Assembly (NCBI RefSeq): GCF_000015665.1 | Contig: NC_008817.1 | Location: 806,001-870,000 of the forward strand | Origin: Prochlorococcus marinus str. MIT 9515 | GTDB lineage: Bacteria > Cyanobacteriota > Cyanobacteriia > PCC-6307 > Cyanobiaceae | Length of the DNA stretch: 64,000 nt | Direction: 5' to 3' | In this document: positions 1 through 64,000 of the stretch, in pieces | Position numbering within the stretch: the stretch's first letter is position 1 | Layout of the letters: every line of letters begins with the position of its first letter | The notes under the pieces: model-generated | Databases searched by the model: none | The model's input: the letters and a program-made list of their open reading frames with translations, nothing else | What the model was told of the DNA's origin: nothing | Position numbers and translations under genes: made by a program

Positions 1-468
1 AGAGATGAGGAGATATTAGATGTTGTTTCAGAATTTAATTGCCCTTTTGTAATTACTCATAGTAGAGGAAATAGCCAAAACATGAATAATTTGACAAATT
101 ATGATGATTTAATAAGGAATATAATAGATTCTCTTGAAAATTTGAGCAATATAGCAACAAGTAAAAATGTTCCTAAAGATAAAATAATTTGGGATCCTGG
201 TATGGGATTTTCAAAAGATACTAATCAAAACTTAGAAATTTTAAGAAATATTGATGCCTTCAAAAATTATGGGTTCCCTCTTTTGATTGGTGCTTCTAGA
301 AAAAGATTTATTGGAGATATACTTGAGGAAGATAATCCAAAGGAAAGAGACATAGGAACTCTTGCTATTAGTTGTTTTTGTTCTCAAAAAAACTTACATC
401 TTGTAAGGGTTCATAATGTAAAAATAAATTATCAAGTTTTAAAAGTCTCAGATCAAATTTTTAGGTAA
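1..468 (+). CDS. folP: Dihydropteroate synthase, C-terminal part (5' end outside window)
   Basis: This is the C-terminal part of dihydropteroate synthase, which joins p-aminobenzoate to 6-hydroxymethyl-dihydropterin diphosphate in folate synthesis. The frame is open from base 1, so the gene begins upstream; the first internal ATG at 82 is not the start. Visible family marks are ITHSRGNSQNM, matching the usual MHMRG segment, the DPGMGFSK loop, the GASRK(R)F motif, and the final RVHNV segment that corresponds to the RVHDV pterin-site end. It stops 13 bp before the convergent chlH stop. The identification is secure from the motifs; only the missing N-terminus limits it. Confidence 0.93.
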   Translation, partial: RDEEILDVVSEFNCPFVITHSRGNSQNMNNLTNYDDLIRNIIDSLENLSNIATSKNVPKDKIIWDPGMGFSKDTNQNLEILRNIDAFKNYGFPLLIGASRKRFIGDILEEDNPKERDIGTLAISCFCSQKNLHLVRVHNVKINYQVLKVSDQIFR

Positions 469-481
469 AAAATATTAAAAT

Positions 482-3400
482 TTATTCTTTAACTCCTTCA
501 ATTTTATCTTCTACCTCTTGATAAAGTTCTTTTAATTGTTCAATATTTTCATCTGATGTTTCCCAATAACCTCGCCCATTAACTTCTAATAATGTACCTA
601 CAATTCTTCTGAAACTATTAGGATTTAAATCCATAAGCCTCTTCCTCATTTCTTCATCATTGATGAATGTTTCATTAGTTTCTTCGTAAACGAAGTTATC
701 TACCTGGCCGCTTGTTGCACTCCATCCAAGTGTGTAGTTTAGTCTATTAGAAAGTTCTCTAACCCCTTCATATCCTGATTTAAGCATCCCCTCATACCAT
801 TTTGGATTTAAAAGTTTTGTTCTTGAATCAAGTCTAATAGTCTCGCCTAGTGTCCTAACTTGAGCATTAGAAGTAGTTGTATCAGCAATGTAGCTACTAG
901 GTTCTTTTCCATCCTCTCTTAATGTTTTTATTAATTTAGTTGGGTCAGAATCAAAATAGTGACTTACATCAGTTAGAGATATTTCAGAAGAGTCGAGGTT
1001 TTGAAATGTTACATCAGCCGTTTTCATGACAGACTCAAACACATCCCTTTTTTGGTTCATTTCTCCTGGATTATCAGCATTAAAAGCATATGTTTTTCTT
1101 GATAAATACATTTCTTGCAATTCATTTTCTTCTTCCCAGGTCGAATTTTCAACAGCTAAATTGACATTTGAACTATAACTGCCACTTGCATTAGAAAATA
1201 CTCTTGCTGAAGCTTCCCTTATAGATGTCCCCTCTTTTTCTGCTTGTTCTAAGGAATGTTTTCTTACAAAATTAGATTCTAATGGTTCTTCCGCTTCTGC
1301 AGCTAATTTTACAGCCTGATCAATAAGTGCCATTTGGTTAATAAACAGGTCTCTAAAGACGCCTGAACAATTCACAACAACATCTATTCTTGGTCTCCCA
1401 AGCTCCTCTAAAGAAATAAGTTCTAATTTATTTATTCTTCCAACAGAATCAGGTTTTGGTTTAACTCCAATAAACCATAAAATTTGTGCAAGAGATTCAC
1501 CATAAGTTTTGATATTATCCGTTCCCCATAAAACACAAGCGATTGTCTCCGGCCAAGTTCCTTGCTCTTCTTTTTGTCTATCAATAAGTTTATCTACAAC
1601 AGATTTAGCTGCCGCTACAGCAGCTGTGGTAGGAATTGATTGTGGATCAAGTGCATGGATATTTTTTCCACTTGGTAATACACTTGGGTTCCTAATAGGA
1701 TCTCCTCCGGGTCCAGGTAATACATAATTTCCATCTAATGCTTTGATGAGGCTATCCATTTCCTTATCAGCACAAACCTGCTCCAAGCAGAATAATAAAT
1801 AGTCAAATAATTTGTTTAATTCTTTTTGATTTACGTCATTAAATCCATTCAATCTACAGATCCTCAGCCAAGGAGTCGGAAAATTTAATCCAAAGATTTT
1901 CAAGAAGTCTAATAATTTGGAAAATAGAGATTTCTCCAAATAAACCCTTCCATCAACTATTTTTAAAGAGTTGACCATTGCAAATATTGATTCTCTGGCA
2001 GTTTTAATAATTTTTTCATTAAGTTCAACAAACTTAAGTTCTCCTTTATTATTGCCGTCATAAACTTCTTCTATTTTTAGATTTATTGATTCCGCCAATA
2101 AACCAGGAAGAGACCTTAGACCCTCTTGTTCTCTCTCTAATGAAGCTATGTTTACTAAGGTAGCAACAGCCTCCTCAGCTGTTGGAGCCTCTCCAATTGT
2201 ATGTAGTCCACAAGGTAATAATCTACTTTCTATTTCCATTAATTGTTTATATATATTTCCTACGAATAGGTCTCTTTCTTCAATAGTTATTTCGTCTACC
2301 TCTCCCATTGGAAGATCTACATCTTTATCAAGATTACATTGCTTTGAAGTTTCTACAATTGCATTTACTATTTGAATACCTCTACTGCTTTCTCTTAATT
2401 GTTGATAAGAGCCTACAAGCTCGCTTAATTCTTTAAGACCTTTATATAGACCTGCATTTTCGGCAGGAGGAGTAAGATAACTTATAGTTGATGCATATCC
2501 TCTTCTTTTGGCGATTGTTGCTTCTGATGGATTATTCGCTGCGTAATAATATAAGTTTGGAAGGGATCCTATTAAAGAGTCGGGGTAGCAAGTTTCACTC
2601 ATACCCATTTGTTTGCCAGGCATAAACTCAAGTGAACCGTGTGTTCCAAAATGAAGAACTGCATCTGCTCCCCATATTTTTTCAACATAGGTGTAATAAG
2701 CCGCAAAGCCATGATGAGGGCTGGCACTTCTTGAGTAAAGTAATCTCATTGGATCACCTTCATAGCCAAATGTTGGTTGTACTCCTATAAAAACATTTCC
2801 AAAATGTTTTCCGTAGATAAGTAAATTTTGACCATCGCTGTTTAAGTTGCCCGGAGGTTTCCCCCAGTTCTCTTCTAATCTATTTGAGTAGGGTGTAAAT
2901 TCTTCGTATTCTTTTACAGTCATTTTATGTGCAATATTTAGTTCAGGAGAACCATCCATTGCCTCTGGATTATTAATAACCTTTTCCATTAATTCTTTTG
3001 AGTTTTTAGGAAGATCATCAATTTGATATCCTTTATCTTTCATTTCTAAAAGAACTCTATAAATAGATCCAAATACATTCAAATAAGCCGCTGTACCAAC
3101 ATTTCCTTTGTCAGGAGGAAAACTAAATACAGTTATCGCTAACTTCTTTTCTTCTCTCTTTTTAACTCTTAGAGTGGACCACTTTATTGCTCTTTCTGCA
3201 ATTACATCCACTCTATCTTGGAGAGTATGAGCCTTTCCTGTAGCGTCATCACGTCCTGAAAGAATTATTGGTTCAATAGCTCCGTCTAACTCTGGAATCG
3301 CAATTTGTAGGGCAACTTGAACAGGATGCAGCCCTAAATCACTCTCCTCCCATTCTTGAGTTGTCTGAAATACTAAGGGTAATGCGACCATATAAGGTCT

Positions 3401-4489
3401 ATTTAGCTTTTTAAGAGCATCTATAGCCTTCGGATGATCTTGTCTAGCAGGACCACCAACTAGTGCAAATCCTGTTAATGATACGACCCCATCTACTATT
3501 GCACTTTTCTTATCAGTTGAATAATAAAATTCATCTACAGGTTTAGAGAAATCTAATCCACCGCAAAAAATAGGAACTACTCTAGCCCCTCGATATTCTA
3601 GTTCTTGAATAACAGCTACATAATGAGCATCATCTCCAGTGACGATGTGACTTCTTTGAAGAACTAATCCTATAGTTGGAGTATTGTTATCCTTTGGTTT
3701 TATATCATTTCTATTATCTTCCCAATTTTGATATTCACCAAGAGTTTCAAACATATTTGGCGCTAATGGATGCCATATTCCTAAATCAGGAAATGTTTCA
3801 GGATCTTGGATTTTAAACTCTTCTAATTGATCTTTTAAATTTTCAGTAACTACATATTTTTCTGAAATCATAAGTAAAAAATTTTTCAGATTCTCTTTAG
3901 TTCCCCCGAGCCAATATTGAAAACTTAAAATAAATGTTCTTGCATCTTGCGCTTTCTCAACGGGTAAATATTTCAGAATTGAAGGTAAAGTATTCAGCAA
4001 TTTCAACATAGAATCTTGGAAACTTGCACCATCAGATTCTTTCTTCTTTTTAATAAGATCTCCGATGATACTTTTAGATTGACCAAGTTGAGCCATACTA
4101 AATGAACCCAATTTATTTAATCTCATCACCTCAGGCATTGAGGGAAAGATAATAGAAGCTTTAAGTTTTTCTTTGTATGGAGAGACAGCATCGACAACTT
4201 TTTGTGCTAAGTCTTCAATGAAGATTAATGAAGCAACAAATATGTCAGCATCAGCTATGTCTATTTTAAAATCTTCGTAATTTTTTTCGTTTCTTAACTC
4301 TTCAATTAAATAACCACTAAGATCTATCCCTACAGGGCCGTTCATATCGTTTATTGATTTTGCAGCTTCGGTTAAGGAGTTTTGGTATTGTGGCTCAAGG
4401 ACAACATAAACTGCTTTAATAACAACTTTATGTTTGTTATCCTCAACAGGAGATACTCTGCGACTTGCTGAGCGGACCTGCGTAAACAT
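482..4489 (-). CDS. chlH: Magnesium chelatase subunit H (Mg-protoporphyrin IX chelatase)
   Basis: ChlH is the large porphyrin-binding subunit of magnesium chelatase. With the ATPase subunits ChlI and ChlD it inserts Mg2+ into protoporphyrin IX, the first committed step to chlorophyll. The 1335-residue length matches cyanobacterial ChlH. The N-terminal domain is followed by the long CobN/Mg-chelatase domain with the [14 protein letters not shown] block (about residues 620-635), the [18 protein letters not shown] block and the [17 protein letters not shown] block. It is transcribed away from dapB across a 102-bp intergenic region and converges on folP. CobN at 47490-51227 is a paralogue with the same domain; the full set of ChlH blocks, the length and the organism favour ChlH here. 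Confidence 0.97.
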
Positions 4490-4546
4490 TGATTTTCTTT
4501 AAGTATTTTTACCAGCCTACGGGTGAATTGACGTTATTGTGTGCTT

Positions 4547-4552
4547 TATAAA
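4547..4552 (+). promoter_or_regulatory. Possible -10 element upstream of dapB
   Basis: TATAAA lies 40 bases before the dapB ATG in the 102-bp region between the divergent chlH and dapB genes. A TTGACG stands at 4528-4533, but the 13-base spacing is too short for a standard -35/-10 pair, so only the -10 box is suggested. Confidence 0.3.
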
Positions 4553-4591
4553 TAGCGTGTAACAACCTTTAAAAATTTTATTTTATTAAAA

Positions 4592-5440
4592 ATGACCGAA
4601 ATTTCAAAAAAAACCATTCCTGTACTTGTTTCTGGAGCATTAGGAAAAATGGGGAGGGAAGTTGTAAATTCCGTTTTAAATGCCTCAGATTGTGAACTTG
4701 TTGCAGCAATTGATATAAATAAAAAAAATAATGGAGAAAATATCTCGCAATTATTAAATTTAAAAAGCAGCGAAATTTTTGTTTCAAATGATCTAGAGGG
4801 AACTTTATGTTCAATCAGTCAAAACTATAGAAATCAAGAAATAAATCCTGTTTTAGTAGACTTTACACATCCAGATTCTGTCTTTGAAAATACTAGATCT
4901 GCAATAGCCTACGGAATATCACCAATTATTGGAACTACTGGTCTTTCTCCTTCTCAAATAAATGATTTATCTATTTTTGCGCAAAAAGCCGAAGTTGGTT
5001 GTGCAATTATTCCTAATTTTTCAGTAGGTATGGTACTTCTTCAACAAGCTGCTTCTGTTGCGGCAAAGTTTTACGATAATATTGAATTAATAGAAATGCA
5101 TCATAATCAGAAGGCAGATTCTCCAAGTGGAACCTGTATTAAGACCGCTGAAATGATTGAGGAATATCCAAAGCAATACAATGAAGGATTAGTTAAAGAA
5201 ACTGAATCTTTAAAAGGTGTTAGAGGTGGAGTAAGAGATTCTGGTCTAAATATTCACTCAATAAGATTGCCAGGGCTATTAGCTCATCAAGTTGTAATGA
5301 TGGGGTCCCCTGGCGAGACATATACGATAAGACACGACACCATTGATAGAAAAGCTTATATGCCAGGTGTATTACAAGCAATAAGAAAAATTGGTAAATT
5401 TAACTCTCTAATTTATGGACTTGAAAAATTAATTTTTTAA
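4592..5440 (+). CDS. dapB: 4-hydroxy-tetrahydrodipicolinate reductase
   Basis: DapB reduces 4-hydroxy-tetrahydrodipicolinate with NAD(P)H in the lysine/diaminopimelate pathway that feeds protein and peptidoglycan synthesis. The N-terminal nucleotide-binding fold has [12 protein letters not shown] (about residues 13-24). The catalytic segment is [17 protein letters not shown] (about residues 167-183), with the conserved histidines and the lysine of the family. Length (282) is slightly above the usual 250-275. The ATG at 4592 is chosen because the Rossmann motif starts soon after it. The next gene begins at the base after the stop, which suggests co-transcription. DapF of the same pathway is at 58545-59405. 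Confidence 0.96.
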
Positions 5441-6085
5441 ATGCTTATTCCAATAAAACAAACTCAAATATCTAAACTCATTCCTTCTGTTGGAACAGGG
5501 GGGCAATTTAAATATGCTCTTGGAGATCCCAGAAAGATTCTTCAGAGGTTGATTATTTCGTCTATCGGAGGTGTTTTAAATCTTTTACTTTTTATTAATC
5601 AATCATCTACTCAGACAGAAAATCTTTGGTTGATATTATGTGTAATTTTTATTCTATATATAATTTGGGGACCAATACTTGAATCCAGTAGAAAAAATAT
5701 TAGTTATAAAAAATCAAAGTTCTTCTCAATCTTTGATGGTTATATTTCTGATATTTACAAAACTGAAAAAATAGAAAGTTCACGTGAACAATCAAATAGA
5801 CAAGGTCGTTTAGAGTTGATTGAGAAAAAAAGAACCTGGCTTGTGATTGAATTAGAAGATGAAGATGGGTATTTAGATAAGTTAAGTTTTCCTATGGAAA
5901 ATAAACATAGTCAAATTAGAATTGGCTCCAATATTAGATGCTTGGTTTCTTCTAATTACCGTAATTTTGATAGAGGTCTCTCTTTGACCGATGCATGGAT
6001 ACCTAATTCAAACATTTGGGTAGGTGAGTATCCATATTTGCTTAGACCAGCGTTTGAAGAAATTTGCTATATTTATTTGAAATGA
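5441..6085 (+). CDS. Conserved cyanobacterial membrane protein, function unknown
   Basis: This 214-residue protein has two clear hydrophobic spans, at about residues 33-50 and 60-78. A charged soluble C-terminal half follows, rich in beta-prone segments. The N-terminal segment GTGGQFKYALGDPRK looks like a conserved cyanobacterial feature, but I cannot attach a function. The ATG directly abuts the dapB stop codon, so it is probably translated from the dapB message. The UbiH-like monooxygenase follows after 25 bp. Homologues are sometimes labelled as transporter subunits, but nothing seen here supports transport. Confidence 0.8.
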   Translation: MLIPIKQTQISKLIPSVGTGGQFKYALGDPRKILQRLIISSIGGVLNLLLFINQSSTQTENLWLILCVIFILYIIWGPILESSRKNISYKKSKFFSIFDGYISDIYKTEKIESSREQSNRQGRLELIEKKRTWLVIELEDEDGYLDKLSFPMENKHSQIRIGSNIRCLVSSNYRNFDRGLSLTDAWIPNSNIWVGEYPYLLRPAFEEICYIYLK

Positions 6086-6090
6086 GGAGA
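6085..6090 (+). promoter_or_regulatory. Shine-Dalgarno-like AGGAGA before the UbiH-type gene
   Basis: AGGAGA overlaps the stop of the preceding gene. It lies 14 bases before a TTG at 6105 and 20 bases before an ATG at 6111. The spacing is long for either, so it does not settle the start. Clear purine-rich sites are uncommon in this window. Confidence 0.3.
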
Positions 6091-6110
6091 CAGTTACATA
6101 TTTCTTGCAA

Positions 6111-7265
6111 ATGAATAATTATTTAAATTTTAAAATTGTAGGTTCAGGCCCTACAGGTTTGCTTTTGGCAATAAGTTTATCAAAATTAAATTTTAATATA
6201 TACCTTACAGATACTCTAACTAGAGAGAAACTCATAAACAAAGATAAAACATATGCTATTACTCATTCCACAAGAAAAATACTTTCAAAATTTAATCTTT
6301 GGGATAAATTAAGTTCTTATCTTTATAAATTTGATTCTCTTTCAATCTCAGACAGTGTTATCTCAAAGTTCACTATATTGACTACTCCTGATTTAGATAA
6401 AGATATAAGTTCTTTAGATACTATTGGATGGGTAATTAAACATTCCGAGCTTATGAATGTTTTTTTCGATGAGATTGATAAAGTAGACAATATATCTTTT
6501 AAATCTTCCTTAGATTTATCTTATGAAAAGATTAATTTTGATTATAAATTTATTTCAACTGGAGCAAATTCAAATTATAAAAAAAATCATAACTTTTTAT
6601 CTTTTAAAAAATCATATAATCAGTCTTGCTTAACGTTTGAGGTTTTAGTTAGAGGTAATGTTCAAAAACGTGCATATGAAATTTTTAGGAAGGAAGGCCC
6701 CTTAGCATTGTTACCTTTGGATTATAATAGATACCAAATAATATGGACATCTAGCACTTCTAAATCAGTTGATAGATTAAACTCTAATAAAAGCTTTTTG
6801 TTAGATAATCTATCTACAATATTACCTGAATGTTTTAAGCTAGATCAAATTAATAGCGAAATTAATCTCTTCCCTGTTTCACTATCTTTATCCCTTCCAA
6901 TTTTTAATTTCAATAAAGAAGTACTTGTAGGAGATTCATTTCATACCTTTCACCCTGTAGGTGGTCAAGGACTAAATACTTGCTGGAGGGATGTTAATGT
7001 GATTTATGACATGTTTAATAAACATTTATCTACAACTAATAATGCTTTAAATATATTTAAATATAAATATTATTTTAAAAGATCTTTAGATATATTTTCA
7101 ATTATTATTATTACAGATACTTTAATTAAACTTTTTGCTAACAATAATATTATATTATTACCTTTTAGAAAAATCTCATTTTTACTTTTAAATAAGTCTC
7201 ATTTAATAAGAAAGTTTGTCTTAAATAAGATGACTAAGTCTTTAATCTTTTCATCTATTAAATAA
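6111..7265 (+). CDS. FAD-dependent monooxygenase, UbiH/COQ6 family
   Basis: This is a flavoprotein hydroxylase of the UbiH/VisC/COQ6 group. The N-terminal dinucleotide-binding motif is GSGPTGLLLA. The second FAD motif is VGDSFHTFHPVGGQGLN, the family's GD...HP.GGQG signature, about 100 residues from the C-terminus. Such enzymes hydroxylate aromatic quinone precursors; in a cyanobacterium a role in quinone metabolism is plausible but not shown. The ATG at 6111 is preferred; a TTG two codons upstream (6105) would also work. The C-terminus is basic and hydrophobic. It lies downstream of dapB on the same strand and may share its transcript. Confidence 0.85.
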   Translation: MNNYLNFKIVGSGPTGLLLAISLSKLNFNIYLTDTLTREKLINKDKTYAITHSTRKILSKFNLWDKLSSYLYKFDSLSISDSVISKFTILTTPDLDKDISSLDTIGWVIKHSELMNVFFDEIDKVDNISFKSSLDLSYEKINFDYKFISTGANSNYKKNHNFLSFKKSYNQSCLTFEVLVRGNVQKRAYEIFRKEGPLALLPLDYNRYQIIWTSSTSKSVDRLNSNKSFLLDNLSTILPECFKLDQINSEINLFPVSLSLSLPIFNFNKEVLVGDSFHTFHPVGGQGLNTCWRDVNVIYDMFNKHLSTTNNALNIFKYKYYFKRSLDIFSIIIITDTLIKLFANNNIILLPFRKISFLLLNKSHLIRKFVLNKMTKSLIFSSIK

Positions 7266-7270
7266 TATTT

Positions 7271-7465
7271 ATGATTAATAATTCAAATAGTAAAATAATA
7301 TCTTTTCTTATGGATGAAATTGGTTTAGAAGAGCCTTCAATTGAGCTAGGAATAAAGTTGTCAATAAAGAATAATATCCCACTACCAATTCTCCTTTGGA
7401 GTTATGGAATGTTGACAATTGAAGAGCTGGATGATTTATATACATTTTTGTTTAAAAGAATATAA
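7271..7465 (+). CDS. DUF2949 family small protein
   Basis: This 64-residue protein has the cyanobacterial DUF2949 pattern. An N-terminal helix FLMDEIGLEEPSIELGIKL is followed by a proline stretch (NNIPLPILLWSYG) and a C-terminal LTIEELDDLYTFLF helix. The family is confined largely to cyanobacteria and has no assigned function. It starts 5 bp after the monooxygenase stop and probably belongs to the same transcript. It has no membrane span or signal peptide and is presumably cytoplasmic. Confidence 0.8.
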   Translation: MINNSNSKIISFLMDEIGLEEPSIELGIKLSIKNNIPLPILLWSYGMLTIEELDDLYTFLFKRI

Positions 7466-7474
7466 TAGATATTC

Positions 7475-7483
7475 TGTTATAAT
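7475..7483 (+). promoter_or_regulatory. Extended -10 promoter TGTTATAAT
   Basis: TG-T-TATAAT is a consensus extended -10 element, expected to start transcription near 7490. It sits between the DUF2949 gene and the DUF3038 gene. It puts a non-ATG start near 7506-7509 about 20 bases into the message, whereas the TTG at 7566 would leave a 76-base leader. No good -35 box is visible. Confidence 0.5.
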
Positions 7484-7565
7484 TTTTATATAGCTTTCAA
7501 AGTTAATCATTACTACTTTATTTAAAGGAAAAAAGATATCAAGAGAATCTATTCAAAGACTTGAT

Positions 7566-8033
7566 TTGCTTTTATTAGCATTAGAAACTATTGATCTAAA
7601 TGGTGCTGAGTCTCTATATTCTTTATCGGGTAAACTTAAATTAAATGAGGTTTTACCTAATAAAGTTACTATTTGGAAATTAAGGAATAATAATCCAATG
7701 AGAAATTCATTTAATAATAATAATATTAAATTTGAGGAATTTGAAGCATTGATTAAACTAACAGCTGAAATGGGAAAGTTTTTATATCCTTATATAAGGC
7801 AAATACTTCAATCCAGAGATGATTTCAATAGGAACCCCAAAGAATGGAATGAATTTAAGAGTAGATATATTGAATTAATTAGTGAGAGATTTAATACTAA
7901 TAGTATGAGAGTTAAACGCCTGCTTGATCCAAATTATAATGACGAAGTTTTCATAAAAATCATACTTACATTAGCGTTTTGCATTTCAGATGATGGTTTT
8001 TTAAAATTGAAAACAACTCTCCTTAATTATTGA
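7566..8033 (+). CDS. DUF3038 family protein (start probably upstream)
   Basis: This cyanobacterial protein of unknown function has the DUF3038 look (LDLLLLALETIDLNG, then PNKVTIWKLRNNNP). The listed start is a TTG, but the frame stays open upstream to 7494. The upstream codons read IITTLFKGKKISRESIQRLD, a continuation that fits the family, whereas starting at 7566 cuts through the first helix. No ATG or GTG exists upstream, so initiation at ATT 7509 or ATC 7506 is possible. The stop is one base before the DUF4335 gene; the two families occur together in cyanobacteria, which suggests a joint, still unknown role. Confidence 0.75.
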   Translation: MLLLALETIDLNGAESLYSLSGKLKLNEVLPNKVTIWKLRNNNPMRNSFNNNNIKFEEFEALIKLTAEMGKFLYPYIRQILQSRDDFNRNPKEWNEFKSRYIELISERFNTNSMRVKRLLDPNYNDEVFIKIILTLAFCISDDGFLKLKTTLLNY

Positions 8034-8034
8034 T

Positions 8035-8664
8035 ATGTTGCAAAATAAAATTTCATTTAATCAATCATCAGTCAGTCTTGAAATTATTGGATTACCTGAT
8101 TATTCGAATAACGAAAATATAGATAATATATCAATTATTTCTCAATGGAAACTTATGATTATTGACAAACCAGTTATTGAGGGAAACATAGATCATCTAA
8201 GTTCGGTAATGAAGGCATTCTATTCTTATTCTATTTCTTTTTTACATGATGAAATCGCATTATATGAGTCAAGTTTTATAGATATTAAACCTCAAAATTA
8301 CTATACACATATTCTCCATTTAAAAAGTTCAAAACCTGAGGTTAAGCCATTAAATATTAAAATTGGCAATTCAACATTAGCAGACATAATCTCTTGCTTT
8401 GATCAATTAACCTCTTCAAGTCAAGTGAAAAAAATATCTTCTAGTGAATTTAAAAGGTTAAAGAAAAAAAAGAAAAAAAATTTATTGGATAAAAAAAATA
8501 TTTCAAATTTATTATTGCCACCATTAGTTTCCTTATTCTCCATTTTTCTTGTATCTACTGCTTTCATCTATTTTTATGATGGAAATGATAGTGATAGTAA
8601 TCGCTCATTATTAAAGAATAAAAACAAACTTATTAGCATTGAATCCATAAACAAGTTACTATAA
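8035..8664 (+). CDS. DUF4335 family membrane-anchored protein
   Basis: This 209-residue protein starts one base after the DUF3038 stop. The N-terminal 130 residues form a soluble region (VSLEIIGLPDY; then a segment QWKLMIIDKPVIEGNIDHLSSV). A lysine-rich linker at about 141-158 leads to one membrane span near residues 162-184, and a short charged tail follows. It matches the DUF4335 architecture usually encoded next to DUF3038. I infer a single-pass protein with its bulk in the cytoplasm, from the positive-inside rule. Function is unknown. Confidence 0.75.
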   Translation: MLQNKISFNQSSVSLEIIGLPDYSNNENIDNISIISQWKLMIIDKPVIEGNIDHLSSVMKAFYSYSISFLHDEIALYESSFIDIKPQNYYTHILHLKSSKPEVKPLNIKIGNSTLADIISCFDQLTSSSQVKKISSSEFKRLKKKKKKNLLDKKNISNLLLPPLVSLFSIFLVSTAFIYFYDGNDSDSNRSLLKNKNKLISIESINKLL

Positions 8665-8668
8665 AAAA

Positions 8669-8695
8669 AATAATTCTCATCTAAGAAGAATTATT
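8669..8695. terminator. Perfect 9-bp inverted repeat after the DUF4335 gene
   Basis: AATAATTCT at 8669-8677 pairs exactly with AGAATTATT at 8687-8695 around a 9-base loop. An eight-base A run lies on its left side, which would be a U tract only for minus-strand transcription. It may mark the 3' end of the DUF3038-DUF4335 message or simply be an AT-rich hairpin. Confidence 0.35.
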
Positions 8696-8719
8696 AAATA
8701 AATTGCGTAATTTTTATAA

Positions 8720-9088
8720 ATGGTTGATTTGAAAATACCCAATTTGAATAAGAAATCTAATAAATTTTTTTTAAAAAAGAAGTTAACTTTAAGAAGAAAA
8801 TCCAAGAGAAAGCTAATAAATGAAAGCATTATTATGTTGTCTCTTAGTATATTTATTTTTTATCTTAATTATATAATTCCAAATCAAATATCCATCTTAA
8901 ATAATCTGTCTAATAATTTCAATAAATTATTTGCTAATTTTTTGTTGTCATTGTCATATTTTTACGAAATATGTATAGGTTTGTTTATTATTATCTCTTT
9001 AATATTTGCTTTGATTCTGATGTTGGGCTCCCTCTCAAGATTTATTAAAATTATGAAAAGAAAAAAAAGAAGAATTAATTTAAATTAA
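8720..9088 (+). CDS. Small membrane protein, function unknown
   Basis: This is a 122-residue, very basic protein. About 35 N-terminal residues are rich in lysine and arginine (KKKLTLRRKSKRK). Two hydrophobic spans follow at roughly 38-56 and 80-105, and the tail is basic again (MKRKKRRINLN). Both ends are expected on the cytoplasmic side. I recognise no family. It lies downstream of the DUF3038/DUF4335 pair on the same strand after a 55-bp gap containing an inverted repeat. It faces the small minus-strand gene at 9093-9254. Confidence 0.65.
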   Translation: MVDLKIPNLNKKSNKFFLKKKLTLRRKSKRKLINESIIMLSLSIFIFYLNYIIPNQISILNNLSNNFNKLFANFLLSLSYFYEICIGLFIIISLIFALILMLGSLSRFIKIMKRKKRRINLN

Positions 9089-9092
9089 AAAT

Positions 9093-9254
9093 TTAAATAG
9101 GATTCATTAATCCTCCACTTCCTGAATCAGAATCGTCATCGTCATTTTCAGTCTCAAAATCAATTAGTGCGTAAGCTCCAACCGCAATTGATGAAAGTAA
9201 TAATGTAAATGGTAACATCGAACTTTGCAATCCGACATCGATGTATTCGCCCAT
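9093..9254 (-). CDS. Small single-span membrane protein with acidic tail (53 aa)
   Basis: A complete 53-codon frame runs from the ATG at 9254 to the TAA at 9093. The N-terminus MGEYIDVGLQ is followed by a hydrophobic span (MLPFTLLLSSIAVGAYALI, about residues 13-31). After it comes an acidic, glycine-rich tail (ETENDDDDSDSGSGG). The organised layout, and its fit between the stop of the 8720 gene and mfd, support a real gene. It resembles the many short thylakoid or plasma-membrane proteins of cyanobacteria, but I cannot name it. Confidence 0.65.
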   Translation of the reverse strand: MGEYIDVGLQSSMLPFTLLLSSIAVGAYALIDFETENDDDDSDSGSGGLMNPI

Positions 9255-9314
9255 ACAATAAGTAAATTTTTACAAACCTAACGGAATTTAGACTCTTTCG
9301 TGATTATTAAATAT

Positions 9315-12300
9315 TTATTTAATATTTAAGTTTTTGGATTCAACTGTATTTTTATCGAAGTTATTTATTTCATTTACAAATAAACCTAACCAATAAATTA
9401 ACTGATCAATTTGATTTTGTATATCAGTAATACCTATCCCTCTAATTGTTATTTTTGAGAACTGATCATCTTCCTCAAAACTAAATTTATTTTGAATATT
9501 TGTTGGTAACGCTTTTTTAATAAGTTTAAATGTTGAGATTTTTAATCTAGTCTCTATTATTATGTTAGGTTTTTTAAGTTTAATTTTATTAAAGCCACAT
9601 TTTTTTGCTAATAATTTTAACTTCATTAAAAGTATTAAAGATTCAACAGGTTTGGGTAAAACTCCGTATCTATTAGACCAGTCAGTTGCCAGCTCTGTAA
9701 GCTCCTTGTGGGTATTACATTCTGTAGCTTCTTTATAAGCATCTAGTTTCTCTTCTCGGTTTAATATCCAAGTTGCAGGGATAAAAGCATTAATTGGCAA
9801 ATCTACTTGAGTATCCTTTACTTCCGGTATTTCCTGACCATTTATTTCTGAGATTGCTTCGTGTAACATTTCAATATATAGATCATATCCAATTGCATTA
9901 ACTTTTCCACTTTGCTCTTCCCCCAATAAACTTCCAACTCCTCTTATCTCCATATCTTTCATGGCAAGTTGATATCCGCTTCCTAGTTCAGAAAAATCTT
10001 TTATAGCCTTTAGCCTTTGCTTGGAAGCTTCATTAATGTTGTTTAAATTTGGATAAAATAACCATGCATGAGCTTGTATCCCACTTCTCCCGACTCTTCC
10101 TCGTAATTGATAGAGTTGCGATAGCCCAAATTTATGTGAATCTTCAATTATGATTGTATTTACTTTGGGTATATCTAATCCGCTTTCAATAATTGTTGTG
10201 CAAATCATCAAGTCTACCTCGCCATTATTAAATGCAATCATTGCATTTTCAAGATCTATTTCATTCATTTGGCCATGAGCAACTATAAATTTTAAATCAT
10301 TAAACATATTTGTTAATTTATTAACGGCTTGATCAATATCCGATATTCTTGGAAGAACGTAAAAGATTTGACCACCTCTATCAAGTTCTTGACTTATTGC
10401 AGTTCTGATTACATCCATATCAATTTCAGATAAATATGTTTTAATTGATCTTCTGGATGGTGGAGGAGTATTTAATAAACTCATTTGTCTAAGGCCAGAC
10501 AAACTCATGTAAAGGGTCCGTGGTATTGGTGTGGCCGATAGAGTTAACACGTCAATATTAGTTTTAATATTTTTAATTTTTTCTTTTTGTCTAACTCCAA
10601 ATCTTTGTTCTTCATCAATAACAAGCAATCCTAAATTTTTTATTTCGATTTCTTTTCCTAAAATTTGATGAGTGGCTACAACTAAATCAATCTTATTATT
10701 TTTTAAACCAGCATAAATATCTTTTTTCTCACTACTAGTTTTAAATCTATTAAGTAAAGAAACTTTTATTGGATAAGGTGAAAATCTATTATTAAAAGTT
10801 CTCCAATGTTGTTGAGCTAAAATTGTTGTTGGAGCAAGTAAAATCACTTGCTTCCCTGATGTAATTGCTTTAAAAATTGCTCTTACTGCTACTTCTGTTT
10901 TTCCGAAACCAACGTCTCCACAAACTAATCTATCCATAGGTTTATCACTTTCCATATCAATTTTGATTTCCTTCACGGCTGTTAGTTGATCAGGAGTAGG
11001 TTGGTAAGGGAATGACTCTTCTAATTCTTTTTGCCACGGTCCATCTTCAGGATATATATGGCCTTTAAGTTTCTCTCTTTTTGCGTAAAGTTTTAGAATA
11101 TCATAAGCAACTTTTTTTATTATTTTTCTATTTTTATCTTTAATTTTTAACCATTCTGCTCCTCCTAATTTATTTATTTTGGGCATAATTTTACCAGTAG
11201 ATCTATATCTGTTTATGCTCCCTAGTTGATCAGCAGCAACACTTATTTTTCCATCAAGATATTTAATAACTAGATAGTCTCTTGATTCACCTGTTATATT
11301 TATTTTTTCTAATTTTAAGAATTGTCCAATACCATGATTTTTATGAACTATATAGTCTCCAGGATTAATTTTATTAACATTTATATTTGAATTTACGCTC
11401 CTTTTTCTTCTCCTTATAAAGACATTATTAAATAAAGCTTGTTGTGAAAATAATTCCTTATCTGTTATTAAAATTATCTTCCATATTGGGAGATAAAAAC
11501 CTTCTATTTCATAGTTGTTTTTATTTTTAATAATAACTGGTGTAGGAATATCTATTAATTTATAAGCGTTATCAAGATCATTAGGTTTTTCCAAATAATT
11601 AGTATTGCAATCATGTTCAAAGAGTAAACTCCTTGTTCTTAATGGCTGTGCAGATAATATCCAGACTTTATCTTTATTTAAGATAAATTTATTAATTTCT
11701 TTTGAAAGTTTACCTATGTTTTTAGAGGATGAATTTATACGTTTATCTGATAAAAGAAATCTGTTATCTAAATTTCTCTTTGATTCAAATTCATACAAGT
11801 TTATTACAATAAAATCACTGAATGTTTTTAATATATACTCGAATTTTTCATGTAGATTAGGTTTAACTTTTATATTTATATTATTGGACCGTAAGTTTTG
11901 AGTAATTTCATCTTTGAAATGATCAAAATTATTAACTGATTCAATATACCAATTGTTTGCAAATTTAGTGCAGTCATCTATTTCATCTATAACAATAATT
12001 GAATCTTCATTTATATAATTTATAAGATTAGATGGATATTCTTCAATTATTCCTAAGTATCTATCTAGATTATTTTTAGTTGTTATTTCTTCTGAATTAA
12101 AAACCCCTTCGTCTGATAGTAGTTCTAACTTTTCTCTTATTAATGAATTATATCCAACCTGTACAATCTCAACTTTATTAATACTATCTAACGTTCTTTG
12201 AGTTACTGGATCATATTCTCTAATTTTATCAATAATATTATCGAAGAATTCTATTCTTATGGGTAGTTCATTGTTAACTGGGTATATATCAATTATTTCT

Positions 12301-12842
12301 CCTCTTCTGCTCCAAGAACCTTCCTGTGAAGTAAGATTTTCCTTGTTATAACCTAATGAAACTAACTGACTTGTTAACTCTTTTATTTCTATAGCTAAAC
12401 CCTTATTAAGTGTTATTATTTTTTGCTTAAATATATTTTTTTTAATTAAATGTGGTTGAAGAGATCTTTCAGTTGTTATTATTATATTTTTTTCTTCTTT
12501 GTCATTATTTATTAGTTTTGAGATAACTGATAACTGTGAATATTCAGTCTCTTTTGATTTATTAATTGATCCGTAAGGTAAATTTTTACTAGGTGGATAA
12601 TATAAGATATTTCTGTTACCTATACTATTAAAATATCCATACCATTTATAAGCAATTTCTTCATTAGGGCTCACAAGTATAATATTTTTATTTTCTTTTT
12701 TTGCTAAACTATTTATAATAATAGATTTTGCATATCTACTAGACCCAATGATATTTAGTTCTTTATTTTTTTCAATTCTTTTTACTAACTCTGTTATAAT
12801 TTGTGAATTTGAAATATAACTAATTAAGGAGTTTAAACTCAT
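9315..12842 (-). CDS. mfd: Transcription-repair coupling factor
   Basis: Mfd is the DNA translocase that removes RNA polymerase stalled at lesions and recruits UvrA. Domains in order are the UvrB-like N-terminal region, the RNA-polymerase-interacting CarD-like domain ([16 protein letters not shown], about residues 491-506), the SF2 helicase with Walker [10 protein letters not shown] and DEEQ box VIDEEQRFG, the RGRVGRSG motif VI region, and the C-terminal TRCF domain. The 1175 residues are full family length. It is divergent from the TerC gene across 74 bp. UvrC, which acts in the same repair pathway, is at 52529-54463. Confidence 0.97.
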
Positions 12843-12916
12843 TTATTTCTAATTAACTTGATTACTACTTAAGGTTATATTATATTATATTTTATAAAGA
12901 TTGTGAATAATAATAG

Positions 12917-13627
12917 ATGGATTCAGCCGCAATAAATTCTTTTATTCCAACGCTAGATCAAGTTGATAGTTGGTCTGAGATTCTTACACTTCTACCAATT
13001 TTAATTATTTTAGAATTGCTACTTTCGGCTGACAACGCTATAGCTTTGGCTTCACTCACTAAATCTCTTGATAGTCCAGAATTAAGATCTAAGGCCTTAA
13101 ATATAGGTATCACTATTTCTTTATTATTTAGAATATTTCTTATTCTATTATCTAATATTCTTCTGAAATTTATCATAATTCGAATTTTTGCAGGACTGTA
13201 TCTTATTTATTTATTTATTTCAAATGTTTTTTTAAGTAATGAAACCGATTTACAAAATTCTGACAATGACAAAACAAATATTAATTTCAAATTTTTAAAG
13301 ATTGTAGCTTTGCTATCTTTTACTGATTTTGCTTTTTCAATAGACAGTATTACAACAGCTGTTGCTATAAGTGATCAATATATTCTTATTATTTTTGGAG
13401 CAATTATAGGTGTATTAGCATTACGATTTACCTCCGGCATCTTTCTTAAACTTTTAGAGAAATTTTCAAGGCTAGAAACTGCCGGTTATATCGCTATTCT
13501 TATTGTTGGGATTAAGCTTCTTCTAAATACATTAATTACAGAGACAATTCTTCCTGATTATTATTTTTATATTTTGATATTAATCTCCTTCCTTTGGGGT
13601 TTGTCCAAAAGGGAGATAATAACTTAA
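12917..13627 (+). CDS. TerC family integral membrane protein
   Basis: This 236-residue membrane protein has about seven hydrophobic spans. It carries the TerC signature LLSADNAIALA in the first third (about residues 36-46) and a second, related acidic segment TDFAFSIDSITTAVAIS around residue 136-152. TerC proteins are linked to metal-ion handling, and the plant plastid homologue is needed for thylakoid formation; either role is possible here. Its stop codon overlaps the stop of the convergent fmt gene by four bases (TTAA). Confidence 0.88.
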   Translation: MDSAAINSFIPTLDQVDSWSEILTLLPILIILELLLSADNAIALASLTKSLDSPELRSKALNIGITISLLFRIFLILLSNILLKFIIIRIFAGLYLIYLFISNVFLSNETDLQNSDNDKTNINFKFLKIVALLSFTDFAFSIDSITTAVAISDQYILIIFGAIIGVLALRFTSGIFLKLLEKFSRLETAGYIAILIVGIKLLLNTLITETILPDYYFYILILISFLWGLSKREIIT

Positions 13628-14610
13628 TCTGAGAATTTTTCTCCTATAAGAGGATTTAATTGTTGTAAAAGCTGCTTTTGCTTAGATATATTTTTACCCT
13701 CTAGTTTTGCCTCTAATAAAAGAATTGGATCAGTTTTAGTTGATATAATGATACCTTTGTTTTCTATAAGACCAATAACGTATCCAGGTTTAAATTTATC
13801 GCTTACAATTTTATAATTTTTATTCTGTATCTCATCTGTTGTTAGAATTTTTATTTTAATTATTTTTAGATTTTTCTTTTTAAATGTTGTACTAACTCTA
13901 GGGTATAAGGCATTTATTTTTCTGTATATATCAGTTGAATTATTTGCCCAATCTATTATGTAGTCTGATTTGTTAATCATTCTTGCATATTTTAATTTTC
14001 TTTGAAGATCTTTTTGTTTTTTAAGTAAATGATTAATATCTTTATTTTTATTTTGCTCTATTTTTGATATCGCTTTTAATAATAATTCTGATGATAAATC
14101 ACTTAATTTTTTTGTTAACGTCTGAAGATTATCTTCTTTCTCAATTTTGATTTGTTTTTCAACTAATACATCTCCAGTATCTAATCCTTCTTCCATTCTC
14201 ATTATTCCAACACCAGTAAAATCATCTCCCTCCAATATTGACCATTGGATGGGAGCGGCACCTCTCCATCTTGGAAGTAGTGATGCATGCGCATTCCATG
14301 ATTTATATTTAGGAATATCTAATATTTTTTTTGGTAATATTTTTCCATAAGCAATAACAACAAACAAATCGCAAGAAAATTCTTTAAGTAAACTTATAAA
14401 ATGATCATTTTTCTTTAAAGTTTCAGGTGTGAAAACTGGAAGCCCTTCCTTCATAGCATATTGCTTTACTGGGGACGCTATTAATTTATTACCTCTAGAT
14501 CTTTTTTTATCTGGCTGCGTTATGACAGCTAAAATTTCATGATCTGATTTTTTTAATACTTCAAGACTTTTTACTGAATATTCAGGAGTTCCCCAAAATA
14601 TAATTCTCAC
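13624..14610 (-). CDS. fmt: Methionyl-tRNA formyltransferase
   Basis: Fmt transfers a formyl group from 10-formyl-tetrahydrofolate to initiator Met-tRNA. The N-terminus FWGTPEYSV, the folate-binding and catalytic segment HASLLPRWRGAAPIQWSI (about residues 108-125) and MEEGLDTGDV are diagnostic. The C-terminal domain is lysine-rich. The start is a GTG whose bases overlap the stop of the upstream tldE gene (GTGA), suggesting translational coupling. It is the last gene of the acsF-tldD-tldE-fmt run. Confidence 0.95.
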   Translation of the reverse strand: MRIIFWGTPEYSVKSLEVLKKSDHEILAVITQPDKKRSRGNKLIASPVKQYAMKEGLPVFTPETLKKNDHFISLLKEFSCDLFVVIAYGKILPKKILDIPKYKSWNAHASLLPRWRGAAPIQWSILEGDDFTGVGIMRMEEGLDTGDVLVEKQIKIEKEDNLQTLTKKLSDLSSELLLKAISKIEQNKNKDINHLLKKQKDLQRKLKYARMINKSDYIIDWANNSTDIYRKINALYPRVSTTFKKKNLKIIKIKILTTDEIQNKNYKIVSDKFKPGYVIGLIENKGIIISTKTDPILLLEAKLEGKNISKQKQLLQQLNPLIGEKFSD

Positions 14611-15959
14611 TCGTCTCCAGTTATTGATAATTCACTAATCCAAATATGTGGGGAAATTCCACTTGTAGTTAATTCTTCTTCATTTTCAATATTAACTATA
14701 TTTCTAAGAAGATATTTTATATCCCCTGCTACAGTCGCAGACTCAATTGAGGATTTTTTCCCATTACTATAAATCCATCCCTCGAAAGGAAGAGAAAAGG
14801 ATCCTTGACTGGCTCTTACTCCTGCATGAATAGCATTCAATTCTTCAATATATACAAACTCTCCTTCATAATTTGTATGCTCCAATGACATATTTAGTTC
14901 CGAACAATCGCTTGATCTTTCAATTACTAGCCAATCTGGAGAAACCGATACTTTTGAACCAAGACCTGCATGACCAGTAGGTATGGTATTAAAAATTTTT
15001 GCTGTCGATTCAGAATGTAGAAAGTTTTCTAATTTACCTTTTTTAATTATGCTCAGTTTTTTTGTTGGAGTGCCTTCACCATCGAATGGTGCTGAAGATA
15101 TATTTTTATCATTAAGTCCATCATCATAGATATTCAAAGCTGAGATTGAAATCATGTCGCCTATGGAGTTTTTATCTGAAAGACTTACACCATCAATAAT
15201 GCTTCTTGCATTGAAGAGTGAACTAAAGGCATTTATTATTGTCAGAAAGGCTTCAGGTGATAGACAAACTAAATACTTACCAGTTTTTATTGATGAATAG
15301 TCTAAATGTGCAATTGTTTTCTTTGAAGCTTCTTTAATGCATGATTCAATATCAATGTCTTCGACACCATAACCAAGTTTAACTGAACCTGAACTCCTGG
15401 GTTTTTTATCTTTTTCTTCTGCTCTGGCATATAAATATAAAGCAGCTTGACTTTTACTGTAGTTTCTAAATGCGCCATCACTATTGGCATAAATTCTTTC
15501 GTAAAAACTTTCTGACAAACCATTGTAAGGAATAGATTTAATAGCTTCGTGACTGTCAATAAGTTTCGATTCGGCTTCCCTAAGAATTTTAAGTAGCTTT
15601 TTAATTCCTAATGGATTCTTTTTATCTATTTCTTTAACTTGTATAGGATCTTTGGCTAATGGAGAAAAATCGGTAAATTCATTTTTATTTCCAAATTCTG
15701 AGGCAATATTTGCTTGTTTTAAGGCTTTTTTGATTCCAGTTTCACTTAAATCACTTGTCGTAGTTATACCAACTAAATTTTCTTTATTCCAAACTCTCAA
15801 CGTTATAACCTGTTTTTGAGAAGCTTTTAATTGTTTTGCTGCACCTCTATCAACTTGAACAGAATAATCATTAGAAAAACTAGCTCCGTAATCCCATTTA
15901 TCGATATTTAATATATTTGCTGTGTGTTTTATTTGATTTGTTATTTCTGTTGCATTCAT
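14607..15959 (-). CDS. tldE: TldE/PmbA-type subunit of the TldD-TldE metalloprotease
   Basis: This 450-residue protein belongs to the TldD/PmbA peptidase family and is the partner without the zinc motif. Family marks include the N-terminal RGAAKQLKASQ segment, SVSPDWLVIE, and the C-terminal VRASQGSFSLPFEGWIYSNG. In known systems TldE forms a heterodimer with TldD, which carries HExxxH, and degrades unfolded or leader peptides. Its start lies two bases after the tldD stop, so the subunits are co-expressed. It overlaps the start of fmt by four bases. Confidence 0.9.
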   Translation of the reverse strand: MNATEITNQIKHTANILNIDKWDYGASFSNDYSVQVDRGAAKQLKASQKQVITLRVWNKENLVGITTTSDLSETGIKKALKQANIASEFGNKNEFTDFSPLAKDPIQVKEIDKKNPLGIKKLLKILREAESKLIDSHEAIKSIPYNGLSESFYERIYANSDGAFRNYSKSQAALYLYARAEEKDKKPRSSGSVKLGYGVEDIDIESCIKEASKKTIAHLDYSSIKTGKYLVCLSPEAFLTIINAFSSLFNARSIIDGVSLSDKNSIGDMISISALNIYDDGLNDKNISSAPFDGEGTPTKKLSIIKKGKLENFLHSESTAKIFNTIPTGHAGLGSKVSVSPDWLVIERSSDCSELNMSLEHTNYEGEFVYIEELNAIHAGVRASQGSFSLPFEGWIYSNGKKSSIESATVAGDIKYLLRNIVNIENEEELTTSGISPHIWISELSITGDE

Positions 15960-15961
15960 TT

Positions 15962-17386
15962 TTATCTACCTCCTACAGTTATTGAATCAACTTTTATATG
16001 TGGCTGACCGACTGTTACATTTACGCTTCCGCTTACTGAGCCACAAAAACCTGGTGCTAACTCTAAATCATTTCCACACATAGATATTTTTGGCATGACT
16101 TCTTTCGCGTCCCCTATCAATGTGGCTCCTTTAACAGGTTTAGTTAATTTTCCATTCTTTATTAAATAACCTTCCTCAACAGCAAAATTAAATTGACCTG
16201 TCGCCCCTACACTTCCACCTCCCATAGATTTACAGTAAAGCCCATCAGCAATACTATTTATTAATTCTTCCTTTGTGAATTCACCTTTAGCTATATATGT
16301 ATTTCTCATTCTTGATGCAGCAGCAAATGAATAGTTTTGCCTTCTACCACTACCAGTTCTTTTGTGACCAGTTCTTAGTTCACCTGCTCTATCAGAAAGA
16401 AATTTCTTTAAAATTCCATTCTTAATAAGAATTGATTTCTCAGGTTCCATTCCTTCATCATCAATGGATAATGATCCAAAGGATCCTTCTGAGAGGCCTT
16501 CATCTATAGCCGTAACTGATTCATGAGCAATTTTTTTATTTAACTTATCGCTAAATGGAGTTGTTCCGCGTTCAATCTGTGTTGTTTCGAGTAAATGACC
16601 ACAGGCCTCATGAAATATTACACCACCAAATTTATTAGCTAAAACAACTGGCATTTGTCCAGCTTGTACATAGTCTGCATACAACATATTCAATGAACTC
16701 TCATATACTTCATTTGCTGCTTTTTCATGGTCCCATAATCTAAATTCATTAGGAATTCCGTGTGATCCAAATCTTCTACTGCCGTTCGATCGATATTGAG
16801 CATCATTAGCAATTAAGTTAAGTCCTACTGTTTGATGTAATCTAATATCAGTAGCGTAAGTTCCGTCACTTGAAGCTATTATTACTTCTTGCCAATTTCT
16901 TGAGTAGCTCCCTTTCCTCACAACAACTTTGTTGTCCTTTTTTAGACACTTTGTGCTGAGTAATAATTTTTCACTTATTTCGTATATTGTAGGTACTTCA
17001 TTAATCCAATTGATTTTTGACTTACTGTAATCCTTTAGTTTATTAAGTCCATTGAATATAGAATTATTTGTTTTTTCAGTTATATCTAACATTTCAATAG
17101 CTTGAGAAATTGATCTCATTAATCCATGTTTTGATAAGTCGTTCGTGCTAACAAAACCATCTCTTTTATCTTTAAATATTCTTATACCTGCTCCTTTACC
17201 AAATGATGGACTAACACTTGTAATAAAATCTTCTTCTGCAAGAACACTTGAATTATCCGAATTTTCAATAAACAATTCTACAAAATCAGCACCAAGTGAT
17301 ATTCCATAGAAAATAACTTCTTCTAGAAGTTTTTTATTACATTCTCCAAATTTAATTTCACTAGTGTTAATAATCGAAGATACCAT
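15962..17386 (-). CDS. tldD: TldD metalloprotease subunit
   Basis: TldD is the catalytic subunit of the TldD/TldE protease. The zinc motif HEACGH (about residues 259-264) is intact, and the C-terminal GFCGSVSGSVNVTVGQPHI segment is typical. The 474-residue length fits the family. It lies 36 bp after acsF and two bases before tldE. Known substrates in other bacteria are modified peptides and unstable small proteins; the substrate here cannot be read from sequence. The start ATG is well supported by the N-terminal family alignment. Confidence 0.93.
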   Translation of the reverse strand: MVSSIINTSEIKFGECNKKLLEEVIFYGISLGADFVELFIENSDNSSVLAEEDFITSVSPSFGKGAGIRIFKDKRDGFVSTNDLSKHGLMRSISQAIEMLDITEKTNNSIFNGLNKLKDYSKSKINWINEVPTIYEISEKLLLSTKCLKKDNKVVVRKGSYSRNWQEVIIASSDGTYATDIRLHQTVGLNLIANDAQYRSNGSRRFGSHGIPNEFRLWDHEKAANEVYESSLNMLYADYVQAGQMPVVLANKFGGVIFHEACGHLLETTQIERGTTPFSDKLNKKIAHESVTAIDEGLSEGSFGSLSIDDEGMEPEKSILIKNGILKKFLSDRAGELRTGHKRTGSGRRQNYSFAAASRMRNTYIAKGEFTKEELINSIADGLYCKSMGGGSVGATGQFNFAVEEGYLIKNGKLTKPVKGATLIGDAKEVMPKISMCGNDLELAPGFCGSVSGSVNVTVGQPHIKVDSITVGGR

Positions 17387-17422
17387 TTGAATCTTATAGC
17401 TTATTCTCTTAAGTAGGTCGGA

Positions 17423-18595
17423 TTATCTTATTGATGGTTGAAAATCGTTGCTTTCAAGAGGTTTTAATAAGTATAGTCTTATCAGTTGATAACCGTTTGA
17501 AATAAAGATAGGTAATTTAGAAATAACTTTAATTAAATTTGAATTATTTCTTTTATCTATGGCTGATAAGAGAGTACCATTCTCAACTATTTTGTCTAAT
17601 CTTTTGTAAAAAGATTCATCATAAACATTTAAAACAACGGGAAATACTCTGGCTGAGGTTTCATTTGTTTTGTTAATAACAAACTGGTCATATTCTCTAG
17701 CGTTTAATCCTAGTGCTCCATAAAAATCTTTTTTTGTTCCAAGATCTCTTATATACATTGTTGCAAAAACAGCTAGTAGAAAGAATCTAGACCATAATTT
17801 TGAAACTATAGGATGATTATTTAAAAAATATCTAAATCTATGGTAGTAATCAAAAATCGGATGTTTAAAGGTATAACCGAAGATCTCAAACTTATGACTT
17901 AAACTTTTTACTGTTCGGGGTTGTGCTTTCATTAATGCATCAAAGAAATCCCCATGTCTATTTTCATCTTGACACCAATTTTCAAAAAAATTAAAAAGAG
18001 GGAAGATCTTACCACCAGGGTTTTTTTCGAGGTGTCTGAAAATTGCTATATATCTCCAATATCCAATTTTTTCAGATATGTAGGTAGCGTAAAAAATTGC
18101 TCTAGGAGCAAAATATGTATAATCTTTGTTGGCTGTAAGAAAACCTAAATCCAACTGTAAACCAAAGTCATTCATGGATTTATTCAAGAATCCTGCATGT
18201 CTTGCTTCGTCTCTAGCCATATGAGCGAAACATTCTGCAAGAAGTGGGTTCTTATCTTTTATTCTTTTACTTAATTCTTTATACAATAGGAAGCCTGAAA
18301 ATTCTGAAGTGCAACTTCCTTCAAGAAAATCAACAAAAAGTTCTCTAGTTTCAGGATCTAGTTTATCTGCAGCACCCTCAAACTCCTTATTTCTTACAAA
18401 GTGATGTCTATTATAATCTTTTCTAAATTCTTCACATATTGCTTCAAGTTCTTCTTCATTAATGGATAAATCCATTTTTTCCATAGCTTCAAAATCGGTC
18501 GTATAAAAATTTGGGGTCAATATTGTATCCTTTGCGATATCCTTTCCCCTATTAATCGATTTTCTATTATTTGTTGTAATTGTTTGTTGAGGCAT
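17423..18595 (-). CDS. acsF: Aerobic Mg-protoporphyrin IX monomethyl ester oxidative cyclase
   Basis: AcsF is the di-iron membrane-associated enzyme that forms the isocyclic ring of chlorophyll with O2. Ferritin-like iron ligands are visible in [16 protein letters not shown] (about residues 141-156) and in [13 protein letters not shown] (about residues 206-218). The 390-residue length is slightly longer than usual because of a short N-terminal extension rich in polar residues. It heads the minus-strand run with tldD, tldE and fmt, though the metabolic link to those is not obvious. ChlH, one step earlier in the pathway, is at 482-4489. Confidence 0.96.
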
Positions 18596-18679
18596 TTTCC
18601 ATAATTCGTTATTACTATTATTTACTATTTATTGCATTTTTGAGTAAAAAGTTAACTAGGTGTTATTCTTTTAGATTTT

Positions 18680-19639
18680 TTAATTAATCCCAATTAATTT
18701 CTGACCATTTAATCTTTGCAGAATTCTAGAAATGATTAATTTGAGAGTTATTCTTTTTTCATCTATTAAAAATGATTCAATCACACTTGGTTTTTGATTA
18801 GATTTACATAACGAAATACTTTTTGATGAGCTTATGTCTTCTTTCTCAAAGGATAGCCAGAAATTACATATGTCTTTTATTTCGCAGAAAACAACCCAAC
18901 ATTTATCTCCAGCAATTGGTCTTGATGTGTTTTTTAGATTAATTTCTTTAACTTCAAATCCTCTTAATTTAAATTCCTGAATTATTGAAGGTAGTAAATG
19001 TTCATTAATAAATTCTTTAAAAGGTTTTTTTTCAATAGGAATTTCCTTTTTTGGCTTTATTTTTAAAGGTTTTAAATTTTCCTCTGCAACTTTTTCTTTA
19101 TTAATATCTTTGTTTACTTCTTTTGAATTTTCTTTTGCAACTTTTTCTTTATTAATATCTTTGTTTACTTCTTTTGAATTTTCTTTGGAAACTTTTTCTT
19201 TATTAATATCTTTGTTTACTTCTTTTGAATTCTCCTCTGAAATTTTTTCTTCATTAATTTCTTTGTTTACTTCATTTGATTTTTCTTTGGCAACTTTTTC
19301 TTCATTAATTTCTATGTTAACTTCATTTGAATTTTCTTTTGCAACTTTTTCTTCATTAATTTCTTTGTTAACTTCATTTGATTTTTCTTTGGCAACTTTT
19401 TCTTTATTAATATCTTTGTTTACTTCTTTTGAATTCTCCTCTGAAATTTTTTCTTCATTAATTTCTATGTTAACTTCATTTGAATTTTCTTTTGCAACTT
19501 TTTCTTCATTAATTTCTTTGTTTACTTCATTTGATTTTTCTTTGGCAACTTTTTCTTTATTAGTATTCTTGTTATCCTTTTTAAAAGTATCTTTTTCATT
19601 AATATAACTATCTCCTATAGAATCTACATTTTCTTCCAT
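18680..19639 (-). CDS. DUF2996 protein with nine 17-residue charged repeats
   Basis: The C-terminal 120 residues (about 200-319) match the cyanobacterial and plastid DUF2996 family: PFKEFINEHLLPSIIQEF, then AGDKCWVVFCEI and a C-terminal RLNGQKLIG. The N-terminal half is low-complexity: residues 28-180 consist of nine tandem 17-residue units of the type KEKVAKE(K/N)SNEVNKEIN, and residues 181-188 begin a tenth. The units are highly charged and probably helical or disordered. No signal peptide is present. The function is unknown. It lies 84 bp downstream of acsF's start side and 78 bp from the next gene. Confidence 0.8.
   Translation of the reverse strand: MEENVDSIGDSYINEKDTFKKDNKNTNKEKVAKEKSNEVNKEINEEKVAKENSNEVNIEINEEKISEENSKEVNKDINKEKVAKEKSNEVNKEINEEKVAKENSNEVNIEINEEKVAKEKSNEVNKEINEEKISEENSKEVNKDINKEKVSKENSKEVNKDINKEKVAKENSKEVNKDINKEKVAEENLKPLKIKPKKEIPIEKKPFKEFINEHLLPSIIQEFKLRGFEVKEINLKNTSRPIAGDKCWVVFCEIKDICNFWLSFEKEDISSSKSISLCKSNQKPSVIESFLIDEKRITLKLIISRILQRLNGQKLIGIN
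19076..19558 (-). repeat. In-frame 51-bp minisatellite (nine full copies plus a partial one)
   Basis: The repeats encode 17-residue units in the DUF2996 protein. Unit types recur in a higher-order pattern: units 1-3 (KEKVAKEKS.., EEKVAKENS.., EEKISEENS..) reappear as units 4, 5 and 7, with one extra copy inserted. That pattern suggests past unequal exchange or slippage of blocks larger than one unit. All copies keep the frame. Confidence 0.95.
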
Positions 19640-19717
19640 AACAACAAATTAAACTTCAGGTATTATTATAAATAGAATTTTACATATTTTTATCAATATT
19701 TAAAATTAACTATATTT

Positions 19718-20176
19718 TCACCATTCGGAACCATTATTATTCCAATCATCGTCTGATTGCGTATTATTGATTGATTGGTTTCTACCTTTGAATTCGTTTT
19801 CGCCATTATTTTTAATAACACGGTAATTAACAGAAATTGTGGGTTGAGGATCTCTTATATCTCTTTCAGGAGTAATTTCATACTGTTCATTATTTTCGTC
19901 TTTATTTGTAAGATATTCATCTTCATCAGTTGTTTTATCATCATTATCAATTATACGTTTAGTAATAAAGTTATTATTTATTGATTTGTTTAATAAAGAA
20001 CTCATTAATAATCCAGATACAAAAGAAATACAGATTAATCTACCGATAGAGACTTCTTCAACATTCCAAATTAAATATCTAAAAGAGGATTTTTGTTTGT
20101 TATTTATTAACAATAAAATCTGTATTATTAATATTAAGAAAATACTTAATAATATACCTTTTTTTTTATAATTCAT
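19718..20176 (-). CDS. Conserved membrane protein with acidic C-terminus, function unknown
   Basis: This 152-residue protein has an N-terminal hydrophobic span (about residues 8-24) and a second one near residues 45-62 that includes SIGRLICISFVSGLLMSS. A long acidic, asparagine-rich tail follows. The tail contains a proline segment RDIRDPQPTISVNYRVIKN that looks conserved, because it stands out from the low-complexity surroundings. No catalytic motif is visible. It lies between the DUF2996 gene and the Zam-like gene on the same strand. Confidence 0.7.
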   Translation of the reverse strand: MNYKKKGILLSIFLILIIQILLLINNKQKSSFRYLIWNVEEVSIGRLICISFVSGLLMSSLLNKSINNNFITKRIIDNDDKTTDEDEYLTNKDENNEQYEITPERDIRDPQPTISVNYRVIKNNGENEFKGRNQSINNTQSDDDWNNNGSEW

Positions 20177-20237
20177 TTTATTGTAAGTTATTAATAAAAA
20201 TTAATTAAATTGTTTAGAGTATATAGATTAGTTATCT

Positions 20238-22460
20238 CTAAACAAGTTCAAGATCTATTTGATATTTAAGAATATCAACCTTAATAATTTTGACATCAAT
20301 TATATCTCCAATCTTATAAGATTTCTTTGATTTTCTGCCAATTAATACGTTTTGTCGAGATCTATATTCGTACCAATCATTACTTAGGGTACTTACATGT
20401 ACTAAACCTTCCACAAATAACTCTCTTATCTCAACGAAAAAGCCATAACTTTGAACTGTCATTATTAAACCGCTATATGTATTTCCTATAAGTTTTTCTG
20501 CTTTTCTTACTTGTTTTATATTAATCATATTTAACTTGAATTGCCTTACTTTATTTTTATATTCGTTAATTTTGTCTATTAAATGTTGATTAAATAATAA
20601 ATCCATACTTTTTAAAGTTGTTGAATTATAAATACTCCAACTAACATCTTTCCAAGTGTCCTTTTCCATAATATTAATAATATTTCCTTTAGTATTTTTG
20701 GTTCTTTTACCATTTATTATCATGTTATAGATATTGTATTGATTAATTAAATTTATAAAATCGTATGATGGTAAAGTCCATGGTGAAATAATTTTTTTAG
20801 AATCTATTTTATTAAAATCTTTTGTTATCAGTTTCACTTCATTATCTCTTAAAACATTTATTAATAACTTATGCAAAATTCTTTTTTTATTATCATCATC
20901 GCTACATAATTCAACTAATTGCTTAAATGTTAAGGTGCCATTTTCATTTAGCTCGATATCACTATTTATTAATTCTGAATTTTTAATAATTTCACTAATA
21001 TTTATGTAATCTAACTCTTGGGAAATATATGAAGCATTAATTAAGCCGTATTTATTTGAATGTTTAAACCATAATGAATTAGCCTCGTATAGTAAAGGTG
21101 ATAAATATGATTGAATATCATTATTATTTAATGGTTCAAAATATTCCTTTGAATAGTCAACAGGATTGTGGACTAATAATTCCCTTAAAGAATCTATATT
21201 ACTATTTGGTTTTGGTATCTCAATTTTTCCATGCAATATTTGTTTTGTTCTAAAAAACTTAGATATTTCTATAATTTTATCTAAATCTTCTATGTAATCC
21301 TTAATAGGTTTGAGGATTCTCGACGTAATTCTAGTACTACTTTTCCTCGTTAATAGGGCATCTAAATGTTTATTCTCCACTAAAAGTGTACATTTTACTT
21401 TTGTCAAATGGAATGACCAGTTTGTTATTTCATTCTCAGTATTAATATCTATACATAAACTTATAGCTTCATTAATTTCTCCTACATTAAATTTTGAAGA
21501 ATTGCATATTTCCTCACTAATATAAGGTTGCCATTTTTCTAGCAAAGGGAATGATTCAAAACTATTAAAAAATACTTCTAAGCCCTTCTTACTACTTAGA
21601 TCTATTTTTTCTGCAATTGTATTTGTGTGAACCCAGAGTTTATATGAATCATCTTTATTTTTGTCTATTTGAAATATTGGAAGTGTTGGTGAATTTTCAC
21701 CATTCCAACTTTTGAACATATATGAATTTTTATTCGTTAAATCTAATCTTGGAAGTTCATTTTTTCCAGCAATTTTTGGATCTTTAAGTTTGATAATTCT
21801 ATTAAGATTACTTTTAGATAATACGAAATCTGCATCTAGTTTTTCGTTATTATTTAGTTTTAATTCCTTTATGACATGACCAACTCCGTCTTGTTGTCCA
21901 ATTGGGAATAGGTCAATCTCTATTTTTACAATATTTTTATTATCAGGAATATATTTATATTTTTCATCTTCTTTTGGGAGTTTTATTTTAGATAGAATTC
22001 TGTCATCAATAGGTACTCCATATATCTCCTCGTTGATTACTTCAACTTTTGCTAAAAGTATTTGGTTTGTTCTTTCAAGTATACAATCTACTATTCCTTC
22101 AGGTGATCTTCTTCTAACTCCTTCTTTTATTATTCTTACAAGAACTTTATCTCCATTCCAGGCACAATTAAGTAAATTTTCTTTGATGTATATATCTTCC
22201 TTATTGTTTTCTCTAACTGCAAAGCAATATCCCTTGCTGCTACATCTAATCCTCGCAACTAAATGATTACTTTCTTTAACATTGAAATATTCATTATTTT
22301 CATTTTTATCTATTATTTCAAGTTCTTCTAATGCTCTTAATGCAATATCTAACTTATCTTTATCCGCATTTTTTGATAATTTTAATAATCTGCATAATTT
22401 TTTATATTCCAATCCTTCCTCTTGTTTTAATTTATCAATTATTGAGGAGGTTGAAAACAT
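20238..22460 (-). CDS. zam: Zam-like RNB-family protein with degenerate catalytic centre
   Basis: This 740-residue protein has the RNase II/R layout. An N-terminal helical region is followed by OB/cold-shock domains (about 65-215), an RNB-like core (about 235-580) and a C-terminal S1 domain (about 656-740, with YGFFVEIRELFVEGLVHVS). The RNB core lacks the family's catalytic DxxxxxDxDD motif: only LWVHTNTIAEKI (275-286) marks the strand that should follow it. The later TSPLRRY-type motif reads ISPWTLPSYDF (558-568), without the arginines. The length and divergence suggest cyanobacterial Zam, named for acetazolamide resistance. I infer an RNA-binding protein without nuclease activity. Confidence 0.75.
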   Translation of the reverse strand: MFSTSSIIDKLKQEEGLEYKKLCRLLKLSKNADKDKLDIALRALEELEIIDKNENNEYFNVKESNHLVARIRCSSKGYCFAVRENNKEDIYIKENLLNCAWNGDKVLVRIIKEGVRRRSPEGIVDCILERTNQILLAKVEVINEEIYGVPIDDRILSKIKLPKEDEKYKYIPDNKNIVKIEIDLFPIGQQDGVGHVIKELKLNNNEKLDADFVLSKSNLNRIIKLKDPKIAGKNELPRLDLTNKNSYMFKSWNGENSPTLPIFQIDKNKDDSYKLWVHTNTIAEKIDLSSKKGLEVFFNSFESFPLLEKWQPYISEEICNSSKFNVGEINEAISLCIDINTENEITNWSFHLTKVKCTLLVENKHLDALLTRKSSTRITSRILKPIKDYIEDLDKIIEISKFFRTKQILHGKIEIPKPNSNIDSLRELLVHNPVDYSKEYFEPLNNNDIQSYLSPLLYEANSLWFKHSNKYGLINASYISQELDYINISEIIKNSELINSDIELNENGTLTFKQLVELCSDDDNKKRILHKLLINVLRDNEVKLITKDFNKIDSKKIISPWTLPSYDFINLINQYNIYNMIINGKRTKNTKGNIINIMEKDTWKDVSWSIYNSTTLKSMDLLFNQHLIDKINEYKNKVRQFKLNMINIKQVRKAEKLIGNTYSGLIMTVQSYGFFVEIRELFVEGLVHVSTLSNDWYEYRSRQNVLIGRKSKKSYKIGDIIDVKIIKVDILKYQIDLELV

Positions 22461-22528
22461 AATGACCCTAGATATTCAACTGATGTGTAGAGATACGTTT
22501 ACATTATATCTTTCTTTTTAATCAAAAA

Positions 22529-22840
22529 CTAATTAATATTCCTTTCTTTATTATAAGCTTCATTTGAAATGAATGAATTTATAAAAATTCTAATCCCAAG
22601 AATAAAAAAAGTTAATGATGCTATTGATTTCAATATAATTTCGGGTACAAAATTTGAGATTGACCCACCTGCTAATGCTCCTATTAAACTTGCTAAAACA
22701 AGAGCAGTTGAAGAACCTAAAAAAACAGCTAATGGTTTATTGGATGTACCACTCATTGTTAAAGTGGCTAACTGCGTTTTGTCTCCAAGTTCAGCAATAA
22801 ATATTGTTAGGAATGTCGACAAAATTAAGCTTAAGATCAT
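22529..22840 (-). CDS. UPF0016/GDT1 family half-transporter (second of pair)
   Basis: This 103-residue membrane protein carries the UPF0016 signature FIAELGDKTQLATL near residues 14-27 and about three hydrophobic spans. UPF0016 members transport Mn2+ or Ca2+ (Mnx in cyanobacteria, GDT1 in eukaryotes, MneA in Vibrio). The usual protein carries two such halves in one chain; here each half is a separate gene. The ATG begins at the base next to the stop of the partner gene, which strongly suggests a heteromeric pair. The conserved acidic and threonine residues of the motif are intact. Confidence 0.88.
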   Translation of the reverse strand: MILSLILSTFLTIFIAELGDKTQLATLTMSGTSNKPLAVFLGSSTALVLASLIGALAGGSISNFVPEIILKSIASLTFFILGIRIFINSFISNEAYNKERNIN

Positions 22841-23167
22841 TTATATGAAAGGTCTAATAATGTCATATCCTAAGAATAAACTAATTAGTATCATTAATAA
22901 ACCTGTAAAAAAGGCAAATTTATTAGGAGAAATTTTATTTGATAGCCATTTACCAATTAAAACACCTACTAGGCTAGAACTTATTAATGCTATTGAACTA
23001 CCTAAGAAAACAATAACTGGTTTTCCCGATTCTGCTGATAACATTAATGTTGCTATTTGCGTTTTATCGCCAAGTTCAGCAATAAATATAGCTGTAAATG
23101 TTGTTGTAAAAACAGATGAAAATCTTTTTTCGACGTTTTTGTCTTCTTTTTCTAAATTAATATTCAT
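22841..23167 (-). CDS. UPF0016/GDT1 family half-transporter (first of pair)
   Basis: This 108-residue protein has the same FIAELGDKTQIATL motif (about residues 33-46) and about three hydrophobic spans. An extra charged N-terminal stretch of about 18 residues precedes them. It abuts the second half-transporter and overlaps the YkgJ-type gene upstream by four bases (ATGA), so all three are probably translated in series. The likely job is export of manganese or a similar cation from the cytosol or across the thylakoid membrane. That role is known for full-length relatives and inferred here. Confidence 0.88.
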   Translation of the reverse strand: MNINLEKEDKNVEKRFSSVFTTTFTAIFIAELGDKTQIATLMLSAESGKPVIVFLGSSIALISSSLVGVLIGKWLSNKISPNKFAFFTGLLMILISLFLGYDIIRPFI

Positions 23168-23511
23168 TTTGTAGAAATAGCCGTTTTAAAAGCCTTCATT
23201 TGTTTACTTTTTCTCCCATAAATTGATGATATATGTTGATTACAGCATTCTATTAAAAATTTATCTCCTTTTTTTAAATAAGCTTTGAATGATTTTGAAA
23301 ATTCACTTACACGACAAAAATGAGGTCTAGATTCATAAATCATGCACGCTTTTTTTGATTTATCAAAATATTTACACCAACCATCCTTCCTTGTCATTGA
23401 ATTTATTAAATCAATATCTTTACGACTTAGTACACTTGATATGTTTTTTCTCTCAGCTAAATCAAAACGACAACAAGCTCCACAATTTTCTATACAACTC
23501 CATGACTTCAT
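23164..23511 (-). CDS. YkgJ-type cysteine-cluster protein (UPF0153)
   Basis: This 115-residue protein has the pattern CIENCGACCRF (residues 5-15), then WCKYFDKSKKACMIYESRP and a later FCRV. This is the YkgJ/UPF0153 arrangement of cysteines thought to bind zinc or an iron-sulfur centre. No enzymatic role is established. It overlaps the start of the first UPF0016 gene by four bases, so a link with metal handling is a reasonable guess. It is divergent from psb30. Confidence 0.85.
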   Translation of the reverse strand: MKSWSCIENCGACCRFDLAERKNISSVLSRKDIDLINSMTRKDGWCKYFDKSKKACMIYESRPHFCRVSEFSKSFKAYLKKGDKFLIECCNQHISSIYGRKSKQMKAFKTAISTK

Positions 23512-23592
23512 AATTTAATTCAATCTTGTAACGTATTGGTACAGTTGAAAGGTTTATTTGTAAAAATAGTATCACATCACATCATTATTTAC

Positions 23593-23670
23593 ATGGCAAC
23601 TCTTATACCTTTAGCAGTCGTAGCATTGGCTGGACCAGCAATAATAGCTCTTGTATTTTTTCGCAAATAA
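23593..23670 (+). CDS. psb30: Photosystem II subunit Psb30/Ycf12 (25 aa)
   Basis: A short frame from the ATG at 23593 to the TAA at 23670 encodes 25 residues, nearly all one membrane span. Its ALAGPAIIALVFFRK ending matches the conserved C-terminal pattern of Psb30/Ycf12 (AGP, then a hydrophobic run and basic residues). Psb30 is a peripheral single-span subunit of photosystem II near cytochrome b559. Cyanobacterial forms are usually somewhat longer, so this one is reduced or uses an upstream non-ATG start; the frame is open to 23506. It is divergent from the YkgJ-type gene. Confidence 0.7.
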   Translation: MATLIPLAVVALAGPAIIALVFFRK

Positions 23671-23689
23671 AACTATTCTCTAACTCTTT

Positions 23690-24439
23690 GTGACTAACCT
23701 TGAGGGTGTTTATTGGGATTTAGATGGAACAATTGCTAATACTGAATTAGAAGCTCATTTACCGGCATTTAATTATGCTTTTAATGACTTTAATCTAAAT
23801 TGGAATTGGGACATAAATACATACATAGAGCTTTTAAAAATTAATGGAGGTAAGAATAGAATTTCTTATTATTCAAAATTAATAAATAAGTTTATTGATA
23901 ATGAAGAAGTCAAAAGGATTCACGAAAGAAAACAATATCATTACATTAATTATGTTAGAAAAAATAATGTCATTTCACTTAAAACAGGTGTTTATAGATT
24001 AATAAAGGAATTAAAGAAAAAAGAAGTTAGACAGTTCATAGTAACTTCAAGCTCTAAAAGGCAAGCTAGTCTGATAACTAATCAATTATTTAAAGAATTT
24101 AATCCATTTGAATTTATCATTTCAAGTGATGATGTTAAATTTCATAAACCACATCCCATGCCTTACTTAAAAGCCATGAAAATAAGTGGTATTGAATTTA
24201 ATAAATCAATAGTTTTTGAAGATTCGTCTCCAGGACTTAGATCCTCCTTAGCTGCTAGGCTTCCCACTATTTTTGTTCCTTCAAATATACCGGCTGTTAT
24301 TGATAGTGATATAGATTTAAATTGTTTTATAGATAGTCTAGGTAATGAAAGTTGCAAATCTAATGTAATTAAAGGACCAAAGTTAGATAGTAATTATGTA
24401 GATTGCGCCTATCTTGAAAAATATTTATTGACATTTTAA
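23690..24439 (+). CDS. HAD-superfamily hydrolase, CbbY/phosphoglucomutase-like
   Basis: This 249-residue protein is a subfamily I HAD phosphatase. Motif I is YWDLDGTIANTE (about residues 8-19), with both catalytic aspartates. Motif II is VTSSSKRQ, the conserved lysine lies in KFHKPHPMPYL, and motif IV is VFEDSSPGLRSS. It resembles CbbY, which in photosynthetic bacteria removes xylulose-1,5-bisphosphate, a Rubisco inhibitor; the exact substrate cannot be read here. Translation starts at a GTG (23690), 20 bp after psb30. It ends one base before the ycf20 GTG. Confidence 0.85.
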   Translation: MTNLEGVYWDLDGTIANTELEAHLPAFNYAFNDFNLNWNWDINTYIELLKINGGKNRISYYSKLINKFIDNEEVKRIHERKQYHYINYVRKNNVISLKTGVYRLIKELKKKEVRQFIVTSSSKRQASLITNQLFKEFNPFEFIISSDDVKFHKPHPMPYLKAMKISGIEFNKSIVFEDSSPGLRSSLAARLPTIFVPSNIPAVIDSDIDLNCFIDSLGNESCKSNVIKGPKLDSNYVDCAYLEKYLLTF

Positions 24440-24440
24440 A

Positions 24441-24767
24441 GTGCAACAAACTAAATTCTCAAGAATTAATGATCAATTTAATAAATTATTGTTTGGTTTT
24501 TTAAGTTCTTCCTGGAAATCAAAATCTATCAATATTATCTCTGTTTTGACAGGTTATTTTTTATTTGCAAATTTTGTGACTAAATTCATTTCTGAAGGTC
24601 GAAATGAATTAATAATGGTTCCCATAATAATCTTGATTATTGAAATAATTATTAGGATTAGACCATCCACAAGTTCTGGTTTCTTTAACCTTTGGTCAAT
24701 ATTAGATAAAGTTCGAATTGGAGCAACATATGCTGTGATTCTTGAAGCATTTAAATTAGGATCTTGA
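24441..24767 (+). CDS. ycf20: Ycf20 (DUF565) family membrane protein
   Basis: This 108-residue protein of the Ycf20/DUF565 family is conserved in cyanobacteria and plastids. Two hydrophobic spans lie at about residues 30-47 and 56-70. They are bounded by a basic N-terminus and by a C-terminal segment ending LEAFKLGS that is typical of the family. A role in non-photochemical quenching has been reported for an algal homologue; no role is shown in cyanobacteria. It starts with GTG one base after the HAD gene. It ends 5 bp from the convergent rpmF stop. Confidence 0.8.
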   Translation: MQQTKFSRINDQFNKLLFGFLSSSWKSKSINIISVLTGYFLFANFVTKFISEGRNELIMVPIIILIIEIIIRIRPSTSSGFFNLWSILDKVRIGATYAVILEAFKLGS

Positions 24768-24772
24768 TTAAA

Positions 24773-24949
24773 TTATTCTTCACTCTCTTCTTCCTCGTCA
24801 ATAGGATATACAAATCCTTGAGCTTTACCAGTTAAAACAGATTTACCTAGTGAAATAGCTTTTTGTGCTGCCAACGCTGCTTTACCTTTCCATACAGCAT
24901 GTCTGTGATTTCTCTTGCTTTTTGATTTTTTCTTCTTAGGGACAGCCAT
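24773..24949 (-). CDS. rpmF: 50S ribosomal protein L32
   Basis: The 58-residue frame begins [20 protein letters not shown], the standard bacterial and plastid L32 N-terminus, and ends in an acidic tail. It lies on the minus strand between ycf20 and the FtsH-like gene. The zinc-binding cysteines of some L32 proteins are absent, as is common for cyanobacterial forms. The start is fixed by the conserved N-terminus. Confidence 0.95.
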
Positions 24950-25084
24950 ACTAATTTCTTATTTCCATCTATTAATATAACCTTTCGATGGTTATCTCCC
25001 AAATATTTGAGTATATTTGTTTTAAATACTGCAATTCTTAAACTGGGCTTTTAAGCTCTATTCATTATATTTTATTGAAGATTA

Positions 25085-26839
25085 GTGTTCTTTAAATCAA
25101 ATTTTTCTTATTCAAATTCTAATAAAAGTTATTCTGATCTCATATTAGAACTAGATTCGGGAAACATAGAATCAATATATTTCTATCCTCGAAAGAGAGA
25201 AATCGATGTTTTGTACAAGAATGGGAGAAAGGAAAAAGTACCCATACTATACAATGACCAATTAATTCTTGAAAAAGCATCTGAAAATAATGTTGATCTA
25301 ACTATCAATAACAGTCGTAAAGAATATTCGGCAGCAAATTCAATAGCATCAATTGGACTCTTTTTTATTTTTTTAATAGCTATAGTTTTAATATTGAGAA
25401 GCACTTCTAAACTTGCTTCGAGAGCTTTAGGTTTTGGAAAAAGTAAATCTAAATTTGTCACCATTGATGATGTTGATACACGATTTGATGATGTTGCAGG
25501 AGTCCCTGAAGCAGCGGAAGAATTAAAAGAAGTTATTAAATTTCTTAATGAACCAAAAAGGTTTACAGATTTAGGAGCAAAAGTGCCCAAGGGTGTTTTA
25601 TTAATTGGTCCTCCTGGAACTGGTAAAACATTATTAGCTAAAGCAATTGCAGGTGAGTCAGGAGTTCCTTTTCTTTCTATAGCTGCTTCAGAATTTGTTG
25701 AACTATTTGTTGGTGTTGGTGCAAGTAGAGTTAGAGACTTATTTGTAAAAGCAAAAGAAAAGTCTCCATGTATTATATTTATTGATGAGATTGACTCTAT
25801 CGGTAGACAAAGAGGCTCAGGAATAGGCGGAGGTAATGATGAAAGAGAGCAAACTCTTAATCAGCTTTTAACAGAACTAGATGGGTTTTCAGATAATTCA
25901 GGAATAATCGTTATAGCTGCCACAAATAGGCCAGATATTCTTGACTCAGCTCTTCTAAGGCCAGGACGATTTGACAGAAAAATTGAAGTCATGTTACCTG
26001 ATTTAGATGGTAGAAAGAAAATACTTTCAGTTCATTCCTTATCGAAACCACTTTCAAAAAATGTAGATTTGGGATATTGGGCTACACGAACAGTAGGTTT
26101 TTCAGGAGCTGATCTAGCAAATTTAATGAATGAAAGCGCTATTCATTGTGCTAGAGAGGAATCTAAATTAATTTGTGATATCCATATAGAAAATGCTTTA
26201 GATAAAGTTACTTTAGGTCTACGTACATCAATTATTTCATCTCATAATATGAAAAAAATAATTGCTTATAACGAGGTTGGACGTGCAATTGTATCAGCCG
26301 TTAAAAATGGTATTGATTCAGTTGATAAAATAACAATTCTTCCGAGATCTGGTTATTTAGGCGGTTATACTAAATTAAATCCAGACGAAGATATTGTATC
26401 AAGTGGATTAATTTCGAAGAAATTATTATTATCTAAAATTGAAATAGCTTTGGCAGGCAGAGCTGCTGAAACAATAGTATTTGGCAAAAATGAAATTACT
26501 CAATGCTCAATTAATGACATATCTTATGCGACAAACATTGTTAGAGAGATGGTAACTAAATATGGATTTTCTATAATAGGTCCTCTATCTCTTGAAAGTC
26601 GTAACAATAATTTCATGGGAGATGGTTTTGTTAGAAATAATTCAATAATAGCCGACAATACTTACTCCAAAATAGATAATGAAATTATTAATATTTCAAA
26701 AATTTCTCTCAATAATGCTATTAATATTTTAAGTAAAAACAGAATATTATTAGACAAATTAGTTGAAATTTTAATCAATAAAGAAACTATAGATAATAAT
26801 ACTTTTAAAAAAATAACTCATAATTTGTTAAAAGTATGA
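25085..26839 (+). CDS. FtsH-like AAA protein lacking the protease zinc motif
   Basis: This 584-residue FtsH homologue has an intact AAA ATPase: Walker A GPPGTGKT (175-182), Walker B IIFIDEID (230-237) and second region of homology NRPDILDSALLRPGRFDR (281-298). In the peptidase domain the HEAGH zinc motif reads NEVGR (396-400), so both zinc histidines are gone, while the downstream aspartate (478) remains. Only one membrane span is visible (about 88-104); the usual N-terminal first span is missing, and an in-frame stop lies just upstream of the GTG start. It resembles the inactive FtsHi proteins of plastids. It probably unfolds or remodels membrane proteins, perhaps together with active FtsH encoded elsewhere. 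Confidence 0.9.
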   Translation: MFFKSNFSYSNSNKSYSDLILELDSGNIESIYFYPRKREIDVLYKNGRKEKVPILYNDQLILEKASENNVDLTINNSRKEYSAANSIASIGLFFIFLIAIVLILRSTSKLASRALGFGKSKSKFVTIDDVDTRFDDVAGVPEAAEELKEVIKFLNEPKRFTDLGAKVPKGVLLIGPPGTGKTLLAKAIAGESGVPFLSIAASEFVELFVGVGASRVRDLFVKAKEKSPCIIFIDEIDSIGRQRGSGIGGGNDEREQTLNQLLTELDGFSDNSGIIVIAATNRPDILDSALLRPGRFDRKIEVMLPDLDGRKKILSVHSLSKPLSKNVDLGYWATRTVGFSGADLANLMNESAIHCAREESKLICDIHIENALDKVTLGLRTSIISSHNMKKIIAYNEVGRAIVSAVKNGIDSVDKITILPRSGYLGGYTKLNPDEDIVSSGLISKKLLLSKIEIALAGRAAETIVFGKNEITQCSINDISYATNIVREMVTKYGFSIIGPLSLESRNNNFMGDGFVRNNSIIADNTYSKIDNEIINISKISLNNAINILSKNRILLDKLVEILINKETIDNNTFKKITHNLLKV

Positions 26840-26873
26840 TTTAAATCCTAAATTTATTTATAAATTATTTATT

Positions 26874-27632
26874 TTGATAATAAAATTAAACCTATTAAGA
26901 ATTTTTATAATTTCATTATTAGTTATAATTTTTCCATTAATTCAAAATCAATGGTTAAATTTATATCTATTTGATAAAAATAGTTTTACGATTTATAAGA
27001 CATTATATTTTTTAAGTGGATTATTGATTCCAGTTCTTGTAAGCATTACTTCATTAAAAAATTTTACATTTTATAAATTTAGTAATTACAAAATTAAGAA
27101 AAATAAAGAAATTACCGGTAAATTATTATTTATAATCGTAGTGACAGCTTTATTTATATTCTCTTCACTTTTTTTGACTTATCTTTTTATTAATTTTAAA
27201 ATATTTTTTAACATAGTTATCTCTAATAATAATTATTTATTGGATTTTAACTTTAATAAATACATTATATCTGTTGTAATTATTTCTATATTATTAATAT
27301 TTAGAAAATTAAAATTAATTATAAAAAAAATTATACTTATAAATTTTCTTATGATTTCATCTATGATTTGGTATGCAAAATTAAACAATATATTATTTAA
27401 CGATACATTCTTGGTTAAAAATCATTTAACCTTTGATAATGTAAATTCTATAAATTTACTTTTATTGTTATCACTTGAAATATCATATTACTTATGGTCA
27501 TATCTTTCACAAGCGAATTATTTAACAGATTGGAGTATTCCAGCTCAACCAAATAATTTACTCATTTCATTTGTTAAAATTATATTTTTTTATTTAATGG
27601 TTATTTTATATTATTTTATAATTTCAAATTAG
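26874..27632 (+). CDS. Polytopic membrane protein, function unknown
   Basis: This 252-residue, highly hydrophobic protein has about seven predicted spans separated by short lysine- and asparagine-rich loops. I see no transport or catalytic signature. A conserved-looking stretch LTDWSIPAQPNNL stands near the C-terminus, just before the last span. Translation begins at a TTG at 26874, 34 bp after the FtsH-like gene, and no ATG is better placed. Its position suggests co-transcription with that gene. Confidence 0.65.
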   Translation: MIIKLNLLRIFIISLLVIIFPLIQNQWLNLYLFDKNSFTIYKTLYFLSGLLIPVLVSITSLKNFTFYKFSNYKIKKNKEITGKLLFIIVVTALFIFSSLFLTYLFINFKIFFNIVISNNNYLLDFNFNKYIISVVIISILLIFRKLKLIIKKIILINFLMISSMIWYAKLNNILFNDTFLVKNHLTFDNVNSINLLLLLSLEISYYLWSYLSQANYLTDWSIPAQPNNLLISFVKIIFFYLMVILYYFIISN

Positions 27633-27664
27633 ATAAAATTTATATCTAAAATATATAATTATAT

Positions 27665-28249
27665 CTAGAGTGCAGAAAAGTATTCTTTACTTCCTTTTGG
27701 ATCTTCTAACATTGTTTTTTCTCCTGGAGTCCAGTTTGCGGGACAGACCTCATCAGGATTAGCTGCAACATATTGGTAGCCTTGAAGTATCCTTAACGTT
27801 TCGTCTACATTACGTCCTACAGGTGCTTTATTTACTGTGGTATGCATTACTATTCCTTGCGGATTAATAAGGAATAAACCCCTATCTGCTTCTCCATCAT
27901 CATTAAGAACATTGTATTCTTGGCAAATTTCTCGTTTTAAATCTGAAACTAATGGATAATTAATATCACCAATACCACCTTCATTTCTTGGTGTTTGTAT
28001 CCATGCTAAATGACAATGCTTACTATCTACGGATACTCCGAGTATTTCGGTATTTAATGCAGAAAATTTTTCGTATTCATCACTAAAGGCAGTAATTTCA
28101 GTTGGACATACAAATGTAAAATCTAGTGGATAGAAGAATAAAACAACCCACTTACCTTTGTAACTTGAAAGAGTTATCTCTTTAAATTCTTGATCATAAA
28201 CTGCTGTTGCAGTGAAATTTGGTGCTTCTTGGCCAACTCTTAAACTCAT
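27665..28249 (-). CDS. 2-Cys peroxiredoxin (AhpC/TSA family)
   Basis: This 194-residue typical 2-Cys peroxiredoxin reduces H2O2 and organic peroxides. The peroxidatic cysteine lies in DFTFVCPTE (about residue 49) and the resolving cysteine in DEVCPANW (about residue 169). The conserved arginine and the [10 protein letters not shown] loop are present; such GG(I/L)G loops accompany sensitivity to over-oxidation in many 2-Cys enzymes. The electron donor is probably thioredoxin. It faces the 26874 gene convergently across 32 bp. Confidence 0.96.
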
Positions 28250-28320
28250 GGAAATTGTAGTCCTTTTTTTGAAAAAAATTATAGGCCGTGGAGACCTTAT
28301 TTATTGTTAAATTAAACGTA

Positions 28321-28326
28321 TATAAT
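28321..28326 (+). promoter_or_regulatory. TATAAT -10 box before the 42-aa gene
   Basis: A perfect TATAAT stands 29 bases before the ATG at 28355, in the divergent gap between the peroxiredoxin gene and the small-gene cluster. A start near 28333 would leave a leader of about 22 bases. No convincing -35 box is at the usual distance. Confidence 0.45.
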
Positions 28327-28354
28327 ATAGCAAGAAATTCCATAATTTGAATAT

Positions 28355-28483
28355 ATGAAATGGCATCAATCTTTAACTAGAAAATTTACAATTATGAACT
28401 ATTCAAAATTAATAAAAAATCTTAAACGTGAATTAATCAAATATCCTATCAATAGAAGCGGTGATGATAAGAATAGTAAATAA
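28355..28483 (+). CDS. Small basic protein, function unknown (42 aa)
   Basis: A 42-codon frame begins MKWHQSLTRKFTIMNYSKLI and continues into a basic helix and a polar tail. It has a TATAAT box 29 bases upstream and contains no membrane span. It opens the cluster of short genes between the peroxiredoxin gene and the tRNA. The composition is typical of coding sequence in this genome, but a chance frame cannot be excluded without homologues. Confidence 0.5.
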   Translation: MKWHQSLTRKFTIMNYSKLIKNLKRELIKYPINRSGDDKNSK

Positions 28484-28572
28484 TAATGTTTTTTTTAGAT
28501 CAATATAGACATTTTTTTATCTAAATTACTATAAATTATTTTAAGAAATATTTTGGTGGATTATTATTAAGT

Positions 28573-28731
28573 ATGTCAAATTATAGAGAAAAGTTAAAAG
28601 CCAAACTTAAGATTAAAAAGTTAGATTCTGATCAACCGATTAAAACTTGGCTTTTTGTTTTATTGTTAAATGTTGTTGGATTTGCTGGATACTTTTATTT
28701 AAAGATAAATAACATTCATTTGGGAGAATAA
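28573..28731 (+). CDS. Small single-span membrane protein (52 aa)
   Basis: A 52-residue frame has a basic N-terminus (KLKAKLKIKK) and one clear membrane span (TWLFVLLLNVVGFAGYFYL, about residues 25-43). Its stop is three bases from the convergent 28734 gene. The basic-then-hydrophobic layout predicts a cytoplasmic N-terminus. No family is recognised; it resembles the short membrane peptides common in picocyanobacteria. Confidence 0.6.
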   Translation: MSNYREKLKAKLKIKKLDSDQPIKTWLFVLLLNVVGFAGYFYLKINNIHLGE

Positions 28732-28733
28732 TT

Positions 28734-28952
28734 TTAGCTTATCTCTTTTTTTATTGAACGACAAAAGTTTCTATATCTCTCTATTCTAGTTAAATCTGGT
28801 AAAGTCCAGACAGATTCATAATCAAATAATGGATCTTGCCATTCCTTGAATTCTTCTTTTATTGAATTATCGTTTAATGAAGTTAATCTTTTTGTTCTTT
28901 TCTTTAAATGCCTTTTAATTATCTTTATATTAGTTTTTATATATTCTCTCAT
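28734..28952 (-). CDS. Small protein, function unknown (72 aa)
   Basis: This 72-residue protein has a very basic first half (KIIKRHLKKRTKRLTSL) and a second half with aromatic and acidic residues (EWQDPLFDYESVWTLPDL, then a basic helix RIERYRNFCRSIKKE). There is no membrane span. The mixed, ordered composition of the second half supports a real coding region. I recognise no domain. Confidence 0.6.
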   Translation of the reverse strand: MREYIKTNIKIIKRHLKKRTKRLTSLNDNSIKEEFKEWQDPLFDYESVWTLPDLTRIERYRNFCRSIKKEIS

Positions 28953-29007
28953 GGAAATAGTTGAACTTAATTAAATTTAGCATTTAATAGGTTAATTAAT
29001 ATTTTAA

Positions 29008-29178
29008 TTAGACGTTCTGTACTGCTTGAAATAATCCGAATGAATAACCCCCTATTAAAATCCAACCCAAAACACTAGAGATTATAGTTGATCTCCTATT
29101 ATGTCTTCTTAGGGCATTTTCGATCATTTCATTTGCTTCTTCCTTACTTATGTAATTTGGAGTTGATTTTTTGTCCAT
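29008..29178 (-). CDS. Small single-span membrane protein (56 aa)
   Basis: The 56-residue frame opens with MDKKSTPNYISKEEANEMIE, a soluble helical part, followed by a basic stretch (RRHNRRS). One membrane span ends it (IISSVLGWILIGGYSFGLF, about residues 32-50). The organisation is that of a tail-anchored small protein. Function is unknown. It lies on the minus strand upstream of a 222-bp gap. Confidence 0.6.
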   Translation of the reverse strand: MDKKSTPNYISKEEANEMIENALRRHNRRSTIISSVLGWILIGGYSFGLFQAVQNV

Positions 29179-29400
29179 ATAAAGTTTCTTTTACATTAAA
29201 CGATAAGTAATAAAATTGTGTTTTAATTATTTAATTTAAATTTATAAAAAGGAATTAAAATTATTAATTTTACTAATAAGGGATAATGTAATTTAATTTA
29301 GAGCAAATTGATCTTTATATAAAAAAATCTCCAATAAAAACAAGTAACCTTTATTTCTTACTACAATAAATGTGAACGAATTAACCAAATTAAAAATTGA

Positions 29401-29568
29401 ATGAATGTTAATGATGCTTCTGTTCTCGAGATGATTAATAATCTTATTGCTTCTAAAAGATTAAATGAGAATCAAATTCTTCAATTAGTAAACTTGGCAT
29501 CAATTTCTGATAATTTAAAAGAACTAAAAGAAAATATGAGATGGGAGAAGTTTAAATCCAAATATTAA
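29401..29568 (+). CDS. Small helical protein, function unknown (55 aa)
   Basis: The 55-residue frame MNVNDASVLEMINNLIASKR... is predicted largely helical with regular leucine and isoleucine spacing, which fits a coiled or helical-hairpin protein. A TACAAT box at 29362-29367 may drive it. The next small gene starts 18 bases after its stop. No known domain is visible. Confidence 0.6.
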   Translation: MNVNDASVLEMINNLIASKRLNENQILQLVNLASISDNLKELKENMRWEKFKSKY

Positions 29569-29586
29569 ATTAATATAAAAATCAAG

Positions 29587-29787
29587 ATGATTTCTGTAAT
29601 TATAAATAAAATTAAAAAAAAAAATCATCATTACATGTATTCTAGATCTCTTGAAAATAAAAAATTAAAAAATAATCTTCCGGAAATTAAGGAAATATCA
29701 AATAAATGTAAGGTAAGTAAAGCTAGTAATGAGATAATGCTCGATAGATTTTATAATGGGAAAAGTATAGAATTTCCTTTCACATAA
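29587..29787 (+). CDS. Small basic protein, function unknown (66 aa)
   Basis: This 66-residue protein is lysine- and asparagine-rich, with a basic N-terminal half (KIKKKNHHYMYSRSLENKK) and a more ordered C-terminal part (ASNEIMLDRFYNGKSIEFP). It follows the 55-aa gene closely on the same strand, so the two may share a message. I recognise no family. The composition alone does not exclude a spurious frame. Confidence 0.5.
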   Translation: MISVIINKIKKKNHHYMYSRSLENKKLKNNLPEIKEISNKCKVSKASNEIMLDRFYNGKSIEFPFT

Positions 29788-29790
29788 TAA

Positions 29791-29949
29791 TTATGAAATG
29801 TTATTTTTAGAAGTTTCGCTAATGTTCAGATATAAGTGAGATTGGTCGTCACTATATTCGGCTCTATTAATAAAAAATATTGTTGAAATTATAATTACTG
29901 AAACTATTAATAAATCACCGACAGTTACTCCTCTTTCTTTTAAATTCAT
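29791..29949 (-). CDS. Small single-span membrane protein (52 aa)
   Basis: The 52-residue frame begins MNLKERGVTVGDLLIVSVII, a short basic lead then one membrane span (about residues 11-29), and ends with a polar tail. The VTVGDLLIVSV pattern is ordered and not a low-complexity artefact, which favours a real gene. Its stop is three bases from the convergent 29587 gene. Function is unknown. Confidence 0.6.
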   Translation of the reverse strand: MNLKERGVTVGDLLIVSVIIISTIFFINRAEYSDDQSHLYLNISETSKNNIS

Positions 29950-29985
29950 ATCTTTTTTTAATTTAATATAATTATAGCTGAGTTA

Positions 29986-30138
29986 CTAAAAATTCTTTCT
30001 TAGAATATGTAAAAGTTTTGTCCTCTTAACAAAATTTTCCTCTTCCCAAATACATGTTGCTTCATCATTATTTATTGGTTTAGCTTCATAGGCTAAATAC
30101 CATAGAAAAAATCCTATTGGAATTATTAGAACTTCCAT
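29986..30138 (-). CDS. Small membrane-anchored protein (50 aa)
   Basis: The 50-residue frame starts MEVLIIPIGFFLWYLAYEAK, a short N-terminal span. A soluble tail with NDEATCIWEEENFVKRTKLL follows. The tail carries a single cysteine and alternating charges. It lies 36 bp upstream of the 29791 gene on the same strand and is divergent from the gene at 30211. I recognise no family. Confidence 0.55.
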   Translation of the reverse strand: MEVLIIPIGFFLWYLAYEAKPINNDEATCIWEEENFVKRTKLLHILRKNF

Positions 30139-30210
30139 TAATTTTACGTTGACTTATACTAAATATAGTGCAACACTAGAAAGACGCAAGTGTCACAGAA
30201 ATATTGTATT

Positions 30211-30573
30211 ATGCCCACTCAAAGAAAAAGAATTGGGTTCTTACCAAGTGCAGAAGTTCAGAAAATAATAGATCAACTTTGCAAAAATAATAAATTAAGT
30301 CAATCAAAAGTGACTGGGATATTAGTTGAAGAAGCACTATGTTCTAGGGGAGTATTAATTAATTCAAAAAATAAAAAAAATTATGAATTTTCGTCTAATA
30401 TTGATAATTCGGCACTAATTACTAATGATATTTTTGATAACAAAGAACATAAAAAGTGTGAAGATCTCAATTTAGATGAAAAATATGTAGAGGATGAGGT
30501 CCAAATGATTAATGACTACATTGAGTTCAAATTTTTCAAGAATATAATGAACAAAAATAAAAAAATAAATTAG
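30211..30573 (+). CDS. Small protein with ribbon-helix-helix-like N-terminus
   Basis: This 120-residue protein begins MPTQRKRIGFLPSAEVQKII, then KLSQSKVTGILVEEAL. That strand followed by two helices is compatible with a ribbon-helix-helix DNA-binding fold, and the SQSK turn fits. The C-terminal 70 residues are acidic and probably helical. A GTG at 30190 is in frame, but the ATG at 30211 directly precedes the basic strand and is preferred. It could be a small regulator; no target is known. The tRNA gene follows 26 bp downstream on the other strand. Confidence 0.6.
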   Translation: MPTQRKRIGFLPSAEVQKIIDQLCKNNKLSQSKVTGILVEEALCSRGVLINSKNKKNYEFSSNIDNSALITNDIFDNKEHKKCEDLNLDEKYVEDEVQMINDYIEFKFFKNIMNKNKKIN

Positions 30574-30599
30574 CTGTACGTGTCACACCATAATAATAA

Positions 30600-30673
<74 letters not shown>

Positions 30674-30701
30674 CTACATATATCTTAAATCATGAATAGT
30701 C

Positions 30702-31184
30702 TTAATTACCAGTTTGAAAATTTATTTGTTTATTAGCCTCATAAATTGCTATTCCGCACGCAACTGATAAATTAAGACTCCTAACACCTTTTTTATCATT
30801 ATTAGATAATTCTACATTAGGCATGAAAATTGATATTAATGAATTACTACCGTTAATAACGCTTTCTGGTAATCCTGTATCTTCTCTTCCAAATAATAAA
30901 ATATCATCTTTTAAGAATCTAAATCTGTTCAGATAAATACCATTTTTTTTGCTAAAGGCGATAATTCTTTTATTTTTTTTTGATTCCTTAAATTTTTTAA
31001 AATTAGGATAATTATTTAATTTAACTAAAGGCCAGTAATCAAGACCAGCTCTTTTTAAATATTTATCTTCTAATTTAAAACCTAATGGCTCTATAAGATT
31101 TAATGTTATGTCAAAAGCAGCACACGTTCTAGCGATACTACCAGTATTTTGAGGAATCCGCGGTTCAAAAAGTGAGATTTCCAA
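30702..31184 (-). CDS. trmL: tRNA (cytidine/uridine-34-2'-O)-methyltransferase
   Basis: TrmL is a SPOUT-class methyltransferase that methylates the ribose of wobble base 34 in certain leucine tRNAs. The N-terminus FEPRIPQNTGSIARTCAAF and the segments LLFGREDTGLPESV and MPNVELSNNDKKGVRSLNLS form the knot and the AdoMet site. The 160-residue length is exactly that of the family. It lies three bases after the cobU stop on the same strand, so the two may be co-transcribed. Confidence 0.95.
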   Translation of the reverse strand: MEISLFEPRIPQNTGSIARTCAAFDITLNLIEPLGFKLEDKYLKRAGLDYWPLVKLNNYPNFKKFKESKKNKRIIAFSKKNGIYLNRFRFLKDDILLFGREDTGLPESVINGSNSLISIFMPNVELSNNDKKGVRSLNLSVACGIAIYEANKQINFQTGN

Positions 31185-31187
31185 TTA

Positions 31188-31736
31188 CTAAAAAGGTATT
31201 TCAATACTAATTTTATCTAATTTTATTGCTCTACCATTTATGGTTAGCCAATTCTCTTCTGAAATTCTAGTTATTCTTTTTTGAAGATCTCCAAGCCTTT
31301 CTATATATTTATTACCAATTTCGTATTCTGAAACTAAACTCCAACCAACTTGTTCTCCAACAATTAATGTTGTTTTTATTCTGTTTTTTAAAAGATTTAA
31401 AAGCAAATGTATTTGATTTTCCCATTCTTCATCATTTTTATAGATACTCTCCATTATAAAGCCTCCTATAGAGTCAATTAATATTGGACCTTTGTCTTTT
31501 TTTAATACATTTACAAGATTATTTGTTTCTATTAACGCCCAATTTTTAGGCCTTCTTTTACGATGCTGAAGAATTTTTTTTTGCCAATTTAAATCGTCTG
31601 GTCTTGACTCAGATAAGGCTATATAAGTTATTTTTGGTAATTTTCTACCTAAATATTCTGCAAATTCGCTTTTACCGCTCTTTGTTCCCCCAGTTATAAA
31701 TATTACTTTTGCAAAATTATTACCATGATTTTCCAT
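31188..31736 (-). CDS. cobU: Adenosylcobinamide kinase / adenosylcobinamide-phosphate guanylyltransferase
   Basis: CobU phosphorylates adenosylcobinamide and then attaches GMP, preparing the corrinoid for the nucleotide loop of cobamides. The N-terminal P-loop is GGTKSGKSEFAE (about residues 16-27). HRKRRPKNW contains the histidine used for the guanylylated intermediate, and ILIDSIGGFI the Walker B-like part. The 182 residues fit the family. CobN (47490-51227) and MetH (42919-46482) represent the same cobamide economy. Confidence 0.93.
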   Translation of the reverse strand: MENHGNNFAKVIFITGGTKSGKSEFAEYLGRKLPKITYIALSESRPDDLNWQKKILQHRKRRPKNWALIETNNLVNVLKKDKGPILIDSIGGFIMESIYKNDEEWENQIHLLLNLLKNRIKTTLIVGEQVGWSLVSEYEIGNKYIERLGDLQKRITRISEENWLTINGRAIKLDKISIEIPF

Positions 31737-31748
31737 CTTTAAAAAAAC

Positions 31749-32060
31749 TTATTTTGAGAAAAACCACCATGTTGCAAGAGGTATTATTGTAGCTGCAACT
31801 AAGAGGCCAATAACTATATAAGTAGCTGTAGAACTCTCAGCATCCTCAGCTCTCATTGCGTTAAAGTTGGGATCAACTACTGGGTTATCAATTGAGGAAG
31901 GCTGACTTTTTTCGTAATTTATAACTGTTTTTTGCTGAGTAACAATAAACAGGTCGCTAATTTTATTAAAATTATCAGCATAAGTTTTTATTGGTAATGT
32001 AATGAAAAGAAAACCTATCATTACGATTGAAAACACTGACTTATAAATAGACTTAATCAT
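31749..32060 (-). CDS. Conserved cyanobacterial protein with signal peptide and C-terminal span
   Basis: This 103-residue protein has an N-terminal signal-like segment (about residues 8-27, ending TYADN), a polar middle and a C-terminal span (ATYIVIGLLVAATIIPLATWW, residues about 79-99) with a short basic end. The layout suggests a protein held in the plasma or thylakoid membrane with the middle in the lumen or periplasm. No function is known. It lies 12 bp upstream of cobU on the same strand. Confidence 0.7.
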   Translation of the reverse strand: MIKSIYKSVFSIVMIGFLFITLPIKTYADNFNKISDLFIVTQQKTVINYEKSQPSSIDNPVVDPNFNAMRAEDAESSTATYIVIGLLVAATIIPLATWWFFSK

Positions 32061-32168
32061 TTTGGTTTTTTAGACAATTATATAATAATAAACTATAAGT
32101 CTGAGAATCTTTGGATAAAACCCAATATAATTATTTCAAGTAATTTTTTAATTTACTTAGAAGCAGAT

Positions 32169-32795
32169 ATGAATTTTAATGGTAAATCGTTAATAATTAT
32201 TGGCTCCATACTTTTTTTCTTTCAATTAGGAAATTTCTTTTCAATTGATTCAATATCCCCCGCACTTGAAAGAGCTCAAGTTTTAGCAGCTATCTCATCA
32301 GTAATCATTGTATTAATAGGTTTTTTATTTAAACAATTTAATCCAAATCTTGGAGAAAGAGTTGATTTAATAGGGGAAAATAGATTTATATTTGATCCTG
32401 AATTATCATCAGAAATATTAGATGAATTGGCTTGGGGATCAGAGACAATATTAACTTCAACAGCTGCGGCTACTATATTAATTCACAACGATGGTAAAAA
32501 TATTTTAAGAAGAGGTATTATTTCCAATGATGTTTTTAAACCTCGAGAAACTTGTTTGAGATCTGTGAAAGATATGAAATTAATTTCTTTAGCTAACACG
32601 AAGTTTTATCCAGGAAGAGATGAATTCTTCAGTTTTTGCCCAAATATACCTTCTGTGCTTATAGTTCCTATAAATAAAAAATCTTTTATTTTAATAGGAG
32701 GATGGAGTTATAGATGTTTTACAAAATCAGATGAAAAATGGATTAATAATTGGGCAAAAAAATTAAACAATCTATTTTTGAAAAATAGTTATTAA
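32169..32795 (+). CDS. CCB2/CCB4-family cytochrome b6 haem-attachment factor (DUF2930)
   Basis: This 208-residue protein has an N-terminal span (about residues 7-24) and a second one (about 36-54). A soluble domain follows, with FIFDPELSSEILDELAWGS and RRGI, typical of the cofactor-assembly-of-complex-C subunit B family. In algae CCB2 and CCB4 help attach haem ci covalently to cytochrome b6. I assign the family with good confidence and infer the role in the b6f complex. Its stop overlaps the convergent lptC-like stop by four bases. Confidence 0.8.
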   Translation: MNFNGKSLIIIGSILFFFQLGNFFSIDSISPALERAQVLAAISSVIIVLIGFLFKQFNPNLGERVDLIGENRFIFDPELSSEILDELAWGSETILTSTAAATILIHNDGKNILRRGIISNDVFKPRETCLRSVKDMKLISLANTKFYPGRDEFFSFCPNIPSVLIVPINKKSFILIGGWSYRCFTKSDEKWINNWAKKLNNLFLKNSY

Positions 32796-33418
32796 AAATA
32801 TATTTTAGAACGAACTCTCTCTTCTTTTGATCTGAAGATTACAGATTTTTTATCGATATCATAGTAGGCATTTTCAGAGTTGACTTCATATCCACTGTCT
32901 TTATTACTGTTATTGAATTTATATTTAACTGGATTATAAAATTCAATAATTTTATTTTTTTTATTAAGAATTGCTTTATTAGAACTTAGTGTAATTGAGT
33001 CATTTTGAAATAAAACATTTCCAATTAATAAAAACTCAGAATTTTTAATATCCCATTTAAAAGAGTTTGAATATAATTTATCTTCTTGTTTAAGTAATGT
33101 TTTGACTGATACATTACCAGACAATTCTAGTAGTGTATTATTGTTCGAGAGTTTTGACTTGTCCGAATTTATAATATATTCACTTTCATTATTTTGAAAG
33201 AGATTTATTGTGGTTTCATTAAGATTTAAAGTATTTTTTTCCCTATCGTATCTTGAGTAGGGACTCTCAATTGAAAGTAATTTATTACCCTCATTAGAGA
33301 ATATATTCATATTTAAACTATTAATACTTTGGTTAGTTATTTTATCTTCTATATCTCGAGTTTTACATCCTCCAATAATTATTGTAGTTATTAAAAAAAG
33401 TTTATAAAATCTATTCAT
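32792..33418 (-). CDS. lptC: LptC-like lipoprotein (lipopolysaccharide export)
   Basis: This 208-residue protein begins with a short hydrophobic leader ending in IIGGC (cysteine at about residue 18), a plausible lipobox. A periplasmic domain follows with repeated LSGNVSVKT- and IGNVLFQNDSITL-type strands, the jelly-roll pattern of LptC/OstA-like proteins. LptC accepts lipopolysaccharide from the LptBFG transporter. Cyanobacterial LptC is divergent, so the call rests on pattern and not on close identity. It overlaps the metG end by eight bases. Confidence 0.75.
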   Translation of the reverse strand: MNRFYKLFLITTIIIGGCKTRDIEDKITNQSINSLNMNIFSNEGNKLLSIESPYSRYDREKNTLNLNETTINLFQNNESEYIINSDKSKLSNNNTLLELSGNVSVKTLLKQEDKLYSNSFKWDIKNSEFLLIGNVLFQNDSITLSSNKAILNKKNKIIEFYNPVKYKFNNSNKDSGYEVNSENAYYDIDKKSVIFRSKEERVRSKIYF

Positions 33419-34946
33419 ATTCTAGTTTTTCAATAATTGGATATGGAGCTGGTAAATTTGATTTAGATTTCAATAAACCCCAATTCAATTGATCATTCCA
33501 AGACTCATTTTTATTATATAGAGATCCCAATTGCATGTTAATTTTGGAGGATAAATCCGGTAATATTGGTAATAATAATAAGCCAATAATTCTTGTACTT
33601 TCTAATACATCATAAATTATATTACATACAATAGAAATATTATTTTCATCTTTAATTAATTTCCAAGGCTGTTTTTCGTTAAGATATAAATTTGTATTAA
33701 TTGCAAGATTAAGTATAACATTAGCTGCTAAATCTAACTCATATAAATTAAAATGATTTATAAATTTTTCTACTGCTTCATTGCAGCATAATTGCAATGT
33801 ATTATCAATGATTAACTCATAAGTATCTGGAACTTTATTGTCAAACCACTTTCTAGACATTGAAGATGTTCTATTTAATAAATTTCCAATTGTGTTAGCC
33901 AAATCATTATTAATAATGTCTACAAATCTTTTATTTTGAAAATCACCATCACTACCCAATGAAATATCCTTTAAAAGATACCATCTAACTGCTTCCTTAC
34001 CATATTTAGATAATAAAAGATTTGGATCTAATACATTTCCTAAGCTTTTCCCCATTTTTTGACCTTCTCTTGTTAAGAAGCCATGACCAAATACTCTTTT
34101 AGGTACATCCATACCAGCTGAAAGAAGCATCGCTGGCCAATAAACAGCATGAAACCTTAGGATATCCTTACCTATAAAATGTATGTCAGCAGGCCATCCA
34201 TTATTAATAGATGATTCCAATGATGGATCACTCATATTTGGGCATATAGCACTTACATAGCCAAGTAAAGCATCAAACCATACGTAAAAAGTATGATCCT
34301 TTGTATCGGGTACTGATATTCCCCAAGATACATTTGTTCTAGATACTGAGAAATCTTTTAAACCTTTGCTTACGAAATTGATAATTTCATTTCTTCTTTC
34401 TTTGGGATAAATAAATGAAGGCTCATTAATAAGTTCTTCGATTTGTGATTGATATTTAGATAATCTAAAAAAAAGATTTTCTTCATTTTTCCATTCTAAG
34501 TTTTTTTGATGAATTGGACATTTATATGATGATAGATTTTCTGGATTTTCTTTAAATTCTTCACAACCGACGCAATACCATCCTTTTTGGACTCCCATAT
34601 AGATATCTCCAGAAGCTTTTACTCTGTTGTAAAATTCATTAACTATAGATTCATGATTTTGAGAACTGGTTCTTACAAATTTATTATTTGTTATGTCCCA
34701 AGATTTCCAATTTTGTTTAAAAATATCAGAAATCTCATCACAATGAGATTGAGGATCTACACCTTTATTACTAGCAGTTCTTTGAATCTTTAAACCATGT
34801 TCATCAACTCCAGTAATGAAAATTACATTATCGCCTGATAGTCTCTTGAACCTTGCTATGGAATCACAAATTAAAGTAGTATAAATGCTCCCTAAGTGAG
34901 GCTTATCATTTACATAATATAATGGGGTAGTAATTACAAAGCTCAT
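33411..34946 (-). CDS. metG: Methionine-tRNA ligase
   Basis: MetG charges tRNA-Met. Visible motifs are the N-terminal TTPLYYVNDKPHLGS (HIGH-type), one zinc knuckle CVGCEEF...CPIHQ (about residues 123-147), and KMGKSLGN, the KMSKS loop variant. The anticodon-binding helical domain completes the 511 residues, without the C-terminal dimerisation domain found in longer forms. The start is the ATG with MSFVITTP. It is the probable first gene of metG-lptC, which overlap by eight bases. Confidence 0.96.
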   Translation of the reverse strand: MSFVITTPLYYVNDKPHLGSIYTTLICDSIARFKRLSGDNVIFITGVDEHGLKIQRTASNKGVDPQSHCDEISDIFKQNWKSWDITNNKFVRTSSQNHESIVNEFYNRVKASGDIYMGVQKGWYCVGCEEFKENPENLSSYKCPIHQKNLEWKNEENLFFRLSKYQSQIEELINEPSFIYPKERRNEIINFVSKGLKDFSVSRTNVSWGISVPDTKDHTFYVWFDALLGYVSAICPNMSDPSLESSINNGWPADIHFIGKDILRFHAVYWPAMLLSAGMDVPKRVFGHGFLTREGQKMGKSLGNVLDPNLLLSKYGKEAVRWYLLKDISLGSDGDFQNKRFVDIINNDLANTIGNLLNRTSSMSRKWFDNKVPDTYELIIDNTLQLCCNEAVEKFINHFNLYELDLAANVILNLAINTNLYLNEKQPWKLIKDENNISIVCNIIYDVLESTRIIGLLLLPILPDLSSKINMQLGSLYNKNESWNDQLNWGLLKSKSNLPAPYPIIEKLEYE

Positions 34947-35011
34947 AATATCTTTTTTCTAATAGTAACAAATATAATATCTAAATATTATGATATAGAG
35001 TTTATTTATAG

Positions 35012-36196
35012 CTAGTGAATAAATTCTAAAAGATTATTATCATTTTCATTATATTTAACTTTATATATTTTATTAGTATATGTTTCTATAGAAATATATA
35101 ATATTATTAGAAGCTCTAATGAGTATTCTTGAAAATAGACTAAAGCTATACTTTTTTTTATATTTATCCATTTAATAAATATTATTTTGTACGATGATTT
35201 ATTTTCATTAATAAAAAATATATTTAAATATTTTAATTTATTATTTTTATAAATATTGTTAATCTCTAATTGTTTAATCTTTGTTAAATCTATTATTTCA
35301 TTAATCTTATTTATATTTAGTTCCTTTTTATTTGTAATATAATTAAATACTTGTCTTTGAACAATTAAGTCTAAATATCTTCTAAGTGGTGAAGTACATT
35401 GAGTATACATTTTAAGACCTAATGATTCATGTTTATTAGCCTTTGTAGTGATATAACTTTTACCCATAAATTGTTTTAATATTGAAAACTTTATATCACT
35501 ATTTTTATATTTTGCTAGTATCTCAGATACATCACAATTTATTTTTTGGGTTCTATAAGGTGTAACTATATTATTTTTAAATAAAAATAAACTAGTGACA
35601 TAACCCATTAATATCATTGATTCAGATACAATTGTTTGCGAAACATTTTTATATATATTATTAATCACGACATTTCCGTCGATAATATCTATTTTATTAC
35701 TTGGCATATCAAAAATAATTGCACCTTGTGTTATTCGATATTTAAGACTTTTAAGTAATAGATTTTTAATTTCTATTAATTCAAATTCTTCTTTAGGTTC
35801 TAATTCAATAATTTCTTCTGCATCTTCGTATGTTAATTGATATTTAGGTATTATTTTCGCCTCTAACATCTCATATTCATTTATTGAACCATTCTCATTA
35901 AACGTTATTGAAGCACTTATTGTTTCTGATAATTTATTTTGATTTAAATTTGCATTTTCAATTATTTCAGAAGGCAACATAGGAATATATTGATCAATTA
36001 AATATAAACTACTGCTCTTACTTTTTGCCTCAAGATCTATTTTTGAATCAGTTGAAAATAATTTGCATGGATTGCTAATATGAATCCATAATTTTTTTTT
36101 ACTTCCATCTATTAATTCTAAAGAGAAAGCATCATCAATCTCTTTGGGATTCTCAGAATCAATAATAAAAGTTTTTAAATTAGTTAAATCTCTCAA
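35012..36196 (-). CDS. Minimal RNase II/R-family exoribonuclease (RNB catalytic domain only)
   Basis: This 394-residue RNB protein consists almost only of the catalytic domain. The active site IDSENPKEIDDAF (residues 12-24) has three of the four aspartates, with glutamate at the second position. LWIHISNP and CTSPLRRYLDLIVQRQ (the arginine motif) are intact. The N-terminal cold-shock domains and the C-terminal S1 domain of RNase II/R are missing, although the tail (about 320-394) may be a remnant. Translation starts at a TTG; an in-frame stop lies five codons upstream. It follows rpsR on the minus strand. I infer 3'-5' RNA degradation. Confidence 0.85.
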   Translation of the reverse strand: MRDLTNLKTFIIDSENPKEIDDAFSLELIDGSKKKLWIHISNPCKLFSTDSKIDLEAKSKSSSLYLIDQYIPMLPSEIIENANLNQNKLSETISASITFNENGSINEYEMLEAKIIPKYQLTYEDAEEIIELEPKEEFELIEIKNLLLKSLKYRITQGAIIFDMPSNKIDIIDGNVVINNIYKNVSQTIVSESMILMGYVTSLFLFKNNIVTPYRTQKINCDVSEILAKYKNSDIKFSILKQFMGKSYITTKANKHESLGLKMYTQCTSPLRRYLDLIVQRQVFNYITNKKELNINKINEIIDLTKIKQLEINNIYKNNKLKYLNIFFINENKSSYKIIFIKWINIKKSIALVYFQEYSLELLIILYISIETYTNKIYKVKYNENDNNLLEFIH

Positions 36197-36238
36197 ATAT
36201 TTAGAATATTATTTAAGTAACTATTAAATTTAAATTTT

Positions 36239-36460
36239 TTATCCTTCCGGATTAACAAATGGCAATAAGGCAACAATTCTTGCTCTTTTTACAGCCAATG
36301 TAAGATCTCTTTGTTGTTTGGAGGTTAGTCCTGTCATTCTTCTTGGTAAAATCTTGCCTCTTTCAGTAATGAATTTCTTTAGAAGCTCAACGTCTTTATA
36401 ATCTATAGGGTCACCAGGTTTGATTGGTGATAATTGTTTTTTAAAAATAGAATTTGGCAT
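36239..36460 (-). CDS. rpsR: 30S ribosomal protein S18
   Basis: The 73-residue protein has the S18 core [20 protein letters not shown] and the conserved [20 protein letters not shown] at the C-terminus. It follows rpmG by nine bases on the minus strand, the usual cyanobacterial and plastid order rpl33-rps18. It probably shares a promoter with rpmG and the minimal RNB gene. Confidence 0.97.
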
Positions 36461-36469
36461 GTTTTTAAT

Positions 36470-36664
36470 TTATTTGATTTCCTTATGAATTGTCATTTTG
36501 TTCAAATGAGGATTAAACTTTTTGAGTTCTAATCGTTCTGTAGTATTTCTTTTGTTTTTTTCTGTTGTATATCTTGAGATACCATTAGATCTTCTTGGTT
36601 CTGAACTTGTTCTAGCTTCAGTGCATTCTAAGGTTACTACAACTCTTGTACCTTTTTTTGCCAT
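36470..36664 (-). CDS. rpmG: 50S ribosomal protein L33
   Basis: The 64-residue protein starts [17 protein letters not shown] and ends with the family's [16 protein letters not shown]. The frame is open further upstream, but this ATG fits the conserved L33 N-terminus. The cysteines of zinc-binding L33 forms are reduced to one, as in the C-minus type. It is divergent from pheT over 101 bp. Confidence 0.96.
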
Positions 36665-36765
36665 TTTGATTAATACGCTGATGTATAATTTTCTATTGTA
36701 CAACTTCAAGAAACTATTTTGCATATATTCACTTTTCTTTTAGTATCATTAGACAAAAATAATAA

Positions 36766-39228
36766 ATGAAGGTTTCTCAAAATTGGTTAAAATCCCTTGT
36801 AGATATAAATACTTCACCTGAAGATTTATCTGAAAAATTATCAATCGGCGGATTTGAAGTTGAGTCTCTTATTAATTGCTCAGAAAATGTTAAAGGAGTT
36901 GTCTTAGGAAAAGTTATATCAGTAGTTAAACATGATAATTCTGATAAATTATCTATCTGTAATGTTGATATTGGAAGCTCGAATTCTCTACAAATAGTAT
37001 GTGGAGCAAAAAATGTAAAAGCAAATATATATGTCTATGTTGCTACTGTTGGAGTCCATTTAAACGCAATCAATTTAACTATCAAAAAGAGTGAAATAAG
37101 AGGAACTTTGAGCGAAGGAATGATATGTTCATTAGAGGAGTTGGGAATTGAAGATAATAGTGAAGGTATTGCTATTATTGAGGAGGAAAAGGCTTCAAAG
37201 CATATATTAGGTACCCCTGCTGCCCTTTTACTTGATTTGAACGATTACGTATACGATCTAGCTATAACTGCTAATAGACCTGATGGAATGTCTGTTGTTG
37301 GAATTGCTAGAGAAATATCCGCTCTTCTGGAAACAAATTTAAATCTTCCAAAAATAAAAAATGTATACGAAATTAATGTTCATAAGGATTTTGATCTGTG
37401 CACTGAGGCTATTACAAAAAAATGTCTTTATTCAATTAGTAAAATTGTATCTGTGAGTGGTAAGAAAATTACTCCTCAATGGATTAAAGATCGTTTAGAT
37501 AAATCTGGGATTAATTCGATTAATCTTTTGGTGGATATAACTAACTTCATACTTTTAGAGCAAGGTCAACCATTACATGCATTCGATTTCGATAAATTAA
37601 CAAATTTAGTTGGTAGAGAGGTTTTACCTGAAGATTTTTCTGTTAGAAAAGCAAAGGAAAACGAAAGTTTATTGTGTTTAAATGGTGAGATTTATAAATT
37701 AAATGAAAACATAACAATTATTGCTTGTGATGATAAGCCAGTTGCCATAGCGGGTGTGATTGGTGGTTTGCAAACAGCTGTGGATAAAGAAACATCTTCA
37801 ATTTATCTTGAAGGTGCTGTTTTTAATCCCGTTACAATAAGAAAATCAGTAAAAGAAATTGGAGTTAGAACAGAATCTAGTAGTAGATATGAAAAAGGAA
37901 TCTCTTTTAAAAATACATTAAATTCTGTAAGCCGCGCTATCAATATAATAGAGGAGTACTTTAATATTACGAAACCTGTAATTCATACTTCAATAGATTT
38001 ACCGAATACCGAAATATTAATACCACTAAGGAGAAATAGAATTCACAAACTACTTGGTCCTTTGGCAATTAGAAATAACGATTATGAGATGAATGGTCAA
38101 ATACAAAAGAGAAATTTATCAGATAAAGAAATAACAGATAAATTAAAGCTAATTGGTTGTAAATTAAATAATAAAGAATATGGATGGGATGTTGAAGTTA
38201 TTCCCAACAGGTCGCAAGACTTAGTAAGAGAAATAGATTTGATAGAGGAAATTGCACGGTTAATAGGTTATGACATGTTTGATTTTAATTTGCCAAATCC
38301 TATAAAACCAGGAAAACTTTCTTCTTCTCAAATAGCACTAAGGAAGTTAAAAACTGGATTTATAGATAATGGCTTTAACGAAGTGTTGTCTTATTCTCTT
38401 GTTCCAGAGACTAATAATGATTTAATAAAAATTTCAAATCCATTATTAACTGAAACAAGTTGCTTAAGAGATAATATCTGGCAAGAACACATTAAAATTT
38501 GTAATCAAAATATAAATTCAGGATATGATTATTGTTGGATATTTGAAGTTGGAAATATATTTCATAAAAAACCTGACATATCACAAGAAGAAATCTTAAA
38601 TGGAGCAATTTATGGAAATAACAAATTCGATAAATGGTACAGATCAAGTAAAGATGAAAATTTGAACTACTACGAAGCAAGAGGAAAGTTAAAGGAAGCA
38701 TTAACGCTTTTAAATATATCAATTGAAGATAAGCCAACTGATTCAATAGATTTTCTTCATCCAGGTAGGACTGCCAAGTTATTTACTGAAGGTAAAGAAG
38801 TTGGTTATTTTGGAGAAATTCATCCAAAATTAGTCTCGAATAAAAAGGCATTAAAAAAAATGTACCTCTTTAGTTTGAAAATACCCAATATTTTAAATGC
38901 ATGTACTAGAAAAAATAAATGGATACCAGTTTATAAACAATTTCCTACAGTTCCAAAAATGGAACGAGATATTAATTTTATATTCAATAAAAAATACTTA
39001 GTAAATGAGATAGTCTCACAAATAAAGAAATCTGGCAAAAAATTATTAGAAGAAGTTAATTTAATTGATGTTTATGACGATAATAGTTTTGGTAATGATT
39101 TCATAAGCTATACATTTAGATTGTCATATAGAGATTCTGAAAAAACATTATTAGATTCTGATATCGTTGATCTACATGAAAACATAGTTGAAATTATTGA
39201 AAAAAAATTCTCCACAAAATTAAGATAG
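36766..39228 (+). CDS. pheT: Phenylalanine-tRNA ligase beta subunit
   Basis: PheT is the large subunit of phenylalanyl-tRNA synthetase. Domains in order are the EMAP-type tRNA-binding domain (about residues 38-150), B3/B4 with the editing site (about 205-380), B5 (about 400-500), the catalytic-like core, and the C-terminal ferredoxin-fold anticodon domain (about 725-820, with FPTVPKMERDINF). The 820 residues match the family. It is transcribed away from rpmG. The alpha subunit is not in this window. Confidence 0.96.
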   Translation: MKVSQNWLKSLVDINTSPEDLSEKLSIGGFEVESLINCSENVKGVVLGKVISVVKHDNSDKLSICNVDIGSSNSLQIVCGAKNVKANIYVYVATVGVHLNAINLTIKKSEIRGTLSEGMICSLEELGIEDNSEGIAIIEEEKASKHILGTPAALLLDLNDYVYDLAITANRPDGMSVVGIAREISALLETNLNLPKIKNVYEINVHKDFDLCTEAITKKCLYSISKIVSVSGKKITPQWIKDRLDKSGINSINLLVDITNFILLEQGQPLHAFDFDKLTNLVGREVLPEDFSVRKAKENESLLCLNGEIYKLNENITIIACDDKPVAIAGVIGGLQTAVDKETSSIYLEGAVFNPVTIRKSVKEIGVRTESSSRYEKGISFKNTLNSVSRAINIIEEYFNITKPVIHTSIDLPNTEILIPLRRNRIHKLLGPLAIRNNDYEMNGQIQKRNLSDKEITDKLKLIGCKLNNKEYGWDVEVIPNRSQDLVREIDLIEEIARLIGYDMFDFNLPNPIKPGKLSSSQIALRKLKTGFIDNGFNEVLSYSLVPETNNDLIKISNPLLTETSCLRDNIWQEHIKICNQNINSGYDYCWIFEVGNIFHKKPDISQEEILNGAIYGNNKFDKWYRSSKDENLNYYEARGKLKEALTLLNISIEDKPTDSIDFLHPGRTAKLFTEGKEVGYFGEIHPKLVSNKKALKKMYLFSLKIPNILNACTRKNKWIPVYKQFPTVPKMERDINFIFNKKYLVNEIVSQIKKSGKKLLEEVNLIDVYDDNSFGNDFISYTFRLSYRDSEKTLLDSDIVDLHENIVEIIEKKFSTKLR

Positions 39229-39241
39229 CAGCATTATCGTA

Positions 39242-39269
39242 AGTCTTATAATAGACTAATAATAGGTCT
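39242..39269 (+). repeat. AGTCT/AGACT/GGTCT half-site cluster around a TATAAT box
   Basis: AGTCT (39242-39246), AGACT (39253-39257) and GGTCT (39265-39269) stand with spacers of 6 and 7 bases. The first two are inverted and bracket TATAAT (39247-39252) exactly. The same half-sites with the same 7- and 6-base spacers recur at 39730 and 39930. Confidence 0.55.
39247..39252 (+). promoter_or_regulatory. TATAAT -10 box upstream of the 84-aa secreted-type gene
   Basis: A perfect TATAAT lies 79 bases before the ATG at 39331 and 19 bases after the pheT stop. It forms the loop of an AGTCT/AGACT inverted repeat, so a protein bound to these half-sites would cover the promoter. No consensus -35 box is present. 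Confidence 0.45.
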
Positions 39270-39330
39270 AATATTAATTCTTATATGAGATAGTTAATAT
39301 TCATATAAAAACAACTAATCTTATATAATA

Positions 39331-39585
39331 ATGATCATGATAAATATACTCTCTTTTTTAATTTCATCCGTACTGTGGGTTCAAGTTCCTCAATGGGCTG
39401 ATGACTGGTCTAAATGTGCAGTTGATGTGCCAGACTCGTCATGCCATTGGTATATTACAGCCCCAGATAATACATTCGGAGAAGGTTTTGATTGGGCCAA
39501 TGCTCCTTGGTTTGATGCAAATGGATTGAGTGACATACCCAGCATTGATAAACAAACTGCAATTGAGAAATTACAAACTTCGTAG
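39331..39585 (+). CDS. Small protein with N-terminal span, function unknown (84 aa)
   Basis: The N-terminal 18 residues are hydrophobic (MINILSFLISSVLWVQV) and could be a signal or anchor. The remainder is tryptophan-rich and acidic: PQWADDWSKCAVDVPDSSC, then HWYITAPDNTFGEGFDW and a helical end. The two cysteines (about residues 29 and 37) may form a disulfide outside the cytoplasm. The ordered composition shows a real gene. Half-sites of AGACT/AGTCT lie both upstream and downstream. A second ATG at 39337 is an alternative start. Confidence 0.7.
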   Translation: MIMINILSFLISSVLWVQVPQWADDWSKCAVDVPDSSCHWYITAPDNTFGEGFDWANAPWFDANGLSDIPSIDKQTAIEKLQTS

Positions 39586-39729
39586 TACTGTCTATAAGGC
39601 AGATCCTTGTTCTCGTAAATACAGTTATATCAGTCTATAAATTAATTAATCTTATTTTTGGACACTTGAAGGACTTAATTTATAAAATATTCTAAGATGT
39701 ATTACAAATCTAATAATAGAATCAGAGTA

Positions 39730-39757
39730 AGACTATTTATTAGTCTAGTTTAAGACT
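39730..39757. repeat. AGACT-7-AGTCT-6-AGACT half-site array, copy 1
   Basis: AGACT at 39730-39734, AGTCT at 39742-39746 and AGACT at 39753-39757. The first two are inverted and could form AGACTA/TAGTCT hairpins. One base away from consensus, AGAAT lies 12 bases upstream at 39718, continuing the 12-base rhythm. Confidence 0.6.
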
Positions 39758-39929
39758 GTTGATATCAAAATTTCTCTATTCAATAATTAGTGTTTTCTAT
39801 TTAAACTAGCCTTAAATTCGACTATCGAGGTCTGCTGTGATTATTTAATAAGAGATTTGTTTATTACTTAAGCTGTTAAATAAAACTAAGATTTATATGT
39901 CTTAATTTTCTTTTTTTGGACTAAATAAT

Positions 39930-39957
39930 AGACTTAATCTTAGTCTCATATAAGACT
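39930..39957. repeat. AGACT-7-AGTCT-6-AGACT half-site array, copy 2
   Basis: AGACT at 39930-39934, AGTCT at 39942-39946 and AGACT at 39953-39957: the same order and the same spacers as copy 1, exactly 200 bases away. GGACT at 39918-39922 continues the 12-base rhythm upstream. Spacer sequences differ from copy 1, so this is not a simple duplication. Confidence 0.6.
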
Positions 39958-39961
39958 ACTG

Positions 39962-40978
39962 CTACTTCTTTCTGTATAGGTTTTTAAGTAACTGATATGC
40001 ATCGTTTAACTTCCTCATTTCATCAGTTGATCCTCCTGCGTCTGGATGAGTTTCTAAAGCTATAGTCTTATATGCCTCTCTAATTTTATTTAAAGTATGA
40101 GCTGAACCTGCCGCTGTTGATAATTTTAATAATTTTAAAGCACTATGAACTGTCATTGTTGAATCCAATGCTTCAAAAGAATTTCCTTTGTTTTTTCTTT
40201 TAAATCTGCTTACAAATCTTCTTACTAATGTTGGTACTCTGTTTATTAAATCAGCTGTCGCAAATGGATCTTCCAAGACTCCTATCATTAAAATGACTAA
40301 TTCTAAGGAAGGCGTTTGTTTGACCCAAAAGGGGCAAAGTTCAGAAATTAATTTGTTGGCTGCACTCCATGTGAATGGTAATTGTTCAGTTCCATCTATA
40401 TTGGGCCATATATCTATACAGAACCAATCCATTGATGCTTCTATTATCTGTTCATTCGGAATAGTTCCATATAAATTTTTCCAATGGCTAATTATTTCAA
40501 TTCGACATTTTATTAAGTCATTTTCTTTGATCGTATTAATTTGAATATCATTAATATTTTGTTGTGTCTTTTCTATATTTATACTTCTCCTAAGATTTCT
40601 AACTTTTTTTCCTACAAAATTAGGTAAGTTGATGTTTAAATTTGGTTTTTCAATAACTTTTTTATTATTTATGGGGATTTTTACTTCAAAATCTTTTTTA
40701 ATTTTCTCTTCTTTATCCGATTTAATTAGAACTAAAGCATTATTTTCATCAAAGTTAGAATAATCATTTATGTTTTCCTTACCGCCATAATCTATTGATT
40801 GTTGTTGATGTTTAGGTAATAAATCTTCTTCTTGAAGAAGTTCTGTTAGCAACTTTTCTATTACAGGACCTCTTGCTCTAAAACCCCATTCTTTTCGTAA
40901 TTGATCGAACCTAGAAATTAATTCTTCTGGCAAATCAATTGAAATCCTTTTAGTATTTGAATTCTCAGAAGTACTCAA
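39962..40978 (-). CDS. J-domain protein with ribbon-helix-helix-like N-terminus
   Basis: This 338-residue protein joins two regulators' parts. Residues about 9-50 (TKRISIDLPEELISRFDQLR, then RGPVIEKLLTELLQ) fit a ribbon-helix-helix DNA-binding fold. Residues about 290-338 form a C-terminal J domain with IREAYKTIALETHPDAGG (HPD at 311-313) and LNDAYQLLK; it looks short and lacks helix I length. The middle (about 155-265) is a helical region of unknown type, preceded by a charged linker. J domains recruit Hsp70/DnaK. The gene ends four bases from half-site array copy 2. I infer a DnaK-linked DNA-binding protein. Confidence 0.75.
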   Translation of the reverse strand: MSTSENSNTKRISIDLPEELISRFDQLRKEWGFRARGPVIEKLLTELLQEEDLLPKHQQQSIDYGGKENINDYSNFDENNALVLIKSDKEEKIKKDFEVKIPINNKKVIEKPNLNINLPNFVGKKVRNLRRSINIEKTQQNINDIQINTIKENDLIKCRIEIISHWKNLYGTIPNEQIIEASMDWFCIDIWPNIDGTEQLPFTWSAANKLISELCPFWVKQTPSLELVILMIGVLEDPFATADLINRVPTLVRRFVSRFKRKNKGNSFEALDSTMTVHSALKLLKLSTAAGSAHTLNKIREAYKTIALETHPDAGGSTDEMRKLNDAYQLLKNLYRKK

Positions 40979-41124
40979 TTAATCTTTTTTTTTATAATAG
41001 AACAAAAAATTAATTGTATTAATAATATGAAAGTCTATATAAACATATTGTCTTTAAATCAGAATCAAATCTTATTTCAGTCACAAGTAAATTAAAAAAA
41101 TTTTTATAATATAAAGAAAAAAAA

Positions 41125-41301
41125 ATGTTTAATTGTAATTTCAAATCCTCTAAAGAAAGAAAATCTTTTTATCAAAATAAGAAGCTAGAGATGCTTAATT
41201 TTGTCAAAGACTCCCTTGAGAGAAAAATAGCATCAGTAAGCGCTTCGATTGAAGTTCTAGAAAATCAAATAAAAAGAGACAATATTGAAATTATAAATTA
41301 A
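41125..41301 (+). CDS. Small coiled-coil-like protein, function unknown (58 aa)
   Basis: The 58-codon frame has a polar, basic N-terminus (FNCNFKSSKERKSFYQ) and a long helix with heptad-like spacing (EMLNFVKDSLERKIASVSAS, then IEVLENQIKRD). It suggests a small coiled coil. It is divergent from the J-domain gene across 146 bp and ends three bases from the convergent Ap4A phosphorylase gene. No family is recognised. Confidence 0.55.
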   Translation: MFNCNFKSSKERKSFYQNKKLEMLNFVKDSLERKIASVSASIEVLENQIKRDNIEIIN

Positions 41302-41304
41302 TTT

Positions 41305-42135
41305 CTAAACGAAATTTTCAAGGAGTTTAACAGGTCCATATTTTTGCAAGTATTTAATATTTGAATTATCTGTAATTAGTAAATATCCAGCAAAACCTAA
41401 TCCATTAACACTAAATCCCTTTATATGATCGTATTTTCTCTTGATTATGGCTATCCAATCATTTGTAATTAATATGTTGTGAGGATATTTTGGCTTTTCA
41501 CTATTCAAGGGATCACCCAAGCCAATTTTTTTTGATAATTCTAAGTATTTATTATAAATATCTGATGAATTTCCTGATAAGCTAAATTTAGAAACAATAA
41601 TATTTTTTTTAAGCTTACTATTATTATTATTATCTAATTCCAAATCTAGAAACCACTTCTCTCTTGGGCAAATAATTTCACCATAAGTTCTTCTTAAAAG
41701 TTGGAAATGTCTATGGGGTTGACTTGCTCCAGCTATTGGCGAACTATTAAAAAACCATAGACCTGATGTATCGTTATTTACTCTTTGTATAGCTGACCAA
41801 TCATGAATATCTAACCATCCATTTTGAGGTTTCCAAGTATTTGTTATTAGTAAAATATGTCCCTCTTGCACAGGATATTTATTTAGTATTAATTGATGAT
41901 TAGCTCCGATTTTATCTATTTCTAGTACTTTATCCCATGGGTTGAATGGATTTTGTTTTGGACCGTAAATATTATTTTTCTTAAATCTCGAAGTATCTAG
42001 TTTTCTAATTATAAAGTCATTTTTATTATAAAAATCTCCTGTAACAACTTTAGTTTTAAGAGGAAATAAGCTATGTTTTTTGATAGATAAATGTGTTTGA
42101 TCTAAGGCTTTTTTCCAGTATTTTTCACATCTCAT
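41305..42135 (-). CDS. ATP adenylyltransferase (Ap4A phosphorylase)
   Basis: This 276-residue HIT-superfamily enzyme cleaves diadenosine tetraphosphate with phosphate to ATP and ADP. The histidine triad-like active site is QPHRHFQLLRR (about residues 138-148), preceded by LWFFNSSPIAGAS. The C-terminal LITDN segment and HNILITNDWIAII are typical of the cyanobacterial and fungal APA1/APA2 group. The family is well supported; the in vivo substrate is inferred. It lies 56 bp from the DUF2237 gene start side on the same strand. Confidence 0.88.
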   Translation of the reverse strand: MRCEKYWKKALDQTHLSIKKHSLFPLKTKVVTGDFYNKNDFIIRKLDTSRFKKNNIYGPKQNPFNPWDKVLEIDKIGANHQLILNKYPVQEGHILLITNTWKPQNGWLDIHDWSAIQRVNNDTSGLWFFNSSPIAGASQPHRHFQLLRRTYGEIICPREKWFLDLELDNNNNSKLKKNIIVSKFSLSGNSSDIYNKYLELSKKIGLGDPLNSEKPKYPHNILITNDWIAIIKRKYDHIKGFSVNGLGFAGYLLITDNSNIKYLQKYGPVKLLENFV

Positions 42136-42191
42136 TTCGAATATACAGATAAATTCCCATGCTTATTTTAAAAAATATAATAAATTTAGAA

Positions 42192-42578
42192 TTACTTTTT
42201 ATTAAATTGATATTCTTTTAGTTTTTCTAATGAAACAAATTCTAAAACTATAATATTTGTTGACTCCAATATAACCATTGGTGCTAAGCCATCAAGTAAA
42301 GCTTGTCTCCACCTATCTAAACAAATACACCAATGATCTCCCTCCTTAAGACCTGGGAAGGAATACGCAGGCATAGGTGTTATCAGATCGTTACCCTGAG
42401 ACTTACTATATTTAAGAAAATTATCATCCATAACACAGCAAATTGAATGATTTCCTCCATCATTTAAATCATATTTGCAAAATCCATCACGGAACCAACC
42501 TGTTAAAGGGTTACAGCTGCATACTTCAAGCTTCTGACCTAAGACATTTAAATGTTCATTATTTATTTGTTTATCCAT
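42192..42578 (-). CDS. DUF2237 family protein
   Basis: This 128-residue protein has the diagnostic DUF2237 pattern: LNVLGQKLEVCSCNPLTGWF near the N-terminus, then DGGNHSICCVM, and GDHWCICLDRWRQAL toward the C-terminus. Conserved cysteines and the WCLC-like motif suggest a metal or redox function, but none is established. It precedes the Ap4A phosphorylase gene on the minus strand and is divergent from the 73-aa gene at 42692. Confidence 0.88.
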   Translation of the reverse strand: MDKQINNEHLNVLGQKLEVCSCNPLTGWFRDGFCKYDLNDGGNHSICCVMDDNFLKYSKSQGNDLITPMPAYSFPGLKEGDHWCICLDRWRQALLDGLAPMVILESTNIIVLEFVSLEKLKEYQFNKK

Positions 42579-42637
42579 TTCATTAATTGTGAATTTAGTT
42601 AAATAATAATAAATACTCGTACATTTCTTAAAAAAGG

Positions 42638-42667
42638 GTTGACGAATATGGGGGGTGAAGAGTTATT
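42638..42667 (+). promoter_or_regulatory. Possible promoter of the 73-aa gene
   Basis: TTGACG (42638-42643) is followed after 17 bases by GTTATT (42661-42666), a fair -35/-10 pair. The spacer holds an unusual run of six G's (42659 region, starting at 42650). An AAGG at about 42677-42681 may serve as a ribosome site for the ATG at 42692. Confidence 0.35.
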
Positions 42668-42691
42668 TATTTTAATAAGGTTTTTTTCAAT

Positions 42692-42913
42692 ATGGATTGG
42701 GACTTTACTGAAAACATAGCATTTAAATCACTGAGTGAGGCTTTTAATGAAAGCGATGAAACGTCAGCAATCGAGTTCTTATCGAGTGATGGAGCCTCAT
42801 ACTATTTAGAGTTGATACAGGATGCGGCTGGCGAAGGCATTGATTTAAGTGATTCTGAAATTATGGAAGAACTTCAAAGTGAAATAATAGATTATCTTGA
42901 AAAAAATTTATAG
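42692..42913 (+). CDS. Small acidic protein, function unknown (73 aa)
   Basis: This 73-residue, strongly acidic protein begins MDWDFTENIAFKSLSEAFNE. It is predicted almost wholly helical, with a central EFLSSDGASYYLELIQDAAG and an acidic C-terminal helix. The balanced base use (richer in G and C than its neighbours) and the ordered hydrophobic pattern show a real gene. It might be a small adaptor or anti-factor, but nothing proves it. It ends five bases from the convergent metH stop. Confidence 0.7.
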   Translation: MDWDFTENIAFKSLSEAFNESDETSAIEFLSSDGASYYLELIQDAAGEGIDLSDSEIMEELQSEIIDYLEKNL

Positions 42914-42918
42914 AAATT

Positions 42919-45900
42919 CTATGCACTGAAATATTTTGCTTTTGAATGTAGGGAAATAATAGCGGTAGTACTTTGTTCAGGGTGTAATTGCTCTGATTCG
43001 TCCATTGTTAAATTTATCCTTTTAGCATCTAATAAAGATAATTGTATATTTGAATCCGAAACTTTAGGACAAGCTGGATATCCAAATGAATATCTAGCTC
43101 CTCTATATTTTTGAGCTAAGATTTCACGGTTATTGGTTGGCTCAAATTTTTTAAATCCACATTCAATTCTTACTAAAGAATGAACATATTCTGCAAGAGC
43201 TTCTGCTAATTGGACTGTTAAACCATGAAATATCAAATAATCACTATATTTATCAGCTTTAAATAATTCTTGTGAATATTCGCTTGCTATTGCTCCCATA
43301 GTTACTGCTTGCATTGGAAATATATCTAATGGCTGGTTATTTTTAAGATCACAATAAAAATCTGCTATGCAAAGATTATTTCCGGATTTTTGTCTAGGAA
43401 AATTAAATTCAGAAATCTTTTTATGAGATTTATTATCGAAGAGGTAAATACTATTATCTTTCCTCCCGCAATTAAAATAACCATATACTGCTTTTGGCGA
43501 TATTAATTCTTTATCTAAAATAATATCGATCCATTTTTGAAGTAATGGATTTGCGTATGACTCTAAATATTTATTATATTCTTCAACTGATTGACCTTTG
43601 TTTTTTTTAATTTGCCATTGGCCACTAAATAATGCTTTTTTATCTAGATAGAAAAGCAACTTTTCAATATCTATATCTACATTTTGAAGAACTCTTGTTC
43701 CAATGAATGGTGCTTTTATTGGTTTTTCTTCATCTACAAAACTAGATCTTTCAAAATTCTCTATTATTTTAATTTTTTCAGTATTTTTAATATTTTTATT
43801 TAAATATCTATTCTTATCAGTAGATCTTGGAGAAGCTAATTTAATTTGTATATCATCCTCATTAATAAAACCATTTTCATTAGACCAGTTTCCATTCTTT
43901 TTACTTTCCATAAATTCATTCATGAATTGTAAATCTGTAAAAGCATCTTTCCCGTATAGTATTTTTCCTTTATATATTTGACTACAATCCTCATTTACGA
44001 ATTTTGGAGTTAATGCTGCGCCTCCAAGTATTACTGGAACATTAATTTCAGCATTATTAAATGCTTCTAAATTATCTTTCATAAATGCTGTTGATTTTAC
44101 AAGTAAACCACTCATAGCTATACAATCTGCTTTATGAATTTTTTGTGCTTCAATAATGGCTGAAACATCCTGTTTTATTCCAAGGTTGATTACATCAAAA
44201 CCGTTATTTGAGAGAATTATATCAACTAAATTTTTTCCTATATCGTGAACATCTCCTTTTACAGTTGCTATTAGTAATTTTCCATTTGATACTTTTTCAT
44301 CTACTGTTTCCATATGAGGTTCTAATACTGAAACAGCGAATTTCATCGTTTCTGCAGATTGCAAAACAAATGGTAATTGCATTTGGCCAGATCCGAATAA
44401 TTCACCAACTACCTTCATTCCATCTAATAAATATGTATTAATTATTTCAAGTGGATTATATTTTTTTAAGGCATTATTTAAATTTTCTTCTAAACCAATC
44501 TTTTCTCCATCAACAATATGGTTTTTAAGTTTTTCCTCTAAACTTAATTTTTTGTTTGAAGTAGATGCTTTTTTAAAGTCACTTATTGTTAAATCTTGAA
44601 ATGCTTTTGTTAACTCAACTAATGGATCATATACACATATTTTATTTTTAAAATTTCTTCTATCATAAATTAAATCCAAACATAATTTTTTAGTATCTTC
44701 AGAGATTTTTGAAAGAGGCAATATTTTATTTGGTGCAATAATAGCTGAATCTAATCCCGCCTTAATGCATTCATCGAGAAATATTGAATTAAGATTTATT
44801 CTTGATAATGGTGAAAGGCCAAAGCTTATATTAGATATTCCTAAGATGATGTGTATATCTGGAAAACTTTTTCTTATTTTTAATATTGCTTCAATAGTTG
44901 CTTTTGCATTTAATCTATCTTCCTCTATTCCAGTCGATATTGGTAATGCTAAAGGATCGAAAAATACTTCGTAATCTTCAAGGCCACTTGATCTAGTTTG
45001 TATTAATGCTCTTTTTGCAATGTTATATTTTTTATCTGAAGTTCTTGCCATTCCATCTTCATCAATAGTACCAATAACGATTCCCGAACCATAATCTAAA
45101 GCGAGTTTTAAAACCTGATTAAATCTGTCATCTCCGTCTTCGTAGTTAGTTGAATTAATAATGCATTTTCCACCTGCAGTCTTTAATCCACTTTCCATTT
45201 TATCTGCCTCTGTTGAATCTATCATTAAAGGAAGATTTATATTAGTAACTAATCTTGAGGTGATTTCCTTCATATCTTTAACTCCATCTCTACCCACATA
45301 ATCAACATTGACATCTAATATGTGAGCATTTTCTTTTTGCTGCTGTTTAGCAATAGATACTAAACCATCCCAATCATCTTTATTTAGTAATTCCCTGACT
45401 TTTTTTGAACCGCTAGCATTTAAACGTTCTCCGACAATTAATATTGAATTATCTTGTTTGTATGGAACAGAATTATAGATAGATGCTGCAGAAGGAATAA
45501 AACTATTTTTTTCAGTTGAGGATTTTGTATTTATTTTCTTTTTATCAACTATTTCATCAATAATGGAAGATAAATATTTGATATGTTCCGGAGTGGTTCC
45601 ACAACATCCTCCAATAAGTTGAACGTTATAATCATAAATAAAGTTCATCAACTGCATTTTTAACTCAATTGGAGTTAATTTATAATGAGCAACTCCTCCA
45701 ACATTTTCAGGTAGTCCGGCATTAGGAATGCAACTAATTGCGAAGGGTGAATTTTCAGATAGATACTTTATATGATCTTTCATTTGAACTGGACCAGTTG
45801 CACAGTTAAGTCCCAAAATATCAATTTTGTATGGCTCTAATATTGTCAAGGCTGAAGCTATATCTGAACCTACAAGCATTGTGCCTGTAGTTTCCATTGT

Positions 45901-46482
45901 TATAGATATCATTATGGGTAAATCAATATTCTTATTTTTAATAACTTCTTGAGATGCAAATAATGCTGATTTTATCTGTAAAACATCTTGGCATGTTTCT
46001 ATTAATAAAAGGTCAATACCTCCGTCTATAAGACCATGTATCTGTTCTTCATAAGATTCTTTTAGTTTATCAAATTCAATATGACCTAATGTCGGTAATT
46101 TAGTAGTTGGTCCAATAGATCCAGCAACAAATCTAGGCGAATTAACTGAAGAAAATGAATTTACACTTTTTTGAGCTATTTGAGCTGCTTTTTTATTGAT
46201 ATCATAAGCCTTACTGGCAATATTATATTCATCTAAAACAATTGATGAAGCTCCAAATGTATTGGTTTCAATTACATGACAACCTGCTTCAAGAAATGAA
46301 TTATGTACTTGTTCTACAATATTTGGAGAAGATAAAACTAGATTTTCATTACAGCCTTCTAATTCATCTCCACCAAAGTGATTAGATGATAAATTTAAAT
46401 TTTGAAAAGAAGTGCCTGTACCACCATCGAAAATTATAATTGGTTTATCATCTCTATTTAAATAATCCCTAAATGAAACCAT
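42919..46482 (-). CDS. metH: Cobalamin-dependent methionine synthase
   Basis: MetH transfers the methyl group of methyl-tetrahydrofolate to homocysteine through a cobamide. Domains in order are the homocysteine/zinc domain (GLNCATGP and GGCCGTTPEH, about residues 225-298), the pterin-binding domain (about 350-610), the cap and B12 domain with VKGDVHDIGKNLV (the cobalt-ligand histidine, about residue 740), and the C-terminal AdoMet reactivation domain (about 900-1180, with YRGARYSFGYPACP). The length of 1187 is complete. The cell therefore depends on a cobamide, in line with CobN and CobU in this window. ilvE precedes it on the same strand. Confidence 0.97.
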   Translation of the reverse strand: MVSFRDYLNRDDKPIIIFDGGTGTSFQNLNLSSNHFGGDELEGCNENLVLSSPNIVEQVHNSFLEAGCHVIETNTFGASSIVLDEYNIASKAYDINKKAAQIAQKSVNSFSSVNSPRFVAGSIGPTTKLPTLGHIEFDKLKESYEEQIHGLIDGGIDLLLIETCQDVLQIKSALFASQEVIKNKNIDLPIMISITMETTGTMLVGSDIASALTILEPYKIDILGLNCATGPVQMKDHIKYLSENSPFAISCIPNAGLPENVGGVAHYKLTPIELKMQLMNFIYDYNVQLIGGCCGTTPEHIKYLSSIIDEIVDKKKINTKSSTEKNSFIPSAASIYNSVPYKQDNSILIVGERLNASGSKKVRELLNKDDWDGLVSIAKQQQKENAHILDVNVDYVGRDGVKDMKEITSRLVTNINLPLMIDSTEADKMESGLKTAGGKCIINSTNYEDGDDRFNQVLKLALDYGSGIVIGTIDEDGMARTSDKKYNIAKRALIQTRSSGLEDYEVFFDPLALPISTGIEEDRLNAKATIEAILKIRKSFPDIHIILGISNISFGLSPLSRINLNSIFLDECIKAGLDSAIIAPNKILPLSKISEDTKKLCLDLIYDRRNFKNKICVYDPLVELTKAFQDLTISDFKKASTSNKKLSLEEKLKNHIVDGEKIGLEENLNNALKKYNPLEIINTYLLDGMKVVGELFGSGQMQLPFVLQSAETMKFAVSVLEPHMETVDEKVSNGKLLIATVKGDVHDIGKNLVDIILSNNGFDVINLGIKQDVSAIIEAQKIHKADCIAMSGLLVKSTAFMKDNLEAFNNAEINVPVILGGAALTPKFVNEDCSQIYKGKILYGKDAFTDLQFMNEFMESKKNGNWSNENGFINEDDIQIKLASPRSTDKNRYLNKNIKNTEKIKIIENFERSSFVDEEKPIKAPFIGTRVLQNVDIDIEKLLFYLDKKALFSGQWQIKKNKGQSVEEYNKYLESYANPLLQKWIDIILDKELISPKAVYGYFNCGRKDNSIYLFDNKSHKKISEFNFPRQKSGNNLCIADFYCDLKNNQPLDIFPMQAVTMGAIASEYSQELFKADKYSDYLIFHGLTVQLAEALAEYVHSLVRIECGFKKFEPTNNREILAQKYRGARYSFGYPACPKVSDSNIQLSLLDAKRINLTMDESEQLHPEQSTTAIISLHSKAKYFSA

Positions 46483-46503
46483 ATGTTTATACGAAAACCT
46501 AAA

Positions 46504-47418
46504 TTAATTAATTTTAATACGAGTAATCCAACTATCATAGTCTTGTGATCGCCCTTCCGTTATTTCTATAAGCTTATTTTTCAGTTTATTCATTATTGGA
46601 CGTTTTTTATCAATTCTAGTAGATTCTATTTGTTTTACCGGTGTAATTTTAGCCGCAGTACCAGTTAGAAACACCTCATCTGCAATAAGTAACTCAGTCT
46701 TATCAACGGGTCTTTCTATAACATTTATTCCAAAAGACTTAGCTAATTCAAGAACACTAGCTCTCGTGATTCCTTCCAGAATGTCTTGATCAACACCTGG
46801 TGTTATCAATTCACCATTTCTGACTATAAATAAATTCATACCACTTGCTTCACTTACTTTTCCACTTGAATTTAAAAGTAAAGCTTCATCAAACCCAGAT
46901 AAACTAGCTTCTGTTTTAGCTAATGAACTTGTAATGTAAGCACCACTTATTTTTCCTCTTAATGGCAAAGATCTATCTTCTTGTCTTGTCCAACTACTCA
47001 TTCTGCAAGATACACCATCCGGAGATAAGTAATCTCCCAGTTCAATGCAATAAATAAAGAAATCGGTTTCTATATTATGCAATCTTGGAGCTATACCTAA
47101 ATCACTAGTATAGACAAATGGTCTTATGTAGATTGGTTTTGATGGTTTATTAATTTTTAAAATTGTTTCAATGGCATTAAAAATATAATCTTCAGATATT
47201 TCTGCTAAAAGCAATTTGGCGCTTTGAGATAACCTTTTTATATGTTTATCTGTTCTAAATAAGAGAAATTCATTATTATCTTCGGGATTTGGGATAGCCC
47301 GCATTCCTCCAAAGGCGGCTGTTCCATAATGAAGTGAATGAGTTGCTATAGATACTTTTGCGTCTTTAAAAGGTATACACTTACCTTCAAACCAGGCATA
47401 TGGAAGAAATTCTTGCAT
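46504..47418 (-). CDS. ilvE: Branched-chain amino acid aminotransferase
   Basis: IlvE is a class IV PLP enzyme that makes leucine, isoleucine and valine from their keto acids. The N-terminus AWFEGKCIPFKDAKVSIATH, the YIRPFVYTSD strand and the GKVSEASGMNLFIV segment with the C-terminal FLTGTAAKITPV block are typical. The 304 residues are the usual length. It ends 21 bases before metH in the same direction and may be co-transcribed with it. It is divergent from cobN across 71 bp. Confidence 0.95.
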   Translation of the reverse strand: MQEFLPYAWFEGKCIPFKDAKVSIATHSLHYGTAAFGGMRAIPNPEDNNEFLLFRTDKHIKRLSQSAKLLLAEISEDYIFNAIETILKINKPSKPIYIRPFVYTSDLGIAPRLHNIETDFFIYCIELGDYLSPDGVSCRMSSWTRQEDRSLPLRGKISGAYITSSLAKTEASLSGFDEALLLNSSGKVSEASGMNLFIVRNGELITPGVDQDILEGITRASVLELAKSFGINVIERPVDKTELLIADEVFLTGTAAKITPVKQIESTRIDKKRPIMNKLKNKLIEITEGRSQDYDSWITRIKIN

Positions 47419-47489
47419 ATTTAATTTTAGAAATGAGTTAAAATTGTTCTAACTTACTTAAGTATTCTAAACCTAATTATTATATTTAA

Positions 47490-50400
47490 ATGCATAGGAT
47501 ATTAAATATTGCGGGAAATGAAAATAATAATATCGATTTTGTAGAACAGCCTAGAGCTGATTTTATATTCATTACCAGCGTAAAAGCTGACATAAATATA
47601 ATTTCATCTTTAATAGAAGAAAATGAATTCAACTTATTTAAAAATAATATTAGAGCTTTAGAAATTACAAATCTTAATACCTTCGCACAAATAGATAATT
47701 ATTTTTTTAAAACAATAAATTATGCAAAAGTAGTCGTTCTTAGATTGTTTGGTGATAAAGGTACATGGAGTTATGGAGTCGAGCAATTAATAAAATGGCA
47801 AGAAGCAAATGATAATCGAACTCTTTTAATTCTATCCGGGACTGAAGAGGAGGATTTATCGTTAAATGAATTAAGCAGCATTAATTTAAAGACTTCAATA
47901 AAAATAACTAAACTACTTAGAGCAGGAGGTAGGGAGAACTATAGAAGATTTCTATATTGTTTAACTTTTTTATCATCTATTGAAAAAAGTATTCCAGAAA
48001 AATATACTACGGAAGTTTTTTATCCAGATCCTTATCAATATGATTGGCAAAATGAAAAGGGCTTAAAAGTTGGAATAATTTCTTATAAGTCATTATTTTT
48101 AGCGAACGAAATTGAATTATCAAAAGAATTGATTTACCAGCTAAGGTTAAATGGTTTATCACCCAAAACAGTATTTATATCAAGTCTGAAGAATTTAAAT
48201 GTACAGAAAGAATTGATTAATATTTTTAAAAAAGAAGAGATAAAATTGCTAATAACTACTACATCTTTTTCATCGTCGCTTAACACACATAGCAAAGATG
48301 TAGATGAAAATTTAAATATATTTAAGTCATTAAATATACCCATTTTACAAGTTCTTACATCTAACAAATCTAGAAAAGAGTGGATTCATTCATCAACAGG
48401 AATGAATTCAACAGATTTATTAATGCAAATAATAATTCCAGAATTTGATGGACGAATTACTACAAAGCCATGTGCTTTTAAAGAAGTTATATCTATAAAT
48501 AAAACTTTATGTAGCAAAATTACAAATTATAAAGTTGATAATAGAAATATTAAATGGATTACAAAACTTGCATGTAATTATGTAAAACTGAATAATTTAA
48601 AAAATTTTGATAAGAAAATATCATTAGTAATTGCTAATTATCCCGTAAAAAATGGAAGAATTGGAAATGGAGTTGGTTTAAATACACCACAGTCTGTTCT
48701 AAATATTCTTTATTGGTTAAAAGAGGAAGGATATGATCTTGGCTCGACAGAATTACCTAAAAATTCTTCACAACTTTTTTCATTGCTTATTAAAACTAGA
48801 ACAAATGATATTGAGTCACAAAACAATGAACCTCTTGATTATTTATCACTAACTGAATATCTAGAATTTTGGAACAAATTATCGCTTAATTCTAAAAATT
48901 TAATAATTAATAGATGGGGTCTTCCATCTAAAGCTCCAGATATAGAAAATAAAGGTTTTTCTATAAATGGACTTTTATTTGGAAAAATTTGTTTATTAAT
49001 TCAACCTCAAAGAGGTTATGATATTGAATCTAATAGAGATATTCATTCTCCTGATCTACCACCTCCACATAGATATTTAGCACAATATCATTGGCTAGAA
49101 AATAATTTCAATTCAAATGCTATTTGTCATATTGGTAAACATGGAACTGTTGAATGGTTACCTGGAAAATCTATAGGACTTAGTAATGATTGTTTTCCAA
49201 GTATTATTTGTCCTCCTATTCCAAATATTTACCCATTCATTGTTAACGATCCAGGAGAGGGTTCTCAAGCAAAAAGAAGAACACATGCGACTATAATCGA
49301 TCACCTTACACCCCCTTTAGATAGATCTGAATTATACGGAAACCTTTCGATTTTAGAACAATCACTAGACGAATACTATGAGGCTAAATTACTGAATTCT
49401 AAGCGTATTAATATTATTGAAAAATCTATATTAGAAATAATTAAATCTGATTTTAAAGATATTATATTATTTGAAGAGTCAAATAAAATAGAAGCAATCG
49501 ACTCTTACCTATGCGAGCTTAAAGAATCACAAATCAGAACTGGGCTTCACATATTTGGAACTAGACAAAAATTTTTAAATGAAATTAATTTGATCTTAAG
49601 TATTGCAAGAGTCCCTACATCTAAACGTTGCGGATTAATCCAATATATATCAACAAATCTAAATTTAGAGTTAGATCCATGGACAAATGATTATCAACAA
49701 ATTCTTAGTGATAAAGATAAGGAAATTATTAATTATTATTCAAAGGATAAAATTAATAATTTTAGAAGAGCTTTAGAATTTTTAGAATTTCAAGCTAAAT
49801 ATTTAATTTATTATAGTTTCTATAGAAATCAAATAATTTTAAATGATTTAGAAATATTAGAAAATAAAAAGATATTATTATTATTAACTGAAAATAAAAA
49901 AAATGAAGAATATTTTTATATTATTCACAAAGAAATTGTTGATCCTATTATTAAGTCTTCTATAAATGAGAAGCTATCATTTATAAATTCTTTAAAAGGA
50001 TTATATGTAAATAGCGGACCTTCCGGAGCTCCAACAAGAGGAAAAACAGAGGTTCTCCCAACTGGTAAAAATTTCTTTTCTATTGATTCAAGAGGATTAC
50101 CAACTGAATCAGCTTGGATAGTGGGATGTCAATCAGCTTCTCAAATAGTAGGATTATATAAACAAGAACACGGACAAGACCTTAAAAAAATAGCAATTTC
50201 AGTATGGGCAACATCTACAATGAGAAATGGTGGTGAAGATATTTGTCAAATTTTATATTTAATAGGAGTAAAACCAATTTGGGATGGCCCTTCTAGAAGA
50301 GTTATTGATTTAGAAATAATTCCTTTAAGTGTACTTGGCAGACCAAGAGTTGATGTTACTTTGAGAATTTCTGGAATGTTTAGAGATGCATTTCCACAAT

Positions 50401-51227
50401 TAATATCTTTAGTTCATAAAGCTATTCAGATAGTTTCTCATCTAAATGAAGATATTAAATTTAATCCAATTTTAGACTCTCTTAAAAATGGAGATTCCCT
50501 TAATCGAATTTTTGGTTCTGCTCCTGGTGCATATGGAGCTGGTTTACAGGAGTTAATTTCAAATTCTAGTTGGGATAATAATGATGATTTGGCTGATTCA
50601 TACTTAAATTGGAGTAAGTGGATTTACTCTGATAGTAATGAACCTATCGAAAACAAAAAAGAATTAGAAAAGGTACTTAAAAATATTCAAGTAGTTATTC
50701 ATAATCAAGATAATAGAGAACATGATATTTTAGATTCAGATGATTATTATCAATTCCAAGGTGGAATATCATCCGCAATTAAAAAATTAAAAGGAAAATA
50801 TCCCGAAATATATCACGGTGATTTATCAAAGTTTCGTAAATCAAAAATAAATAAATTAAGTTATGAAATTAATAAAGTCGTTAGAACAAGAGTTCTGAAT
50901 CCAAAATGGATAGATGGAATGAAAGAAAATGGATACAAAGGAGCTTTTGAATTTTCTGCAACTCTTGATTATTTATATGCTTATGATGCAACAACGGAAC
51001 TAGTCTCTGATTGGTGTTATAACCAAATATATAAATCATGGATATGTGATGAAAAACTTAAACAGTTCTTTTTTGAGAATAATCCTTGGGCTTTGAGGGA
51101 TTTATCTCAAAGATTTATAGAGATTATTTATAGGAGAATGTGGAAAGAATCCACTCCAGAAATATTAGATAATTTAAAGAAAATTGTTAACATGGCCGAT
51201 TCAAAAATCGAGAAAAATGAATACTAA
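47490..51227 (+). CDS. cobN: Cobaltochelatase subunit CobN
   Basis: CobN is the large subunit of the ATP-dependent cobaltochelatase that inserts cobalt into hydrogenobyrinate diamide on the way to cobamides. The 1245-residue protein is a ChlH paralogue. It has HIGKHGTVEWLPGK (the counterpart of the ChlH HFGTHG block, about residues 548-561), then SGPSGAPTRGKTEVLPTG and GRPRVDVTLRISGMFRDAFP. Cyanobacteria usually lack the CobS/CobT partners and are thought to use ChlI/ChlD instead. Its stop is one base from the convergent PHP gene. Confidence 0.95.
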   Translation: MHRILNIAGNENNNIDFVEQPRADFIFITSVKADINIISSLIEENEFNLFKNNIRALEITNLNTFAQIDNYFFKTINYAKVVVLRLFGDKGTWSYGVEQLIKWQEANDNRTLLILSGTEEEDLSLNELSSINLKTSIKITKLLRAGGRENYRRFLYCLTFLSSIEKSIPEKYTTEVFYPDPYQYDWQNEKGLKVGIISYKSLFLANEIELSKELIYQLRLNGLSPKTVFISSLKNLNVQKELINIFKKEEIKLLITTTSFSSSLNTHSKDVDENLNIFKSLNIPILQVLTSNKSRKEWIHSSTGMNSTDLLMQIIIPEFDGRITTKPCAFKEVISINKTLCSKITNYKVDNRNIKWITKLACNYVKLNNLKNFDKKISLVIANYPVKNGRIGNGVGLNTPQSVLNILYWLKEEGYDLGSTELPKNSSQLFSLLIKTRTNDIESQNNEPLDYLSLTEYLEFWNKLSLNSKNLIINRWGLPSKAPDIENKGFSINGLLFGKICLLIQPQRGYDIESNRDIHSPDLPPPHRYLAQYHWLENNFNSNAICHIGKHGTVEWLPGKSIGLSNDCFPSIICPPIPNIYPFIVNDPGEGSQAKRRTHATIIDHLTPPLDRSELYGNLSILEQSLDEYYEAKLLNSKRINIIEKSILEIIKSDFKDIILFEESNKIEAIDSYLCELKESQIRTGLHIFGTRQKFLNEINLILSIARVPTSKRCGLIQYISTNLNLELDPWTNDYQQILSDKDKEIINYYSKDKINNFRRALEFLEFQAKYLIYYSFYRNQIILNDLEILENKKILLLLTENKKNEEYFYIIHKEIVDPIIKSSINEKLSFINSLKGLYVNSGPSGAPTRGKTEVLPTGKNFFSIDSRGLPTESAWIVGCQSASQIVGLYKQEHGQDLKKIAISVWATSTMRNGGEDICQILYLIGVKPIWDGPSRRVIDLEIIPLSVLGRPRVDVTLRISGMFRDAFPQLISLVHKAIQIVSHLNEDIKFNPILDSLKNGDSLNRIFGSAPGAYGAGLQELISNSSWDNNDDLADSYLNWSKWIYSDSNEPIENKKELEKVLKNIQVVIHNQDNREHDILDSDDYYQFQGGISSAIKKLKGKYPEIYHGDLSKFRKSKINKLSYEINKVVRTRVLNPKWIDGMKENGYKGAFEFSATLDYLYAYDATTELVSDWCYNQIYKSWICDEKLKQFFFENNPWALRDLSQRFIEIIYRRMWKESTPEILDNLKKIVNMADSKIEKNEY

Positions 51228-51228
51228 T

Positions 51229-51876
51229 TTATCGGCCCAATAAAGAATATCCATGACTATCTGTTCCGCATGTCTTTAGCATATTTAGGCTTTCTGTTAA
51301 TTTGTTTATCTTTGAACATACAAAATTACTAGCTTGCCATCTTTCATTTAAATCATAGTCGTACCAAACTTCAATTCCATCAACTCCTTGATTATTAGCT
51401 TCAGGAATAAGTTTATAAAAAGGAATCCTATACCTTGCAGGATGAGCAAGAAAAGATATTCCTCCGGCTAATCTGATTGCCTTCGTTACTGATTTAATGT
51501 GTAAATCATTACCAATTGGCGACTCACCTTGTATGTAAGGCGTAAGATATTTACTATTTACATTAATTCCTAAGCCAATAACATGAACTAAACATCCAAG
51601 AAGTAAACAATTTATTTCGATTCCAGAGATTAGATTAAATGAATCGCTTGGATATTTCTTAAGAATATTGTTTTTTTCAATAAAAGTATGAGCTTTTACA
51701 GTGTGATGATCTGTAATAGCTATAAATTTTAGTTTGTTAATAAAAACTTGATCTAATAATTGTTCAGGTTCAAAGCTTCCATCACTAAATTTAGTATGAC
51801 AATGAAAATTTATTATATGAGGACAACTATTTATATCTATATTTGAAGTTAATTCAATTAACTCTTTTTTATTCAT
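51229..51876 (-). CDS. PHP-domain metal-dependent phosphoesterase
   Basis: This 215-residue PHP-superfamily protein has metal ligands in NFHCHTKFSDGS (HxH, about residues 24-35), AITDHHT (about 54-60), the HVIGLG strand, FLAHPARY and CGTDSHG near the C-terminus. Relatives include the RNase AM/YciV group and histidinol phosphatases; the exact substrate cannot be read. It follows hemG on the minus strand after 13 bases. Confidence 0.85.
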   Translation of the reverse strand: MNKKELIELTSNIDINSCPHIINFHCHTKFSDGSFEPEQLLDQVFINKLKFIAITDHHTVKAHTFIEKNNILKKYPSDSFNLISGIEINCLLLGCLVHVIGLGINVNSKYLTPYIQGESPIGNDLHIKSVTKAIRLAGGISFLAHPARYRIPFYKLIPEANNQGVDGIEVWYDYDLNERWQASNFVCSKINKLTESLNMLKTCGTDSHGYSLLGR

Positions 51877-51889
51877 TTATGAGAAAGTG

Positions 51890-52426
51890 TCAAAGTTTTG
51901 ATATGGAATTAATTAATTTATCTACTTTTTTCCAATCAGTTAACTCGTAGGTTTTTGAAGTATCTTTTGGACCATTAGTTATAAACATTATAAATAAAAT
52001 TGCTAATTTATTAAATGTGTCCAAACTTGGATAATCTAATCTACCAGCAAATACCTCTTTAGTTGAAGGATTCCATTTTACTTTTTTTAAGAATTTTATT
52101 AAATAAGGGTTAGTCTCAGGAGTTGATTTTTCTGGTTTTCTTGCTGTTAAATTTAATGAAAAGAAAGCTGTTTTTAAATTATTTAATTCTTGTAAATTTT
52201 TTTGAATATATTCATAAACATTCTTTCTGTGATATCCGTACCTAACACTTGCCCCAATAACAACTTCATTAAAATCCTCTAACTTATATTCTGAAGATTT
52301 TTCTATTGAAACAATACTTACACTTTTTTTGCCTTTTAGTTTCTTATAAATATATTCGCATATATTTTTTGTATGACCATCAACAGTAGAATATAAAATT
52401 AAAACCTTTGATTTTCTCCAGAACAT
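51890..52426 (-). CDS. hemG: Menaquinone-type protoporphyrinogen oxidase HemG (flavodoxin-like)
   Basis: HemG oxidises protoporphyrinogen IX to protoporphyrin IX, passing electrons to a membrane quinone. The FMN loop is LYSTVDGHTKNI, and the strong family blocks VVIGASVRYG, LNLTARKPEKSTPETNPY and the C-terminal TDWKKVDKL line up closely with the Escherichia coli protein. The ATG at 52426 is chosen over a TTG at 52441. Most cyanobacteria are reported to use HemJ; a HemG copy suggests gene replacement, perhaps by transfer from a gamma-proteobacterium. Its product feeds ChlH. It lies 13 bp before the PHP gene. Confidence 0.93.
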   Translation of the reverse strand: MFWRKSKVLILYSTVDGHTKNICEYIYKKLKGKKSVSIVSIEKSSEYKLEDFNEVVIGASVRYGYHRKNVYEYIQKNLQELNNLKTAFFSLNLTARKPEKSTPETNPYLIKFLKKVKWNPSTKEVFAGRLDYPSLDTFNKLAILFIMFITNGPKDTSKTYELTDWKKVDKLINSISKL

Positions 52427-52528
52427 TATTTTATTTATCAACTTAAATAATCCTACTTATTAATTTACACAAAATACAATAATATCAACATCTATGAATA
52501 ATTCTAAAATAATTTCTCATATCCAAAT

Positions 52529-54463
52529 TTAATCGCAATTGAAATAATCATATATATCTTTTGCTGTATTGCTCCCAAGTCCCTTTACTTTCATTAGTTC
52601 TTCTTTACTAGCAATTCTTATTGCATCTACAGAATTAAAATGCTCTAATAAATCCTTTATTCTTGAAGAACCTAATCCTGGTATCTGAGTAAGTTGTGAC
52701 CTGTTCATTCTCCTAGATCTCTTATTGCGATGAAATGAAAGTGCAAATCTATGTGCTTCATCTCTTAATCTTCTTAGGAGCATTACTCCCTTTTGATTCA
52801 TATCCGTATTAAGAGGTTTTGTTAATCCAGGTACATAAATTTCTTCATTCTTTTTTGCTAAGGAACATAGAATAACATCTTTTTCTAAATCAAGTTCTTC
52901 CAAAGCCTTATAAGCGGAGTTTAGTTGCCCTTTACCTCCATCAATCATTACCAAATCAGGCCAGTCAGAAAATAGTTCATTATCAAGACTACTTTGTTTA
53001 GTATTATTTATGGTACTTAGATTCCCTCCATTTTGTTTATATCTAGACCATTTTCTAAATCTTCTATGAATAACCTCATATATTGAAGCGTAATCGTCGC
53101 TATGACCTATGTAAACATTAGAGTCTTTTATTTTATATTTTCTATAATTTTGTTTCGATGGCAATCCATCTATAAACACAACTTGTGATGCTACTGGATC
53201 TGTACCTTGAATATGACTTATATCGTAGCCCTCTAATCTTCTTGGATGAATACTCAAATCTAGTATTTGAGATAAATCCTCAATAGCAGATTCATTATCT
53301 TGTATTCCATTTAATATTCTATTTAGTTCTAATCTTGCATTTTTTTGAACCATTTCAATTGTTTTTAATTTATTACTTCTTTTAGGATTAATTATTTTAA
53401 CTTTTTTTTGTTTTATCTCACTAAGCCATTCTTCAATAATCTTTATTTTTTGGAAATTATATTGAACTAATATTTCAGAGGGAATTTCTATCCCTTCAAC
53501 ATTTATATAATGTTCTTCTAGAATTCTTTGAAGGATTTCACTTTCTTGAAGCCCATTCAATTTTTGACTATATCCAATACGACCAATTAATTTACCTGAT
53601 CTCATCTGAAAGATTTGAATACTAGCTATATTTTTTTCCGAAACTATCCCGAAAATATCTCTATTTATGGAAGAATCAGGAATAGATATTTTTTGAGATT
53701 CAGTTAATAATCTTAGTCCGTTAATTTGATCTCTAATTTTTGCTGCTTTCTCATATTGAAGTTCAGTTGAATAAAAAGACATTTTTTTTTCAAGAATTTT
53801 AATTAAATCATCGTTTCTTCCTTGAAATACCATTGACGCTTGTTTCATTATTTTTTTGTATTCCTCTGATGATATTTTTTCTAGATCTACTCCTGTAATT
53901 TCACGATAAAAGGATTTTGATAATTTACTGTGTCTCAACGGAAAAATTTTTTTTATTAAAAATAATGTATTTCTTAAAAGACCAACATCTACATAAGGAC
54001 CGTAATATCTATCTAAATTATTTCTATTCCTCCTTTTTCTAGTTATAAATATTTTTGGATATTTTTCACTCCATGTTATGCAAAGATATGGATATTTTTT
54101 ATCATCTTTTAATAAAATATTAAAATATGGTTTATTGGTTTTTATTAAATTTGATTCTAAATTAAGAGCTTCATACTCACTGTCCGTGACGATAATATCT
54201 ATCTCAGTTATCTGTCTTACCATTAAACATAATCTTGGTGAAAGATCAGCATAGTTATTGAAGTAACTACTTACCCTATTTCGAAGTGTTTTTGATTTTC
54301 CTATATAAAGTAAATTATTATCTAAATCCTTAAAAAGATAACATCCAGAACTCTTTGGTATTTCTGATAATCTTGATTTTAATAATTGCTTATTATTGAT
54401 AAGTTTATATTCTATTTTAAAATTATATTTTTTATCCAATACTTTAGTTGAAGGATTATTCAT
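52529..54463 (-). CDS. uvrC: UvrABC system protein C
   Basis: UvrC makes both incisions in nucleotide excision repair. The N-terminal GIY-YIG nuclease (SGCYLFKDLDNNLLYIGKSK, about residues 39-58) is followed by the UVR helical motif (YEKAAKIRDQI, about 238-248). The RNase H-like second nuclease contains YDISHIQGTDPVAS and MIDGGKGQL, and the C-terminal helix-hairpin-helix is IPGLGSSRIKDLLEHF. The 644 residues are full length. It lies 9 bp after the flavin-reductase-like gene on the same strand. Confidence 0.97.
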   Translation of the reverse strand: MNNPSTKVLDKKYNFKIEYKLINNKQLLKSRLSEIPKSSGCYLFKDLDNNLLYIGKSKTLRNRVSSYFNNYADLSPRLCLMVRQITEIDIIVTDSEYEALNLESNLIKTNKPYFNILLKDDKKYPYLCITWSEKYPKIFITRKRRNRNNLDRYYGPYVDVGLLRNTLFLIKKIFPLRHSKLSKSFYREITGVDLEKISSEEYKKIMKQASMVFQGRNDDLIKILEKKMSFYSTELQYEKAAKIRDQINGLRLLTESQKISIPDSSINRDIFGIVSEKNIASIQIFQMRSGKLIGRIGYSQKLNGLQESEILQRILEEHYINVEGIEIPSEILVQYNFQKIKIIEEWLSEIKQKKVKIINPKRSNKLKTIEMVQKNARLELNRILNGIQDNESAIEDLSQILDLSIHPRRLEGYDISHIQGTDPVASQVVFIDGLPSKQNYRKYKIKDSNVYIGHSDDYASIYEVIHRRFRKWSRYKQNGGNLSTINNTKQSSLDNELFSDWPDLVMIDGGKGQLNSAYKALEELDLEKDVILCSLAKKNEEIYVPGLTKPLNTDMNQKGVMLLRRLRDEAHRFALSFHRNKRSRRMNRSQLTQIPGLGSSRIKDLLEHFNSVDAIRIASKEELMKVKGLGSNTAKDIYDYFNCD

Positions 54464-54472
54464 CTATAGTTT

Positions 54473-54961
54473 CTAACCTCCATAATTCCATCCTGTACTA
54501 TTTAAATTTAAAGATTCCACATCATTATTTAAATATGCTGTTAAAACTTCTCCAACAAAAACAGTATGATCACCATAGATAACATTACCTACAACTTTAC
54601 ATTCAACACCGCCAACACTATCTACTAAAATCGGTAACCCATATTCTCCCAAATTAAATTCCACGGATTCAAATCTTCCACCTAGTGCTTTTTGTGGTTT
54701 AAAAAAAACTGCGGCTAAATCCTTTTGATCACTTTTTAGAACATTTAATGAAAACTTACCAGTATTTTTAATTATTTCATGACTAGATCCTTCTGCTCTA
54801 ACTGCCATTACAACAAGGGGAGGAGTGAAGGATCCTTGTGTAACCCAACTTGCTGTAAAACCATTTACTTCATTTTTCTCTTCATCTCTTACTCCGCAAA
54901 TAAACAATCCATGTGGAATTTTTCTTAATAAGATTTTTTTTGCTTCAAGATTTAATGTCAT
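54473..54961 (-). CDS. Flavin reductase-like FMN-binding protein
   Basis: This 162-residue protein has the flavin reductase-like domain: GFTASWVTQGSFTPPLVVMAV (about residues 34-54) and FSLNVLKSDQ are the FMN-binding strands, and a late VGEVLTAYLN strand closes the barrel. Such proteins reduce or bind FMN with NAD(P)H. The same fold forms the C-terminal domain of cyanobacterial flavodiiron proteins, but no flavodiiron core is attached here. It precedes uvrC by nine bases and is divergent from coaD. Confidence 0.85.
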   Translation of the reverse strand: MTLNLEAKKILLRKIPHGLFICGVRDEEKNEVNGFTASWVTQGSFTPPLVVMAVRAEGSSHEIIKNTGKFSLNVLKSDQKDLAAVFFKPQKALGGRFESVEFNLGEYGLPILVDSVGGVECKVVGNVIYGDHTVFVGEVLTAYLNNDVESLNLNSTGWNYGG

Positions 54962-55020
54962 AATTAATTTAATTAATAATTTTATTTTAACTAAATATCC
55001 TTTCTAATCATAATCAAGTT

Positions 55021-55500
55021 ATGAAAATACTTTACCCAGGTACATTTGATCCTTTAACAAATGGACATCTAGATTTAATACAAAGAGCAGAGAAATTATT
55101 TGGAAATGTAGTAGTAGCGGTTTTAGAAAATACGAGTAAGAAACCTACTTTTGAACTCAGTCGGCGACTCATACAAATAAATAACGCAATATCTCACCTT
55201 TCAAAAATAAGTGTAATTTCTTACGAAGGTCTTACCGTAGATTGTGCTCAGGATGTTAACGCTAACCTTATTTTAAGAGGATTAAGAGCCATGAGTGATT
55301 TTGAATATGAACTTCAAATAGCACATACAAATAAATCTCTTAATAGTGAAATAGAAACTATTTTTTTATCTACTAATACAAACTTTAGTTTCTTAAGTAG
55401 TTCTTTGGTTAAAGAAGTTGCTAAATTTGGAGGAGAAATAAATCATATGGTTCCAGAAGCTGTGGAAAGAGATCTAAAGGAATATTTCAAAAAAAATTAA
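55021..55500 (+). CDS. coaD: Phosphopantetheine adenylyltransferase
   Basis: CoaD transfers AMP from ATP to 4'-phosphopantetheine, the penultimate step of coenzyme A synthesis. The nucleotidyltransferase motif is [16 protein letters not shown] (TNGH, about residues 5-20), and the later [17 protein letters not shown] and [14 protein letters not shown] blocks are diagnostic. The 159 residues match the family. Its stop overlaps that of the convergent dacB by four bases. Confidence 0.97.
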
Positions 55501-56717
55501 AAACATCCTTCTAATTTATAAATATTTTTTAATAAGTTAAATGTAGTATCTCTATCGATGTTTTCTGAATTTTGAATAATACTTACAACAAAAGATTTGT
55601 TATCTTTAAATAGGTATCCTGATAAGGCAAATACATTTGATAAAGTCCCAGTTTTTCCAACAAATTTACCTTGTAATTCAGAGTTTGAGTATCTCTTAGC
55701 CAATGTTCCTCTTACTCCAATAATTGATAGTGAGGATTGGTAGGTACTAAAATCTTTTGAATATTTCATCTTATTCAAAAATTCAGCTATTAATTTGGTG
55801 TTTACTCTATTATTTCTAGAAAGTCCACTAGCATCTGCAAATGATGAATTTGCTACATTTAACCCTATATTTCTCAACCAATTTTTTAATTTAAAATAAT
55901 TATTATCATTCCAGGTATTTGATGCATTTTTAAATAGTGATTCAGATGTAAAATTATGACTTTCAGAATTAGCTAATGTTATTAAAGATAATAATGGATT
56001 AGATCTGATTGAATCCAATTCAATTGAAGGTTTCATATAAAATTTTTTTGAATTTTCTACAATTTTTACTTTTATTGAGGAGGATGGATATTTATTAAAT
56101 AAATATTTTTCAATACTTCTTTTTAAGGTTTCTATATTTTCATATTTACTCTGATTACTATTTAATGCCAAAGTTGTAATTGGAGCTCCATATTCAAACT
56201 TTTTATCTCCAGATGTCCAACCTTTTGGCCAATAATATTTAGAATTTATTTCAAATATGTTTAGATTAATTTTCTTATTATAAGAAATATTAGATAGTAA
56301 TTTATATATATCTGAATAACTAAGATCTGGATCTCCGCTACCTAATAAATAATATTTATTACTATTTCTTCTAAATATTGATGTTTTAAAATTTTTTGAT
56401 GATTTATATTTATTTAATAAATATGCAGTGGAAAATAATTTTAAATTAGAAGCTGGAATCCTTAATATTTTATCATTATATGAACTTATTAAAGTTCCAT
56501 TCTCGTTAATAATTGATACACTATATGTCTCATCAAGTGATTTGTATAAAAAATCATAATTTCGACATTTTTTTTTATTATTAATAATTACTGGCAAATT
56601 AAAATAAATATTATTAATAAAATTACTTTTTTTTGTAATTATTAGATACCTTAATATAAATGGAAAACTTAATAAAGAAGATATAACAACAATTAAAAAG
56701 TAAAATTTTCTTATCAC
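55497..56717 (-). CDS. dacB: D-alanyl-D-alanine carboxypeptidase/endopeptidase (PBP4 type)
   Basis: DacB trims peptidoglycan cross-links in the periplasm. It has an N-terminal membrane anchor or signal ([18 protein letters not shown]) and the three active-site motifs of serine penicillin-binding proteins: SNLK (about residue 95), SGLSRNN (SxN type) and GKTGT (KTG). It starts with GTG. The 406 residues are a little short for the family. It follows the DUF1995 gene by seven bases on the minus strand, after dapF and the desulfurase. Confidence 0.92.
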
Positions 56718-56724
56718 TTAGAAT

Positions 56725-57372
56725 CTATAAATTTACAAAAATTGTTTCATTGTCTGGTTTCTCCTCAAATTCTTTTTTAAATAAATATTTGTTGTTAATT
56801 TCTTTAAAAAGTAACCAATTATTGGGATAAGAATGCATTAGAGCACCATTATTAATCGGTTGAAGAAAGTATATATTTTGCCATGTTTTTACAAAGTTTT
56901 TTCTTCTTTCTCGTATTACGCTACCTATACCTATATTTGCATCCTCAAATTTTGGATTTAATGAATAATGCAATCCTTTAAAGTTTTCGCACATTGGTTC
57001 AAATAAACCAAAATCGTAAGGTTGTGGAAGTATAGAAATGACTATTGAGTCATCTTGATCAATATAAATAGATTCATTAAAACCATTAAATGTAAAAATA
57101 TTTTCTTTTATATCCGGATAATCTCTCTGGGCTAAAGCTACAGCTCCCGGATCAGAGTAAGTAACAAAAACACTTTTTTTTATTTTTTTATTATTAAAAT
57201 AATTTGCAAGGATCTTATAAATATTTATACCTATCTTATTAAACCTTAATCCCTCAAAATTAAATTCAACTGTGAATCTACTATTTGAATTTTTTAAACT
57301 AGAAATTATTGCACTTTCCATATTTTTTAAGGCATCATTAAGATCCTTTGGAAGTATATAGCTATTAGTCAT
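56725..57372 (-). CDS. DUF1995 family protein
   Basis: The DUF1995 family occurs in cyanobacteria and plants; the Arabidopsis member LPA3 assists photosystem II assembly, so a photosynthetic assembly role is possible here. The pattern FNFEGLRFNKIG, VTYSDPGAVALAQRDYP and LHYSLNPKFEDANIGIGSV supports the family. The ATG at 57372 (MTNSYILPKDL) forms a TAATG overlap with the desulfurase stop and is preferred over an upstream TTG at 57390. It has no signal peptide. Confidence 0.85.
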   Translation of the reverse strand: MTNSYILPKDLNDALKNMESAIISSLKNSNSRFTVEFNFEGLRFNKIGINIYKILANYFNNKKIKKSVFVTYSDPGAVALAQRDYPDIKENIFTFNGFNESIYIDQDDSIVISILPQPYDFGLFEPMCENFKGLHYSLNPKFEDANIGIGSVIRERRKNFVKTWQNIYFLQPINNGALMHSYPNNWLLFKEINNKYLFKKEFEEKPDNETIFVNL

Positions 57373-58544
57373 TAGAATTTTTTTATACAATTTTGAATTA
57401 ATTCAAACAGTCTATCTAAATCAGATTTTTTATTCATAGATCCTAAACTAACACGAATATTTGAATAAAGTTGATTACTATCATATCCCATATTCTCAAG
57501 AATTTGACTAGGTTTACCTGACGAGCTTGAACAAGCACTACCACTACTAATTTCAACATTATTATCAGACATGTAATTAATAACTTTATAAGCTTTTATA
57601 GGCTCACGTTGAGAATTAAATAAAATAAATGATATATGATTAGGAAGTCTTTGAGTATAACTACCAGTTATTTTAATATTTGGTATATTATTTATTTTGC
57701 TTATAAAGTAGTTTTTTAGTATTTCATTTTTGTTTAAATCAAATACTGTTTTATCTGAACTAAAACTAATTCTACCCTTGATATTTTTTATAGATTGATA
57801 CATTCCAGCTATTAAAGGAAGAGGAGTTGTACCTTGCCTTATTTGATATTCTTGAGTAAGTGATATGTCCTTATTTTTTAAAAAAGATCTAGATTTTGAA
57901 TTAGTCAGAAGTAAACCGATACCTTTAGGACCTCCAAATTTATGTGCTGATAAACTTAATAGATCACATTTAAGTTCTTTCCAATTAAAAATACCATTGC
58001 TCAGAATCTGAGTCCCGTCGATATGAAATAAAATATCTAACTCTTTACATTTAGTTCCTATTAATTGAACTGGTTGTAAACTTCCAATCTCACTTTGACC
58101 CCAAATAATCGAGACAAGATTTGTATTATTTTTAATTACCTCATCTACTTCCGAAATATTTATTATTCCATCGTGATTGACAGGCCATTCATAAATATCC
58201 CAGCCTTTTCGTTTAAGTTTATTTGCTGAAATAATTGTGGCTTGATGTTCAACTTTAGAGATTACAACTCTCCCTCTTTTATATCTATCAGAAAGATTAC
58301 TAAAGACAATTGATGTTGACTCAGATGAACCAGAAGTAAAAATAATATCCTCAATCTCAGCATTTAAAATTTCGGCTATTTTTTGTCTTGTTTTTTCAAG
58401 ATACATTGCACATTTAATCCCAGATTTATAAGTTGAAGATGAATTATTCCAAAAATTATTGTAAGTAGAGTTTATTTTTTTTAATACATTTTTAGATAAT
58501 GGCGTTGTTGATGCATTATCAAGATAAATATAATTATTGAACAT
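57372..58544 (-). CDS. Cysteine desulfurase (NifS/IscS family)
   Basis: This PLP enzyme takes sulfur from cysteine for iron-sulfur clusters and sulfur carriers. The PLP lysine lies in LSLSAHKFGGPKGIGLL (about residue 200), and the catalytic cysteine in SSGSACSSSSGKPSQIL near residue 339, in the long-loop group I (NifS/IscS) arrangement. The 390 residues fit. The stop overlaps the DUF1995 start by one base (TAATG). It abuts dapF directly, with no spacer, suggesting an operon. Confidence 0.94.
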   Translation of the reverse strand: MFNNYIYLDNASTTPLSKNVLKKINSTYNNFWNNSSSTYKSGIKCAMYLEKTRQKIAEILNAEIEDIIFTSGSSESTSIVFSNLSDRYKRGRVVISKVEHQATIISANKLKRKGWDIYEWPVNHDGIINISEVDEVIKNNTNLVSIIWGQSEIGSLQPVQLIGTKCKELDILFHIDGTQILSNGIFNWKELKCDLLSLSAHKFGGPKGIGLLLTNSKSRSFLKNKDISLTQEYQIRQGTTPLPLIAGMYQSIKNIKGRISFSSDKTVFDLNKNEILKNYFISKINNIPNIKITGSYTQRLPNHISFILFNSQREPIKAYKVINYMSDNNVEISSGSACSSSSGKPSQILENMGYDSNQLYSNIRVSLGSMNKKSDLDRLFELIQNCIKKF

Positions 58545-59405
58545 TTAGTTTAGAAAATAATTTCCAGAAAAAACTTTTTTTGCAGTACCGCTCATAACTA
58601 TCTCTTCCTCTAATCTTGACCAATTTATTTTTAGATTACCTCCAGGCAGAATTATTATTGTTTCTGAATTACATAATCCCAGATTAAATGCTGCAACATG
58701 TACTGCACATGCTCCTGTTCCGCAAGCAAGTGTTGCTCCAGCTCCTCTTTCCCAGACAAGGACTTTAATAGTATCTCTATTAATTATTTGTGAAAAATGT
58801 ACATTAGTTTTTTCAGGAAATAATTTATGATTTTCAAAAACAGGACCTAATAAAGAAAGAGATATTTTTGTGATATCCTCTACAAAAAATATTAAATGTG
58901 GATTTCCCATACCAACCGCATATCCTTCATATTCAAAATTAGATTCTTTAAAAAGAAATGCTGGCAGAAAGTTTTGTTTCTTATCTATATTAGTTGGAAT
59001 AGACTTAATATCTATAATTGGTTTTCCCATTTTTACAGAAATTTGACCATCATTATATTGAGCAATTTTTAAGCCGGCTTTTGTTTCTATTCGATACTCA
59101 GAAGAGTTATGAGATCCTTTCTTAGAATTATGTAGATATTGAACCAAACACCTAATTCCGTTTCCACACATTTGAGCTTCTGAACCATCTGAATTATAGA
59201 TAATCATCCTTGCGTGATTATTTCCATTAGGTTCCAAGATAAAAATCAAACCATCTCCTCCTATACCAAATTGTCGATCACACAATTCTTTAATATCGAA
59301 AATATTTTCTGATATAAATTTATTGAATATATTTTTGTTTCTAGTATCAATAATTATAAAATCATTACCATTCCCATGATATTTTTCAAAAATTATATTT
59401 TTCAT
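58545..59405 (-). CDS. dapF: Diaminopimelate epimerase
   Basis: DapF interconverts LL- and meso-diaminopimelate. The two catalytic cysteines are in AQMCGNGIRC (about residue 83) and LACGTGACAV (about residue 224). The N-terminus KYHGNGNDFIIID is diagnostic. The 286 residues fit. It heads the minus-strand series dapF, desulfurase, DUF1995 and dacB, and is divergent from leuS over 109 bp. dapB is at 4592-5440. Confidence 0.97.
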   Translation of the reverse strand: MKNIIFEKYHGNGNDFIIIDTRNKNIFNKFISENIFDIKELCDRQFGIGGDGLIFILEPNGNNHARMIIYNSDGSEAQMCGNGIRCLVQYLHNSKKGSHNSSEYRIETKAGLKIAQYNDGQISVKMGKPIIDIKSIPTNIDKKQNFLPAFLFKESNFEYEGYAVGMGNPHLIFFVEDITKISLSLLGPVFENHKLFPEKTNVHFSQIINRDTIKVLVWERGAGATLACGTGACAVHVAAFNLGLCNSETIIILPGGNLKINWSRLEEEIVMSGTAKKVFSGNYFLN

Positions 59406-59514
59406 TTAGGAATTAATATATCTCATAAATTTTAATAACAAATTAAACCTTTAACAATCTATTCCTTATTTATACAATGGATACTAAAATAATAATTTAT
59501 TAAAGACAAAATAA

Positions 59515-62109
59515 GTGATTTATTCTGAGAATACAGATGAAAAGTCCAATCAACATACAAATAATTTATATAAACCATGTGAGATAGAAAATAAATGGCA
59601 GGAAATTTGGGATAAGGAAAACTTATATAAAACAGATGACAAATCTAGTAAGAAAGAAAAATTCTATGCGCTATCTATGTTTCCTTACCCATCAGGGAAT
59701 CTTCATATGGGACATGTACGAAATTATGTAATAACAGATTTAATTGCTCGATTTCAAAGATTTCAAGGGAAATCATTATTACATCCAATGGGCTGGGACG
59801 CATTTGGTTTACCTGCAGAGAACGCAGCTATAGAAAGAGGAATTAACCCTAATGATTGGACCAAAAAAAATATCGCTCATATGAAATCACAATTAAAATT
59901 ATTAGGTTTATCAGTTGATTGGGATAAAGAATTTGCCACTTGTGATGAAAATTATTATCTCTGGACACAATTTTTATTTTTAGAGTTACATAAATCAGGT
60001 CTTGTTTATCAAAAGGAATCAGAAGTTAATTGGGACCCAATTGATAATACAGTTTTAGCTAATGAACAAGTTGATTCAGAAGGTAAATCATGGAGATCCG
60101 GAGCAAAAGTTGAAAAGAAACTTTTAACACAATGGTTTTTAAAAATAACAAATTATACAGAAGAGTTATTGCAAGATTTAGAAAAATTAAGCGAATGGCC
60201 AGAACGAGTAAAAATAATGCAGGAAAATTGGATTGGCAAATCAAAAGGGGCAAATATAATTTTTAAAATAAATGAATTTGAAAATGAAAAAATAAAAGTA
60301 TTTACTACAAGACCAGATACTCTTTTTGGGGTTACCTATATAGCAATTTCAATTAACAATCCTTTAATTAACAAAATTTCTGATAATGAAATCTTAAGTA
60401 AATTAGAAAATTTAAAAATTTATTTAAAGAAAAATCAAGATAAGGATCAAAAGAAAATTGGAATTCCAACCAATTTAAAGGCTATAAATCCTATAAATTC
60501 AAATGAAATTCCTATTTGGATAGCAAGTTATGTTCTTGATGAATATGGAACTGGAGCTGTAATGGGCGTTCCAGCCCATGATCAAAGAGATTTTGAATTT
60601 GCAAAAATTAATTTTATTGATATAAAACAAGTAATTATTAAAGATAAGGATAATGATAAAAGTACTTTTAAATTAAAAAATGCTTTTACTGATAATGGCT
60701 TTTTAATTAATTCAAACAATTTTAATGGATTATGTAATAATGATGCCAAAAAGCAAATACTTGAACAAGGCAAAATAAATGGATGGGCAGAAGAAGAAAT
60801 TCACTATCGATTAAGAGATTGGTTGATTTCAAGGCAACGATATTGGGGATGCCCAATACCAATTATTAAATGTAATAATTGTGGCTCTATTCCCGTAAAT
60901 AAAAAAAATCTACCTGTGAAATTACCGAAAGAAATTGAAATTTCTTCTAATAAGATTAATTCTCTAGGTAGTTACAAGGATTGGGTTAAAACAACATGTC
61001 CAAAATGCGGAAATTTGGCGAGTAGGGAGACTGATACTATGGATACCTTCATGTGTTCATCATGGTATTTTTTACGTTATCCCTCATCAAAATGTAAAAC
61101 AAAGCCATTCGAAAAAGATAATGTAAACAAATGGTTACCTGTAGATCAATATGTTGGTGGTGTAGAACACGCAATTCTTCACCTTCTTTATGCAAGATTT
61201 CTTACCAAAGCACTTAGAGATAATAACCTTTTCGATATTGATGAACCATTTAAAAAACTTTTAACACAAGGTATGGTTCAAGCTGCAGCTTATAAAAATA
61301 CAAAAACAGGAAAATATATCTCTCCAAAAGATATTAAAGATTTTAATAATCCTACTGATCCAAACGATGATTCAAAACTTGAGGTTCTTTTTGAAAAAAT
61401 GTCAAAATCTAAATATAATGGGATAGATCCGGAATCGGTAATTAAAAAATATGGAGCAGATACAGCCAGAATGTTTATATTATTTAAGGCTCCTCCAGAA
61501 AAAGACCTTGAATGGGGTGACTCTGATGTAGAAGGACAATATAGATTTTTATGTAGAATATGGAAACTTTTCTTAGATTACAGAAATAACGAAAGCTGGG
61601 ATAATCAAAAGAACTACAATAGAGAAAAAGAAAATTCATTAACTAAGTCTATTAATATAGCTATTAAAGAAATTTCTAATGATATAAAAAATAATCAATT
61701 TAATACAGCTATATCCGAATTGATGAAATTTTATAATTCATTATCCTCCAGTATGATTTACGTAAATAAAGACTTAAGGAAAGATGCTTTTAAAAAATTC
61801 TGTATATTACTAGCACCATTTGCTCCTCACATAGCAGAAGAGATTTGGAATTTAATAGGTTATCAAAAATCTGTACATTTAGAAAGATGGCCAATATTTA
61901 ATGAAGATGCTTTAAAGGAAGATTGTTATGAATTAGTCATCCAAATCAATGGAAAAGTTAGAGACAAAATTAATGTAGGAATCGATATTTCTGAAGATCA
62001 AATTAAACAAAAAACATTAACAAGACCTAACGTAAGAAAATGGATTGATCAAAAAACCATAAGAAAAATAATAATTGTAAAAGGTAAAATAATGAATATT
62101 GTTGTTTAA
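59515..62109 (+). CDS. leuS: Leucine-tRNA ligase
   Basis: LeuS charges tRNA-Leu and edits wrong residues. The HIGH-type motif is PYPSGNLHMGHVRNY (about residues 57-71). The editing domain follows, with a zinc knuckle (CNNCG...CPKCG, about 464-505), and the signature loop KMSKSKYNG lies at about 629-637. The 864 residues are complete. It starts with GTG. It converges with pgi, whose stop lies at the next base. Confidence 0.97.
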   Translation: MIYSENTDEKSNQHTNNLYKPCEIENKWQEIWDKENLYKTDDKSSKKEKFYALSMFPYPSGNLHMGHVRNYVITDLIARFQRFQGKSLLHPMGWDAFGLPAENAAIERGINPNDWTKKNIAHMKSQLKLLGLSVDWDKEFATCDENYYLWTQFLFLELHKSGLVYQKESEVNWDPIDNTVLANEQVDSEGKSWRSGAKVEKKLLTQWFLKITNYTEELLQDLEKLSEWPERVKIMQENWIGKSKGANIIFKINEFENEKIKVFTTRPDTLFGVTYIAISINNPLINKISDNEILSKLENLKIYLKKNQDKDQKKIGIPTNLKAINPINSNEIPIWIASYVLDEYGTGAVMGVPAHDQRDFEFAKINFIDIKQVIIKDKDNDKSTFKLKNAFTDNGFLINSNNFNGLCNNDAKKQILEQGKINGWAEEEIHYRLRDWLISRQRYWGCPIPIIKCNNCGSIPVNKKNLPVKLPKEIEISSNKINSLGSYKDWVKTTCPKCGNLASRETDTMDTFMCSSWYFLRYPSSKCKTKPFEKDNVNKWLPVDQYVGGVEHAILHLLYARFLTKALRDNNLFDIDEPFKKLLTQGMVQAAAYKNTKTGKYISPKDIKDFNNPTDPNDDSKLEVLFEKMSKSKYNGIDPESVIKKYGADTARMFILFKAPPEKDLEWGDSDVEGQYRFLCRIWKLFLDYRNNESWDNQKNYNREKENSLTKSINIAIKEISNDIKNNQFNTAISELMKFYNSLSSSMIYVNKDLRKDAFKKFCILLAPFAPHIAEEIWNLIGYQKSVHLERWPIFNEDALKEDCYELVIQINGKVRDKINVGIDISEDQIKQKTLTRPNVRKWIDQKTIRKIIIVKGKIMNIVV

Positions 62110-63693
62110 TTATTTACTATTTTTTTTAATGATTATTGAAATAGGGTTTGACCAATCTCCTTTTATTAGATAATCATCATTGCCAAAGCACATCTGACGT
62201 ATTATAAAAAATATTGGTTCAGATGTTGAATTCTCAATAAGAGAAGTAATTTTTTTTATTGAGAATTCTTCTCCATTATTTAATAATTCAGTAACTTTTT
62301 TTTGATATTCAAGTATTTCTGCTGCTGCTTTTTTACCTGCTTCAACTCCAGGTTGATCATAAGCATTTATATCAACTAATTCTGCGTAAAAAGAAACAGC
62401 TCGCTCAAATAATGCAATTAAGGCTCCGAGAGTTAAACAATTTAATTTATCTAAGGTAATTGTTATGCTTTGTCTGTTTTCGTTAGATAATGCTGATCTT
62501 GTACCTTGCAAAAATCCAGATAAAAATTCTTTAGGATTTTCAGAACCAAAATATTTATTGTCATCAGGAATATCAAGTAACTCTATGAAAACACAAAAGA
62601 AATTATCAATTCCATCTCTTAACTGTTGAACATATGCATGTTGATCAGTGGAGCCTTTGTTACCAAAAACAGAAATTCCTTGATGAACTATTTTACCCTT
62701 TCTATTGAATTTTTTTCCTAATGATTCCATAACTAGTTGTTGAAGATATTTACTAAATACTTGTAACCTGTCTCTGTAAGGTAATACGACCATATCTCTT
62801 TTCCCTATTCCATTTCCAGAAAAAAACCAAGCCGAAGAAAGTAATGCAGCTGGATTATCTTTAATGTTAGTTATCCGGGTTAACTCATCCATTATGGATG
62901 CTCCTCTAATAAATTCAGAGACATCTTGATTAATAAGGGCTAAAGGAAGCAGGCCAACTGAGCTCGTTATACTTGTTCTTCCGCCAACCCAATCAGGTAA
63001 ATTAAAGATTTTTAACCAATTCTCTAATTTTGCTTTTTTATATAGTTGACTATTTTTCATTGTTATAGCTATTGCATTTGAATTCCACAATATATTTTTA
63101 TCTTCAACATGCCTCTTAATTATATTCATTGCTATTTTGGGTTCAGGTGTTCCACCTGACTTACTTACAACGACAAATAATGTGGTAGGCAATTTGTCCG
63201 ATAATTCATCTAATTTCTCACTTATTAAGAATGGATCAATATTATCAATGTATGAAAAATTTAATCCAACAGAATTTTCTTGTAATGCTTCAGTTATTAG
63301 TAATGGTCCTAGACCACTTCCTCCAATACCTATCCATAAAACATCAGTATAAGTTTGATTTTTATTATTTTTAATTATACCCTTTAAAACCTTATCTCCA
63401 AATTCTGAAATATCTCTAATATCTTTAATAATTTCATCCTTTATAAATGTATTTGGAGCTATAGATGGATTTCTTAACCAATAATGCCCAACTTGTCTTT
63501 TCTCATCTATATTTGAAATCGCACCTGCTTCTAATTCCTTTATGGAGGAAAAGACACCTATAAATTTATTTTCTAAAGATGAAATTTGATCATAAGAAAA
63601 ATTAATTTTGCTGATATCTAACCAAATATTTATTTTTTGGTCATACCAGAGGTAATCACAATATTTGTCCCAAGAATTAAAATCATTATTCAT
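62110..63693 (-). CDS. pgi: Glucose-6-phosphate isomerase
   Basis: Pgi interconverts glucose-6-phosphate and fructose-6-phosphate. Visible blocks are [38 protein letters not shown] with a catalytic histidine region (about residue 374), and [14 protein letters not shown] holding the catalytic lysine (about residue 455). The 527 residues match cyanobacterial Pgi. It meets leuS end to end and is divergent from the purN fragment. Confidence 0.96.
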
Positions 63694-63876
63694 TTTATAT
63701 TTTTGACTTTTTCTGATTTTATTTATTATATCTAGTTTATTGCTTGTAAATACTAATCATTTCAATTTATTTAGTTATATTATTTTTAAATAATAATGTT
63801 TGTGATTTTAAATAATTAATATAAAGGGTTTTATTTATTTATTTCTGATTTATTATTCAATTAAAAATATCAGATT

Positions 63877-64000
63877 TTGGATAAGTCATTCAATTATTTA
63901 ATTTCACCCGAGACTATAAAACTTAGGGGATTTTCACCAAAATTAAAAATTGCAATTTTAGCTTCAGGTGAAGGATCAAATTTTCAGGAATTAATTGACC
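63877..64000 (+). CDS. purN: Phosphoribosylglycinamide formyltransferase, N-terminal part (3' end outside window)
   Basis: The frame ends with PKLKIAILASGEGSNFQELI, the N-terminal nucleotide-binding motif of PurN (glycinamide ribonucleotide transformylase, third step of purine synthesis). About 25 residues precede this motif, a short leader seen in cyanobacterial forms. No ATG is available upstream before an in-frame stop at 63862, so a TTG at 63877 (or ATT at 63874) is the likely start. The gene continues past the window. Confidence 0.85.
   Translation, partial: MDKSFNYLISPETIKLRGFSPKLKIAILASGEGSNFQELID

Follow-up and report, generated by a model that had tools for sequence, protein, structure and literature searches.

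Symmetric half-site arrays beside a ribbon-helix-helix/J-domain gene near the replication terminus of picocyanobacteria: a candidate undescribed chromosome-end system

We describe here a set of regularly spaced, symmetric DNA arrays that lie between pheT and the gene for a protein, RHHJ, with ribbon-helix-helix and J-domain signatures. They were found in a 64-kb window of the Prochlorococcus marinus chromosome (the whole stretch of DNA that was analysed, 64,000 nucleotides, whose positions are used as coordinates below) and recur beside the same gene across the picocyanobacteria. The module is real, and the arrays and RHHJ together look like a system, so far undescribed, for marking the chromosome end in these organisms. 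Our literature search, mostly outside subscription journals, found no description of the arrays or of RHHJ, and no paper joining a ribbon-helix-helix protein, a J domain and cyanobacteria.

Picocyanobacteria, the ocean's smallest photosynthetic bacteria, outnumber all other photosynthetic cells on Earth, and little is known of how they finish replication and separate their chromosomes. If our interpretation is true, it would place the picocyanobacterial terminus at a coordinate defined by sequence, would supply a candidate trans-factor (full-length in all 25 family members sampled and in none of the 219 genomes sampled outside the family), and would link Hsp70 to chromosome dynamics. Within the wider phylum, dif was predicted in none of the five cyanobacteria of one survey (PMC3025954), xerC has been called rare (PMC5101192), and even in Synechococcus elongatus GC skew is reported not to define the terminus clearly (PMC3480399).

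Results

Three 51-bp arrays lie between pheT and the RHHJ gene

The window contains three symmetric arrays, each 51 bp long and without an assigned strand, between pheT (36766–39228, plus strand) and the convergent RHHJ gene (39962–40978, minus strand). They follow the template AGTCT-6-AGACT-7-AGWCT-7-AGTCT-6-AGACT, in which five 5-bp half-sites succeed one another at steps of 11, 12, 12 and 11 bp, about one helical turn, and the middle half-site is the center of symmetry. Array 3, on the pheT side (39242–39292), starts 13 bases past the end of pheT and reads AGTCT-6-AGACT-7-GGTCT-7-ATTCT-6-AGATA (matrix score 51.6 bits; 2 mismatches to a 19-position array pattern). The middle array, array 2 (39707–39757), reads AATCT-6-AGAAT-7-AGACT-7-AGTCT-6-AGACT (42.1 bits; 1 mismatch). 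Array 1, on the RHHJ side (39907–39957), reads TTTCT-6-GGACT-7-AGACT-7-AGTCT-6-AGACT (47.2 bits; 1 mismatch) and lies downstream of RHHJ (minus strand), 4 bases past its stop codon.

A preliminary description of this DNA had reported the motif AGACT-7-AGTCT-6-AGACT twice, 200 bases apart (39730–39757 and 39930–39957), together with near-sites (AGAAT at 39718, GGACT at 39918) and a related AGTCT-6-AGACT-7-GGTCT (39242–39269). These elements are exactly where they were said to be. They are the best-preserved parts of the arrays, each of which extends via imperfect half-sites to five half-sites and 51 bp, and the original observation is thus correct, but was the visible part of something larger. 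A lone AGTCT upstream of the RHHJ gene does occupy 41032–41036 but is not a member of an array, and what had been taken for a TATAAT box is an array's AT-rich spacer, the spacers differing between genomes. The 64-kb window holds 83 AGTCT/AGACT half-sites, and all five exact pairs spaced by 11 or 12 bp fall in the array region.

The arrays are confined to one locus in the window's genome

The single-contig genome of 1,704,176 bp has two copies of the 28-bp motif, both at the array locus, and none of a backwards control. Genome-wide counting of spaced pairs, proposed earlier as a check, gave a divided answer. The 6-base spacing stands out, AGTCT-N6-AGACT being present in five places (three at the array locus) versus one for the control, whereas the 7-base spacing taken by itself is not significant, because AGACT-N7-AGTCT is present in four places (two at the locus) and its control in six.

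The 19-position array pattern has three matches in the window's genome, all at the array locus (control 0). Allowing up to three mismatches, this pattern was sought in 68 whole genomes and matched in 53, the other 15 being without a match at that strictness. Ten Prochlorococcus genomes yield 33 matches, 30 at the locus and three elsewhere (backwards control 6). The per-genome counts of other genera (0–6) are often barely over control (0–5) and, among the matches listed outside these ten genomes, one (in G264) lies far from its locus. Matrix scanning of 200 kb around the locus, with matrices trained on loci overlapping those scanned, gave three arrays above 20 bits in genome G275 and five in genome G210, in each case within ~6 kb. 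A 400-kb sample of the window's genome contained no array of at least 12 bits, nor was there any elsewhere in the window.

The arrays are conserved across picocyanobacteria

If the arrays matter, related strains should carry them in the same intergenic region, and they do so at all 80 named Prochlorococcus loci and at all 40 loci from other genera. Within 1 kb after the RHHJ stop codon, 53 Prochlorococcus loci contain 467 exact half-sites, where mononucleotide shuffles give 96.4. Of the 380 half-site pairs within 60 bp at these loci, 358 are spaced by 11, 12 or sums thereof up to 48. By template score, which allows either orientation of the center and so is slightly laxer than its shuffles (maxima 14–18), 49 of these 53 loci have three arrays and four have at least four; in the corresponding counts outside Prochlorococcus a value of 3 means at least three. 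A matrix scan of the 80 named Prochlorococcus loci, its matrix like that of the template stage trained on loci overlapping those scanned, places three arrays at 76 and four at the other four, with none elsewhere in the 679,518 bases of these loci.

For the other genera the matrix was trained without the tested group and an array was counted if it exceeded the best of 20 shuffles. This held-out matrix found two arrays at five of the 40 loci, three at nine, four at 21, five at three and six at two, of which the weakest hits (3–10 bits) could be due to chance. The usual layout is three to four arrays within ~0.5–1.1 kb downstream of RHHJ, toward the convergent pheT. In the Synechococcus-side consensus, GTCTCAnnTGAGAC palindromes flank a central AG[A/T]CT. 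The half-sites of the Synechococcus groups are degenerate, for which reason exact 5-mer pair enrichment missed the arrays there; template and matrices recovered them. A repeat finder applied to five loci produced nothing useful.

The adjoining gene encodes a ribbon-helix-helix/J-domain protein

By signature, the 338-residue RHHJ (TTG start) is a ribbon-helix-helix and J-domain protein, its two end domains being separated by a linker with a conserved LPxFV motif and a conserved middle region. The N-terminal ribbon-helix-helix segment recognized in the preliminary description spans residues 11–48 (40835–40948, minus strand). Its RHH_1 match is below the curated cut-off in the window's protein (E 0.03; 14.7 bits versus 20.5), and the signature is substantiated by RHH_1 matches in 16 of 21 homologues (best E 1.3e-5). 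The C-terminal J domain, likewise seen earlier, covers residues 295–333 (39980–40096, minus strand; PF00226 E 6.3e-6, 26.6 bits versus a cut-off of 27.8). PF00226 is matched by all 21 homologues (best E 2e-7), and the HPD motif, here at residues 311–313, is invariant in all of them. It is solely through HPD that the J domain is tied here to DnaK, which RHHJ is predicted to recruit. Fold prediction of RHHJ, with 31 close homologues, was of too low a quality to be informative (pLDDT 45.7, pTM 0.24).

Among 200 genomes of the genus, 156 have an RHHJ match, weak in a few cases, as do 64 of the 66 near-complete ones. At the level of the order it was matched in 148 of 150 near-complete genomes, strongly in 146; the two weak matches are a gene remnant in G041 and a J-domain part in G310. 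A profile search of 244 phylum genomes found full-length RHHJ in every one of the 25 family members and in none of the 219 genomes outside the family, 51 of which have matches to the J-domain end, the rest being without a match.

Arrays and RHHJ are linked, with exceptions

The proposed linkage of the arrays to the RHHJ gene holds, in that they adjoin it: at all 20 loci from other genera the first array lies 4–57 nt past the end of the RHHJ match. One array lies upstream of RHHJ at all three group g9 loci that were fetched with that side. The genomes G310 and G288, which belong to different genera, have no full-length RHHJ, and in neither was an array above shuffled maxima found in the 11 kb around pheT; genome-wide, the strict 19-position pattern has no match and one match in these genomes, in the order listed.

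Two Prochlorococcus genomes retain arrays without an intact RHHJ gene. That of G041 is a frame-broken remnant, too short for a gene, beside three good arrays, and that of G104 is deleted, beside three arrays that match the 19-position pattern without mismatch. Both genomes fall in one clade with RHHJ-bearing relatives (in a tree from which 6 of 55 loci were left out). The G041 remnant is still 88–90% identical to intact RHHJ genes, which are 94–97% identical to each other; the loss consequently looks fairly young, such that array decay could not yet show. Half-site identity in G041 (93–96%, versus 96–97% in intact relatives) is indistinguishable both from that of these relatives and from slow decay. 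The intergenic alignment of G104 with its relatives gives a low half-site identity (0.76–0.80), which we take as misalignment because these arrays fit the 19-position pattern perfectly.

The gene content of the window is of the high-light Prochlorococcus type, and among named relatives those nearest to it are Prochlorococcus. The 84-residue gene that lies inside the array region (39331–39585, plus strand) is a gene of this group. The preliminary description had the arrays chiefly controlling this gene, which is difficult to reconcile with its distribution. At all 20 loci from other genera the arrays are present though no match to the gene was found within the fetched 7 kb, and in G104 the gene has an in-frame stop and 40% identity. 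Since the arrays persist where the gene is missing or broken, they do not need it, and its control is unlikely to be their purpose.

The locus lies near the replication terminus

In the window's genome dnaN starts at base 171. We picked 64 single-contig genomes from the 150 genomes of the order (42 of the 64 with sizes rounded to 0.1 Mb), and in these the distance between dnaN and RHHJ is at least 0.45 of the circle in 57 and at least 0.40 in 62. The genus medians are at least 0.45 in 15 of 19 genera and at least 0.40 in 18. Cumulative GC skew (200 kb sampled in each case) peaks near 1.30 Mb in G210, with arrays at 1.2916–1.2952 Mb, and has a broad plateau at ~1.15–1.25 Mb in G275, with arrays at 1.1818–1.1876 Mb. 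Skew within the window itself is noisy and has no sharp switch, and the sampled skew of its genome is only roughly consistent with a terminus.

This position could have been inherited with a syntenic block. In all 64 single-contig genomes the convergent pheT is 0.5–6.0 kb from RHHJ (the search for pheT took in four further genomes) and leuS is ~18–56 kb from it. As both travel with RHHJ, they failed as controls that would separate terminus from synteny, and in so syntenic a region position alone is no proof of function. A better and indeed the strongest test of the terminus linkage is the lopsided genome G220, in which the dnaN–RHHJ distance is 0.332 and the arrays are at 0.802 Mb, whereas the antipode is at 1.2 Mb. 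Its skew is positive in all three stretches at 0.30–0.50 Mb, mixed in six stretches at 0.58–0.86 Mb, and negative in all 11 stretches at 0.88–2.0 Mb. The switch therefore lies near the arrays and not at the antipode, in a zone that is wide (~0.58–0.88 Mb).

Discussion

What the arrays might be

We think it quite probable that the arrays serve as some kind of cis-site at the terminus, and consider this considerably likelier than the full interpretation, to which we would give a little less than an even chance, that this site is bound by RHHJ in the manner of a plasmid centromere or of MatP/matS and that DnaK is recruited there. By analogy with such systems, the arrays would act in cis at the terminus where replication of the picocyanobacterial chromosome ends, with RHHJ dimers binding the half-sites through their ribbon-helix-helix domains. 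The dimers may stack along each array and bridge between arrays, as ribbon-helix-helix centromere proteins do on iterons, to build a terminus nucleoprotein complex. Exposed J domains could then recruit DnaK (Hsp70), and remodeling or release of the complex by DnaK might tie segregation or division to the completion of replication. Counting against this interpretation are the arrays kept in G041 and G104 and the broad synteny of the region. A bolder form of the idea is a dedicated picocyanobacterial terminus system, in which a ribbon-helix-helix protein on a few symmetric iteron arrays brings Hsp70 by its fused J domain and chaperone power separates or releases sister termini, amounting to a DnaK-driven, ParR/parC-like centromere at the terminus; we view this version as possible but on balance doubtful.

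That G041 and G104 keep their arrays would be expected of a terminus site whose main reader is a different protein, for example a dif-like tyrosine recombinase or another nucleoid protein, with RHHJ an accessory or simply a linked neighbor. Matches to PF00589 in open frames of 386–415 residues were present in 13 of 15 genomes searched (a family-level, not orthologue-level, assignment), and the survey in which dif could not be predicted in Cyanobacteria (none of five) fits such a reader (PMC3025954). Set against it, the absence of arrays coincides with the absence of RHHJ in G310 and G288, and G288 has a PF00589 frame (400 residues, under the family cut-off) but no array beside pheT. The PF00589 matches in the window's genome, at 0.40 and 0.53 Mb, are far from the arrays, which moreover, at 51 bp with five half-sites and several copies, are unlike the 28-bp dif. 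We judge a different main reader unlikely. We are about as skeptical of a more ordinary explanation, in which RHHJ regulates local genes (the 84-residue gene, itself or pheT) from the arrays and their place at the terminus simply follows from synteny. Ribbon-helix-helix repressors commonly bind operator arrays, array 3 is upstream of the 84-residue gene, the g9 loci have an array upstream of RHHJ, and the region is syntenic; the arrays are nevertheless mostly downstream of RHHJ, persist where the 84-residue gene is unmatched or broken, and have no further copies in the window or, at 12 bits and above, in the 400 kb sampled, and there is thus no sign of a regulon.

The skew of G220 bears on a further possibility, namely that the protein-bound arrays form a trap that stops replication forks and so fixes the terminus. 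A switch near the arrays at a position of 0.33 is what a fixed stop would give, but this skew would equally be expected if G220 had been rearranged recently. Known fork traps are polar, whereas the unsymmetrised consensus of 72 Synechococcus-side arrays (which had been picked with a symmetric half-site template) is symmetric, without the polarity of Tus–Ter or RTP-type sites. We regard a fork trap as distinctly improbable. Least likely by far, in our view, is an element acting at the RNA level through paired hairpins at convergent gene ends, either as bidirectional terminators or as 3'-end processing sites. AGTCT and AGACT are mutually complementary, and the arrays start just past the end of RHHJ and, here, of pheT. 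The paired half-sites, however, show no positive covariation (z −4.0 to 1.5), from which the arrays look like protein-read DNA sites and not RNA stems; on this ground we rejected hairpins. Half-site letters are also much alike from 31 to 65% GC, and some arrays are upstream of genes. An RNA family search of the region gave one chance miRNA hit (E 1.5).

Relation to known systems

The RHHJ/array module fits none of the families with which we compared it, though it would work like several. Pfam holds a model for MatP, and the MatP family is absent among the Pfam and NCBIfam matches of RHHJ and its homologues. MatP is a ribbon-helix-helix protein that organizes the E. coli terminus (the Ter macrodomain), and the likeness lies in a DNA-binding protein of this class on terminus-region sites, with a MatP C-terminal region that is described as making protein contacts (PMC12756933). 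MatP, however, is reported to have a central ribbon-helix-helix domain and a C-terminal coiled coil where RHHJ has an N-terminal ribbon-helix-helix and a C-terminal J domain, and more than 20 matS repeats in the Ter region contrast with few arrays within ~6 kb here (PMC12756933). The arrays share the location of matS in the terminus region, as judged by dnaN distance, GC skew and G220, but not its spread over a macrodomain, with three arrays in the 64-kb window and three (G275) and five (G210) in 200 kb.

DnaK shares the actin/Hsp70 ATPase fold, which is of interest in relation to plasmid ParMRC systems. There ParR binds short iterons in parC (11 bp in R1, 10 bp in pB171) and the wrapped DNA superstructure serves an actin-like ATPase (PMC9426499, PMC5016525). 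The arrays resemble parC in having iterons about one helical turn apart (11/12-bp spacing) beside a ribbon-helix-helix gene, and RHHJ has its J domain where ParR has the part that binds ParM. ParMRC repeats are direct and upstream of a plasmid par operon, whereas the arrays are symmetric and chromosomal, combine inverted and direct half-sites, and are mostly downstream of RHHJ. The parS sites of the Omega protein are heptads without spacers, and Omega is not known to have a J domain. Omega, from plasmid pSM19035, is likewise a ribbon-helix-helix protein, with three separate parS sites of 9, 7 and 10 iterons, and binds direct and inverted repeats alike via the pseudo-symmetry of its dimer (PMC5016525). 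This tolerance of orientation fits the middle half-site, which is found in either orientation here; unlike the arrays, the Omega sites are described as overlapping plasmid promoters (PMC5016525).

Sites of the dif/Xer form comprise 28 bp, with two 11-bp arms and a 6-bp center, and are thus unlike several 51-bp arrays of five half-sites; the sole resemblance is between that center and the 6-bp gap between inverted half-sites. MetJ, with which the preliminary description had compared RHHJ, is a ribbon-helix-helix protein that binds arrays of short, AGAC/GTCT-containing boxes, and met boxes are contiguous 8-mers at promoters. The comparison survives as a distant analogy and does not extend to contiguous 8-bp boxes in the promoters of a regulon, since the arrays have a 12-bp rhythm, or more exactly 11/12-bp spacing, and occupy a single locus close to the terminus. 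The sites of CdbA from Myxococcus xanthus are not known to be confined to the terminus. CdbA is a ribbon-helix-helix nucleoid protein whose depletion phenotype is reported to involve PilZ-DnaK, that is, DnaK-type chaperones (PMC10313047). Its chaperone link runs through a separate protein, whereas RHHJ has a J domain fused to it.

Arrangement of the arrays relative to RHHJ

The arrays of AGTCT/AGACT half-sites are not confined to one side of RHHJ, the gene for the ribbon-helix-helix and J-domain protein, and nor are they always accompanied by an intact copy of it. All three g9 loci that were fetched with their upstream side (L097, L098 and L099) carry an additional array ~1.5 kb upstream of RHHJ, ~2.56-2.59 kb before its stop codon, and the arrays can therefore flank the gene. 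Two Prochlorococcus genomes have lost RHHJ and kept the arrays, with a decayed remnant of the gene in G041 (L125:10115-10570) and a deletion in G104 (L126:4345-4500).

The chromosome of another compared genome, G220:C1, is lopsided, its skew switching at ~0.58-0.88 Mb, near the arrays and roughly a third of the way round from dnaN. This chromosome is a useful test case for whether or not termination is site-defined.

A AGTACTGTCTTTAAGGCAGTACT-like inverted repeat lies 3' of the 84-aa gene stop (window 39584-39605; L009:2922-2944; L126:3891-3913) and is perhaps the terminator of that gene. Its second arm is degraded in the window's genome.

Recombinase matches and other reading frames

One published study calls xerC rare in the phylum Cyanobacteria (PMC5101192). 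In 13 of the 15 picocyanobacterial genomes searched, open frames 386-415 aa long contain a match to tyrosine recombinases and may encode a Xer-like enzyme. The window's own genome has a match outside the window, at G000:C1:525547-525963.

Within the window, the AAA protein encoded at 25085-26839, which we take to be FtsH-like, has NEVGR in translation where we would expect the HExxH motif, and may be an inactive FtsH relative. The ORF at 18680-19639 contains a long internal tandem repeat of EVNKEINEEKVAKENS-like units.
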